The notes beneath the pieces were generated by a model. It was not told the origin of the DNA, did no database searches, and saw only the letters and a program-made list of their open reading frames with translations. DNA of 64,000 nucleotides from Nannochloropsis oceanica (Eukaryota; Sar; Eustigmatophyceae; Eustigmatales; Monodopsidaceae), in contig CP038115.1 in the NCBI GenBank assembly GCA_004519485.1, positions 620,001 to 684,000 of the forward strand, read 5' to 3'. Below, piece by piece: positions 1 through 64,000 of the stretch. Every line of letters begins with the position of its first letter. Positions within the stretch are counted from its first letter, which is position 1. The position numbers and the translations under genes are program-made.

Positions 1-1271
1 TGCCTCCTTCTTCTCTTTCTGCTTCCACACCACGGATAAGACACAGCAGCAGCAGCAGCTGCAGGAGCAGCAGCACCTCTTCTATTACCCTCAGTGCTTT
101 CCGCGAAGGAAAAGAGGTTGGTGAAAAAGACGAAGGATGGGGAAGGAGACCCGACCCTCCTCGCCCTTGGCCCCCGCTGGTGGCAGAAGGACAGGAGGAG
201 AAGGAGGAGGAGGAGGAGAAGGAAGGAGGGAAGGATGCACCTGATACCCGGGAGGACGAGGAGATGAATAGCGAGGCATCGCTTGGAGAGACGGTTGTTG
301 CAAAAGGCAGGGAACCGCATCCAAGACGGGCACGGTTTGAGTTGCACAAGTACGAGGGAGGGAGGGAGGGAGGGAGGGAGGAGAAGGAAAACCAGCTTGA
401 GGTATACACGTGTATTTGATGCTTCGATACATACCAAGACTCACGTTTCTCCCTCTCTCCTATTTTCACTCGACGTTTTCCTCGTGCAGGCGGTGGCAGA
501 CGGTGACGAGCATCGACGTAGTTGAGGACGGGCAGATCTTAGGGGGGGCCAAAAAAGGGCTGCCAGAGCAGGCACGTCCTCCTTCCCTCCCTCCCTCCCT
601 CCTTCCCTCCCTCCCTCCCCCCTCCTCTCTTCCTTCCATTCTTGTCATTCCGTAATCCAGACGTGGAACGGCATGGGGTTGCTTCGCCAATTTATTTACA
701 TCCTCCCTCCCTCCCTCCCTCCCTCCCTCCTTCCCTCCTTCCCTCCCTCCCTTACTCCTTCCCTCAGACCTCCCTCCGTTGGCTCGACGAGCCCCGGAAC
801 GTGCTTCTCCTCATGAAGCGAGGCTCCTGCGACATCCTTCAGCGCGTGGCCGATATCACAAACTTTCTGCAAGCCCGCGAAGGCGTGCGGGTGCTGGTCG
901 AGCGACAAGTCAAGTAAGAGCCAACGCCATCCCCTCCCTCCCTCCCTCCCTCCCTCCCTCCCTCCCTCCCTCCCTCCCTCCCTCCCTTTCTCCCTCCCCC
1001 CCTCTCTCCCTCCCTCCCTCCCTCTCTCCCTCCCTCCTTCAGTGTGCACGTCGTGTGTATGTTCTAACGCTTGTGTCGTCCCTCCCTTTCATGTTCCCAC
1101 CCCAAACTCGACACAACCTCACCCTCCTTTCCTCCCTCCTTTCCTCCCTCCCTCCCTCCCTCCCTCCCTTGAGACACGACCTCCTCGAATCCTTCGACAT
1201 CCACGTGGTCGAGCTCCAGAGCGCCCGCAACCACAGCCACCACGAAGTAGACCTGGTCATCACCCTCGGTG
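1..1271 (+). CDS. NAD kinase (ATP-NAD kinase), 5' part, cut by assembly gap
   Basis: Phosphorylates NAD to NADP. Exons read as <1-349, 490-571, 768-913 and 1174-1271, with phases 2, 0, 2 and 1 that match across each junction. Exon 3 gives the family N-terminal pattern WLDEPRNVLLLMK, and exon 4 ends in DLVITLGG, the start of the GGDGT nucleotide-binding motif, with donor GTAGGT exactly where the next exon must supply the D of GGD. The frame is open back to base 1 through a Ser- and Glu-rich leader, so the true start may lie outside the window. The intron after 571 has a GC donor (GCACGT). The catalytic half is missing into the N run at 1287; no convincing continuation was found after it. Identification rests on motif memory and is strong for the family, weaker for isoform or compartment. 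Confidence 0.8.
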
Positions 1272-1286
1272 GTAGGTCCTCCTCCC

Positions 1287-1386
1287 NNNNNNNNNNNNNN
1301 NNNNNNNNNNNNNNNNNNNNNNNNNNNNNNNNNNNNNNNNNNNNNNNNNNNNNNNNNNNNNNNNNNNNNNNNNNNNNNNNNNNNNN
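1287..1386. other. Assembly gap (100 N)
   Basis: Exactly 100 N, the usual placeholder for a gap of unknown size. It follows the NAD kinase GG motif, so the catalytic core and C-terminus are probably in unassembled or collapsed (CCCT)n-rich sequence. Confidence 0.98.
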
Positions 1387-1861
1387 TCGCATAACAATCA
1401 ATTCTTCAGGTGTTTTATTTCCACTTCATTGTCTCGCATGCCGAAATTTCTTTCCAAATGCTTTTGTTTTTCTCCCTCCCTCCCTCCCTCCCTCAATATA
1501 AATCTGTCGCCCCCATCGTTCCCCTAGTGTCCTTCCGTCCTTCCCTCTCTCTCCCCTCCTCCTCGCAGATTCACATCGTCGACACCCTCCTCCTCCTCGT
1601 ATGTACACATAAAACAAAAAAATCCTCAAGGGGGGGAGGAGACTGGATTAGACTCACCAAAATGAGGAGGGGAGGGAAGGAGGAAGGGAGGGAAAGAAGG
1701 GAAGGAAGGTAGGAGGAAGGGAGGAAGGACACCCTATTTGCCCAAAAGTCTCTTTTTTCGCCAGGAGGAGGATGGGAGTAAGGGGGGGGAAGAGGAAAAG
1801 AAGGAGGGCGGAATAAAAGGCGATCAGAGAAGGGAGGGAGGGAGGGATGGGAAGGGGATGC
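1387..1861. other. Post-gap sequence, no clear gene
   Basis: Contains a pyrimidine tract and CGCAG at about 1564-1568 that could be a 3' splice site of a last NAD kinase exon, with a short open stretch and a TAA at about 1609. The rest is (GGGA)n-rich. Nothing recognisable was read. Confidence 0.5.
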
Positions 1862-4800
1862 CTAGCAAACCCCTGCGGTGGCTGCTTGTTCGTCCATGGC
1901 CGGGGAGTAGTAGATCCCTTCGCGGATTAAACCCAACAGGCGGCGAGGATCTTCCCGGGACAGCAGGGGGTAGGTCTCAATGAGCGACGACCACGATACC
2001 TCCCTCCCTCCCTCCCTCCCGTCCTGGTCCAGGGCCATGGCGCGAAGTGCTGCCTCCTTCCCTCCCTCCTCGTCCTCCTCCTCATTTGCTGCAGCCGCTG
2101 GAGGAGAGGAGGGAGGAAGGCCCCGGTAGTAGTCGACCAGGAGGGCGGCAGCCACGCAGACGAGATTGGTTTGCGCGGCTTGGATGTAGCCCTCCTTGTC
2201 GACACGCTGGCAGGTATCTGGAGGGGGGAGGGGGAGGAGGAGGCGGGAGAGGAGGGTGTGGGTTGACATGCACGTCGGGAAGAAGAAAGCACCTTCCCTC
2301 CCTCCCTCCCTCCCTTCTCACCTCGCGCCGAGGGAGGCCATATCTCCATGAGCTCCACTGGGCAGGCGATAGTGAGGAACAACAGCCACATCCCGAGAAA
2401 CCCCTGCGCCTCCAACAGGATCGACTGCAGTGCCCCCTCGGTGTCCCATTCTATTCCCTCCCTCCCTCCCTCGTCTTTTCCCCGTCGGAGGAAGGGCGGG
2501 AGTAAAGGGAAGAGTCCTCTTGCTGCTGCAGCTGCTGCTGCTTCATCCTTTTTGCGCTTGTTGAGTGCTTGTCTAAATTCGTTAATGAAGGTAGTCCAGG
2601 CGCCGAGAAGAGCCTTCTCCATGATGGTGACGGTTTCGCGGCTGGGGATGGAGGGAGGGAGAGAGGGAAGAAGGGAGGGAGGGAAGGAGAAAGGGAGAGA
2701 GAGGGGGGGGGGGAGGAAGAAGGGGAGGACAATATATAAGAAAATATATATAATATATTATATATTTTAACATAAAATACAAGCCAAGGGTACCGAACGG
2801 AAGGAAAGAGGGACGGAGAAAAGGAGGGAAGGAGGGAGGAAGGGAGGAAGCGAGGGAGGACGAGGTGGCGTACCGGTCAGCGCCCACGGCGAAAGTAGCG
2901 ATATACCACACGTAGTTCGCGGAAAATTGTCCCAGGTCGAGGCCCGCGGGGCCACTCATGTACTTCTCGCAGTCTACCACCTTGAGGGAGAGGGTGGAGC
3001 GGACCTGAGGGGGGGGGGAGGGAGGGAGGGAAAAAAAGAGGAGTGGTGGGAGACAAGCACTCCAATGTCCGTAGTAACAAGGAGAGGGAAGGAGGAAGGG
3101 AAGGAGAGAGGGAAGGAGGCAGGATGAGGGGACGTACTAGGATGTTCTTGCAGTGCAGGTCAGCGTGGACAAGGGACTCTTTCCTCTCCCTGTAACTGCC
3201 CCACAAACGGCAAACGGCCCGTTGGAGGTCTCCCTCTCTATTCAGCGCTTCCAAGAGCGGGAATAGGTGGGGCTTGGTCAGGGAGGGAGGGGGAGAGGGC
3301 GGGAGGGAGGAAGAGGAAGAGGACGAGGAAGGGAGGGCGGCGAGGAGGGGGGGGAAGACGCATTTGCTCCAAAAGTCGATATGGCCTTGATTGGGGTGGG
3401 TGGACGCGTGAGGTGCTGCTGCTGCTGCTGTTCTTGCAGCAGCAGTCGTAATATCCTCGTTTTGCTGGTGCTGCTTTCCGGAGGAGGGGAGGGGAGAATC
3501 CCACTTCTTGCCGCTGTTCCCTTCCATCCATTCCTCCCTCCCTTCCTCCCCCCCGACCTCCTTCCCGTAGTACGGAGGCGGGTCAACGGTAGGGTGGTAG
3601 GAAGCGGCTGTGTAGCGTGCAATCATCCGCGCGAGGGAGGGGGCAATGGTCCGCGACACGACGTCCCCTTGGGCGAGAGAGTCCGCCAGTGAGCTGTAGG
3701 CCTGGGGGGGGGGAGGGAGGGAGGGAGGGAGGGAGGGAGGGAGGGAGGGAGGGAGGGAGGGAAGGAGGGAGGGGTTGAGATTGATGAGGTCAGGCGGGTT
3801 GATTGCAGGAAAAAGAGAAAAGGAACCAAGCAGATTCACTTCGCCTCCTCGCTCCCTTGCTTCCTCTTTCCCTCCCTTTCTCCCTCCCTCCCTCACCTCG
3901 AGCCACTCGCAGACGAAGAGACCTTCAGCTCGGTCCACAAGATAGACCTGAGGAAACCCACCGGGGAGGTACTGAGGGAGGGAGGCAGGGATGGAGTGAG
4001 GAACGAAGGAGGAGAGGAAAATTATGAATGACTACAGCTTGGGATATTTTGTTCCACCGCTGTGTGCGAGTGGAGAAAAGAGAGAGGGAGGCAGGGAAGG
4101 TTGGAGGGAAGGTGGGAAGGAGGAAGGATGGGAAGGAAGAGGGGAGTTGAGGCGTACCTTGGAGAGCTCCTTGATTCCTTCTGCCTCATACCACACCCTG
4201 TCCCTGCTCAATGGCGCGAATTCTGTAAAGCCGCGGACGAAATCCTTGGCGTGCTTGACGAAGACTGAGTGTTTCTCCGCCCCAAGGCGCTTGTTGTAGA
4301 GGCGGAAGCTGGGAGAAAAAGGGAAAAGAACGGCGAGTGAGCTTATTGAGGAGGCACATTTCCCTCCTTCCTTCCCTCTTTCCCTCCCCCAGTCCCTCCT
4401 CCTCTCCCTACCCACGCACTTGTAGTTGGTGCTCCCCCCTGGCATCCACTGGATGCCTAGCTCGCCCTCTCGCCCCAACACGCGGGTCATCTCGCACACC
4501 CCCTCCTCTTCATCGGTGCTCTGGCGGCGGCGCTTGGCATCAACATACCGGAGGACTTGCCGCTTGACCGCCGCAATCGAATGAGGATCTTCTATCTCAT
4601 CCTCTAGTGGTGGTGGTGGTGGTGGCGGTGCCTGAAGGAGAAAGAGGAGGGAGAGGAGGAGGGACGGGAATGGTGGCGTAAGAGGACTGTCGAAGCGCGA
4701 TTAGTATCACGAGTTACGTTTCCCTTCACTGCAATGATTAAAGATTTTCTTTTGTTTCCTCTTCTTATGCTGTTCATGCTGCTGCTGGCGGTGGTAATAA

Positions 4801-5113
4801 TGGTTGTGCTCGGGGGAGGGAGAGGGAGGGAGGGAGGCATCAGATGGCTTCATTTGATCTCCCACCTTATCCATAGACCAACCTGCGTACTTGTGGCCCT
4901 GCAAATTTGATTGCTACACCTTCCACTATATTGCCGCAACAGTCGAGCCACGCTTGGCCTGCCTAGGTGGCTGCTGCTGCTGCTGCTACTCCTGCTTATT
5001 GCCATCAAGCTAGGACGGAGCGGCAGCGGCAGATCGAGAAATGCCAGCGCAACGAGCGGCAGGAGAAGGAGTAGGAGCAGGCTATGGCCATGCCATCGGC
5101 ATTGCGACGCCAT
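1862..5113 (-). CDS. APH-fold kinase resembling 5-methylthioribose kinase, with N-terminal presequence
   Basis: Exons (minus): 5113-4883, 4631-4420, 4308-4158, 3971-3897, 3701-3138, 3004-2874, 2641-2322, 2217-1862; phases close to 680 codons (679 residues). Motifs in order: GGSTNYNFRLYNK nucleotide-loop region; a VFVKHA strand carrying the likely ATP lysine; the FEAEAL-like WYEAEGIKEL helix; VHADLHCKN, the aminoglycoside-phosphotransferase catalytic loop with D and N; and KVVDCEKYMSGPAGLDLG, matching the metal-binding D and the following GP-G-D-G stretch of methylthioribose kinases, which act in methionine salvage. A low-complexity insert of about 90 residues sits before the catalytic loop. 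Exon 1 encodes a hydrophobic leader ending VALAF, which looks like a plastid signal peptide with an A-F step; it is accepted because its phase fits. Substrate is inferred; choline kinase-like activity is the main alternative. Confidence 0.7.
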
Positions 5114-7585
5114 CTAGATGGTCCAGGGGGAGGGAGAGAGGAAAGGGCGGGGGATGAGGTGTTACGTCATGACCATGTGCGTGCTTCAGCGACGCATCAC
5201 CACACTACTCAACTCCTCACACGACGACTCTTGCTCGGCTCCGTATTCTCACCGCAGCTGAGTTCCTGCCCATGTCCGTAGCTGCGTAAACTGAAGGCAT
5301 AGCTAACGTTCATGCGCGCATCGAACAGATATAATTAAGGGGCTATTTGCTCGACAAGGGGTAAAATGCGCGATTCGGCAGGCTCAAACCGTTGGGTTCT
5401 CAGACCGGGTAAAACCATAGTATATAACCTTTGATCCTTTTTCTATTATTTGAAGGATGATTAGGACAATGATGCATTATGAAATGAAAGCCAGCGTCCT
5501 TCACTTTCTTTTTATAACTACTTGTGTTCCTAGCGAGGTAGACTGTGGACGGTTGGAGCCTGGAATGTCGTCAAGCAAGTCTTTCCTTGTCTTTTTTATG
5601 GCGCATGGCGAAGCAGGCCAGCGCTGTACCGTGCAGAGCATCCACCCCCCCCCCAGGAGGGGTGATTAGCTCTTATGTGCTTGAAATATTTTGAGGCTTG
5701 TGTAGCTCTGACATACACATTCCACTCTCGACAGGAATAAAATATCGAAAAGAAGTCATGCCTTTACACTTTTATAAAGTTTGTCGCTTTGGTTTTAATT
5801 TTTGAGAAGGGAAATATCATACAGGCCAACCTCTGAGGACCCTTTCAAAATGGAAATTTATACACTCAGTTGATAAATTCCATAAGAAGGCGAAAAGGAA
5901 ACTATATATAGTAAGTTGCTATTTATTCTACAGTCGGGGGAGGGTCTTCATGCGTTACAGTAATAATTTAAATAAGGCTGGTCTACTTATGGAACCGTAT
6001 CTCACTCTCTTCTGCGAGTCTCACATCTTTCCCTCCATCCTCCCTCCTCCCAGGACTTCCCCCCCTTCGTCCCTGTAAGTACATCCATTTGCCCCAACGG
6101 CCCGCGTACCTGCCCCATCCTTTTCTGCGATTGTCCTCCCGCGGGGAAACGTCGCATGGTAGTCTCCTCCCCAGAAGTAAAGGTAGGGTAGGGAGGACCG
6201 GGAGGAAAGGAGGGGGTGAAAGGTTGGCAGAATTGATCACTATGGAGTTTGATGAGGGACGTAAGCGACCAGCCTGGTTCATGTTCTCCCTTTGATTCCT
6301 GTGAGGAGTGTCTTCGAAGAAAACGGGGGAAAAGTGGAATGGAAACGGAGAGGATGATCGGACTTTGTACTTTTCTGGAAGAGGAAGGACGGAGATGAAG
6401 GACAGGAAGATTAATGAGTAAGTAATCACCATATATGTCATATATGTGCAATTATCATGCTCATCATATATGTGCAATTATTGTGGTAGTATGTCTTGGG
6501 CAGGGGGTCATGCTGCCAAGTTTTGGGAGATGGTAATATTGAGGGAGAATGCACGCACGCCACATTTAGGTCATTGCCACAAGGGAAAAATATTTTGCAT
6601 GCCTAATGGAAATGCAGCCATTATATTTTTGGCACATTATGTCCTCTTTATGGGGGTTTTCTTTTTATGTTTGTATTTAACGTAGAGTAGGGTACCAACT
6701 CGATGGGTGTGCGTGTACGCCCTTGAGATATGGGAAGTATTTGAAGGGAGACCTCGAAAGTTTATGACATGGGAGAATCAATTTCTCACTTTGTGATGCA
6801 AGGATTCAGCCACATCGGGTCGGGCGCAGGGCGAGGGCCCCGAAAAGTCTTTAAGTTTCCGATACTGCTCATCCAGAACAGAATGACTGCTGTGCCAGAA
6901 ATGACATCAGGGGTCGATTCGCACTTTGTGGGCTGTGCCAATCGAACACCCATTCAATTCAAGCTGAAGTAGACGTAATGGACAAGATCAAATACTGCCA
7001 AGTGTGTTGTCGTGTTTTGAGGGTTTTGGCCCCTTGCACTATGGCCAGACTATGTTCCTACAGGACAAGGTCGGGAAGTGGGGGTGTTATCGGCTCGTTG
7101 AAGCCCCATCAACCGGACAACATCAACCACCTGCTGTCCCTTCCCTTATGGACAAACCTTTTAGCGCAAAGGTTTTAGCACGCCCAGACAGAAAGCCAAG
7201 TCCACGTGATTTTCGCCATGTTCAGATGTATACTGATATTGGTACATTCGCAAGAGTTTGGGTATCATAACAAGATCTGTTTGCAACTGCACACAGTCGC
7301 CGAGAGCTGTTCCTGCGGGTAGAAGTATCCTACCAGCACATGCGTTCAAGAGACAACGTGGACTCTCGCCTCTCAGTTCACCAATGACTGTTTTTTCCTG
7401 TGCGTGCTCCACTTTTCTTTTTGGGTGCATGCTTGAGCTGCTGGAATCCTCCTTCTTTGTCCCGGCTACGTACACAAGTGCCGCCTGCACTTTACCTCGT
7501 CTGCCTTGTTTCCTACAACCTCCCCGCCCCCTTGGTTGATGTTTTCCCCGACAAACATGCACAGCTCAAACAGCAGAGATCAGCC
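5114..7585. other. Intergenic, divergent promoters region, no gene seen
   Basis: About 2.5 kb between two divergently transcribed genes. It is less G/C-rich and has few (CCCT)n tracts. Short open frames on both strands (longest 164 codons, minus, 5983-6477) show no domain, no splice pattern and no family motif. It presumably holds the promoters and 5' UTRs of both neighbours. Confidence 0.5.
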
Positions 7586-10500
7586 ATGCGCTTTCACTGC
7601 TTCACGCTCCTCCTTGGCACCGTGGCTCTGGTCACTGCCACCAATACGCCCAACCTTCGCAAGGTGAGTCAGTAGGAACGGGGCTGGCGGGTGGGACATG
7701 AGCTGGGCAGGATCGGGAGGGGAGACGCACATGGCAAATATCGAGGAATGAACAGCCCAGCTGTGTCTAAAAAAATCCATCATCCCCCTCCTCACACCCA
7801 CTTTTTGAAAGGTACAAGAGACTTCCGAAGTCACTGTTGCGGTGACTGACAATGTGGACGTGGTAAGTGTTCCGCAAAGGTGTTGTCCCTGTATGTCTTT
7901 TTCTCTTTCGTATCTTTCTTGAGAGCCCCGAAGATCCCGTTACACGTCCAAAAGCTGGCTAGTACCGTGCATTACCTCTCTGAGCCCGTTTTTGCCCCGT
8001 ATCATTCTCCCTCCAGTTGGCTGATAACACCGGAAACCTCGAGGACAATCATAAGCATGACCGCATGGTACGTCATTCGCCCCCTCCAACAATTCCTTCC
8101 TCCCCCCCCTCCCATCCCTTCCACCCTGAGTACCAGAATTGCAATAGCATCGTATTCCGAGTCAATCTCCTTCCCTTCTTCTCTGCAGCCGCTCCTACTA
8201 CACAGGCAACTATGTCTGATCTCCTCCCTACCTCCCTCCCTCCCTCCCTTTCTATCTCCCTCCCTCCCTTCCTCCCTTCACAGCTTCACGAGATCCCCGC
8301 GACCGCCCCGATTACGACAACAACGGAGAATACTCACGATAAGCAAGCGCACCGCGGGCGCCGGGTAAGTCATGTTGAATGCCTACCTTCTTGCGTTGTA
8401 TTCTCAATTCTTGTTCGTTCATCCCCTCTCACCTTGTGGGGAAAGGGGAGAGGTCGCCTCCACATGCCTTGCCGTGTGCCAAGGAAGAGAAAAGCATCTT
8501 CTCTCTCCATCACTGATCTCTCTGTCTCTCTCTATATATATATTTATATTCTTCCCTTCTTCCCTCTCTCTTTTTCTCTCTTTCTCTCTCTCCCTCTTTC
8601 TCCGTCTCTCTTTCTCTCTCTCTGTGTCGTATTCTCCCCTTTCCTCTCACATTCCCTAGAGGCGTTTCTCACTTCATCACCTCCCCACTCCTTCCTTCCC
8701 TCCTCCTTCCCTCCTTACCTCCGTGCAGCTGACCTGGGGTTGGGATAAAGGCTGGTGGAACAATTGGGGGTGGGGATGGGGCAAAGGCGGATGGGGCAAC
8801 GGGTGGAACAACGGGTGGAACAATGGGTGGAACAACGGGTGGAACAACGGATGGAACAACGGGTGGAACAACGGCTGGGGCAAAGGCGGTTGGGGTAACG
8901 GATGGAATAACGGGTGGAACAACTGGGGGTGGAAAGATTGGGGGTGGAAGAAGGGCGCGTGGAACAATTGGGGGTGGGGCTGGGGCAACAACAACAACAA
9001 CGGAGTAAGTGCATTTCTTCTCCTGAGGATGATCAAGTCTCCCTCCTTCCTCCTTCTTCTCCTGACGAGACCTCCCTGTGTGCCTTTATGGGGTGGCATG
9101 GTCGGAGACAGGCGTTAGGGGAAAGACAAAGATGATTGAAGCGGTTGTATGAGCTCACCCCTCCTTCCCTTCCTTCCCTCCTCCCATCCTCTCTCCCTCG
9201 CTCCCCTTACCTAGTGGAACAACAACTGGTGGAACAACCAATGGAACGACAACGTAAGCCTCGTCATGACTGCTGTACCCTCCCCCTCTTCCCCTCTCCC
9301 CCTTTCCCTCTTTTCTCCCTTCCTCCCTCCCTTCCTGTCTCGATTCTCCCCTCACACCCACTCAATTTGTCCCCTTCCTCCCTCCCTCCTCCTCCTCCCT
9401 CAGTGGAACCAGCAGCAGTGGAACATGCACCAGCAGCAGTGGCAACAACAGAGCCAGTGGCAGAGGAATCAGTGGAACAACCAGCAGTGGAACCAGTGGA
9501 ATCAATGGAACCCGAACAATCAGGTAAGTCTAAGCACGACCCTAATTTAATCCTCACAAGGGGATTTATCTTTCTCTCCCTCCCTTCTTCCTGGCTCCTT
9601 TTCTCGCCCTGGGTTATCATTTCTCGCGTCATTTCACCTCGCTTCCCTCCCTCCCTCCCTCCCTCCCTCCCTCCCTCCTCTCAGTGGAACAACCAGCGGT
9701 GGAACCAGTGGATTCAGATGAATCCGATGAATCAGGTGCGATTTCTTTTCCGCCCTCGTTGTTCGATCCTTTCCATTCTCTCTGCTCCCTCCACAGTTTC
9801 TCATCTTGCTCCCTCCCTCCCTCCCCTCCTCACTCTCTCCTACCTACCTTTCCCTCCCCCAGCTTCCTCAATTTAACGCGAACAACCGGAACTGGAACGC
9901 TCAGCAGTGGGGGCAGTGGAACAACCAATATCCCAACTACCAGGTGAGTCTGAATCCTCGTGCATCCCGGGGCTCTTCCTTCCTGCCCCCTACCTATCTC
10001 TCCTGCTCTCTTCTAACCCCCTCTCTCCCTCGCCCTCCTTCCTCCTCACAGGTGCCCTTCTTCAACCAGTGGAACAACGGACAGGTAAGTCTACCCCTGA
10101 GGTCGGACCCTAATGACTGTATCTCGCCCCCCCCCCCTTTTTTTCTTTTTCATCTTCTCACTCTTTGTAACTCCCGTACCGTATACTCCTCCTTCCTTCC
10201 CTCTCCCTCTCTCCCTCTTTCTCTCTCTCCCTCTCTCCCTCTTTCTCTCTCTCCCTCTCTCCCTCTCTCTTTCTCTCCCTCACTCTCTCTCTTTCATCAT
10301 CATCTTTCTCTCTTTCATCATCGTCTCTCGTGTTTCTGCCATGTTTCTTATCCCTCTCTCACTGTCTTCTCTGGGACCGCTCACTCACCTCCTCCCTCCC
10401 ACGATGTTTCTCCGCCTTAGATGAATGCGAACCAGCAGTGGACAAACACCAATAACCAAGTAAGTAGCTCTTTCTATTTTAATTTGATCAAATTGTCGTT

Positions 10501-10827
10501 TCTTCCATTCCTCCATCCTCTGCATCTGTGTGTGTGCCTAGTGCCCCTCTCTTTCCTCCTTTCTCATTCATATCCCTCCCCTCCCTCCCTCCCTCCTCCT
10601 CATCTAGTGGAACCCGAACTTCCCCAACAACCAGTGGAAAGCCACTGATCCCGGCAACCAGCGCAAGGTGAGGCCCCACTCCTCCCTCACTCCCTCCCTC
10701 TTTCCCTCCCTCCCTCCAGCCTACATCCACCTGTAACTTACCTTACCCCTCCTCTTTCCCTCCCTCTTTTTCTCCCACCCGCCCTCAGCTCACCGCCGAC
10801 GCCGCGGAGGAGCAGCCCGAGAAGTAA
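7586..10827 (+). CDS. Secreted Trp/Asn/Gln-rich repeat protein, 13 phase-0 exons
   Basis: Exons 7586-7663, 7812-7862, 8017-8067, 8284-8364, 8729-9004, 9215-9253, 9404-9523, 9685-9735, 9863-9943, 10052-10084, 10421-10459, 10608-10667, 10789-10827. Every exon is a multiple of three, every intron is phase 0, and the total is 332 residues plus stop. Exon 1 is a signal peptide (about 18-20 residues, cut near VTA). Exons 2-4 are acidic and Thr-rich, ending in a basic HRGRR. Exon 5 has 92 residues, about 26 of them Trp, built of WNNG, WGWG and GKGGW units. Exons 6-12 are short modules, several starting with W-N and ending in Q, rich in W, N and Q. The C-terminus is acidic. No enzyme motif and no recognised family. 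A surface, wall or adhesive role through aromatic stacking, and prion-like behaviour of the N/Q part, are inferences only. Confidence 0.85.
8798..8877 (+). repeat. 12-bp coding tandem repeat (WNNG units)
   Basis: About six copies of a 12-bp unit (TGGAACAACGGG with small changes) inside exon 5 of the W/N-rich gene, each encoding Trp-Asn-Asn-Gly. Third-base differences among copies are mostly silent, which suggests the peptide is kept. Confidence 0.9.
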
Positions 10828-12611
10828 ACGTCTTCATCTTGGCTATCGCACTTCCGGGTTCGATGCAGGGATGAAGAGGGAAAGAGAGGAAGGGGCGAGG
10901 GAGCGGAAGGTGGCTTGTTTCATAGATGGTGGGTTGTCAGTCTACTTCCACCGCCGTGCGGTATCCCCGCACTTTTTCCTTGCTCTTTGCTCTCTCTCCT
11001 CTCTTCTCCCTTGGGGTGGGAAGCTGAGCCGACTGAGGCTGTTGCGAGAGTACGGATGACGGGTCTATCGTGAGTGTTTTTATATGTCGGGCTACAAACT
11101 GATCGTGATTGGCAAGGGAGGGAGGGAGGGAGGGAGGGAGGGAGGGAGGGAGGGAGGGAGGGAGGGAGGGAGGGAGGGAGGGAAGAAGAATGGAAAGCCG
11201 GCTCTGTGGAGTGGACCTGCAGCTAGGGCACGAAGAGAAGTAAAGTAAACATAAAAAAGCAATTGTTCAAAGGTCGAAGAAAGGAAGAGAGAGCTACCAA
11301 AAGGAGTAAACGGGAGGGAGTTAAGGGAAATAATGATAAAGAATAAGGGGTTTAACGAATAAAAGGGTTTCAATGGAAAAGAGACTTCTCTTGAAGACGT
11401 AAGAAGTAATGTGGACGGAAGGAGGTTGAGGACGAAGGAGGGGGGCGCCAATCTGGTCACTCCTCTTCCGCTCGGGTTCAGTTCGAGAGTGTTTTACATG
11501 ACGAGGAGAAAGGGAACGAGAATTGGACGAGGACGGAGGAAAGATGTGTGACTTTCTATTTATTTGGAGATCACAACGAGGCAACCGATGTGCTGTGGCG
11601 TTGGGGCGGCAATGCCCTACGCTTGGCACGTCGGGAAAGTGCCAGGGATGAGGACACGTACAAGATCAAAGAACAATTTTTATATGGGATAACTTGAATG
11701 AAACAGTTGAAATTACTTTATTTTATTTTTTTTGTAAATCTTCATGTCTTTGTTAAAGCGGCGATAGGATTAGATAGATTTGTAGCATAAGGCTGGATGA
11801 GTCCATGTGTGGTTTACCATTGCATCACCATCGCTGCATTTGGTTGGAAGCCAGCTCTGCTTAATCCTGTGGGTGCTGCCATAAGTTTGTAAAACTATCA
11901 TCGACGACGATAACAAAGGCCGGGAGACACACGAAAGGCGACACCACCCACGACTGTCATTACCACTTTATGGGAAATAAGGACGGAAAAAGGAAGGCAT
12001 ACTAATAGCATGGAAATATTTTATATTGGCTAATTTTTATGTATTTTCATACGTAAGGAATAGTATAAGTGAGATTGGAGGCATTTTCAGAAGAACGGGG
12101 ACTGATGGAATACTGAACATCGATTACTTCTCTGGAGGACGACGGAAATTCTTGTCTTGAGCCGCACACAAGGGCAGGAATGAATCACGGGATTGAGCAC
12201 CATGCTTCGACAAGCGACAAGGCCCAGAGGCCCCCCCCTCCCCCCCCCTATATCTGGGCAAATTCAGCCTCATAACTCATTATACAGAGCGATATGATCG
12301 GTGTACTCATAATACCCTATAATCATCGAACACAGAACTATAGAAAAATTAAATGAACAAGTTAAGTCACGGCGCACCAACCCGGAAGACTTTTCATGAA
12401 GGCCGCACGCAAACACATTATTATTCTCAAGCCACAGAGACGACTCCCACCACAAGGCTTCACCAGTACCAGCAGAAGCACCTGCAGTAGCTATCGAAAG
12501 CTCTCATCCGGGCTTCGTGCCGCACAGACTTCGCCAACACTTGCTTTATTTTCTCTTTCTCCTCCCCCCTTACTCCCCCTTTCACAACACTACCTACAGA
12601 GGCAGTGTCCA
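10828..12611. other. Intergenic region with long (GGGA)n tract
   Basis: Holds the 3' UTR of the W/N-rich gene and the upstream region of the TFIIE beta gene. A pure (GGGA)n run lies at about 11115-11182. No supported gene on either strand. An open frame runs in phase from 12396 into the TFIIE beta start, so an upstream ATG at 12396 is possible but less likely than 12612. Confidence 0.5.
11115..11182. repeat. (GGGA)n microsatellite
   Basis: About 17 uninterrupted GGGA units, outside any gene. It can form G-quadruplexes on the + strand. Confidence 0.95.
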
Positions 12612-15600
12612 ATGGCGGACCCGCGGGAAAAGATCTCGTATGGCTTCCAGTTCCTCTCTCAGGTCGAGGAAAAGGGCCCAGGCAAGGTAGCAGGTGGAGC
12701 AGGAGGTGCCGGCGTACAAGGTCAACAACAACAGCAGCAGCAGCAGCAGCAAGCACCCTCTCCCCCTGTGCCTCGACGAACGGCGACAGAAATTCTAGCA
12801 GCGAAGTATGTACAGGGTAGTTAGATGGAGGAGGAGAGGATATAGGTAGATTGAGAGAGGCTTGCCTGTACCCATGAGTCCTATTATCGCGTGCGTCTTA
12901 TCGCTTACCAACACATCCCTTCCTCCCTGCCCTTCCTCCCTCCCTCCAACCCCGCTTCCATCGTTCCACTCCTTTTTTCAACTTCCTCGACGAAGAATTG
13001 ACCCCCGTCGCAACCGTCCGAACACAGACAAGCTGTTCGACGTGGTCAATTTTCTGCAGCGCGTGCCCGAGCATCGACCGGTGTGCGAGGCGGGGAGAGG
13101 GAGGGGGAGGGAGAGAGGGAAAGAGGGCAAGTAGAGGCAGGGCGGGTGGAGTGTAAATGTTTGCCTCTGCAGTCCATTTCGACCGCAGCGTGCCGAGAGA
13201 GGGGAGAGGAATTTACGATTCCCATCTGATTATATTCCCCTCCTCTCCCTCCGTTCCTCCCTCCGTCCCTACCTCCCCCCCTCCCAGGTGTCGGCAGACG
13301 AGCTCCTGAAGGAAATTGGCGTCGACCTGCGGCCAGACGGAGGGCTGGACACAGGCGTGAATGAACTGCTGGAAGGCCATCCCAAGGTAACGAGGGAGGA
13401 AGGGAGGGAGGAGGGGGGGAGAGGATGAACCCTAGAAAGTTTCGAGGAAAACAAAGGCCGCGCAAACGCTTTTCTTTTTCTCTTCTCCTCTTTCCCTCCC
13501 TCCTTCCCTTTCTAGGTCCGCGTGGTTCCCGATAGGCCGGGGTGGTTTCAGTATCAAGCCAAGTACGAGATCAAGAACCGAGGACAGCTCCTTGCCTGGC
13601 TCACGCGTTACAACCAGGTACCTCCCTCCCTCCCTCCCTCCCTCCCTCCCTCTCTCCCTCCCTCCCTCCCTCCGGCTGGGCCTCCCTCTCTTCCTTTGGG
13701 CCTTCTTGAAGTACATCATTCATGACCGAAACGATTCTTCTCCTGACCCCTCCCTCCCTCCCTCCCTTTCTCCCTCCCTCTCACCCTCAGGGCCTTGCCG
13801 AGGCTGATGTGAAAGATACCTACCTCGGCGTCACACACGACCTACGAGAGATGGTGCGAGCCGGAGAGGTGATAGCAGTGAAGGTATGTACGTTCCTTGC
13901 CCTCCCTCCCTCCCTCCTTCCCTCCCTTCCTACCTCCCATCGTCTGTTGCTTTTTCACTTTCCCTCTCTCCTACCCTCCCTCCCCCCTTCCCTCCTTTCG
14001 ACGCCCCTCTCACGAATGGCACCCCTTCAAGGCCCTCAGGGCATGCGATGTTCATTATCCCTCCCTCCCTCCCTCCCCAGGATGACGGTGGTCGCCCCGT
14101 CTACTTCCCTCGAGGGAGGCCTTTCCTCGTGTCTCTCTCCGGCGTCGGGCAAAGGCTGCGGCGGGTGGAGGGGGAGGACGGAAGCGGGCAGGTCAGCACT
14201 ACCAAGGGTAAGGAGGGAGGGAGGGAGGGAGGGAGAGAGGGAGGGAGGGAGGGAGGGAGGGAATGCAAGTGGCTGCGTGGCCGACCCAGGATCTACTCAC
14301 TCACTCACCCACACACTCACTCACTTACTCACTTACTCACGTATCGACAGACTTACGGTGTGAGATCCGATGAGGAGAGTCACGCTCCAACTCACTCACT
14401 TACTCACTCACACACGTACATACAGACTTACGGTGTGAGATCCGACGAGGAGAGTCACGCTCCAACTCACTCACTTACTCACTCACACACGTACATACAG
14501 ACTTACGGTGTGAGATCCGACGAGGAGAGTCACGCTCCAACTCACTCACTTACTCACTCACACACGTACACACAGACTTACGGTGTGAGATCCGACGAGG
14601 GGAGGGAGTGCGCGTGGCCGGGGAGTGGTTTCGGGTCAACACCCTCGAAAGCCGGTAAGCCCTCCCTCCCTCCCTCCCTCCCTCCCTCCCTCTCCTCCTT
14701 TCCACTCCTCGTTGACTGATCCTCTCCCTGCGGTTACCCGTCCTGTTCCCTTCCCTCCTCTACGCTCCCAAATACGACGCCTGGAAGCTGGTCATCCTCT
14801 CTACTTATCTTTTTTCATTCCTCCCTCCCCCCCCCCCTCCCTCCCTCCCTCCCTCTCCCAGCAAGGTGCAGCGCCTGCGGGCGGAGCCCCCTCTTTCGAT
14901 TTCTTCGGGAGCCGGTCGTCGCAAATGGCCACCACCCGATTACACGGTAGGTAGGTAGGTAGGGAGGGAGGGAGGGAGGGAGTTAAGATGAAGAATCTGT
15001 GCGGGGGGAAAGGAAGAATGACATGACATGAAGAGAAAGAAGAGAAGATGGAGAAGAGGGAGAAAGAAGAGGAGGAAGAAGAATGGGAGGGGGAATAGAG
15101 GGCAGTAGAGGAGGCAAGTTGGTTTTGTTCGAAGGCCTTTCTGTCTTTCCCAGCGTGTCGGTCATGTGCATCATTTGTTGATGACAACCTATTCACGTAT
15201 CCTACCCGGAACCCGGAAGGAGGAGAGAGTTGGCTACAAAGAGCCTTTCTCCCTGCAGGACGGCCTGCCCCTCGACCACGCCCCCCGCATGAGGCACGAG
15301 CAGCAACACGGGCGGGAGGAGGGCAAGAACGAGGACGACGGACAGGGTGCGTGTGCTAGCCTATCTGTGCGCGAGTGTGTTTGACTGCCCCTCCCCTTCA
15401 TCTCGGCCGATCTCTCTTCCTCCCCTTCATTATTCGACCAGGGACTCGACGAGCTCTTAAGGAACCGTCTCCTTCTGCCCTCACCCACAATTTCCTCCCC
15501 CCTCTTTCCCTTTCTCCCTCCCTCCCTCCCTCCCTCCCTCCCTCCCTCCCTCCCTCCCTCCCTCCAGCCCTGCCCCTGGTCCGACACGGGTGCACCGTCG

Positions 15601-16260
15601 ACGTGCGGGACTTGCTCTGGGCTGCGACGAGGCAACACGTCCCCACCGACGAGAAGGAGCTTCGAGCCCGCTTGCAGGAGGCGGCCTTGGGAGTAAGAGG
15701 GGAGGGAGGAAAAGGAGGCGGGAGCGAGGGGTAATAGAAAGTGGGCGAGGTACTCGCAGGACAAACCGTTCGATTCGAAAAACAGTATTTGCAAGTCAGG
15801 CTCACGTGCTTGCTGTTCCGTCCGTCTCTTCCCCCCCTCCCTCCCTCCCTCTTTCCCTCCCTCCCATTAGGCTCACCACGCCGGTCCTCGTCGGCCAAAA
15901 ATGAGTGCCGCTACCCTCAAGAGCCAGGCCAACAAGAGGAAAAAACAAGTGCGTTAATGCCTGGTGGTAGATGCGCAGATCTACCATTTCCCTCTCTTTT
16001 CCAAACTCTTTTACTTATCACTTCGGCAACCAGGAAGAGAGGACGATAAGAATCTGGTTGCGTGTTCATGGATACCCCCCTTCTCTCATCTACCCCTCCA
16101 CTTCCTTCCCTCCCTCCATCCCTTCCTTCTTCCCTCCCTCCAACCCTCCCTCCACCTCCCTCTTCAGGACAAGGAGGCGGCGTGGCGGGACGACATCCGA
16201 GCCAAGGCCGCGGCCATTCAAGCCATGCAGCAACAGGCCAAGAAGAAGATCAAAAAGTAG
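12612..16260 (+). CDS. Transcription initiation factor IIE, beta subunit
   Basis: General RNA polymerase II factor that pairs with TFIIE alpha and recruits TFIIH. Exons 12612-12805, 12996-13080, 13288-13386, 13516-13617, 13791-13883, 14081-14207, 14576-14654, 14862-14946, 15259-15346, 15568-15692, 15871-15948, 16168-16260; 415 residues. After a Gln-rich leader comes the winged-helix core: LFDVVNFLQR, then ELLEGHPKVRVV and FQYQAKYEIKNRGQLLAWL (human-type NNPKIEV and KYNLKDKKALL), then VIAVKDDGGRPVYF. The C-terminus has DLLWAATRQHVPTDEKEL, matching the LWRSVTVDSMDEEKI region, and a Lys-rich tail. The acceptor of exon 7 lies in a 75-bp tandem repeat, so its choice is not fixed. Exon 9 could instead start at 15155, which stays open in frame. 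Confidence 0.88.
14351..14600 (+). repeat. 75-bp tandem repeat carrying a duplicated 3' splice site
   Basis: The 3' splice site plus first 18-25 bases of exon 7 of the TFIIE beta gene occur at 14351, 14426, 14501 and 14576, spaced exactly 75 bp, with ACTCACTC-type filler between. The last copy runs into the real exon. Confidence 0.9.
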
Positions 16261-17201
16261 GAATGGGGTGGAGCACGAGGGAGGAAAGTAGGAACAGAGG
16301 GAGGGAGGAAAGGAAGGAGGGGGTTGAAATCGTGTTGCAGTAGCCTGGTTAGGCACAGCAAAGGTCGAAAATAAAGATGGGAGAGGACCATGTAGTGTAA
16401 ATATGATAGCCAGGACGCATATGAAGGTCATGTTTATGTCATGTACCACATAAGAGACGAAGAAAAAGTAAAAAGACAAACGATGCGGATGCTATTTGCT
16501 ACCTCACTTTTACGTTTAAATTCAAAAAACCGGCAGCCACTTTGTCAAGGTGGGGGTAGGGGGCTTAGGCCGCAGGACTTTTCAACTCCTACAGCTTCCT
16601 TTCATACCGACATGTGCATATGTACCAATTCTCTTCTTTCCGTTTATGCCCGAATACTTGCCCAATCTGATAGCTTGCGTGTTTCTGGCGTAGCCATCTC
16701 TCCCCTCAAAAAACGCTTGAAGATGACGTGAAGCCGTGAGTCCTCTCTTCCCCCTCTCTCTGCTGCCTGTCGCTGCGCCCTTTTCGACATGTCGCGCCTC
16801 TTCTCTTGCCTTTTTTGCCGATCGTCCATGATATGCAGTTAAAATTGGTGGGCTTATTCGGGTGAATGCTACGGTATCATTTTGTCACCATCATGCGTAA
16901 ATTAGTGCCCTGACTATGCATTTCTACGGCCCCACCACCCCACGTGCTGCTGCCTTCCCCCATCCCTCTTGACGAACTCCATCTCTCGTGGCCAATTTAC
17001 GCACTTTGCCTCAAAGTCCCCAGCTTTACTCCCCTTCTTTCCCTTTCTGGGCTCCCACCTTAATAATACGAATGCTTGTCTGCACAATTAAGACATGGTC
17101 AAATTTTAGACAGTCATACTGACGACATCCCTCGCTCCTCACGTGCGACAGATCAGGCACGCAGCGAGCCTTAGGGACTCGCCACTCTGTCTTGCGCGAC
17201 C
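16261..17201. other. Intergenic; TFIIE beta 3' UTR and upstream region of next gene
   Basis: A possible polyadenylation signal AATAAA lies at 16370-16375, about 110 bp after the TFIIE beta stop. No gene seen in the rest. Confidence 0.5.
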
Positions 17202-20200
17202 ATGCCTTCTCTTTCCAGGTAAGCTCATTCACACGAGACAGTCAGCTATATATGTGTCTTGCCATGCAAGCTTCCAGAGCTGCGCCTCTATCTCTCCTCC
17301 ATTCGACTGCTGCACCAAACTTATACCAAATCTCCCCCCCCCACACCTCCCTCTATTTCTCCTACATTGTCGCAAATAGCTACCGAAAGCTGGCAGGTAT
17401 CTTCGCGCTACTCGTACTATCCCTCGCCAGCGTTGGGACCCGGGCAATCGAAGTCGCGAGCTCCCCCGAGGAGATGGGTATGTAATGCTTCCTCCCACAG
17501 TGTCCTCATTACCTCCTTCCCTCCCTCCTTCCTTCCTTGAGACACGCTCTCCTAACACACTCACCCCTTGCTCCTCGACTGGTTTCTCCACCTCTTTTAC
17601 TGCGAGCACGCGGCAATACACAGATTTCCTAAACATGATACTAGCCCACCCGCTTTTCCATTCCACCCTCCTTAACTCCCTCCCTCCCTCCCTCCCTCCC
17701 GCCCTCCCTCCCCTAGGCATGGCCACCTGGCGTCTCGACCAAATCACGCAGGATTTGCAGAAACTCGTTCATGATGATATAGTCCCTGGAGCCGCTTTCA
17801 TAGTCTTGCGTGGAGGAAAGTACGTGTACCACGGCGAGGTACGAATAGATAGCTAGGAGGGAGGAAGGGAGGGAGCGAGTGTGGGAGGTAGGGATGAAGA
17901 GGTGCACGAGCCCTTTTGTAAAATGTAGATCTACCAAATTCTTCAATTTAGTCAATCTCTCCTCCCTTCTCTCCCTCCTTCCCTCGCTCCCAGGTGGGCT
18001 ACTCCGACAAGGAGACCATGACGGGCTTCCGAACTAACAGCATTTGCCGCCTCCTCTCCATGAGCAAGCCCGTGGCGGCCGTCGCCATCATGAAGCTGAT
18101 CGAGGACGGCAAGTTGGCGATGGATGACCCCCTCTCCAAATACTTGCCCGAGTGGAAAGGTGGGGAGGGAGGGAGGGAGGGAGGGAGGGAGGGAGGGAGG
18201 GAGGGAGGGCACGCGGGGGAGGGCACGGGGGGGGGGCACGGGGGGATGCAGCACACAGCTCACGATCCTTCCCTCCTTCTACCCTTCCTCCCCTCCCTAG
18301 ACATGCGCGTAGTGAACCCCAACAAAGGCTATGATGGGTGGAACGCCGACGGCACCCCCTACTCGGAGCCCGCCCACCGACAAATCACGATCTTCGATCT
18401 CTTGACACACACCTCGGGCATGTCCTATGGCTATGGATTTGGTAACCTCGGAGGGATGGAGGGACGGAGGGAAGGAGGGACGGAGGCAAGAAAGGGAAGG
18501 ATGGGGTGTCTCGGTGGTGGCAATGGAAGAGGTCTCACCTCCCTCCCTCCCTCCCTCCCTCCCTCCCTCCCTCCGTCATGTGCAGGCAACGCCTCGATGG
18601 TGGACTCGCTGTACCCCGCGAACTGGCGCGTGCCCATGATGAGAATGGACGAGTTTTCGCGCACTATTGCCAAGGTAGGGAGGAGAGGGAGGGAGGGAGG
18701 GAGGGGGGGAGGGAGGGAGGGAGGGAGGGCAAGCATTGAACACAAACCACTCACATGTCTCCCTCTCCCCCTTCCCCCCCCCCTTCCTCCTTCCCTCCCT
18801 CTCTCAAGGTGCCCCTCCTGTTCGAGCCCGGGGAGCGATGGCGCTATTCGTACTCTTACGACGTGCTGGGGGTGGTGCTGATGAAGGTGAGGAGGGAGGG
18901 AGGGAGGGAGGGAGGGAGGGAGGGAGGGAGGGAGGGAGGGAGGTCACGACCGAGAATATGTACTGTGACTTCTATGGCTTCATCTGGGAGCCATGGCCAA
19001 GCGTGTGAGGAGAGAGGTAGTTGGGCGCGAGGAGAGAGCAGGTGCTAAGGCGGTGAACGGCGAGACCGAAAGGACGGTAGTGAGTGAAATCTGGAACTTC
19101 ACGCTGTTTCTCGCGCCCATCACCCACTTCCCCTCCCTCCCTCCGCCCCCTAGGTCACTGGCATCTCCCCCGATGTTTGGATGCATGACAATATCTTCAA
19201 GCCCCTGGGGATGGTCGACACCGCCTTTTCAGTGCCCATGTCCAAGATCAACCGCTACAGGTAGCCCACCCTCCACCCCTCCCTCCCTCCCTCCTTCCTT
19301 CCCTTCCTTTCTTCCGCTGGGCGTGAATGGCTGTGAAAGAGAGTCCACTTTCCATTACATTATTTCTTACGGATCCCACCTTCCTCCTTCCCTTGACGTC
19401 TCCCTCCCTCCCTCCCTCCCTCCCTCCCTTCCTCCCTCCCCTCAGCACCTCCTACTCGGCCATGTCCAACGGCCGCCTGCAGTTCATTTTCAGGCCCCGC
19501 TTGGACTACGTATCCTACGGACCTCCCAACTTCAAGAGCCTCGGCGGCGGCATCGTCAGCACGGCCAAGGCGCGTCCCTTCCCTCCCTCCCTCCCTCCCT
19601 CCCTCCCTCCCTCCCTCTTTCCCGTCTTTCCTCGCTTCCGTTTCGATCTACCTGTTTGTCATCAGAACGCGGGCGGGTGGGCGCATCACACATATATCTC
19701 ACACGCATATCGCACACACTAATCACGCACATATGACACACACATATTTCACACAGATATTTCATACTAATTACGCACATATGACACTCATATCTCACAC
19801 ACATATTACACACAAATCAAATCACTTTCTCATCACATCCCTATAGGACTTTGCTCGCTTCGGACAGATGCTCTTGAACGGTAAGAAGGGAGGGAGGGAG
19901 GAAGGGGAAGGGCGAGGGAGGGAAGGACGGGAAGGAGGGTGTTTGGGCAACGTACATCCTCAAATTCTCCCTCCCTCCCTCCCTCCCTCCCTCCCTCCCT
20001 CCAGGCGGCACCCTGGATGGGGTCACCATCCTCTCCTCCGAGTCCGTCGACACCATGTGGCGCAACTACCTGCCTGCCTCCCACCTACCCATGGACCTCA
20101 ACGGCTGGGCAAGCGACGTCAACACCGGTACCTCCCTCCCTCCCTCCCTCCCTCCCTCCCTCTCTCCCTCATTCCTTCTTACTTCATTTCCTCTCCCTTC

Positions 20201-21217
20201 CACTCGCGCTTCCTCCTCCCTCCCATCCGCCATTCATCCCGTGCTTTCCCTCCCTCCCTCCCTCCCTCCCTCCCTCCCTCCCTTCCTTCCTAGGCTACGG
20301 CTTGGGCTTTACCATTGCCGTCAATCACCCGGTGCTAGAAATTGAGAATTGGGATGAATACAAAGGTAGGCCCTCCCTCCCTCCCTCCCTCCCCCCTTCC
20401 ACCGATCCGTGGGCCGCCGTCAAGTAAAGCGATGAAGCTGAATCTGACACCGCCACATCTCCCTCCCTCCCTCCCTCCCTCCCTCCCTCCCTCCCTCCCC
20501 TTCCACCAGGCGACAAGCGCACGGGCTCTATCGGGTGGGGCGGCGGCGCGCAGACAAATTTCGCTCTGAACGCCAACGACGACACGGTCATCATCTACAT
20601 GTCTCAGAAGATCGGTGGGCCTGATATCGCCTTTCAGGGGGCTGTCGTCAAGGTACGTACACTTCCCTCCCTCCCTCCCTCCCTCCCTCCCTCCCTCCCT
20701 TCTTCCCTCCCTTCTTTCCTTGTTCCCACCTTTTCACGGTTGATGTTAATAATAAAGAACTTAGGAATCCCTTCTCATCCCTCCCTCCTTCCCTCCCTCC
20801 CTCCCCCCCTCCCTCCCTCCCTCCCTCCCTCCCTCCCTTCCGCCAGGGCGTGAACGAGGCCATCATCGGACCGTCCCCTCGCGTGCAAGCCGGCGGCTTC
20901 TCCACCTACACGGGTACGTGCCCTCCCTCCCTCCCTTCCTCCCTCCTTTTTGTGCATTTCTTTCCTTCCTACCATCGTTCAAATATAGATAAACCCTCAG
21001 CAATGCCTCCCATTCCTCCCTCCCTCCCCCTCCCCCTCCCTTCCTCCCTCCCTCCCGCTCGCCTAACGCTGCACATCTGAATACTCCGTGGTATCCATCT
21101 CACGCCCCCTCCCTCCCTCCCCCCCTTCCATCCTCCCTCTCAGGCGTCCCCTCGGAGGAGGAGAAGACGTTCGGGAACAACGCGGCCTCCAGCCTCATGG
21201 AGGTATACTGGAATTAA
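17202..21217 (+). CDS. Secreted serine hydrolase of the class C beta-lactamase/esterase family
   Basis: Exons 17202-17218, 17380-17477, 17717-17838, 17994-18159, 18301-18441, 18586-18674, 18809-18886, 19154-19260, 19446-19569, 19847-19880, 20005-20127, 20294-20365, 20510-20652, 20847-20913, 21144-21217; 484 residues. The first two exons encode a signal peptide ending near GTRA. Catalytic S-x-x-K is SMSK (S101, K104); the Tyr motif is WRYSYSYDVLG (Y224); the third box is GWGGGAQT (about 399-406) in place of KTG, as in EstB-like carboxylesterases. DLLTHTSGM and FEPGERW are family hallmarks. The intron after 19569 has a GC donor (GCGCGT). In eukaryotes such proteins are usually esterases or transesterases rather than antibiotic-degrading enzymes; the substrate is unknown. 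Introns here are the clearest examples of the GGGA/TCCC end complementarity. Confidence 0.88.
19681..19816 (+). repeat. CACATAT-type degenerate tandem repeat in intron
   Basis: An irregular array of ACACATAT/CTCACAC units fills the GC-AG intron between exons 9 and 10 of the serine hydrolase gene. Confidence 0.8.
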
Positions 21218-22367
21218 TACCTGCGGCACGGGACCCTGATGGGAGCGAGCACAGGAGCATCAGCGAATGCAAGGGAAGGGGGGGGGCGAGCGAGGGAGGG
21301 AGGAAGGGAGGGTTGAGGGGAGGAGGGATGGCTTTGGGGATTTGTATTGTAAAGACATGGAGTGGAGGGAGGGAGGGAGGGAAGGAGGGAGGGAAGACAA
21401 GCGGGTCATTTTGATAGACCTGAGTGCAATAATCAGGGAGTCAGTGAGTCAGTCAGGGCGTCCGTGCACAGGCAGGAACAGACGTACCTCTCGTTAAATT
21501 TGAATCATTGAAATTTGACGAAATTCAAAACAAGAGTGAGAGAGAGGAAGGGAGAGAGGGAGAGAGGGGGGAAGGGAAGGGGAAGGGGAGCCAGATAAGG
21601 AGGGACACCACTAGAAAGCATTCACACACCCGAAACAGTATCCTCCCGTGCACCGCAACGGTTGCAGGGGTAACGCGAGCGGCCGAAGGATCAGAAGAAA
21701 ATAAGAACAGCACGATAACAAATGGATGCCCATCACCACTACCTCAACAGCAAAAAGTACGACAACAATCGCAGCCTCCCTCGTATTTACAACCACAACG
21801 ACCACACCACTGTCACGCTGTCATCACACTCACAATCACAACGACCACACCACTGTCACGCTGTCATCACACTCACAATCATAACGACCTCACCACTGTC
21901 ACGCTGTCATCACACTCACAATCACAACGACCACACCACTGTCACGCTGTCACCTAAGCACGCGACCCAAAAAAACACGCGGGGAAGGGAAAGGAGGAAG
22001 AGGAGGAGGAGGAGGTGACCCTTCAGCCCCTTAGCCACGGTCACACCTTTGTCAGACGACAGGCTTATTATTACGATTATAGTGCTTTCTTTCCTGCCCG
22101 ACAGAAACTCTGAGTCCCTGTACTACATCCCTTCAATCTCCTTCCCTCTCTCTCTTCCTCCCCTCCCTCCCTCCCCCCTGTGCCTTCCCTCCCTCCCTCA
22201 CTCTCCTGCCGTCCCTCCCTCGTCTTTCTCTGCTATTCACGTGCCTTGTCAGTCACTATGTGGTCCGTCAACCTTCTTCTTTCTCTCCCTCCCTCAACGC
22301 ATACCTGTCTTACTCGACGACACAGCAAAGACACGGCTCTCCCACCTACCCCTCCCGCAAGGTCCCC
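21218..22367. other. Intergenic, repeat-rich
   Basis: 3' UTR of the serine hydrolase gene, (GGGA)n and GAGA tracts, a 43-bp tandem repeat and (CCCT)n. No protein gene seen. Confidence 0.5.
21798..21956 (+). repeat. 43-bp tandem repeat, four copies
   Basis: ACGACC anchors recur at 21798, 21841, 21884 and 21927, giving a 43-bp period. Each unit contains CACTGTCACGCTGTCA. No spacers, so it is a minisatellite and not CRISPR. Confidence 0.9.
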
Positions 22368-22454
22368 CGCATCTCAGGAGGAGTCGAACCCCTGTGCCTC
22401 TCGGCACCACGTGATTTGAAGTCACGCACCCCCACCGGGGGGCATCAGTGATGC
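22368..22454 (-). tRNA. tRNA-Sec (anticodon TCA), copy 1
   Basis: Read on the minus strand: perfect 5-bp anticodon stem CGTGA/TCACG around loop CTTCAAA (anticodon TCA); a long perfect variable stem GTGCC/GGCAC; a G/C D-stem CCCCC/GGGGG with a short loop; T-loop TTCGACT on a 4-bp stem; and a 9-nt acceptor strand pair GCATCACTG/CTGAGATGC with two mismatches. The 9+4 shape, long variable arm and TCA anticodon are specific to eukaryotic selenocysteine tRNA, so this lineage should make selenoproteins. No clear T-run terminator is visible just after the 3' end. Confidence 0.9.
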
Positions 22455-22541
22455 ATCTTTTCACACACCCTCCCTCCCTCCCTACCTTCCTCCCTGCCTG
22501 CTGCACCTGCTGCGGTTGCTGCACAGGCTTCCAAGGTCCCC

Positions 22542-22628
22542 CGCATCTCAGGAGGAGTCGAACCCCTGTGCCTCTCGGCACCACGTGATTTGAAGTCACG
22601 CACCCCCACCGGGGGGCATCAGTGATGC
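22542..22628 (-). tRNA. tRNA-Sec (anticodon TCA), copy 2
   Basis: Identical in sequence to copy 1 and shifted by exactly 174 bp. Short flanks on both sides (from about 5 bases past the 3' end to about 10 bases before the 5' end) are also identical, while the spacer between is (CCCT)n plus CTGCTGC-rich sequence. Tandem duplication of a gene that is single-copy in most eukaryotes; collapse or duplication in assembly is an alternative. Confidence 0.9.
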
Positions 22629-23490
22629 ATCTTTTCTCAAACCCTCCTCCCCTTCCTCCCTCCCGCACCACCTGCTGGTGAGGCCCTCACACTGTTGGTA
22701 AGAGAACACACCCTGTCACAGATCGACCTATGCCGCCAATGCATTCTCTTCTCGCAAACGCACCCAAACACACACCTAGGTGGACAGAGAGGGCAGGGCA
22801 GAGTTGGTGAGATAGGCGCACGCACACACACATGACGGGCCTAGGTGTTGAGAACCACCAGTGCCGGGTAGAAGGCCGGCACTATGAACCATACACTCCG
22901 ACACGCCCACTTCCAACCACGGTATACACGGCGTACCTGATGCCCTGATCTCTGTCATGCGAGGCAGAGCCGGTGGTCGCCTGGTGTGCGTAGAAAAGCA
23001 AAAGATATTCATTTCAAGAAGTGGGGGTGGGTGGCTTGGGCAGGGCAGGGGAGGCGAGGCCATGGTGATGCTCTGCGTGTCCTTGGAAAAAAAGGCACTC
23101 GCACCTTCAATGCGTCTTTCATGCAGCAAGAGCAAGGCGTGTAAATCGACACAAAGGGCAGAAGGACGAAAGAGAGACAACACAGCCACACCACCCAAGC
23201 CAATTTACTCCCTCAAACATTCCACATTTTCGCGCCGTCAGGGATGTTCCCTGGCTGCCATCCAAAAGATGTCTCCATAGCCACCCAAACACCATCAATC
23301 TACACAAATTCTCTGCACACACTCATATTCACATCTCTAAGACAAACATCCCTCGGTCCCCCCGCACGTACACTCTCCACAGCGTTGGAAAAACTCCCCT
23401 GTTCCCCAACCCCCAAATCCCCAAACCTGAACCACATTCTCATTTCACCCCCCCCGGTACCTAAATCCCAACCTCACCCCCGTCTCCCTC

Positions 23491-23661
23491 ATACTTACCT
23501 GACCGGGGTCTGGCGGTGGTCACGAGGGCCGCTAGCCTTCGGGGGAGCAGGCCATTGCACTCGCCTCGGCGTCTGGTGCTGTAAGCCCGAAAGGACGGGG
23601 CTCCGCTCCGATCCTACGGTATAATTTTTCGACTGGGGCGATGCGCTTGCGCTCGCCCCCA
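23491..23661 (+). ncRNA. U1 spliceosomal snRNA
   Basis: The 5' end ATACTTACCTG is the canonical sequence that pairs with 5' splice sites. Stem-loop I carries a GGTCACGAGGG loop like the U1-70K site; stem-loop II contains ATTGCACTC (23554-23562), the exact U1A-binding loop; ATAATTTTTCG at 23621-23631 is the Sm site; and a G/C-rich terminal hairpin GGGGCGATGCGCTTGCGCTCGCCCC closes the molecule. Length about 171 nt is normal. Order and spacing of all elements fit U1. It lies 0.9 kb from the tRNA-Sec pair, in a protein-free interval. Confidence 0.95.
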
Positions 23662-24990
23662 CCCCCCAACACCAACCCCCTACCAACACACCCCCACCCC
23701 ACAAAATGTGTGAATACTCTGCGTGCGTGCGACGGATAGCTCGGATGATTCTTCTGGGCCTGATTACCTATTTCTCTGCTCGTATCTCGCATTATTCACC
23801 TTATGGCATTATTGCTGCTGCTGCTGCTCGTACATTGCCGCTGCTGCTGAAAGAGAAGAGGATGGAGAAAAGATAGGCATAGTTTTGAAAGGAAGATATT
23901 TCAAACTGACAAAATGAATGTGTATGAATGATTGAATAATTTCATTCAAAATTTGAGAAATTGAATTCGTTTCACAAGACTCATGATATACATCGGAACA
24001 TATCGATTTACCCTGAACTTTTCCGTGGTCGAGAGGTGGCAAACACGTGTCAGAGCCACCCAAGGACAAAAAATGTTACATAAGATCGAGCGACATCCAT
24101 GTGGGTGTGATGCTCTGCACGGTATGGTGACGGCCTGATTAAAAAGCCATCTTTAAGAATGCACTCTAAAGAAACAAAACAGGTCAAGTTAAAAAGTGGG
24201 GTACAGCGATTGCCACCCTTATGCCAGTCAAGTTTACAAATGAGAAACTTAGTCATAATGTTTTTGGATCGTTCCATATATCATTGTTCGTTGTGTGGTT
24301 TTTGGTGCCTTGCAGTGGGGAATGCTCAACTGGGGTGGGAGGTTCACGTGTCTCACGTCAATCTATTTATTTATTTGCATTTCACACGATTTGCTTGCAC
24401 CTGAAATAATCCCACCTGTAACCACTTCAGCAGAGCTTTTGATGAGAAATGTGCCCCCAATCTTGCACGCTGTCCACTAGTTAAAAATCTACTTGGAGAC
24501 GAACCGACGGATTTTTGGTGCTTAACGGCTTCAGCTGCGGCGATTGCAGGAGAGTGCCACAGTGTCTGCTGTCAGCTGAGCAGAGTCTGCTTCAGCTAGT
24601 CGATTCAGTTTGACTAACTCACCATCCTACAGCTCATCTGTGCGGTATTTCCTTGCTGTAATGCCACTTGAGGAATTGGCTGATGACAAATAGACGAAAT
24701 AGAAGGATCCACACAGCTAGTCAACGAGCCATGGGCAGCCGTGCGCTCCGTCCAATTCCTTCACTACATGCTACTTTTATCGACAAGACAAGCACAGATA
24801 CCACAGCCTAGACAAGTAAGCGAAGGGCAGGCATTAGCCATCAACCCAGCAATGGGGGACGCTTTCCAGCAATTTTCCTCGCAATCTCGACCACTTTTAG
24901 GCATCTTATACCACTCATCCTTGCCTTTTTGCCACCTTCCCTTTCTCGTCGTCCCTTTCCTTCCGGACAGAGATACAGAGACCAAGAAGT
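23662..24990. other. Intergenic and upstream region of the myotubularin gene
   Basis: AT-richer sequence with no supported gene. In-frame sequence upstream of 24991 is interrupted by pyrimidine-rich stretches, so 5' UTR exons may exist (for example an ag at about 24970). Confidence 0.45.
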
Positions 24991-27900
24991 ATGCCAGCCA
25001 ACACAGATCCAAGTTGCTGCACGGCGAGCAACGGCACTGACAGGGGGAGTTCTGCGACAGGAAAAATGGCCAGTAAATATGGAGATCCAGCAGCACCAGA
25101 TCCAGGTATGTCTCTCAATCATGTGGCGTGCTCCTTCTTCGGGCCAGTCCTTCCCCATTTCACTAATCGCTTCTTCTCTCGCTCCCCTGGAGAGTAAGCA
25201 TACTCTTCCTTCTGGTCAGGCAATCAAATTTTGCGAGGTTCATTCCCTTCCTCTCCCTTCCCTCTTCCCCTTTTTCGTTCAACTCATGTCTCATCCCTCC
25301 TTCTTTTTTTCTAAACATACTCATACAGGCACAGCCAAGTCATCTAAAAAAGTCTCTCCCTCCTCCTCTTCCTCCTCTTCTCCCATTGTACATGAAAAAG
25401 AAAAGCGTCGAGCACCGCTGGAGCCCTCCCCCCCCCCATTGCCGCCGTCATCATTACCAACCAGACAAGACCAACAATCCAGGACTGCTCCTTCTCCATC
25501 TCCTCCTCCTCCCTCTCTTTCCAACCCCCTGGCCGCGGCAAAGGACACCCCGGCCTCCCCCTCGCCCTCGCCCCTCTCCTTCTACCGCTACCTTCTCAGG
25601 CACGAGGCGGAGGAAGAAGAACATGCGGCATCAGGGAGCTGGGAGGAGGGAGATAATAAGGGAGGGCAGATGGACGTAGGCACAAGCTTGAATAATGGGG
25701 GTTTGGAATCGGACGCTTCTTCCCTGGTCTCCACGTCTTCTTCCGCGACACGAGGAGGAGGGAGGGAGGGAGGGAGGGAGGGAGGGAGGGCGATGCCGCT
25801 GCTGTGGAAGGGATGTTTGCTTAAGCGGGGATCGGTGAGGAGGGAGGGAGGAAGGGAGCGAAGAAGGGAGAAATAGGGCAAGGAGGAAAAGAGGGATGAA
25901 GCACATTTTATTATCTGTCTGTGGATTCATTGACCTTTGCTTGTACTGTCGTCTTTTTCCTCCATCAGTGGAAACCTCAACGACCTCCCTCGTTTCCTTC
26001 TCTCCCTCTCTTGCTTCTTCCCTTCCCGTAGGTCTTTCTCAAGTCTTGGCGTCGGCGGCACTGCGAACTTTTCGCATCTGAACTCCGGATATGGGAAGAC
26101 GACAGAAAACTCCGCCTCGAGGTACTTACCTACAATCCCGCCATTCCCTCCCTCCCTCCTTCCCTTCCTGTCTTTTTCACCTCACCTGCACTTCCCTCCT
26201 TCCCTTCTCCCTCTCTCCCTCCCTCACCCTCCCTCCCTCCAGGCCAGCGTCCCCATCGCGGCGACTTCCCTTGTGGAGGAGGCGGTCTCTCTCCGGCCGA
26301 ACGCTTTCAACCTGAGGACCGGTAGGGAGGGAGGGAGGGAGGGAGGGAGGGCAGAAAGGTATGTGTATTTATGTAGCCACCGCTGAGGAACCGAAAGAAT
26401 AAGACAACGTGGGTAGAACTCATTTACTCACTCTTTTATCCCTCCCTCCCTCCCTCCCTCCCTCCCTGCCTCCCTCCCTAGGCAAGCAGTGCGTGTCCCT
26501 GGAGGCGGAGACGGAGGAGGCGAAAATGTCATGGATGGAGCTCCTTCAGGCCACCGTCAGCATCGCGCGCGAGAAGGAAGAAGAAGAGGACGATCTGCTG
26601 ATTGACGAGCAGCTGAGGGAGGGGGGGGGTAAGGGAGGGCGGGCGGGGTCGGCGTCGTCCTCGCTCTTATGGCCGTCTTTCTGGCGGGTGTTCGAAGCCA
26701 TTGACGCGGCGGAGGATAAGGTAGGGAGGGAGGGAGGGAGGAAGGAAGGGAGGGAGGGAGGGTAAAAAGGTGTCATCCAGATAGTGCGCTTTTGCGCGTT
26801 TTGATCCTTTTCCTGACCCTTCCCTCCCTCCCTCCCTCCCTCCCTCCCTCCCTCCCCCCCCCTCTTAGGTCTCTTCCATCATCGCCCACCGGAGGCACCA
26901 GGCCAAGTTGTGTGTCCGTATCGGTCGGGCTCGAGGCCTCCTGGGCAAAGACAGATCTGGGTCTTCCTCCCCCTACGCCGTCCTCACCCTCGGTACGTGC
27001 GCATGCAAGTTGCTTTGCCTTCCCTCCCTCCCCCCCTCCCTCCCTCCCTCCCTCCTTCCCTCCCTCCCTCCCTCTCATTCGCCATCATTTCCCGTCTTTC
27101 TTCTTTCTTTATCCTAAGCGGCATCCTATGGCTTGAGACCACAGACGCGATTTGATCCCTCCCTCCCTCCCTCCTTCCCTCCCTCCCCCCCTCCCTCCCT
27201 TGCAAGGCCGCAACGTGGTAAGGACTCAGATCAAATGCCGCACCCTCTCGCCGTATTGGGGAGAGATTTTCATCTTCCGCCGCGATCCGACAGTCAGGTT
27301 CCTGACTCTCGAGGTGGGGAGGGAGGGAGGGAGGGAGGGAGGGAGGGAACTAGAGTGAATCGTGTTTATCGTTTGCACGAGACATCCATGCCTGTGGTGG
27401 CTCACAACATGTCCTTCTCCCCCTCCCTCCCTCCCTCCCTCCCTCCCTCCCTCCCTCCCTCCCTCCCTCCCTCCATAGGTTTTCGACTGGGAGTCGTTGG
27501 GCCGAGACCGTTTCCTCGGCCGCCTCGTGCTGCCGCTCCACGGCCTTCTGCCCCACACGTGCGTGCCCTCCTTCCTCCTTCACTCCCTCCCGACTCTCCT
27601 CCTTCCCTCCCCTACTCGATATTTACTGTCCCTTTCTCCCTCCCTCCCTCCCTCTCTCCCTCCCTCCCTCAGCCCGCAAGAAGGTTGGTATGCCCTCGGG
27701 AAGCGCTCGGTCCGGTCTCGGGTTGCGGGAGAAGTCTTCCTCAAAGTGGAGATCAAGGAATGGGGGGGAGGAGGAGTGAAGGAGGGACGGTCCGAAGAAG
27801 GAAGGGGGGAGGTTGCAGAGGCAGGCGTCTCCCAGCTGTTGGAGGAGGTGAAAGCCCTCCCCTCCCTTCACCTCTCCCTCCCCCTCTTTCCCTCTGCTGA

Positions 27901-30900
27901 TAGGAGGGAGGGAGGGAGGGAGGGAGAGAGGGAGGGGCAAGAGGCGCGAGGCTCGAAGAAGAAACACGCTATTGCTGCGGCGCCTGCTGCTGCCACTGCT
28001 GCTTCCCACCTCGCCCTCCCTCCCATCCTCCCCCTCCTGAGCTTCCCCTCCGCCCCGTCTGAGAAGTCGGAGCAAACTTGGTTCAAAGTGGAAATGCAGG
28101 TGGAATGCGAGGATGGAAGGGAGGGAGGGAGGGAGGGAGGGAGGGAGGGAGGGACGACGGTAGACACGCATCTCTGACTCCAAACCACACACGAGAGACT
28201 TACGTTCATCCTCTCATCCCTCCCTCCATTCCTTCCCCCCGCCCTCCCTCCAGTCCTTGGCATTCGGTGCCCAGGTGTCGTGCAGAGGCTCCCTGCTCCT
28301 GACGAGCCACCGCCTCGTCTTCCTTTCGCACAGAGCGCGCCTCCTCCCTACCCACGCACCTACAAAGGTATATACATGCCTTCCCCCTCCCTCCTTCCCT
28401 CCCTCCCCCCTTCCCGTCTTTCTCCTTTGCTTTTTGATTCCAAGAGGATGGAATTTCAGCTCATTCCCCTTCCTCTCCCTCTCCCTCCCTCCCTCCCTCC
28501 CTCCCTCCAGGAGCCCGAGCTCGTCATCCAGATTCCCATCCGCTCCATCACCTCGGTCAAGAGGAAGAAGAATACCGCCAGCACAGGCAATTCACCCTCC
28601 TCCCCTGCCTCCGCAATGATGCTTTCGCTAGAGAGAGGGAAGGAAGGAGGTACGGAGGGAGGGAGGGAGGGGGGGAGGAAAGGAGAGAGGGAAGGATGGA
28701 GGAGGGAAGAGTGGAAGGGAGGAAGAGATAGAGGAAGGTTGATGCAATGAAGAATGATGAGTATATTGCATGCGTGACACCTCTAATCAATGGCGTATAT
28801 TTTACATGAATGACACCTCTAATGAATGGTGAGTGTATGGCATGATTTACACCTCTTATGAAGGGTGTATGCATAACATGAATGACACCTCTTATGAATG
28901 GTGTTTGTTTTGATTGCCGTCTCTCTCGCTGTTCGCTCTCCGCTTTCTCCTCATACAAACACAGCCCTCCCCTCCCCCTTCCTCTCTTCCTCTCCTCGTT
29001 CCTCCCCTTCCTTTCCTCTTTTCACCGCCCCGGGAGTAGGAGGAGGAAATGGAGGAGGAGAGGGAGGAGGAGAGGGAGGAGGAGGAGGAGGAGGCCGGTG
29101 GTGTTTACGGATCCGCACGAGGGACACGAGGCAATTGACTTTCAGGTTTTTAGAATCGGGGTCTCCTCAGGTCGTCAGAAGCTCGATGAGAAGAAGAAGA
29201 GGAGGGGAAGGGGGGGGGGGAGGGGGATTAGGAGGAGAAAGAGAGGGGGGGGGGGGAAGAGGAAGAGAGGGAAGGGAGGGGGGCAGGGCACCGCTCGCAT
29301 TGTCTCCCACGAGTGGAATGACGAGGCGCTCAAGACACCCACCAGCGCCAACATCACCATCACCCACACCACCACCGCCGCCGCCGCCGCCGCAGCAGCA
29401 GCAGCAGCAGCAGCGGCAGTATCAACGACAGCAACCACATCCCGCCCGTCCCACCAGCTTGCGGCTTGGGCTTCCCCCTCTATATTCCAGAGCCGCCGTC
29501 ACCCCCACCTCTTCCTTCTCCTCTAAAAGCACCCGGCCACGACCGACCTCCCTCCCTCCCTCCCTCCCTTGCTCCATTCCTCGCTCCTCCTCTTTCTCCA
29601 CCCTTCCCTCCCCTTCTGCCGCCGCTGCCCGACTGAAGAGCCTCTTCGTTTCTGGAGGTACGCCTGCCCTCTGTCCACTCAATCTGCCTCCTCCCTAATC
29701 CATCCCTCCCTCCCTCCCTCCCTCCCGACAGCATCCGGCGTTCCCACTGCCGGCTCGGGCGGCAACGGCGTCGGCATGTTTCACTCTCGGTGCGATCCTC
29801 CCTCCCTCCCTCCCTCCTGCTCTCCCTCCCTCCCTCCCTCCCTCCCTCCCTCCCGCCATCCCTCCCTCCCTCCCTCCCTCCCGCCATCCCTTCCTCCCCT
29901 CATCGCCCTTTTCTTTCCTTTCCTTCCTCCCTCCTTTCCTAGCACCCCTCGTGAGAGAGATGGACTCGGTTCCCTATCTTCTTTCAACAGCGTTGCATCC
30001 TTCTTCTCCCTCACCGAGGCAGAGGATCTACTCCTAGAGCAGAGCGAGGGAGGGATGGAAGGAGGGCGTGTGGGAGGGAGAGAGGGAGGGCGGGAGGGAA
30101 CTGCCTCTTTTTTGCCGCTGAAGGAGGAGGAGGAGGAGGAGGAGGAGGAGGAGGAGGAGGAGGAGGAGGAGGAGGAGGAGGAGGAGAGGAAGGAGGGAAA
30201 AGGAGGGATAAGAGGGTGGCTACGAGGAGAAAGTAAGAAGAGAAAAACGGCGAAGAAGCAGAAGGAAGAGGAGGAGGGGGAGGGGGGGGGGGAGGTCGAG
30301 GAGGTGTTAGCGTCCTTTTTTAAGCGACTCCACTTCCGGGTACTTAACCCCCAATTGGAGGTGCCAGCCTTCTGGATAGGGCAAGAGGGAGGGGAAGAGG
30401 AAGGGGAGGAAGAGGAACGGAATCACGGAGGAGGAGGAGGAGCAGGAGCAGGAGCAGGAGCAGGAGGAGGGAAGGAGGGAAGGAAAGACGGAGGGTTGGA
30501 GGATGGCCTGGTATCGAGCGTGCTGGGGCTGCCCGCGGAGATAGTGCGATGGATGTACGTAGGGAGGGAGGGAGGGAGGAAGGGGAAGGAATAAGAGATT
30601 TAATTGCCAGGGATCGAGGTAGGGGGGGGAGGGAGGGAAGGTTAACGCAAGTACTGATGTATCTCTCTATTTACACCTCCATCAATATCGATCGTGTGTC
30701 GGTCAAAGTGCCCGACCCTCGTCCTCCTGTGCTGATAGTGGTGTCGAGGAGGTAGGCACTAGCTGCAGTGCTATTGTGCCCACCGGCGCCCCAACCAATG
30801 GAATCGCCGCCCTCCCTCCCTCCCTCCCTCCCTCGTCCTCGGCACGGAGGAAGGATGACCGAAGTCTTGTGGCCGTGGGCGCAGAAAGAGAGGAAGAAGC

Positions 30901-33900
30901 AGGAAGGAATAGAGGGAGAGAAAAAGGAGGGGCGGCAGCGGCAGCAGCAGGAGCAGCAGCGGTCTCCTTGCGTGGGCCTTCTTTGAGAGCGATCCTGAGG
31001 GAAAGTTGGCGCACGCAAGACCTGAGGAAGGAGTTTAGAAGGTGAGGGGAAAGAGGGACGGAAAGAAGGAGGAGGAAGATGGGAAGGGTAAGGTAATCGG
31101 AGTATCTTCATTCACACTCTTCTCCCTCGACAGAATGGGCTTGCCTGATGCCCAATGGAAGCTCTCTTCAATTAACAAGAATTTTGAGGTACGTCTCCCT
31201 CCCTCCCTCCCTCCCTCCCTCCCTCCCTCTTTCCTTTCGAATCTCCTTCCACCCACCTTCCATCCCTCCCTCCCTCCCTCCCTCCCTCAGATCTGTCCCA
31301 CCTACCCCTCCCTTTTGGCCGTGCCCGCCAGCATCAACGACGCCTTCCTCTCCACTGCTGCTGCCTGCCGCAGCAAGCGCCGCCTCCCCGTCCTGACCTG
31401 GCGCCATGCCGGCAACCACGCCAGTATGTGTCGGTCGTCACAGCCCCTGGTACTGAGGGAGGGAGGGAGGGAGGGAGGGAGGGAGGGCATCGTCGCGTCA
31501 CTTGCAGGAGTGAACCCGTTATCGACACCCCTTCCTTCCGTCCCTCCCTCCCTCCCTCCCTCTTTCGCAGGTCGGTCTCAGCCTTCCCTCTTCGAGTAAT
31601 ATCGAGAACACCGTCGATGACGTCGTGCTCCTTGAGCACATCCACGTGGCGAGTGGGAGGCAGGCCCAGCAGACGCCCGTAATCCCCCGGCACAAACGCC
31701 GGTGCCCTTCGGAGGACCTGACGAGTGAGTCCTTGCCCTCCTTCCCTCGTCATCGACGCTTTTTCTTCTTTTACTATCTCTTCCTCTGCAACCTCACCCA
31801 CGGACCCACACTTCTCTTCCCTCCCTCCCCCCCCTCCTCCTTTCCTACTCCTCTCCTTACCCCAGGACTGCGGAGTGCGGATGCCATGGACCTGCACGCC
31901 GAACTGGAGTGTGACGCCCGGCCCATGCTGGCCCATATGATCCCTGAGAAGGAGCAGGTTAGGGAAAGAGGCAGGGACGGAGGGAGGAAGTAGGAAAAGA
32001 GGGAGGGAAGGAGGGAGGGAAGAGAAGAGGGAGGAAGAGGCGACGAACACTTTCCCTACGTCTGCCAATGTCGACATTCAAATTGTCCTCTCCTCCCCAC
32101 CCATCCACCTTCCCTCCCTCCCTCCCTCCTTCCTAGATCCAGCCCGGCTACGTGGGAATTGACGGCCGTCGCCGGGAGAAGTTCGTCGTCATCGACGCCC
32201 GCCCCGAGCTCTCGGCCCGTGCCAACCAAGCGGCGCGAGGGATGGGCTTTGAGAACACCCCGCAGTACAAGCAGGCAAGTCAGCCTCCCTTCCCGCCCTC
32301 TTCCCCCTCCCTCCCTCCCTCCCTCCCTCCCTCCCTCACACACTCACACACACACACACACACATCCACATCCACATCCACATCCACGACCACATCCACA
32401 TCCACATTCTAAAATCAACCCTTCACCCCTCCCTTCCCTCTCTCCCTCCCCCTCTCCCTCCAGGTTTGCCAAGTGGTGTTTATGGGCGTGCCCAACATCC
32501 ACGTGATACGCAAGAGCTGGGACTCCCTGCAGGCTCTGTGCTGCACCAAGGGAGTCAACAGCGCGGCCTTCGGCATGCATGTAAATTGATCTTTCACCCT
32601 CTCGAGACCCTCCTCCCTCTTCCCCCCCGGCCGTCTCCCTCGTATGTATCCCATACACAAACACACTCACACACGCATACTTACCCCTTCTCTTTCTCCC
32701 GCTCCTCCTCCCTCCCTCCCTCCCATCCTCTTCTCCTTCGCTCAGGTGGAAGGGACTCGCTGGCTCTTTCACATCCACAAAATCCTCTCCTCCTCCCTCT
32801 TCGTCGCCCATCTCCTGCACAACCACGGCGTCTCGGTCCTCGTCCATTGCTCCGACGGGTATGATCCCTCCCTCCCTCCCTCCATCCCTCCCTTCCTCCC
32901 TCTCTCCCTCTTTGAATCCACCTCATCCGAACACTCACTCAACCTTCCCTCCCTCCCTCTCCCTCTCCGTCCCTCCCTCCAGGTGGGATCGCACCTCCCA
33001 GCTGTGTGCCACAGCTCAGCTTCTTGTGGACCCCTACTATCGAACGTTGCGCGGATTCCAAGTGAGGAAGGATAGGAAGGACGTGGGGAGACAGGGAGGG
33101 AGGAAGGGAAGGAGGGAAGGATGGGGACTTGAGTTGAGTGGGTGGAATGGTTCTGATGGCTCTTCCCCCTTCCTCCTTCCCTCCCTCCCTCCCTCCCTCC
33201 CTCCCTCCCTCCCTCCTTCCCTCTCTGCCTGCCTCAGGCCCTGGTCCACAAGGATTGGGTGGCTTTCGGTCACAACTTCACCCGCCGGAGCGGCCTCGAC
33301 CAGCACGGGCACACATCCACCGAACGCGCTCCCATCTTTGTGCAGTGGCTCGACTGCGTGCATCAGGTATGTGCGCCCTGTCATTTCCTTCCTCCCTCCC
33401 GCCCGCCCGCCCCCCCTTTTTTTCCTTTGTAATGGCACCGTGGGCCTCTTTTTCACCAAGCTGAGATTTAAAGCGGCTGCTTCGCCTTGTTCCCTTTCTC
33501 TTTTCACGCCCACCCTCCCTCCCTCCCTCCCTCCCTTCCTCTGTCCCTCCCTCCTTCTCCTTAGATTCTACGGCAGTTTCCCTCGCGCTTCGAGTTCGGT
33601 GAAGCGCTCCTGCTCTTCCTGGCCCAGCATGCCACGAGCGGATGGACGGGCGATTTCCTCTACGACTGCGAAAGGGAGAGGTGAGAGAGGGAGGAGGGGA
33701 AGGAGAAACGGGGAACATGATTCATCGCTTAGTCACAGAAGGGGAAAACTAATATGCTATCTCTGAATCACAGGGTGCAGTATCTAAATGTGGTATTCTA
33801 TCTTTAAGAATGGGATGGAGCGTCTGATGTCTAATACCCAATATCTAATAATATTCCATCACTGAATCACAGGACGGAGGCCCGGGTGGAGGAGCGGACA

Positions 33901-34950
33901 ATTTCCCTCTTTGCCGTGATCGAAGCCAACAAGCAACGGTCTGTCGATCCCCTCCATCCTTCCCTCCCTCTCTATCTCTCTTCCCTCCCTCCTCCTCTCA
34001 CATCTTCCCCTACCTCCTCTTTCCCCCTCAGATTTCTGAACCCCGCCTACGTCTCCCCTTCGTGCTCCTCCGCCCCCCCTTCCTCATCTTTCCTCACGCC
34101 CGTGACCAGCACCACGCGCCTCGTCTTGTGGGAGGCGTACTTCCTCTCCTGGCAGTCGGAGCTGTACGATCTCGGTAGGGGTAGGGAGGACGGGAGGAAG
34201 GGCGGGAGGAAAAGGGAAGACAGCTGCCTAACTCCTTTTCCCCAATATTTTATTATCCGAGTCTTGTAACCCTCCCCCTCCTCCAATCCCTCTCTCCTTG
34301 ATGAGTCTTTTGAAAGATGATGGAGCCGGCATGAGCGAGGCGTCACTCTTCCCTCCCTCCTTTCCTCCCTCCCTCCCTCTCTCCCTTCCTTCCTCCCTTT
34401 CCCGCTAGCATGGCGCCTGGGCAAAGGGGACTCTCTCTTTCGGGAAGACGGGGACTCGATGAGCAAGGTCTCGCTCCTGCACACGGCCCGACAGGAATTG
34501 CAGGCCACGAGTGAGTGCGGGGATGGAGGGAGGGGGAAATGGGGGGAGAGAAGCTGTGCTCAGATTGTCAAAAGATAGCAAGGCGGTTTCAATCACCATC
34601 TGTTTACTCATCCCTCCTCCTCCCTTCTCCCTCCCTCCGCCCTTTATCTTCTTCACCCGGCAGTGGCCCGCCATCCTTCCGCGACAATTCTCCGTTCCCT
34701 ATCCGACAACGACACGCGAGAACAGGAAGGAGAAGACGACGAGGACGAAGACGAGGAAGAACAGGGACAGAACCACGACGAAGAAAACAACGAGGAGGAC
34801 AAGGAAGGAATGGGAGGGAATCGAAAACAGGAGGGAGAGAGAGGGAAAGGGGGGGGGAAGAATGGCGGGGTACTTCATCTTCACGTCCTTTCGGACATGC
34901 CCTATGAAGGGCAGCCGGCCAGCGCGGATGAGGACCCTTTATATTTCTAG
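24991..34950 (+). CDS. PH-C2-GRAM myotubularin phosphoinositide 3-phosphatase
   Basis: 29 exons: 24991-25105, 25329-25834, 26032-26121, 26243-26321, 26482-26720, 26869-26992, 27207-27313, 27479-27558, 27673-28099, 28254-28367, 28511-28649, 29040-29657, 29732-29789, 29943-30554, 30709-31041, 31134-31188, 31291-31449, 31571-31724, 31866-31957, 32137-32274, 32464-32580, 32746-32858, 32983-33061, 33238-33366, 33565-33680, 33873-33938, 34032-34174, 34409-34510, 34664-34950. Phase closes to 1796 residues. PH domain about 195-320 (LLWKGCLLKRGS, WRRRHCELF); C2 about 350-450 (LCVRIGRARGLLGKDRSG); GRAM about 590-720 (GSLLLTSHRLVFLS, TRDTRQLTFRF); phosphatase about 1190-1690 (DLRKEFRRMGLP, LPVLTWRH, CRSSQPLVG). 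Active site HCSDGWDRT is intact (C1487, R1493), split by a phase-2 intron. Acts on PI3P and PI(3,5)P2 on endosomal membranes. Intron after 32274 is GC-AG. The 30554/30709 junction is the least certain. Confidence 0.9.
28776..28910 (+). repeat. 36-bp tandem repeat in myotubularin intron
   Basis: GACACCTCT-anchored units at 28776, 28812, 28848 and 28884 (36-bp period, four copies with a few changes) in the intron between exons 11 and 12. Confidence 0.88.
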
Positions 34951-36072
34951 AAGAAAAGAGGGAGAGCGGGAAGGGGAGGGTTCGCTGTCTGTAGACAAGA
35001 ACACATGTAGCTAAGCTCACAGAGTACAACCCAAATTGTTTTGACATTTTAGGGACTGTAAATGTTGAAATTAAAAAGAAATATAAAAAACCACAAATGC
35101 TTTTTGAGAGTTGGAGTATTTTCTTTTTGGAGCTATAGGCGTAAACGAAAGGGTAGAAGAAAGAGTAAGGAAGAGGGAGAAAGAGGAAAAGGGCCTTTGC
35201 TTCTTGTACAACAACCGGGACAGACTGCTCGAAGTCCCCATTTCTGACTTGGACATGCGCCCTCTGAAATCGTGGGCCAAGGGAGACAGGTGGACGCAAT
35301 ACCTCTACTTATCGCGGCAGGCAGCGCACCTTCTCTTCATTTTTACGGTCATCACCGGTACGAAGGGCGTCCTCTCCCCGTCTAGACTGACATTCGGGAT
35401 GCTTATCCCCACAAAAAGTATGAACGAACAAACATTCGAGGATTCTACGTCGTCATATTCATGCACACGGACGGGTACGTGACGGCGGCAGAACGGAACA
35501 AGTTGCAGGAGGATGAGGAGGACTAGTCACAAATAGAGAAATACTTGATCTGCCTTTTGTATTTTTAGAGCGGTAGTGGTGGGGCGTATGTCCTAATGGG
35601 CGTCACGATTGAAGAAGAGAAGGAGGAGGGAATAGCATGGGGTCAGGGCCCATATGGACCGGGCCCTCCAGGCAAAAGATGTAGACGCACAATAAACAAG
35701 GCCTTATTAGCCCTTGTTATGTGCCAATGCTGTCAATCAATATTTTGCACCCGTCCCAGCCTTGGGCTCGGCAATCTTTTGCCGACGTGAGGATTTGCAC
35801 GGAGCAAACACAGCCGTTACTACCCACCCTCGAGGTAGAGTGAGCGTTTTACATCGTCCTCTCGCGAATTTTATAAGTAACCCATTGTTGAAATATTGTG
35901 TCTGGGCAAAACTATGCCATTTTTCCTACCTAGTCATTTTGTTGCCGCAAGCAAGTCGGAGGTGGAGCCAAAGAAGCAGCATCCTCTTCTCTTCTTTCTT
36001 CAGTCAAACATGGGCCCAGCAAACATGTTCCTTCATTTTCACACACGTACCCCACACAATCGCACAGTCAGG
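34951..36072. other. Intergenic with one unresolved short coding candidate
   Basis: 3' UTR of the myotubularin gene, the candidate at 35111-35526, and the upstream region of the CAP-protein gene. Nothing else supported. Confidence 0.5.
35111..35526 (+). CDS. Possible short gene of unknown function, structure unresolved
   Basis: Two stretches look protein-like but in different frames. One (about 35200-35340) reads RLLEVPISDLDMRPLKSW, followed by a hydrophobic segment. The other begins after a CTAG at 35383-35386 and reads GFYVVIFMHTDGYVTAAE, ending in an acidic EDEED and a TAG at 35524-35526. A spliced gene with a last exon from 35387 is plausible, but no donor gave a matching phase, so the model is not closed. 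No family recognised. It could be a decaying gene or part of an unannotated transcript. Confidence 0.3.
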
Positions 36073-38033
36073 ATGAAGATCACCCACTCCTCCTGGGCAC
36101 TTTTCGTTGCCATGGCTGCCATTGTTGTGCATGGCCAGGAAGGCCCGCAACACTTCCTCCGTGCAACGGGCCGTCGCCTTACCACCACTACCACCACCAC
36201 CACAGCCTCGGAAGCCACCCCTCCTCTGCCCTCGTTTGTAAAGCGCGCCTTGCAAAGCATTTTCACCTTTTCAGCGCTCTTTAATGACACTATAGAGACG
36301 ACCACACCCACGGACCCACCTCTCGTGACGTACCAAGGGGCCGGCACCGGTGCCTGGGGCGTCCAAGCCAACCGCACCTTCCCCGCGGAACAGAATGGAA
36401 GCAGCATGCAAGAACAAGATGTGGTCATGCCGCGAGGTGGTACGGGGGCCACGTCTCCCAAGGGCTACTCGCTGGTGGAGGACCGGCCCAGGTGCTATTT
36501 TACCCTCGGCAGCAATTACTGTCCGGCGGCTCCCAACAACATCTGGACGAACTCGTACATGTCCTACCTCGAACGCACGTCCCAGGTGCTGGCCAACGCC
36601 GCCCGAATGGACCCCGCGGCTTTTCAGCGCATTTATAACGGCAACAACAGAGACACTTACAAGTGCACCACGCGGGCCTTGCCCCCTCTGCGGTATAGCG
36701 CCAATGCCCAGCAGGCCGCGGTGAAGGCGAGTCAGATTTTGGCTGACCCTAACTGCCCCTTCCAGCACGACACTTGCCGCAGCTATTGTGGCTTATATGG
36801 CGGATCATGCAGCTGGGACGCTCGTATTGGGACGTATGAACCAGAGTGGCGGGTAAGTTTGAGAGGAGGAGGGAGATGGTATGAGGGAGGGAAAGAGGAA
36901 AAGAGGAAGGGAGCGAGGGAGGAAGGGAGGGAGGGAGGGAGGGAGGAAGAAAGGGAGGGAGGGAGGGAGGGAAAAGGGTGAGTGTTGGTTTCAGCTTGTG
37001 CGCCTCAACTCTACATATGTCATGATTTATAGTTTTCTTCGTTCCCTCAAGACAGAGGCACATGGGAGGGATAGAGGAGAAGAGAACATTCCCCCTACAT
37101 ATCAAACATGCCCACTTACCCTCCCCTCACACCCTCCCTCCCTCCCTCTCTCCTTCCCTCCCCTCCACCCCAAAGGGCATGGGCGAAAACATCGCCATGA
37201 CTACCAATGCGGGTCAGAAGGAACCCACCACCGCCGTCCTCCAATGGCTGGCCTCTGCTCCCCACTGCGCCAACATCTACTCCACTTCCTTCACCCATAT
37301 CGGCGTGGGTGGTTGGGGCCGGTACTGGACGCAAAACTTTCTCCGAATGCCCAGCTCGACCGACAACCCCCTCTACGACGGCACGCACTACTCCCACAGC
37401 ACTCACACCGATGGCAAGCTCCGGTTCCTCGTGTCGTTCAAGAGCTCTGCCGCCCCGCAATCGATGAAGGTGGTAGTCAATGGAGTCGAACGACCCATGT
37501 CCCTCCACCTCGGCCGGGCTACCCAAGGCCTCTACAGTTTCGAACAAGCCAACCCTGGCACTACCGTAGGCTGCCTTTCCTACCGCTTTTTTGTTCGCAC
37601 CTCCACCGGCAGTACCTACCGCATGCCCGAAACCGGTGATTTCCAAACTGCCACCGTCGGCAGCTGTACCTCGAACTGGGTATTCGGCAGCAATACTGGT
37701 AGTGGCACAGCTCCTGCTCCTTCGCCTTCTACCGGTGCTGCTCCTAACAAACCCCCCTCTCGCCTCCCTACTAAACAGCCCACCCGTGCACCGACGCGTG
37801 GGCGCAGACCCACCCGTGCCCCCACCCGCATACCCACACGACGTCCTGCTAATCGCCCTCCTTCCAGTCCTACCAATACTAATCCTTCCATCCCCGTTCC
37901 TCCTCGCCCCTCTCGTCCGACGGAAGGGTGGGGATGGCCCCCCAAGGCGACGGCTGAGGAGAAAAAGAAAATGAAGTCTTGGCCGTCCATGACAGAGGGT
38001 AATAAAATGGAAGGGAAAGAGGGCGAGTGGTAA
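36073..38033 (+). CDS. Secreted CAP-superfamily (SCP/PR-1-like) protein with PT-rich tail
   Basis: Two exons, 36073-36852 and 37176-38033 (260 + 285 codons, 545 residues; phase-0 intron). Signal peptide MKITHSSWALFVAMAAIVVHGQ, then a Thr-rich stretch. The CAP domain spans the intron: helix 1 around SYLERTSQVLANAARMDP, conserved MGENIA, then WLASAPHCANIYSTSFTHIGVG and GRYWTQNF, matching CAP signature motifs (GENIA, HC/HR-N-I, IGVG, YWTQ). Several Cys pairs (CPFQHDTCRSYC) suit disulfides. The tail (about 440-520) is a basic run of PTRAPTR-type repeats seen in stramenopile wall-associated proteins, then a short charged end. Likely extracellular, perhaps lipid- or sterol-binding as in other CAP proteins (family knowledge). 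Far fewer introns than the genes to its left. Confidence 0.88.
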
Positions 38034-39219
38034 AAGAAGGAGAATGAGGATGGACGCATGGGTATTGATCAGATAGGACGCATGGGTATTGAAAAAATGC
38101 AGAAGAAGAGGATAGAAGAAAGGGAAAGAGGAGGTTAGAGACAACGGAGTATATTTGTTCCGAACGGAAGCAGTAATAACACAGGGAATAAAAGCTCGAG
38201 ATGGCAGGGAGAAATCAGAGACATTGCAATATAAGCTTACGCATGCATATGAGAGAAAATAATATACAAAAATATGTGATTTATATTGTCTTGTCTTATC
38301 ATCCGACAAGAAGAGGATGGAAGAGAAGCTCCGATGTTTACATTCGGGACAGACGCATGAAGCAAGGAGAGCCAAGCAGTGAGGACCTTACACACACCCA
38401 CACGCACACACACATATTCACACTCACACGCACGGTGGCGCCAGCGTGTGGGAAGAAAGAACGAAGAAAAAACGACAAAACGAGAGTGAGGGGCAAAAGC
38501 AAAAGGACAAAGAAAATGGACAATCATAAAGACAAATAATTAGGGCAGCAGCCGCGGCAACATCAACAACAATAATAGAAGAACAGCGCAAAGATAAAAT
38601 AGGCCGATAAGAATAATTCAGTCCAAGAATAAAGGGAAAACGAGGAAAGGAGAGCTTAAGGCAAAAAGGAAGGACAAAGAAAACGGACAATGATAAAGAC
38701 AAATAGTCAGGGCAGCGGCCGCAGCAACATCAACAACAATAATGATAAGAGCACCAAGAGAGAACAGGCCGACAAGGTGAGTATATACCCGTCTTTTAAA
38801 GCAAGAAAACCAATTTCTGTGTGCCAGGGCGGCGGAGGGCTGAAGAGTTGAAGAAATGTGGGGAGGTGTGAGCAAATACAATGAAAGTAATATCAAATAC
38901 ATCGCATATTGATCTACTCATGAATTGGCATAACGATTTGTCGATATCTTTATCGGTGTTTCAATGTGCTCCTTTCAATTTATGTGCTACCTAATCCCAG
39001 CTGCCGCAAAACCAAAGGCCCCGCCTTCTCAGCCCTCTATAGAACCGCGCGCCATGAACGGCAGCCATTCCATACATTTTCTAAATTGATCAATGTTTTT
39101 TTTACAAGCCCGGCATGCAGAAATGTTACTAGCACAAGGCAAAATATCGAATTGAACAGAAATAATTTTACAGGGTGAATTTTACATAAGAACGACTCCA
39201 CCTCCTCCACCTCTTCCCT
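38034..39219. other. Convergent intergenic region with imperfect duplication
   Basis: Lies between the stops of two converging genes. An A-rich segment at about 38503-38610 is repeated imperfectly at about 38670-38775 (offset 167 bp; shared cores GACAAAGAAAA-GGACAAT and CAACATCAACAACAATAAT). A (CA)n tract lies near 38393-38430. No gene seen. Confidence 0.55.
38503..38775 (+). repeat. Imperfect 167-bp direct duplication
   Basis: Two copies of about 105 bp start at 38503 and 38670, with scattered substitutions, containing an octamer-like GGGCAGC-GCCGC-GCAACATC core. Confidence 0.75.
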
Positions 39220-41610
39220 TCACTTTTTCTTCGAGTGAGAAAGGAATGACAAGAAAACATCCGCTTGTACAATCTTTCTTCCCCCTTCTCCTTGCCCTCT
39301 CCCCCCCCCTCTTTCCGGGAAGGGCTGTTTAGCCAGCAGGTCCAGGGCTTGAGTAAGCGCAGAATCGTCCATGCTGTTTGGCCGTGGGGTGGAGTCAGCC
39401 ACGGCTAAATCTGGCTCCAAACCTTATGGTTAGAACAGGAGGTAGATGAAAAGTTAGAAGCATGTGAGCCTTTGTGTTATAATTCCGGTGTGTCTCAATC
39501 CCATTATAATTTTCCTCCGCGCCCCGCTACAACACTTACCTGCATTGAAAGTCGTAGCACTCACAGAGCGGCCTCGTGTGGGTCCCGGCAAGCGAATCCG
39601 GGCCAAGTGTCGCTGTTTAGGAGTAAGATATTCCGCCACTGTTAACTTTAATGCCCCCCCGTCCGGCAAGGGAAACAAGTGCTGAATCAGCGACTTGCCA
39701 AATGTCCGTTCGCCAACCAACCAGGCCCGATCATTGTCGTGCAACGCCGCCGCAAAAGTTTCCGAGGACGACGCCGAGCCCTTGTTCACTAGGACTACGA
39801 CAGGCTTCTTCGGGGACACCAAAGGTGCCCACTTATCGCCAAACTCACCGCGAGCCAACAGCAAGGCCGCGGCACGAGCACTCGCACGAGAGCCGGACGC
39901 AGTCAGGGGCAAGGTGGTGGACGTATCATACTCCTCAGCCAAATGCGCGCTATAACCCCCCCAAGCATCCATCGTAAAGCACAGCACAGATTTGGGGTCC
40001 GGCAAAAACAAGGCGGCCATCTTCAAACTTTCTTGAAAGATCCCTCCCATGTTATTCCGCAAATCGATCACATAAGCCTCGGCGCCCACGCGCTCTTCTG
40101 CGTACAGAACCGAACGGAGCTGCGCTGTGGCCGGGGCATCAAAGCGATGCAGGCGAATATAGCAGACTCGTCGACCCTCTTCGTCTAACAAAGACTGAAC
40201 TCGCATTGCCGGGTACTTGCTTGAAGCAAACGACCGACGACGCAATGTCAAGGGCACGCGCTGTTCCCTCCCTTCCTTCTCTCCCTCCGACACCACCCGC
40301 ATAAGCTCTACTTGAATCGACGTTCCCTCCTTCCCTTGTAATAGCGTATTTTCTAATGTGCCGTCTCGGTCCCAGCCCGCCGTATTCTTAGTCATGATAT
40401 GGCCCACTTTGCTCACACGGTCGCCGATTCGAATCCCTGCTTCCTCCGCGGGAGAGTTGGGCAAGACCCCCACGACTACAGCGCATGGCCGAGAGTAAGA
40501 AGGAGGAAAGGAGGGCTGGAAGAAGGCAGGGAGCCATGTGAAAGCGGAGGAAGAGGAGGAGGGGTAAGGGAAGGAGGAGTGGGAGAGGGAGGGGTAGTCG
40601 TACATATTGGTTGCAGCGTTGTAATGGGGCTGAAGCATGGTGGCAGGGGGGCAATACGCGGCCGGCTCAAGCTGCATGCCTACTGAGGCCGAGAGGGACA
40701 TACTTCCATCAGCCTTGTCGTCTTTGGTGTTGCCGCTACTGCTGCTGCCTTGTTTCGTCGTTGTCGTCGTTGCCGCCGTGATGGTGCTTGTAGACGAGGA
40801 AGACGTCGGGGCAATCACCGGCCGTTCCAATTGCGGTTGGGCCTTGGACGGGTACCGACGAAAAAGTCCGCCGATCTCCTGTGGTGCCATGTATGCCGAA
40901 TACTCATCCTTCAACTCCCCCACCATGAACCGAATCACCTCTCTCGTCCCCTCCACGGTTTCAAATCCTTTGCTTCCTCCTCCTCCTCCGACACCTCCCT
41001 CTCCTCTCTTCTCGGCCGCGGCCCAGACTCGCTCCCAGGCCGGGTCATGTCCTCCTCGGCCCCCTAAAATCCCCCCTCCACTTTTATCGTAGAAGGACAG
41101 GCCAATCGTCGCCCACACGTGCCGGGCAAAGCGGCGGTTGATCTCCTTGACATGCTGGGGGTCCGTCGAGGCCATCGCTTGAGAGTAAGTCTGACCGCTT
41201 CCCCGAGGAACGGTGAGCGGAGAAGGAAGGAGGGTGGTGCTTGTAGAGGTGGTGGCGGCGGAGGCGGGAGCAGAGGGGGAGAAGGAAGCAATGCCGACAC
41301 TGCCGCAAAGGAGGCTAAGGAGGGAGAGGATGACGGGTGCGGTGGCTTGGCGGAGGCGAAGAAGCAAGGGGGAGACGGAATGCGGAGTGACGGTGTAAGA
41401 GCGGAAAGAGGGCGAGGAAGTGTCGTCATGGCTCGGAAGATGTTGGGTCGGAAGCGTAGAGCGACGGGGCGCACTTGGCTTGATTGCATGAAGATAGGGG
41501 AGCCTATGGGGCGGCGATCGGGAGAGGATGGAGGAGAAAGCAGCCGTGCTAGCGAGTATGATAAGGACGTGAGCAAGGAGTGAGAGGATCCATTGGCGGG
41601 TCTTGGTCAT
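39220..41610 (-). CDS. C-terminal processing peptidase (S41 family, CtpA/D1 protease-like), plastid lumen
   Basis: Exons (minus) 41610-39540 and 39422-39220; 757 residues. CtpA trims the C-terminus of photosystem II protein D1 in the thylakoid lumen. Presequence: an ER-type signal ending ASTAAF (A-F step for complex plastids), a Ser/Pro-rich transit part, then a second hydrophobic segment ending SAPASAA that looks like a lumen signal. Next come an N-terminal helical region (YDKSGG), a PDZ domain (VVVGVLPNSPAEEAGIRIGD) and the protease core: YVIDLRNNMGG, NKGSASSSE with catalytic Ser614, GERTFGKSLIQ with Lys639 (spacing 25, as in bacterial Prc), and GGALKLTVAEYLTP. Exon 2 supplies GLEPDLAV, the usual GV-PD C-terminal motif. 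A low-complexity insert of roughly 120 residues interrupts the PDZ start. A single intron is unusual among its neighbours. Confidence 0.93.
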
Positions 41611-42298
41611 GGTGCTGCTGTTGGGTTTCGGTCTTGTGTTCCTGTTCCTGTTGCGTGCCTCACTTCATCCGCGCTCGCTCGTTATTACTCTCGTGTTTAG
41701 ATCGATGGACTTTAACGCCGCGCTTGCAGCAGTTCGGGTGCCGCTCTCTATGTCGCAGGTTTTGGGCGTATATTATCAGCCTCTGTGTGTGGTGGCGCCG
41801 GTACGTGAGATGGGTAGAGCGGGGAAGGCACGAAAGACATTGCAGGGGACAGTTGATGTGAGTCGGTTACGAGGCAGCTGTCTGGCTTCTTCTTGCTTCT
41901 TGCTTCTTGCTTGCTTGCTTGTTTTTGTTTTGTTTGTTTTGTTTTGTTTTGCTTCAAACTCGCTTAGTTCTTTTTGGTCGTTCCTACATCCCTCTAGAAC
42001 TATCGCATGCAACCTGACGTCCTCGAGGACTTGCATACGAGGGGGAGCCTTCCAACAAGAAATTGTTGTCATCCCTTAGAATTTCTAGAATGCAGCAAGG
42101 CAACGCGTCTGGCAAATGTGTCTTTTCGTGTGATTGTGAGAATCACAGCGTAAAGACGTGTGTACATGGAGTCTGCACGTGTCTATTTGACCTGCTCATG
42201 CGCGGCGTGTTTTCAATTTACGTGTTTTCCTTTTCTTCCATGTTGCCCTTGTTCCTCAAGGTACCCTTCCTCCCCTCCTTTCTCCCACTCAGACTAAA
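41611..42298. promoter_or_regulatory. Shared divergent promoter region
   Basis: 688 bp separate the ATG of the CtpA-like gene (-) from that of the BAG-Hsp20 gene (+), so both must be driven from here. A TTGCTTGC/TTTTGTTTTG-rich stretch lies at 41890-41955. Open frames across it overlap the CtpA start and carry no domain. No specific factor site is claimed. Confidence 0.55.
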
Positions 42299-45200
42299 AT
42301 GGTGCGCCGCGTCCCTGTATCATCGGGCTTCTCCTCCGCAGCCCCCCCATCCTCCTCTCCTTCCTCCTCACAACCAGCTGCGGCCAAGCCTCCCCTCCCC
42401 CATCATCATCATCATCGTCCCCCGCATCCTCCTTCCTCCTCTCCCTTGCCTCGTCGGCCACATGCTGCGATCAGTTCCTCCGGTTCTGCAGGAGACGGTT
42501 TGACGCTGGCAGAGCGTAAGGCGGCGCGGGCCATCGTGGCGGCATACTCCGACTTCTGGACACAGGTAAGTGGCATGGAAGGGCGGGATGGAGAGGGAGG
42601 GGAGGAGGGCGAGGCCAAAGAAAGAACATATTTGCAGAAGGGAGGAGGCAGCAGACATGCGGCGTTTTTGTGGTTCGTTCCTGTCTTCCTTCCTCCATTT
42701 ATCTAGCATCGCCTACCAATTCAATCGGCCGCAGCAGCTTCGACTTGACCACGTGAACCAAGCTCTCAAATAACCCACCCTCCCTCCCCATCCCTCCCAC
42801 TATCCAGCTACGTTTCCGCAAGGGCTGGGCGGAGCCTCCGTTTAAGAAACAAGACGTGCTGCCCATGTTGGAGGAGGCCGCGGGTATCGTGGCCAGGATA
42901 AGGGCAGAGCTGGACAAGGAGGTACGGAGAGAGGGAGGGCGGGAAAAAGTGAGTGAGGGAGGAAAGGGGGGAAAGAGGGCTTGCTTGACTGTGTGAGAGG
43001 ACACAAGACGCGGATTCGGGAAACCGTAGGATTCAGATGCCGTTTAGATGGAGAGAGGGAGGTGACAATCATCGAGAGAGGGAGGTGACAATCATCATCC
43101 TAAAAACATGGAGAGGGGGGGAGTGATGAAGCTGGTCAATGAGCCCGTGCCCTCCCTTCCTCCCTTCCTCCCTCACTCCCTCCCTCACTCCCTCTCTCAT
43201 TCTTTCCCTCCCGCCCCCTTTTCACTCAACAGGAAGAAGGCTTCAAGATGCGCATGGTGGACGGCAGTGCCCGTGAATTCTTTTTTATCGTCCCGTATGC
43301 TCCTCAAGAGTGTCCAGGTAGGGGGGTAGGGAGGGAGGGATGGCCAAACGTCTTCATTACACGCTGGCCATCTTGATCTCACGTACCTGAGCAATCCCTC
43401 CCCCCCTCCTTCCTTCCCTCCCTCCCTCCCTTCCCCCCTCCTCCCCTCTCTCCCTCCCTCACAGACCAATTCGTGACCGACTTGGTCCACGCCACCTTCC
43501 AAGACGGACGGGGCTATGTGGAGGGCCTCACGCAGGTACGCCCTTCCTCCCTTCCTCATTCCCCCCCTCCTTTCTCCCTCCCTCCCTCCCTCCCTCCCCC
43601 TTTCGCTCTCTCCCTTCCTTCCACACATCATTCCTCCCTCTCTCCCTCCCTCTCTTCCCTCCAGGCCCGAATCGACGCCTACATGCACTCTTTCTCCCAA
43701 GGCCGCCTCCCTCCTCCCTCCATGCCCTCGGGAGGACGTGGCATTCGTCTCAAGCCTCTCTCTCCCTTGTCCTGCCCGCCTGCCCAGCAGCAGGGTGGGG
43801 AGAAGGAGGGCGGGAGGGAGGGAGCGAGGGAGGGCGGGTCGCTGGTGAGAAGCAGCAGCGTCCTCGGGCAAGAAGACGAAATTTTGGCGGGAATCGTCCA
43901 GGCGTGGGAGGGACTGAGGGAGGGAGGGAAGGAGGGAGGGATGAGGGCGGTGGTGGACCGAGTGAGGGAGGGATGGGGAAAGGGAGATCCGGGAAAGCTC
44001 GTGCTGCTGAGGCGGCTGTTGCTGGCGTTGAGAGCCGTTGAGGATCAGGGGAGGGAAGTGGGGAGGGCGATGGCAGAAGAGGAGGAGGATGGGAAGGGAG
44101 GGAGGGAGGGAGGGAGGGAGGAAGAGCTGGGGAGTGAGGAAATTGAGCGGATGACGGTGAGCCCCCCGCCGCTGCCGCCGGCGGAGGAGGAGGCAAGGGG
44201 GGAAGAAGGGGATGGAGAAGGGGAAGGAGGGAACGATGGACAAGCGAGTAGAGGGGAAGAAGAGGGACTGGAAGTCGCGCTGGAGGAGGAAGAAGAGAGA
44301 GGGATGGAGAGGGGAGGAGGGGAAGAGAGAGAGGGAGGGGAAGAGAGGGAGGAGGTAGCGCGAGCACCTGAAGCAGATGTGGTAGTTTCGGCAACAGAGG
44401 AAGGAGGAGAGAGGGAGGGAGGGAAGGAGGGAGGGAAGGAGGATAACGAAGAGGGAGGAGATCATGCTATGGCCATGGAGGAGGATGGGGAAGAAGAGCA
44501 GCATCAGGAAGAGGACGGAAAGAAAGAGGAGGAGAAGGAGGAGGAGGGGGCAGCGGGATCTCACTTTTCCAGGGAAGAAGGAGGAGAAGAGGGACGTATC
44601 GAGGTAAGCATAGAGGGAAGGATGGAGGGAAGGAGGAAGGAAGGAAAGATAGTATAGGTTCTTTTCGTTTGTCTCATTCATCCTCCCTCCTTCCCTCCCT
44701 ACCTCTCTCTCCCTCCCTCCTTCGCTCCCTCCTCTCAGATCCAGAAGGTGGCGGAGGACGTGGACGCCCTAAAGTCCCAGATTGCTGACCTAAGCCACTA
44801 CGTCGCCTCCCTCTCCTCCTCTTCCTCCGCCCTGCCCTCTTTCCCTCCCTCCTCGGCTACAGGTGATGTCAAAAGCAGCAACGGGGGGAGCAGCAATGCG
44901 TCGGCGCGAGTGTTGGAGGAGCTCCAAGGGCGATGTTCCACCTTTGTGAAAGGCCTCATGCACGGCCTGAATGTCCTGGACGAGATGCACGTGGAGGAAA
45001 AGGTAGGGAGAGAGGAAGGGAGAGAAGGAGGGAGGGTGGATTGTACTCATGAGGGGCCCGGTACATACCGCGAAGGTCCTTTACGAAATGCACGTGGAGG
45101 AGAAGATAAACAGTTTAGCAAGCCCTCCCTTCTCACCTCCCTCTCTCCCTCCTTCCCTCTCTCCCTCCCTTCTTACCCAGGACCGTCCCTTGCGAAAGAA

Positions 45201-46014
45201 CCAAGTGCTGCAAATCCAGCAGCTGATCGACGACGTGGAGAACACCAAAGAGCGCCTCCGCTCCCTGAGAACCGAGCTCGCCGCGCAGCAGCAGCAGCAG
45301 CCGCCGCCGCCGCCGCCACAGAAAGATGAAGAAGAACACGAAGAAGAGACGGAAGAAGAGGAAGAAGAAGAGGAGACAGCAGGACCACGCCGTCCTCCCC
45401 CTCTTCCCTCCCTTCCTCAACTCACCTCTCTCCTTGCCCCTCATTGGCGGAAGATGAAGATGCGGGCCGTCTTTGAAAGCACTGCCACTCCTCACGCCTA
45501 TTTCCTGGCGGCCTCGCTCCCAAATATGAGATTGTCGGACCTCTCCGTCACGGTGGGACCCGGGGGACAAACCCTGACTATCAAGGGTTTCCGGGGACCG
45601 ACACAAGACGAAGTGGGGGGGCTATTGCGTATGGCACTGATGGCGGGGGGAGAAGGGAGGGGGGGGGGAGTGAGGTTGGAGGATCTTTTGGCGGCGGGCG
45701 CGGAGAGGTTTGGATCGTTTGTGGAAACAGTCAGGCTGCCCGAGGATGCAAGGGAGGAAGGGGTCGAGGCAACGTATGAGAAGGGCGTGTTGCGCGTGGT
45801 GATTCCTCGTGTGGCTCCTCCTCCTCCCCCCCTCCCCCCTTCTCATCGTCGGCGGCTGGTCCCTCCCTCCCATCCTGTGTATCTTCCGCAGCGGCCCATG
45901 TACTACCCGCCGCCTATGGGAGGAGGAGGGGGTTATAGGTATGGAGGACCAGGGAGAGGAAGAGGAGGCTTGACACCAGGAGGGTTTTGGGGAGATCAGG
46001 ATGTGTGGTGGTGA
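42299..46014 (+). CDS. BAG-domain and Hsp20 (alpha-crystallin) fusion protein
   Basis: Exons 42299-42565, 42808-42921, 43233-43317, 43465-43535, 43665-44603, 44739-45002, 45181-46014; 857 residues, phases close. The N-terminus is Ser/Pro-rich with a His run, then a helical region (LTLAERKAARAIVAAYSDFW, KKQDVLPMLEEAAGIV). The centre (about 300-480) is very acidic with GREGG runs from (GGGA)n in the exon. About 495-620 reads as a BAG-like three-helix region (LKSQIADL, GLNVLDEMHVEEK, LQIQQLIDDVENTKERLRSL), which in known BAG proteins binds the Hsp70 ATPase domain. About 665-790 is an alpha-crystallin domain (YFLAASLPNMRLSDLSVTV, LTIKGFR, VEATYEKGVLRVVIP). The tail is Gly/Arg/Tyr-rich. Likely a co-chaperone linking holdase and Hsp70 activity (inference). 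Hsp20 is clear; BAG is moderately sure. Confidence 0.8.
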
Positions 46015-46857
46015 GGAACTAAGAATGATGGACGGAGGAAAATGTTTCTATTGCTGGGTGTGAAGGAGGGGGCATAAAAGGGCAGCAGCAAGAATACGTG
46101 CAAGCGAAAAGACAGAATAAAACAGGAAAACTTGAAAGAAGCATTGTACTAGCGCGATAGGATAACAGGTATTTCGCGAAAAATTGACGAGTAGAAGGTT
46201 ACGGCGCAATACACTGACGTATTTCATTTCTGACCTGCTTTTATTTGGTCGCTCAGTCTCTGTTCCTGATTTTTAACGCTACTTCCGGCCTCCCATAAGG
46301 GGCACCCATTCATCGGATCTTATCTGCATTTAGATATATACCTAAGCGCACGCATTCCCTGGAGTGCACCACCTTTCGTCCATTTCTCCTTGTCTTCACT
46401 TTCTCATCATCTAGCCATTTGACCTTTCTTCGGTTCACAAATTTTGAATATCCGCCCCGTCCCACGCACGTATGGCCCACATATGCACATTATCACCCGC
46501 ATATACAGTACATGCATACACACAGACAGTGCATCATTCTGATTTTTGAAGAATGCACTCTCACTTTTAACATGAGGAAAGCATGATGAAATCTTCAGCC
46601 CACCATTTTGGCACAGAAGAGACGCCTACGCTCGTCTCACCCATCAATTAATTGGAGGAAAGGTTGATTCGCAATTCGTTATCTTAACAATGCAGGGACT
46701 CAGTATGTTTTGTAAAAGACAGGTTTGATTCAACACGTACCTATGACATTTCATGGAGGCCCCCCGAAACCCTCCTATCCCCCCTTCGTCCTCGTCCCCG
46801 TCGACTTCTGACCTCCGCCCATATTATTGCCCATTCTACCCTCCGTCGCAGAGCTGA
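46015..46857. other. Convergent intergenic region, no gene seen
   Basis: Between the stops of two converging genes. Contains AT-rich sequence, an ACACAGACA tract and no (CCCT)n. Nothing else recognised. Confidence 0.5.
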
Positions 46858-48199
46858 CTATGAAATCTTTAAGGCATATGCCTCATACATAATGTCATCT
46901 TCTTTCACATCGGCTGTCTGATCAATGTAGATACTCGCGGGGTAGCCTAATATTGGGTCAAATGTAGCCTCGACCCTGTCCGCGTTTTCGGCGTAGGCCT
47001 TACCCAGGAGGAGGAACAGGTCCCCGACGGTCTTGTACTCGGCCAAGGCCTCCGATGGTACCTGCTCGTTATGCTCATCGTTATAGAAGCCCGTCACTGT
47101 TTTGCTCCAGGCCCCCACCTGGAGGGTGACGGGCCGGAGAGTGGCAGGCCGGCAGAAACACATCCGCCTTTCGCTGAAGACGTAGCCCCGGATCATACCA
47201 TTAGCCTTAGTCCACTTCAAGACTCCTTCCACGAGCCCAGTCATGCGCTCCGCGGGCAAAGTCACCATGAGCTGCACGTTATAGTCTTCTTGTGCCACGG
47301 TGGCCTTCGATCCCTCGATGGCTTCTGTGGATGGGGCATTCGAAACGAGCACGGAGGATGCCCGCGCCGCGGGCAACGGATATATCTCTTCGCAGGTCAG
47401 CGCATATCCTCCCTTTAAACGGGTGGATCTTCCCAAGTCAATCAGTACATTGTATGGGGACAATCCTTCCTGGTTGACCGTCACAGACACTGTCGCTTTG
47501 CCACTTGTTATGCACTGCGCGCCACTTGGACATCTGCTGTCCGCTACATTTGTGAGTTCCAGCGTGGTTACCTAGATGAATTTTTTGGTTCGAGTGAGTC
47601 GAAGTGCCTAGACAAGAGCCCAAAGCCTGGAAGTGATAGGAACGATCATTGGAGCTTACCTCATCCACGACTATCACTCTTCCAACTTGAAGGTGCACAA
47701 TCTTGGCGGGCATGACTGCGGAAAGACTCTGTGTGTTCGAGTGTGAAGGGCACGGCCGTGTGAGTCCCAGGCTGTCGTTGCGACACTTGTGCATATAGAA
47801 AGCATGTGAAATTATACTACGTACCAGTATTATATCATTTGCATTCAAGTCGTTGATATGAGCTAACGAACTGAGAGGCAAGCCGAGCGTCGCGAATAGC
47901 TCGCGGATCTGGTCCAGGAGGGGCGGCGATGGTCCAACGACTGGCGGTGGTGGTTGGTTTGTCCCATCGGTAATGGCGGGAAAGAGGTTGGCGGCTGCGA
48001 CTGCTCCAGACGCGAACGCCTTGTCCGCGCCGAGATCCTCCTCACCACCTTGGAACGTTCTCTTGAGCCAGTTGAGAAGGCTCTGCTTTTTGGAGGCTGC
48101 GGCGACTCCAGCGGGCAGGACAAGGAGTATGACCATCACAAACAGGCTCAGGACGCATGCCGAGGTCGAGCTGGATCTTCTTCGACGGCGCCGGAGCAT
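46858..48199 (-). CDS. Secreted protein with DSRCP-type beta domain and DUF6174-like C-terminus
   Basis: Exons (minus) 48199-47660 and 47571-46858, 417 residues, phase-0 intron. The start MLRRRRRR is followed by a hydrophobic stretch (CVLSLFVMVILLVLPAGVAAA), a signal peptide or membrane anchor; an in-frame ATG at 48310 is an alternative. Around residues 160-210 lies VGRVIVVDEVTTLEL then ADSRCPSGAQCITSGKATV, the pattern of a domain common in bacterial secreted proteins (VLEDSRCP-x-GVQC-x-W/x-G-A). The C-terminus (VEATFDPILGYPASIYID, then KEDDIMYEAYAL) matches the DUF6174 signature Y/FDP-x-x-GYP-x-SI-x-ID. Two further Cys (RRMCFCRP) may pair. Function unknown. An intron could lie near 47825-47712 (a GTACGT donor is present), but skipping it breaks the frame, so the sequence is read through. 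Confidence 0.75.
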
Positions 48200-49241
48200 G
48201 GTACCCCAGGGAGGAAAGGGCGCTTGAATGCTAGGCGGCCTTTGTACTAGAACCGTTGGTTCGGAAGACCAGAGGCCTGGGCCCAACGAGTGTGGGTTGG
48301 CCATCTCCATTCTAGCGGGTCATGAATCCCCCTTCCTTTGTGATCACAAAGGAGGAGGATATGCGTGATAGGGGGTTGGGGATGGCGTCCTGTGGTCGGG
48401 CGTGGAGGAGCGCAATGTGAAATAGACGCGGAATTATTCATGGCGGCGTCTTGGACTTCATGGGCCAGCGTATCATTCACTGTCGTGCACGGAGAGGTCT
48501 CGTCTATGGGTCAGGCACACAGTCTTAAAAACTTGCAACAAGGTGATATGGTCTCCGGGACCGTGTATAGCCAGTGGCGGACATAATGGCCGCGAAGAAT
48601 AGGACCAGGTGTGGCAATCTTTCTCGTACACTCTCTCGTCTCGCACTCGTTCACTTTTGCCTCTTGTGGACGCGCTGGACGAATAAACGGTTGAAGCTTC
48701 ATGGACCAAATACGGTAAATCTTTAGTTACTGAGATCGCAGCGAGACAGGAAGTGTGGCGAAGGAAAAAGCGCGTGGATGATATAAGACATGTGGGTAGT
48801 GGTGCTTGGAGCAGGAGGATAACATGCATGTTGCGAAAGGCAGAAACCCCCGAAACAGAGACCCAACGACGATCTGGCCCAAGATGGATGAAGAAGATGG
48901 AGAGCTCCGTCATCAAATTGGCGGTGTGATCGGCAAGCAAATGTCTACATTTTTACTGAACTTATTTGCTTCATTTACTGTAGCTGACATACTGGTGAAG
49001 GATGCAGAGTACAGGGATACATTCAAGTGCTTTATGTGTACACACGAGTCGTCGCGACAGAGCATGCTTGTGGCTCGCTTCCCCCTTGCCCTTCTCCTTC
49101 ACTTCTTCCTTGCCGCCACGCTTTCGGCGAGAGCTGCTGCTGTCCTCGTCCGCAGCCGTGGTGATTATTTTACAAGTCTTCTATCGCGGTAAAAGAGGCG
49201 AAGACGACAATGAAGGAGGGATGTGACAAACGTCTTCTCGT
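48200..49241. other. Upstream region and convergent/tandem spacer, no gene seen
   Basis: Promoter side of the DUF6174-like gene and 3' side of the phosphatase gene. An open frame of 128 codons (+, 48806-49192) has no domain or splice pattern and is not called. Confidence 0.45.
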
Positions 49242-51280
49242 CTAGATAGGGAGGCGGAGGAGCCGTTTTTGAATGGGATTGTGGAGGGCAATGAGATTGT
49301 GGACGAGGAAATGCTCGAGGGTAGATTGGGAGGGGAAGTATGAGAGGATCGGTGAGTCGCACTCCAGTCTCTCAAGGGGTAAATCAGGTGTCACAAAAAA
49401 TAAGAATAGCAAAGGAGGGCTTTTAAAGCTCACCCTCTGATCGAAACGCCCCAAAATACAACTCACGTACCTTAGGGCCAGCGCCTCGGCATAAACTCTC
49501 TTCCATTCCGCCAGTCCCCCTTTCAAGGTCCTCACAACCAGGCCGTTGTACCGCAACACAATGCAGTCCGCTCCCCACCCCTCCCTCTCTCCATATTCCA
49601 CTTTCCTCTCTCCGCCTCCCTTCTGCCCCTTCTTCTCCTCTCCCTCCTCCGCGGCCATCACGCGCTCCCAGTGCTCCACCACCAAGCGCGAGGAGAAGGG
49701 ACAAAGACGCGCCGCTCCCTGCGGGTGTGGCCCTAGCTACGTAGAAATAAAGGATAGAATAAGAAATAGAACGTGAACGACATTAAAAAAAATTAAAGAA
49801 ACTCCATGACTAAGTGGAGAAAAAGACTCAACTCTTCCTCCCCCTCCTTTCCCTCTCGCGCTCCCCTGATTGCCTCCCTCCCGCTGTCTCTCCCTCCCTC
49901 GACCTCCTTCCAAATACCCGAAGCAAAATCCAACAGCAAATACACACGATCCTCCCTCTTCCCTTCCTCTCCCTTCCTCCTTCCCTCCCACCCTCCCTCA
50001 CCACCTACCCGAACCAAGTCAAGCAACGCTACCAACGGCAAGACCGTGCTGTCGTGCGCAAAGAACAAGTCCACCTGCACTCTTCCCTCCCTCCCTACTC
50101 CTCTTTTTTTTCCCCTCCCTTCCTCCTTATCCTCCTTATCCTCCTCCTTCTGTAGCTGCTGCTGCTGCTGCATGCGGCGGGTGAGGTGGTGGAGGAGAGG
50201 AGCTATGACCTGCCTGGGCGATGGAGACCCGAAGCCCCGTGTGTGGTAGTTCTCCATGTCCTCCGCCATTTCCAGGGCGTCCAGAACGTAGGACGGAGAG
50301 GAGGAGGGGCAGGAGGAGGGGGGAGGGGAGAGGAGGGCGCATGCAAAGGAGGAGGGGCGGGGAGAAGGGTGGGAGGGAGGGTTGGAGGGAGGGAAGAGGG
50401 TGAGTTCGGCCTGGCAGGCATAGTAAACGCCGAGGACGAGGTCGTCGGCGGGATGGGGGAAGGGAGGGAGGGAGGACAGGCCTAAGTTGTGGAGGAGAGC
50501 GAGGCGAGCGGCTTCAATGATCCTGGTGCGAGGGAAGGATATCGAGGATGAAGATTAGAGACACAGAATGAAGAGAGGGAAGGAGGGAGGAAGAGGGGAA
50601 GGAGGGGAGGTTCCAACAATTTGCTTGTGGTGCTTTTGTCCCACAAAGATGCGGGAAAAGATGGAAGGATGGAGTCGAGAAGGGAGGTGGAGAGAGAGGT
50701 ACAGGACACGGACCTTGGGTCTTGCAGCCCCTGTAGTACATCCTTGCGGTGCTGCCGTACGCGGGGACAGGAGGCGTAAGGCCGGAGAAGGGCCTCGTCC
50801 TCCACTTCCTCTCGGTCGCACCACTCCGGATATAGAGAAGAAGAAGAAGAAGAAGAAGAAGAAGAAGAAGAAGAAGAAGAAGAAGAAGAAGAAGAAGAAG
50901 AAGAAGAAGAAGAAGAAGAAGAAGAAAAGGAGGAGAAGGTGGGGGAGGAGGAGAAGGAAGAGAATGAGGAGGGGGAAGATGGTGCTGGCAAGGAAGGAGA
51001 GAGGACTTGGTGGACTCCTGTCCAGAACGCCTGACAACTTTGCTTGGTGCGTATTTTAGCCGTTACTTTGACTGAAATGGCCGGCTCGCAGGAAGAGGAG
51101 GAGTCAAAGAATGAAGAGGAGGATGGATATGATGCAGTTGGGGAAGAGTGAGAGGGCAGAAAGTACGTCTCTGCTATTTCCCTTCCCAACTCCCTTTGCT
51201 CCCACTCTCCGTAGCGATTCAAACCTCCTCCTTGCACACCCTCTAAGGCCGTCAACATCCGACGGCACCACTCCTGTGCT

Positions 51281-51313
<33 letters not shown>

Positions 51314-51879
51314 ATTACTACCTCTTCGCCTGCTTCCTCCTTCATCTTTTCACTAGAGGACGAGGAGGAAGGCAAGGCACACACAAACTCAACAGCAGCC
51401 CTAGCAAGCTTAAGCTTGCGGGTAGTGGGATACCGGGCGCCGTGTCGTGCCAGCATCCCCACGTACGACAATCGATAGGTATGGTTGGAGGGTGGCCCCG
51501 CTGGTCCTGATGGCACGTGGGCGGAGGACTGGGAGAGGGGAGGCTGGTGGTGTGCGAGCCAGGCATCTTCAAGAATATCAGCGAGTGGGGTGTACGGACG
51601 TTTGGTGCCGGCCCCTGTCAATCCGCCTCGGCGGCCGAGGGTGGCCGAGGGAGGGGAAACCGGACTCGGAAGGGATTGGGGATGGAAGAGGAAGTAGTAG
51701 GTCAAGAGGACGAGTAGGAGGGAAGCGAGCAGGTGGAGCTTGGACGGCGGGGACAGCGGTGGACACCGCGGTATTGGTGGTGACTGTGGGGCTCGTGACG
51801 GTCGTGGTGATAGAGGCATGCGTGTCCTGTATGGCTTGCTGTGGTAAAGGGATAGGGTCGGAAGACGGTTATACTTCAT
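49242..51879 (-). CDS. Multiple inositol polyphosphate phosphatase-like histidine phosphatase (MINPP type)
   Basis: Dephosphorylates phytate and other inositol phosphates. Exon 1 (minus 51879-50714) starts with a cytosolic tail and one hydrophobic anchor (about 46-66), then carries the catalytic ARHGARYPT motif (nucleophile H146). Exon 2 starts at 50522 (phase 2) and has DDLVLGVYYACQAEL, EDMENYHTRGFG (MINPP-type YYxxGYG) and FFAHDSTVLPLVALL, whose HD is the proton donor. Further exons around 49740-49440 give RLVVEHWERV and DCIVLRYNGLVVR, and the end near 49380-49242 has TLEHFLVH, like the family C-terminus. Exact junctions after about 50020 are not resolved. Exon 1 contains a Gln run and about 30 consecutive Ser. 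A type II membrane or secretory-pathway enzyme is expected. Close relatives (acid phosphatase/phytase) are possible, but the motif set favours MINPP. Confidence 0.82.
50836..50926 (-). repeat. Coding (TTC)n/(GAA)n run encoding poly-Ser
   Basis: About 30 GAA units on the + strand, read as TCT codons (Ser) on the minus strand, inside exon 1 of the MINPP-type gene. A separate (CTG)n at about 51281-51312 encodes poly-Gln in the same exon. Confidence 0.95.
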
Positions 51880-53061
51880 AGAATGTAAGCTAGACGAGAC
51901 AGCACCATCAGGTCCCCCCAGACACACATACACCTCTCATCATTGCATCGCTGTGAGTCCTGTACTAGTCACCTGTAACTTGTACTGGTCTGTATGGTGG
52001 GAACATGCATGATTTTGGCCCATGCTACTGTTAAGTACATTTGTGCGCCTTTTCCTCGCTTTATTTCCCCACCCACATTTACTCTAAATATATCGTGCTC
52101 GATCGTCAGACACAGGCACTCAATGATTTTCCTAAGTGCAGTGCAGCTTCGTGTTGCATTACGTATTTCATCCCGGGGCATATTGATCTTCCACGCTCGC
52201 TCCCCACACAAGGAACGCTAAGTACGTGGAGGACACATAAAAGCCTCGCTTGAAAGACGTACACAGATCTTCCGATGACAAGAGTGTGGCGGCATATTAA
52301 GGAAGTAAGGAAGGCGCCAAGTACAGTCGATGGCGGCCTGCATACAGGGAGGAAAGTCGTCGAAGAGCAATGCCGCCAAGGTAGAAAAGCGCCCAGCAGG
52401 GAGGACAAGTAAAGAAGGAAGGTTGTCAATATCAACAGACATACCGGCGCAGTTCCATAAGTACGACAGTAGCGATCAAGTTTGACAGGGAGGTTTAAAT
52501 AAGTAATACGCAAATTTACTTGCAGGTCACATTTCTTGTACTTTTTGATGTGACGTAAGCAGGATACACCTTAGCATAAATTGGCTTAAAGTTCTCCGCT
52601 TCGGCAGACTTAAACAAGTCATGACGAGTGCCAATGGCATAAACTCGTGGACGAGTAGACCGTCTCCTACTGCGAGATGGACAAGTGTAACTGTCTCTCA
52701 TCCTCTCCCACCATCTCTAAAGCTGCTCTCTACTCTTCATTTTGTCCCTCCTTCCAGCTGCAATTGCAGTTCTGCGGTATTCTCTAACTTCGCCACGCCG
52801 CTCAGCACGCGCTTACTTTCCTTATAAAATTATGCACGGTGTTTACTAGCTGCATCTCCCTCTTCCATCAAAAACTACTAAGTGCGAAGGCACTGTGAGC
52901 GCTTGACAAACGTCGGAAGAAAATGACTGACGTACATCAACTATATATGCTTCACCATGCCAGACTTTTCTTCTATCCGAGGCCACCTCCATTCCATAAG
53001 CCTAGCTAAATAGATATAGATATATATCTCTCTTTTATATTTTTTTCTTCCGGATGAGGTC
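51880..53061. other. Intergenic with weak unknown candidate
   Basis: 5' region of the MINPP-type gene and 3' side of the beta-helix gene, including a TATATAT-rich stretch at 53008-53042. Apart from the candidate at 52218-52701 nothing was read. Confidence 0.45.
52218..52701 (-). CDS. Weak candidate, small spliced gene of unknown function
   Basis: On the minus strand an open segment (52701-52516) reads RPRVYAIGTRHDLFKSAEAE and FKPIYAKVYPAYV with non-repetitive, protein-like composition. Downstream, a GTATGT donor near 52444 and a TGCAG acceptor near 52340 could join LDRYCRTYGTAP to AAIDCTWRLPYFLN in phase, ending at 52218. No family recognised and no start context chosen. It may equally be chance or an old fragment. 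Confidence 0.22.
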
Positions 53062-54517
53062 TTAAACATACATGTGTGTGCCGTACAACTTGCGCTCCTG
53101 GCCCGAGTGTCGCAACTCATAACTCTGCGAATACCCGACCTGCCCATTCTCGGCCTTGGCCTGCTCAACGGGAGGGGATGGAACGTGAGTGAAATGCCGA
53201 GTGACCAACTACCACATGCCACTTGCGCGTGCATGCATGAGTCCCTTGTCGTACCTGGAAGAAGTAGTCGGCAGGGATCATTTCTTCGACGAAAACCATG
53301 TCAACCGTGGCGTGGCCCTCCTCGTCCGTCATGACGCTCTGCAGCTTATGCACCACGTGCTCGGCCGTCTCATGTTCCTACAGGACAGGAGAGGGGGAAA
53401 GGAGTTGGTTGAGCATCATTTTAGCCAAAATGAGAGAGAAAGGACAGGGGACGAAGCAGGGGAAGACGAGTCTTAGTCAGATACGTTACACCAGCCACCG
53501 AAACTGCCCCATATTCTGTCTCCCCGTCCCTTCCTGCCCTCCCTCTCCTCCCTTCCCTCCCTATTTTCTCTTGTATACATACCTTGAAGCGGTAGAGGTC
53601 AAGTTGAAGGGTGGTCGACGCAGGAAAGTTCTCGAGGTACATGTGGTAGGTCTTGCCGTACTTCGCGTGGGTCACGGGCACGGCCGTTTGCTCTGGGTCC
53701 ACCAGCACGGCTGAATGGCTGCCCAAAGACCGGTGCCGGGCCGTTAGGTGCAACTGGAGAGAAGGAGAAAAGGGAGACAATATGGCGCAACGCACGCCAG
53801 GCGAGAGGGCCGAGTGAATAGAACGTAGAGAAAACAAAGGTATTGACTTTGGAAGATGAAACGTACCGGAGAATTGTAGGCGGGGACAAAAAGCTCGTTC
53901 GTGCTGATAATGTCTACATGGCCCAGCTCGATGCCCTGGGTGTGAGGAAGGGAGAGGAAAGAGGGCGTGGATGAGATGGCGGCATGGAAAGAGAGACGTA
54001 TATTATAATGTAATCCTGCCCGCGAAGAAGGACAACTCATAACTAGGACCTCTTTTCCTCTTTTTGTTCAACTCCCCTTGCTTCTCCATGCACGTAGACG
54101 TACCGACATGGTGGCGTAGGCCGCCTTGATGTTCTGCGCCAAGCGGCCCTCCCGCGCCTCATCCGCGCTCCCGTCCAAGCCTGCCCGCACAATGTCCATG
54201 GCCTCCTTGGTCGTCGTCATCAGCACCATCTACATTCAAAAAGAGGAAAAGAGGGAGTGAAAGACGAGAGAAGAAGAGAAAAGGGACGATGAGTTGCTGA
54301 TGATGAATATTGAAACACGACGACAGAGGCGCCATACATGCTCACTTCTCTTTCACATTCCTGCTCGCATTCATCTTTGCGTTCCCCGTTCCATCCTTTC
54401 GCCTTTCCTTCCGTCTTCTCGCACATACCTCGACGGTGTGTGTCTTGCTGAAGTCCTGGTCCTCATACAGGCTGCGGGCCCGGGCCTGCTGATGTTCGCC
54501 GAACTGGGGGTCAAGCT
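53053..54517 (-). repeat. Segmental duplication, left copy
   Basis: Matches 62539-64000 essentially base for base, introns included (offset 9486, then 9483 after a 3-bp intron indel at about 54082/63567). The left breakpoint is abrupt, about 10 bp past the beta-helix stop codon. Confidence 0.95.
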
Positions 54518-57500
54518 CGCCGTGGTACAGGTTCACCTGCGTGGTAGGTGGAAACAAAGGAAAGGAAGGAGTGACGAAGCGGATCAGAAAGTCGTGCAGC
54601 GAGCCAAACACAAGACGTCGGCTTTAGATTGGACAGAGCAAAATACGCCACCCCAAAATCACTCTATATACTTCTGTACTCACAATAATAGAGTCTTTGT
54701 CCTCGCTGGCGCCCTGCAGCTCGGCCACGGCCGCCACCACCGCCTCTTGCAGCTCGGGTAGGTCCAGGGCATCCACGTCAGCCTCGGAGGTGGTAGTGAT
54801 GGTGGCCATCATAATGTGATGGTCGTCGTACTTGAGCGCCTCGGTGTCCCCAGGAATGCTGGCGCTGTAGGATGGAAGGTAAGGGGAGTAGGTTGAGATG
54901 GATGCGTGACTGCCTGTGTTGGTGGCCATGGTCACAGACTGTCCTTAATCTTCATGCAGGCACATCTCTTTTTCTTTCTCACACTTGTTCTCCGTTGCGT
55001 TGCCTTTCTTTGCCTCTACTTACTTGCTCGACATTCTCTGGTTGTTCGGCATGATCAAGTTGGCGCAGTCGTCCTCCACCTGGCACCCGCCGAGTCCGCC
55101 ACCTTGCGCGCTGTGCGTGTATTGGGGTGTATATGTGGGGGTTGGGTTGAATGTGAGCTCGGTACTTACTGGGCCAAGGTGAGTGTGACTGCATTTCGTC
55201 GTCCTTCTCTTTTTTGGGGGATCCATTGTACGTACCCCGGCACATTGCACATCCCGCAGTAGCCGTCCGTCTTGGATGCGATTTCGAAAGCGGCTACCTC
55301 CGTCTCCCTCTCAATGGCCGGTAGGCGGCCAGGGAGATTCATGCTACCTATCTGCGCCTGCATCCTGTCAAACGTCTGGGACAAGGACAAAGGGGGACAC
55401 AGGGTGAAAGATGAAAAGTGAGCAAGTGGTACAATATTCATTCGCGTCTCGCCTATGGTCCACCTTCCCGAATAGCGGCTGCTTTCGCTCTTCGACCTAC
55501 CCTCGCCCACTTACATCCAACCACTGAGGGGGCACAAGGTTCTCGAACCTCTTGCGGTCGAAGGTGGTGCGCGAGACATTGGCGGCTAGCACAGAGATGT
55601 CCTGTTAGAGAGAAGAAACCAACAAACGAGGAAGAACAGATCAGAGCAAGAACAAGACATACCTCTCTTCTCGAGTACGCTCTAAGTATGACCGACCAAC
55701 ACATCCAGCCAGACGATTCTTTCCCTCCCTTGCTTCCAACGTCTTGACGTACCATGGGGTTCATTGCCGAGGCCTTCAGATTGCGGTCGCCACTGGTGCT
55801 GTTTTCGGCCTCCTCGGCGTCAAGGTGATCGCGGTGCCATAGGTTGGTGGCGTGGCGGCGGACCTGCGTGGGCAGATGCCGAGTGTGACCACCCTGTTCG
55901 AAGAAAGCGCGGAGCTCACGCTGTTTTGCCGAAAGCTGGCGCTTGGACGATGCTCGTGACAGGCGAGGGCCCGTGCGTTCGGGGGCCATGAGGGTACGGG
56001 GCGCCTTAGGACCGGGCGAGGTACGAGCCTTGGACGCGGCGACGGCCGCAGGACCTCGGCGCTTGTCGGAAAGGGCGCGAGCTCGGCCTTCCTCGCCACC
56101 AGAACTGGCACCGTCGTTTCCTCCCTCGTAGCCGAAGGCCAGGTTGACTGTCAAGGGCGGGGTATTAAGGACAGATAGTGAGTAGTATCCAATCAGACTT
56201 GTTTGTTCCCCTTCCGCTTGTCCAGCCTACCATCGCTAGCACTTACTAAGCTTCATGCAGCCCTGCACGGGGGCTACGAATGTGGGCAATGTGTAGAGAG
56301 AACGGTCCGTGGTAAGCGCGCGGGCACGACCTTCTCCTCCCTCGGCACCGGAGGAAAGAGAACCTGTAGCACCGCTTTCGGATTCACAAGTGCCCTGATG
56401 AGGGCCGAAGGGGAAGCGACGCGTATAAATAGGAGACGGAAAGAAAGGGGGATGAGTGTGTGAGTTATTTATCCTAATCCTGATGCATCCCATTTCAATC
56501 CATATAAGTGTAGTCCTCATCTCGACCCTTACTTTCCCCTCTCTGGTCTTTTACCTACCATGACAAAGAATTCGGTCACGCGCGAGACGCGGGGCCCGTA
56601 GAAGTCGATGATAGGCGTGGCCCACACGACCATGGCCCCAGCACCCACGTAGAGTACCTCCCCCAATGTCCGTGAAAACTCAAATACATTGGCATCAATA
56701 ACCGGTGAGGCGATCCAAGAAATGAAGCCAGCTACGATGGAAGGAAAGAGAAAGAGATAAGAGGATAATCTTAAAGCAGGGACCCTAACCGTACCGAAGA
56801 GATAACATCTAATCTGTCTCTTCCTCTTCTCCCTATCTCCTTACCATCATTGGCGATGTACTCGCCCAACATGAAGACGGCGGCGATGGCGACAAATTCC
56901 ACGAGAACCACACCTGTAAATGACCCGTACCCAGCGCCAATATAGAGACTGCCGCCCTGTGAGAGAAGACCCAAAAAGTGGAAAGGCACATGCGTATGAG
57001 AGACCAAGGTAATGGATCAGAGCACCTTTAAGACTGTTTTCCTTCCTTCCTCCCCTTTTTCTTCTCCTCATATGTTTCCGTACCTGACCGTTCTCACTTG
57101 CTTGGGACAGATATTCGGCACTGGGGTTGCCTGTTCCGATGTAGACGCCCGATCCCAGGAAAGTTGTTTCACCAAGCACAGCCTACGGGAAAAGAAGATC
57201 CGGTAAGTCAAGGATACGGGCATCAGCGTAAGAGGTTGAAGCAACAATATAGGGAAAGCGAAAGAGAATGAGGTAAGTGGACCAGGAATACATAAGAAAA
57301 CGTCACCAGCACGTACAAACATAAGAAGGCCGTTATACTCATTGAATGGACAGCCAGTTTGGATGAGTACGCCCGCTCCGACCGTGTACTCGAAACCCAC
57401 GCCAAATGTCGCACCCAGTGCGAAGGCTTCCATGTTATTCACACCCGTCAAGATCATAGCTCCTGGAAAGGGGAAGGGGTGAAGGAAAGGTGAATGATGG

Positions 57501-59711
57501 TGAAGAGGGAACGGAAGATGGAAGAGAATACGAGTACGGGTCTCGATTTCCGATGAGGCGGTAAGGTCAGGCATCCCTTCTCATCCCTTTGTTACCTCCC
57601 AAGACGTTCAGCTCGCCCGTGCCCGTGAAGAGGACGGCAGCCGAGTACTCGCTGATAACAGAGACCGTCATGGCCATCACACCGCCTGTCGGTACAAGGA
57701 ACAGGAAAAGAACCGAGGCGCGGTAAAAAGGAGTAATTAAGATATAAGATCATACAAAGAACCTGCGCAGACTTGCTTCCCATTCTTCAAAGCCCCTGCA
57801 TAATTCAAAATACCCGCTGAAGCGTGTATACCTGCCACGAGGAAGCCCTGTGCCATGCAGTTTTCATTGACGACGCCATTGTTCTCCATAAATGTGTTGA
57901 AAGTGTACGTAGAGAGACCCGCGAACTGAGCAACAAACTGTGAGGGTTGAGTCAAAGTGATACGTCAGTACAAAGTGAGTCATGGTCATACCTGGATGAC
58001 TCTAGGTACATTTCTGTTTCTTTGCACCCTTCCTCTTCTGCACTTACCAATCCTACGCCATTCTCCACCCCCAGTAACGTGTTCTCCAAAAATGTACAGC
58101 CCGTAAAGGTCAGGATCCCGCCCAGCTGCAGGACGTTGGCGCCAATGAAAAGGGTGTTGCCGAAAGCATACAACACGGTCAAGTCAAAGAACATGCAGCC
58201 GATGAAGTCTGGTATGGAGGGATATTTAAGCGGGCGGTTAAGAGACAAGAAGGTTTTGACAGTATGCTCACACGGGCCTTAAAAAGACATGATATAAAGT
58301 ATGGATCCATTCACACAGTCTTTCCATCGTGCGTCACACACATGGGAGCCTCTTTCCTCTTCACATACCAATCTGTCCGCCCACCGCGAAGACGTGACCG
58401 CCATAGATGCGGTAGACCTCACGACCCAGGGTACGCCGAATATTGCGCTCAATGCCCGACTCAAGATCTGGGTCATCGATAAAGAGAACACCCGTAAATT
58501 TTGCGCCCAAGGCATCCGAATCAATCATGACACTGCCACCCCGAATCTCGTTCACCTTGCCCGTGGGTGCAGTGTTCGCGAAGCGCTCAAAAGGCAAGGG
58601 ATCCCGAAAAATACCATCGCTCATCAGCTGTTGCACGAATCGCAGGTCCAGGAAGCCACCAGCGGTGACATGCCACGTGCGCACAGACTCTTCACCGTCA
58701 AGAACGGGCAGAATGCTGGGGTTTCCCATAACCACCACGCGGCGTCGGACAAAGATCTCCTCCTCAATCTCGAAGATCTTACCGGGGGCAAGGTAAACAA
58801 TGCTGCATGCTTTGTTCTACGAGTCGAGAATGATTGAAAGGATCGAGGAAAAGAAAAAGGTCGATGAACGAGATAGAATTGGACAACCCCCCAGAACAAA
58901 TCATACCTCAACGGCGTCCTTGAGCTCGTCAAAGTCGGCGGCGAAACAGGAATCCTCGGGCAAGCCTTCCAAGCCACCGCCCGCCACTGCCAACCCCATC
59001 TGGACATCTACCAAAAAATCAGGCGGAGTGCCGGAGGTTTTGGCCTCGGCGGCCTCGTCCGATACTTTGTAAGCTGCCTCTCCGGCCTTATTCGTGACGA
59101 AAGTCAACCCAGGACCTGCCGCAGTACCTGTCGGCAGTGTGGAGTCGCTCGCCTGTGCGTGTGGTGTGATGTTTCAGCGAAAAAAACGCCAGCAAGACAT
59201 GCATCCTAGATACTGGAATATGAACATTGATTCTTGGAACGTACCTGCTGCGTAGTCGTCATGGACGTTTCTGGCACCTTGATGTCGGCCTGTGTTAGTT
59301 TTTATAAAGAGATCGTGGTCGGTTGCAAAAACCTTTGCAGCTCGGTTTCTTTCTCCGACACGTACCGGCGCTTCACTCGTTGTCGTCGCAGTGTCAAACA
59401 TCAAAGAGAAAGGGACAGTTGTGTCACCCATCGGTGTCGTCTGTGCTCCGGACCTCCCGGCTGACTTGTTTTGGTCCTGTGTGCGTGTGTGCGTGTAGGT
59501 GTAAAGGCGAGGAGATGAGGCGGGCATGCAACATGTGGCTTATACGTACCCACGTATCCTCAGCTCCTTTCTGCTTGCTTACCTTGCCCCCCGAAACGAT
59601 GGCTATAGTGGCCACCAGGCCCGCAACGAGCACGACGGCTAAGGCTGCGAGGCCTACACGCCTCCTCCGAGTCTGGCCGTCTCCGGGACCGCTCGCATGT
59701 GCTGCGGCCAT
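53062..59711 (-). CDS. Large membrane-anchored right-handed beta-helix protein, copy A
   Basis: About 25 small exons. Sure ones (minus): 59711-59583, 59476-59366, 59289-59245, 59152-58907, 58816-58369, 58208-58048, 57937-57832; the last ends at a TAA at 53062-53064. A short basic N-terminus (TRRRRVG) and one hydrophobic segment (about 20-40) make a type II anchor. After a Thr-rich stalk, a pectin-lyase-like beta-helix begins (DFDELKDAVE, IVYLAPGKIFEI, RRRVVVMGNPSI, WHVTAGGFLDLRFVQ) and continues over many coils of the type LQLGGILTFTGCTFLEN, one coil or so per exon. A Ser/Gly/Arg/Ala linker follows, with two GRARAL repeats (near 56300 and 56060), then a Cys-bearing part (GYCGMC) and a mixed C-terminal domain. 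Probably an extracellular or wall polysaccharide-binding protein; catalysis is not shown. Introns lack (CCCT)n. Confidence 0.8.
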
Positions 59712-60470
59712 GCTGGATGCACTTTGAAGCTGTAAGCTGTCTATAGGATATTTTTCACGTGTATGGAGTGCAAATTGAGAGTTGGTGCCTGTGGTGTGGT
59801 TGGTATGGCGGCATGCAATGGGCCTCTCATGCCATGCGTTCAACGCCTCGTTGAGCGAACGGCCCGATGGCCAACGACCGCAACCTGCTCCGAATTCCCG
59901 CGGTTTTAGGGCCGTGCTTTGAGGAGATGAGGACTTTTTGAGAGGACAAGAAGGATTCTTTTGTCAGCGAGGGGATGCAAATTGCCAATTGCAAAGAGCC
60001 CCCGGAAATGCAAAGAGAGGGCACGCGCCCCGACGAGAGAGAGGTGAGGCTGCTACCTGCCAAATCACTGACTGGCCCATTGCCGACGTCTTCAAGCAAA
60101 ACATGGTCCGGTCCATAAGCACATCTAGGTTTGCCCCTGGACATCGAGCAAATGTGCATGTGGAAGGACACAGATGTGTTGTGTTCTTCTTTGGATGGTG
60201 TGCGAGGGAGAGAATGAGCAGCGACAAGAGATCTTGGCGCGTGCCTAGGAGACTTCTCTCACAGCGCATGGAAACAGCAACGGTCGTGTGCGACCTGAAG
60301 CGTTCTTCAGCTACTTATAAGACGCCATTGCTTACCATGCGACCTTACCTTGGGCATGATACATGTACTTGGTGAAAGAAAGAGATATAAATAAGCATTC
60401 CATGTATACCCCTCAACCAAAACATGGACATTCTTTATATCCACACCACTGCCAGATCAATCTATAAATC
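59712..60470. promoter_or_regulatory. Shared divergent promoter region
   Basis: 759 bp between the ATG of the beta-helix gene (-) and that of the 256-residue secreted-protein gene (+). No sharp regulatory motif identified. Head-to-head placement of two secretory-pathway genes suggests possible co-expression (inference). Confidence 0.5.
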
Positions 60471-61977
60471 ATGCGAAGGTCAATGGCGACCCGGGGCATC
60501 CTGATGCTCCTGGTGGCTTGCGTGTGCGGCAGCGTCCAAGGCCAGCTTTCGGCGCGTAAGAAGATAGCATCAGGCTCCAGCAAGGCAGGCGTGGCCGAGG
60601 CGTGGGACCAGATGGGGGAGCAGGTCAAGGCCAACGCGGAGGCAGTCAAGGCAGCCATGCCAGGCCGTAAGTAGAACGAAGAAGTGGGAGAAGGTTGAGA
60701 CATTGATGCCTGCACGCGCACACCCATCTACAACATTTTCGTTTCCCCTACACTTTTCCTTTTCTATCGCTCTCTCCAGTCTTGGATCCCGTGGGCTCGA
60801 CGAGCAAGCTGGCCTTTTTCCAGGCCGTGAAGAAGGCTGGCGGCGTGGACGCCATCGAGTTATTCGACACTGTCATCAAGAGCAAGGCCTTTGAGGTAGG
60901 CACAATCTCAATGTGTGTCTCTGTGTATGTGTATGTGTATGTCTACGTGTGTGTGCGTGTAGGGTGTGTGATACTCTCTAATTCCTTGCATTTCTCTCTC
61001 TTACACGTCCCTCACTTTCCCTCCTTCCTTATCTTCTTTCCGCCCTTCTTCCTAACACCAGAAAATCCTGGAGAACGTGGAGGTGCAGCACCGGTTGATG
61101 GAGGAAATTCCCATCCTCGGAGCCATTCCAGGCTTTCTGGAGGTGAAGGGCCGACGCCTCAGCGACGAGGAGGTGCGGTGCAGCGGGAAGGAGGGGAGGG
61201 GGTGAGGGAGGAATTTCGTTGGTTGAGCGTATTTCCTTTACAATCATAATCATCGACCTTGCGCTTTACCACCTCCTCCTCTATATTCAGACCAAGGCCG
61301 GGTTTAGGAAGGGCATGCAAAACATGTGGAACATGATGAAGACTGTGGCCGAACACGCCAAGGTAAGCCTTCCTTCCGCCCTCCCTCCTTCCCTGTCTTT
61401 CCCTTTCTCATCCGCCCTCCTGCTTCCCCTATTTTTGATTCCAGGACCCCACACTCATGAACACAAAGCTGGTGGAACTCTCAAAGTCCGATGACCCTGA
61501 GATTTTGGTAAGGAGACGTGGGAAAAGACGGAAGAGAAGAAGGGCGCTTCCTCTCCATCCACAACCACCGACTACCTCTCTTCAGTCTCTGTCCCTCACG
61601 TATTTCCCTCGCCACCTTTTGTTTTCCCTTATTCTGCTCTTTAGGCGCTATTCAAGGCAGCGGGTGAGAACGACGAGGCCTCGATAATGGAGCTGCAGAA
61701 CATGGTGGCCGCCGACCTTTACCCCGGTACGAGGCAATGAAGGAGAGAGGGAGGGAAGGAGGGATGGAGGGAGGGAGGGACAGCAAAGAAGCGACGCCAA
61801 AGAGTCACGTCACTCACTTTATGCTATTACTCTTATCTATGCATAGGCGTGGACGTGTCTGTCATGCGTGACATCCTGGACGCACAGAGCTTCGACAAGA
61901 TCTTGTCCTTCCCCGAGCTCTCCCGCTTCGTCGACCAGGACCCCTACCTAGCCAAGGTGCTGAGGACGCCCAAGTAA
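60471..61977 (+). CDS. Secreted protein of unknown function, 256 residues
   Basis: Exons 60471-60666, 60780-60895, 61062-61172, 61291-61362, 61445-61507, 61645-61726, 61847-61977; phases close exactly. Signal peptide about 1-25 (GILMLLVACVCGSVQG cut before QLS). The mature part is all-helical in character, with short charged helices (AWDQMGEQVKANAEAVKAA, LENVEVQHRLMEEI, KGMQNMWNMMKTVAEHAK, FPELSRFVDQDPYLAKVL), no Cys in the mature part and no catalytic motif recognised. Two alternative starts (60471 and the ATG five codons on) share the signal peptide. The gene sits between two copies of the beta-helix gene; whether it belongs to the duplicated unit cannot be seen here. An AATAAA follows at 62005. 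Confidence 0.85.
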
Positions 61978-62547
61978 AGGCGTGTAGGCACGAAATAATA
62001 TTTTAATAAAGTATTCAAGAGAGGGAAATGGTAGGTTGAGAAAACTGTGATTTCAAGGAGGGGATGAGGGAGGATAAAGCAAGAGGTAATAGGACAAGAA
62101 GCTATGGCCGTCGACGAAGATGCAAAGTATATTATTGATTGCTTGCCAAAGAGTGAATCTAAGAGAACTCTTTCGGGTGCCCAGATGTCGAACGAAGGAT
62201 AAAGAAGGAATTATGGCATCAAGTGTGCGGCTGCGTCGTTCTACTCTGTATCTTCTTCTTTGTCTTTTTCCCTCGGTGCTCTTTTTTGTTGTGCCTTGTC
62301 TAAAAGTGGGCTGTACGAGTTAACACCGACTCCTGGCCCATAAAGCAAGTACTCAATGCCCCTCGTTTTACTGGCATGTATCTTATTTTCTTTATTTTTT
62401 ACGCTCAATCCATAGAGATGAATGAGCATAATTTCCTCTGACATACCCCATTGTAGCAGATAAAAAGCTGCACGAACATATCTATATTTCGTCGCATCCT
62501 CTTGTTTATGAGCTGCAGCTTTCTCTCGCCCTCCTTTCGATGAGGTC
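61978..62547. other. Convergent intergenic region, no gene seen
   Basis: Between the stop of the + gene and the stop of the second beta-helix copy. Contains the duplication breakpoint at 62539. Confidence 0.5.
62005..62010 (+). terminator. Possible polyadenylation signal AATAAA
   Basis: Canonical hexamer 28 bp after the stop of the 256-residue protein gene, in an AT-rich stretch (TATTTTAATAAAGT). Confidence 0.5.
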
Positions 62548-64000
62548 TTAAACATACATGTGTGTGCCGTACAACTTGCGCTCCTGGCCCGAGTGTCGCA
62601 ACTCATAACTCTGCGAATACCCGACCTGCCCATTCTCGGCCTTGGCCTGCTCAACGGGAGGGGATGGAACGTGAGTGAAATGCCGAGTGACCAACTACCA
62701 CATGCCACTTGCGCGTGCATGCATGAGTCCCTTGTCGTACCTGGAAGAAGTAGTCGGCAGGGATCATTTCTTCGACGAAAACCATGTCAACCGTGGCGTG
62801 GCCCTCCTCGTCCGTCATGACGCTCTGCAGCTTATGCACCACGTGCTCGGCCGTCTCATGTTCCTACAGGACAGGAGAGGGGGAAAGGAGTTGGTTGAGC
62901 ATCATTTTAGCCAAAATGAGAGAGAAAGGACAGGGGACGAAGCAGGGGAAGACGAGTCTTAGTCAGATACGTTACACCAGCCACCGAAACTGCCCCATAT
63001 TCTGTCTCCCCGTCCCTTCCTGCCCTCCCTCTCCTCCCTTCCCTCCCTATTTTCTCTTGTATACATACCTTGAAGCGGTAGAGGTCAAGTTGAAGGGTGG
63101 TCGACGCAGGAAAGTTCTCGAGGTACATGTGGTAGGTCTTGCCGTACTTCGCGTGGGTCACGGGCACGGCCGTTTGCTCTGGGTCCACCAGCACGGCTGA
63201 ATGGCTGCCCAAAGACCGGTGCCGGGCCGTTAGGTGCAACTGGAGAGAAGGAGAAAAGGGAGACAATATGGCGCAACGCACGCCAGGCGAGAGGGCCGAG
63301 TGAATAGAACGTAGAGAAAACAAAGGTATTGACTTTGGAAGATGAAACGTACCGGAGAATTGTAGGCGGGGACAAAAAGCTCGTTCGTGCTGATAATGTC
63401 TACATGGCCCAGCTCGATGCCCTGGGTGTGAGGAAGGGAGAGGAAAGAGGGCGTGGATGAGATGGCGGCATGGAAAGAGAGACGTATATTATAATGTAAT
63501 CCTGCCCGCGAAGAAGGACAACTCATAACTAGGACCTCTTTTCCTCTTTTTGTTCAACTCCCCTTGCTCCATGCACGTAGACGTACCGACATGGTGGCGT
63601 AGGCCGCCTTGATGTTCTGCGCCAAGCGGCCCTCCCGCGCCTCATCCGCGCTCCCGTCCAAGCCTGCCCGCACAATGTCCATGGCCTCCTTGGTCGTCGT
63701 CATCAGCACCATCTACATTCAAAAAGAGGAAAAGAGGGAGTGAAAGACGAGAGAAGAAGAGAAAAGGGACGATGAGTTGCTGATGATGAATATTGAAACA
63801 CGACGACAGAGGCGCCATACATGCTCACTTCTCTTTCACATTCCTGCTCGCATTCATCTTTGCGTTCCCCGTTCCATCCTTTCGCCTTTCCTTCCGTCTT
63901 CTCGCACATACCTCGACGGTGTGTGTCTTGCTGAAGTCCTGGTCCTCATACAGGCTGCGGGCCCGGGCCTGCTGATGTTCGCCGAACTGGGGGTCAAGCT
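62539..64000 (-). repeat. Segmental duplication, right copy (continues beyond window)
   Basis: Same-orientation copy of 53053-54517, giving a tandem period of about 9.5 kb. Near-perfect identity in introns implies a very recent event, gene conversion or an assembly duplicate. Confidence 0.95.
62548..64000 (-). CDS. Beta-helix protein, copy B, 3' part only (runs off window)
   Basis: Carries the same last exons as copy A, including GYSQSYELRHSGQERKLYG at the C-terminus, DMVFVEEMIPADYFFQ, KTYHMYLENFP and GHVDIISTNELFVP, with all splice sites preserved and no coding change seen. The stop is at 62548-62550. The only difference noted is a 3-bp deletion in an intron near 63567. The N-terminal beta-helix half lies beyond 64000, so it is not known whether the copy is complete. 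Confidence 0.85.

Follow-up and report, generated by a model that had tools for sequence, protein, structure and literature searches.

In the available parts of the reports cited here and below, RXL motifs in the precursors of diatom cell wall and biosilica proteins are presumed protease sites (PMC4557024, PMC5525289), and RXL may be a protease motif of general use in diatoms (PMC4557024). Silaffin precursors carry such a motif after the signal sequence (PMC4557024). Cingulins, which are found in insoluble microrings, are made as precursors in which KXXK stretches alternate with repetitive regions rich in Trp and/or Tyr, and in which RXL is also present (PMC4557024); for the Trp-rich cingulin CinW2, 20 K(X)2K motifs are reported (PMC9650480). 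Silicanin-1 (Sin1) of Thalassiosira pseudonana is described as consisting of a signal peptide, an RXL domain with an RRL end and an NQ-rich domain, the protease involved being unknown (PMC5525289).

Judged by analogy of layout, no described proteins were found that come closer than these diatom RXL proteins to a predicted protein of the eustigmatophyte alga Nannochloropsis oceanica. The protein is encoded in a stretch of 64,000 nucleotides (contig CP038115.1, positions 620,001 to 684,000), which is referred to as the window. The gene model at 7586..10827 (+) specifies 332 residues in 13 exons, separated by 12 introns of 108-364 nt that are all of the GT-AG type. All exons (13/13) are multiples of three in length and all introns (12/12) are in phase 0. 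These properties had been claimed in an earlier sequence-only reading of the locus and were re-derived here from the sequence. The exons, with their lengths, are as follows.

7586..7663 (+), 78 nt: exon 1, likely signal peptide and start of the pro-region according to hydropathy, ending in R-K
7812..7862 (+), 51 nt: exon 2, acidic pro-region, net charge -4 from the translation
8017..8067 (+), 51 nt: exon 3, pro-region, ending in R-M before the L of exon 4 (RML, residues 59-61)
8284..8364 (+), 81 nt: exon 4, Thr-rich pro-region, ending in R-R before the L of exon 5 (RRL, residues 86-88)
8729..9004 (+), 276 nt: exon 5, W/N/G domain with WNNG array and WGWG blocks, 28.3% Trp, 8/8 repeat differences synonymous
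9215..9253 (+), 39 nt: exon 6, W/N module
9404..9523 (+), 120 nt: exon 7, W/N/Q module of 40 aa
9685..9735 (+), 51 nt: exon 8, W/N/Q module
9863..9943 (+), 81 nt: exon 9, W/N/Q module
10052..10084 (+), 33 nt: exon 10, W/N/Q module
10421..10459 (+), 39 nt: exon 11, N/Q-rich module
10608..10667 (+), 60 nt: exon 12, last W module, ending in R-K before the L of exon 13 (RKL, residues 319-321)
10789..10827 (+), 39 nt: exon 13, acidic C-terminal tail of 12 residues and stop; the least certain exon

The tryptophan content of about 28% claimed for exon 5 agreed with the count over its 92 aa. Exons 6-12 had been described as short W/N/Q modules; they are indeed rich in these residues (Trp 7.7-30.8%), but exon 7 with its 40 aa is not very short.

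Support for coding came from the repeats in exon 5. The 50 nt at 8774-8823 are found again 99 nt downstream, the two copies having five differences, which all fall on codon position 3 and are all synonymous in the proposed frame (5/5; P = 1.6e-4 at an expected fraction of 0.17). The WNNG array of six units that starts at 8804 has three differences, which are again synonymous in this frame (3/3). The five other frames yielded 0-3/5 synonymous differences for the duplication and 0-2/3 for the array, with the best values obtained in one antisense frame. Antisense coding of exon 5 was considered and found to be less supported, since this best antisense frame reached only 3/5 and 2/3. In a wider comparison at an offset of 12 nt, 2/7 differences were located at codon positions 1 and 2. 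The 13-exon model looks like real coding sequence.

A gene finder that combines codon usage with splice sites rebuilt 12/13 exons exactly in the run that was used. At the 3' end it proposed an extra exon of 13 nt (10720-10732) and continued the gene to 10874; the least certain part of the model is therefore exon 13 with the C-terminal tail. The finder was not independent of this gene, as 5/10 donor seeds (0/8 acceptor seeds) were its own, and the codon table, for which other genes had served as the initial training set, included all of the finder's own predictions after round one. Settings without an intron length cost gave either one run-on gene or three genes, some of up to 13 kb, and were discarded. 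With an intron length cost, 10 or 9 genes were predicted at two penalties, which were picked after the earlier settings had given run-on genes. Counts for the window are from the 9-gene set, which includes two near-identical duplicated tails and some predicted genes that look like fusions of two genes.

Several other features were observed in the window. Two tandem selenocysteine tRNA genes on the minus strand (22368-22454 and 22542-22628) are identical in 87/87 bases, and a U1 spliceosomal RNA gene is located at 23491-23661 (+; 82 bits). The predicted gene at 53062-60658 (-) encodes a protein of 1345 residues with a hydrophobic segment that, by eye, is of the membrane type. The stretches 53053-54517 and 62539-64000 form a tandem duplication that extends up to the window end (99.8% identity over 1465 aligned bases), and a stretch related to the same predicted gene lies past the window end at C18:685356. 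A run of 100 N at 1287-1386 marks an assembly gap or a masked stretch. GC content varies from 47 to 61% per 2 kb, and CCCT/GGGA tetranucleotide arrays are many in the window (171 tandem repeats at a score of at least 50, of which 150 are listed).

The sequence-only reading had treated the uniform phase 0 as special. In the other predicted genes of the window, 52/89 introns are in phase 0, with four of the 52 junctions counted twice because of the duplicated tails (66/117 by hand count at the looser penalty). Under this phase mix, the probability of 12/12 introns in phase 0 is 0.58^12 = 1.6e-3. Among internal exons of these genes, 35/82 are multiples of three, and the median length is 111.5 nt. 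The layout is thus unusual, yet less so than had been held, as phase 0 is already the majority phase of the window introns.

With respect to composition, the whole protein of 332 residues contains 77 Asn, 48 Trp, 38 Gln and 34 Gly. The N-terminus is hydrophobic, with a hydropathy peak of 2.25 over 11 residues and a core at about residues 5-17 as defined by hydropathy only; exon 1 thus probably encodes a signal peptide and the precursor is likely secreted. Residues 19-87 form a Trp-free region of 69 residues (pI 5.9). Then follows a domain of 233 residues rich in W/N/Q/G (residues 88-320; 28.9 kDa, pI 10.4), which is strongly hydrophilic (GRAVY -1.99) and contains 70 Asn, 48 Trp (20.6%), 35 Gln and 31 Gly but neither Cys nor Glu. 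Lys and Arg together account for 12/233 residues (Lys 8), Ser occurs once, Ser and Thr together five times, and the KXXK count is 0. As Ser and Thr make up only 5/233 residues, the absence of N-x-S/T sequons from this domain is uninformative. Digestion with trypsin is predicted to yield long peptides of 33, 51 and 53 residues.

All tryptophans (48/48) are located between RRL (86-88) and RKL (319-321). Three R-x-L motifs, namely RML, RRL and RKL starting at residues 59, 86 and 319, each straddle an exon junction such that L is the first residue encoded by the downstream exon. A fourth R at position -2 is present at the RK/V junction after exon 1. Arg at position -2 of a phase-0 junction was thus found in 4/12 cases here as compared to 0/52 in the other predicted genes of the window (Fisher P 8e-4). 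The RXL count of three exceeds the expected 0.33 (P 0.003), and in 0 of 100,000 shuffles were three RXL motifs placed at exon starts. When exons 1-12 were considered alone, two RXL motifs were left (P 0.035), as RKL rests on the uncertain exon 13. Nine predicted proteins of the window, one of which repeats the tail of another, were tested for RXL excess with uncorrected P values: P was below 0.01 in 2/9 (this protein and that of 53062-60658 (-)) and above 0.1 in the other seven. The protein of 53062-60658 (-) has 14 RXL motifs where 5.9 are expected (P 0.0014) and contains EGRARAL twice.

Database searches had been proposed for this protein, and they yielded no characterised family in Pfam, PDB sequences, IMG/VR or GTDB genomes. 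No Pfam family was matched by the protein, and PDB sequences gave no match. A short pattern fitted 81 stretches in viral contigs (IMG/VR) and gave 97 matches in GTDB species genomes, none of which was confirmed. The sole eukaryotic collection covered was the own genome (29,264,788 bases, 32 contigs), where 12/15 matches corresponded to exons of this gene. The remaining paralogue candidates, two overlapping ones at C16:14447 and one at C7:1098350, were rejected as GATG/GGGA simple repeats. The pattern W-N-x-x-W-N was present at 10 places in the genome, seven of them in this gene; the other three (C2, C3 and C13) were rejected as isolated motifs whose surroundings are not rich in W/N/Q. A WGWG-like DNA pattern with one mismatch allowed was found at 99 places versus 61 for the reversed control; this comparison was uninformative (10/99 loci fetched, seven translated). 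The C-mannosyltransferase Dpy19 had no match in the own genome, a result that is uninformative as the control matched 0/14 genomes. Among the titles and abstract starts that were searched, the protein was not named anywhere. At the search sensitivity used, the gene is an orphan with respect to Pfam, PDB, IMG/VR, GTDB species genomes and the rest of its own genome.

Compared with Sin1 (PMC5525289), the predicted protein shares a long Asn/Gln-rich domain, its Asn/Gln richness (70 Asn and 35 Gln of 233 residues) being as in silicanins. The probable signal peptide and the putative pro-region ending in RRL recall the layout of Sin1; this pro-region has 69 residues, the stretch in Sin1 30 residues (PMC5525289). 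The NQ domain of Sin1 contains 18 Cys (PMC5525289) whereas residues 88-320 contain none. Sin1 has a transmembrane helix as well as a cytosolic tail (PMC5525289); the domain described here has a GRAVY of -1.99 and 20.6% Trp. With cingulins of the Trp-rich type such as CinW2, it has in common a Trp-rich region and RXL motifs (48 Trp; RML, RRL and RKL, the third depending on exon 13), but the KXXK stretches of cingulins are lacking and the spacers consist of Asn, Gln and Gly (PMC4557024). Likewise, Lys is clustered in KXXK motifs in silaffins, whereas the domain has no KXXK, 8/233 Lys and 1/233 Ser (PMC4557024). The protein was not filed with the diatom families because KXXK (cingulins, silaffins) and Cys (silicanins) are absent from its W domain. 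It is an analogue and not a member of cingulins, silaffins and silicanins, from which it is set apart by their published descriptions. Of the claim that no described family has this layout, only a part held: the exact composition is unmatched in the collections searched, but the order of signal peptide, RXL pro-region with an RRL end and N/Q-rich domain is known for silicanin-1, and Trp-rich wall proteins with RXL motifs are known as cingulins. That the protein works like the diatom RXL proteins is a hypothesis drawn from this analogy.

Cingulins are located in silica girdle bands and microrings, while the Nannochloropsis alga is not known to be silicified. A silica-associated protein, i.e. 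a true relative of cingulins or silicanins, would account for RXL motifs next to a Trp-rich or N/Q-rich domain; given a W domain with no KXXK, no Cys and a GRAVY of -1.99, and a genome search for the silicic acid transporter family that came out negative (control matched 1/14 genomes, below the cut-off), such an identity is very improbable. We tentatively favour a pre-pro-protein that would be secreted into the cell wall or extracellular matrix, be processed at RXL motifs and self-associate, a reading that we consider possible though somewhat short of probable. The chain would enter the ER via its N-terminal hydrophobic segment, and the polar pro-region might prevent the sticky domain from becoming insoluble on the way. 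An endoprotease of the RXL type would cut at RRL and perhaps also at RKL; cleavage at both would free the domain of about 233 residues (28.9 kDa). The freed domain may then self-associate through stacked Trp and hydrogen bonds of Asn/Gln and hold on to glucan or algaenan, becoming an insoluble matrix component. In the available part of a report on shed walls of N. oceanica, protein infrared bands were read as beta-sheet (PMC11211512), which makes a wall role of this predicted protein plausible. A red-body gel band near 29 kDa is also described there, close to the 28.9 kDa of the predicted domain; this is a weak lead, since the protein highlighted in that report is a lipocalin. The secreted, aromatic and sticky structural role suggested previously, a predicted one, is still the best reading. 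In its favour are the composition and motif map, the coding evidence, the frequent Arg at position -2 of the junctions, the RXL excess here and in the protein of 53062-60658 (-), the presumed protease sites of diatom precursors and the protein bands of shed walls.

This role has to be weighed against a fast-evolving orphan in which slippage and drift produced the W/N/Q repeats, with no essential role. The single copy, for which no paralogue or outside relative was found, and the tandem DNA repeats in exon 5 fit such an origin, but the 8/8 synonymous repeat differences imply that Trp, Asn and Gly are kept, and all 48 Trp are confined between two RXL motifs; we regard it as unlikely. The pI of 10.4 and the very high Trp content of residues 88-320 might also suggest a precursor from which cleavage frees Trp-rich, cationic peptides with antimicrobial or allelopathic activity. 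Such peptides are typically far poorer in Asn/Gln than this domain, and the low content of Lys/Arg (12/233) as well as the presence of one long domain in place of short released units render this improbable. Little probability is likewise assigned to the proposal that the protein is modular, with variants of different length arising by exon skipping. All exons are symmetric, and the all-phase-0 pattern has a probability of only about 1.6e-3 in the window phase mix, but phase 0 is the window majority (52/89). Further, no similarity was detected among the introns of the gene (low-complexity filter on), so that copying of exons along with introns is not supported. Exon shuffling as the mechanism, which had also been put forward, is not supported on the same grounds of introns lacking detectable shared sequence in a window where introns are mostly in phase 0. 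Introns 3, 6 and 9 are multiples of three in length without in-frame stop, and their retention is possible as far as the sequence tells.

If the favoured reading of a wall or matrix pre-pro-protein is extended, RXL processing of pro-proteins might be an ochrophyte-wide route of wall protein maturation and not an invention of diatom silica formation. Nannochloropsis would use it to deliver a W/N/Q protein that polymerises in a cellulose/algaenan wall, and the exon structure, with R-x/L at the junctions, would record the cleavage modules. We consider this extension doubtful. If true, it would connect the proteins of the Nannochloropsis wall, a fraction about which little is known, with the logic by which diatom silica proteins are processed from precursors, and would suggest that this logic is older than silica. 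The protein would also be a natural material protein made of Trp, Asn and Gln and a model for the extracellular assembly of aromatic low-complexity domains.
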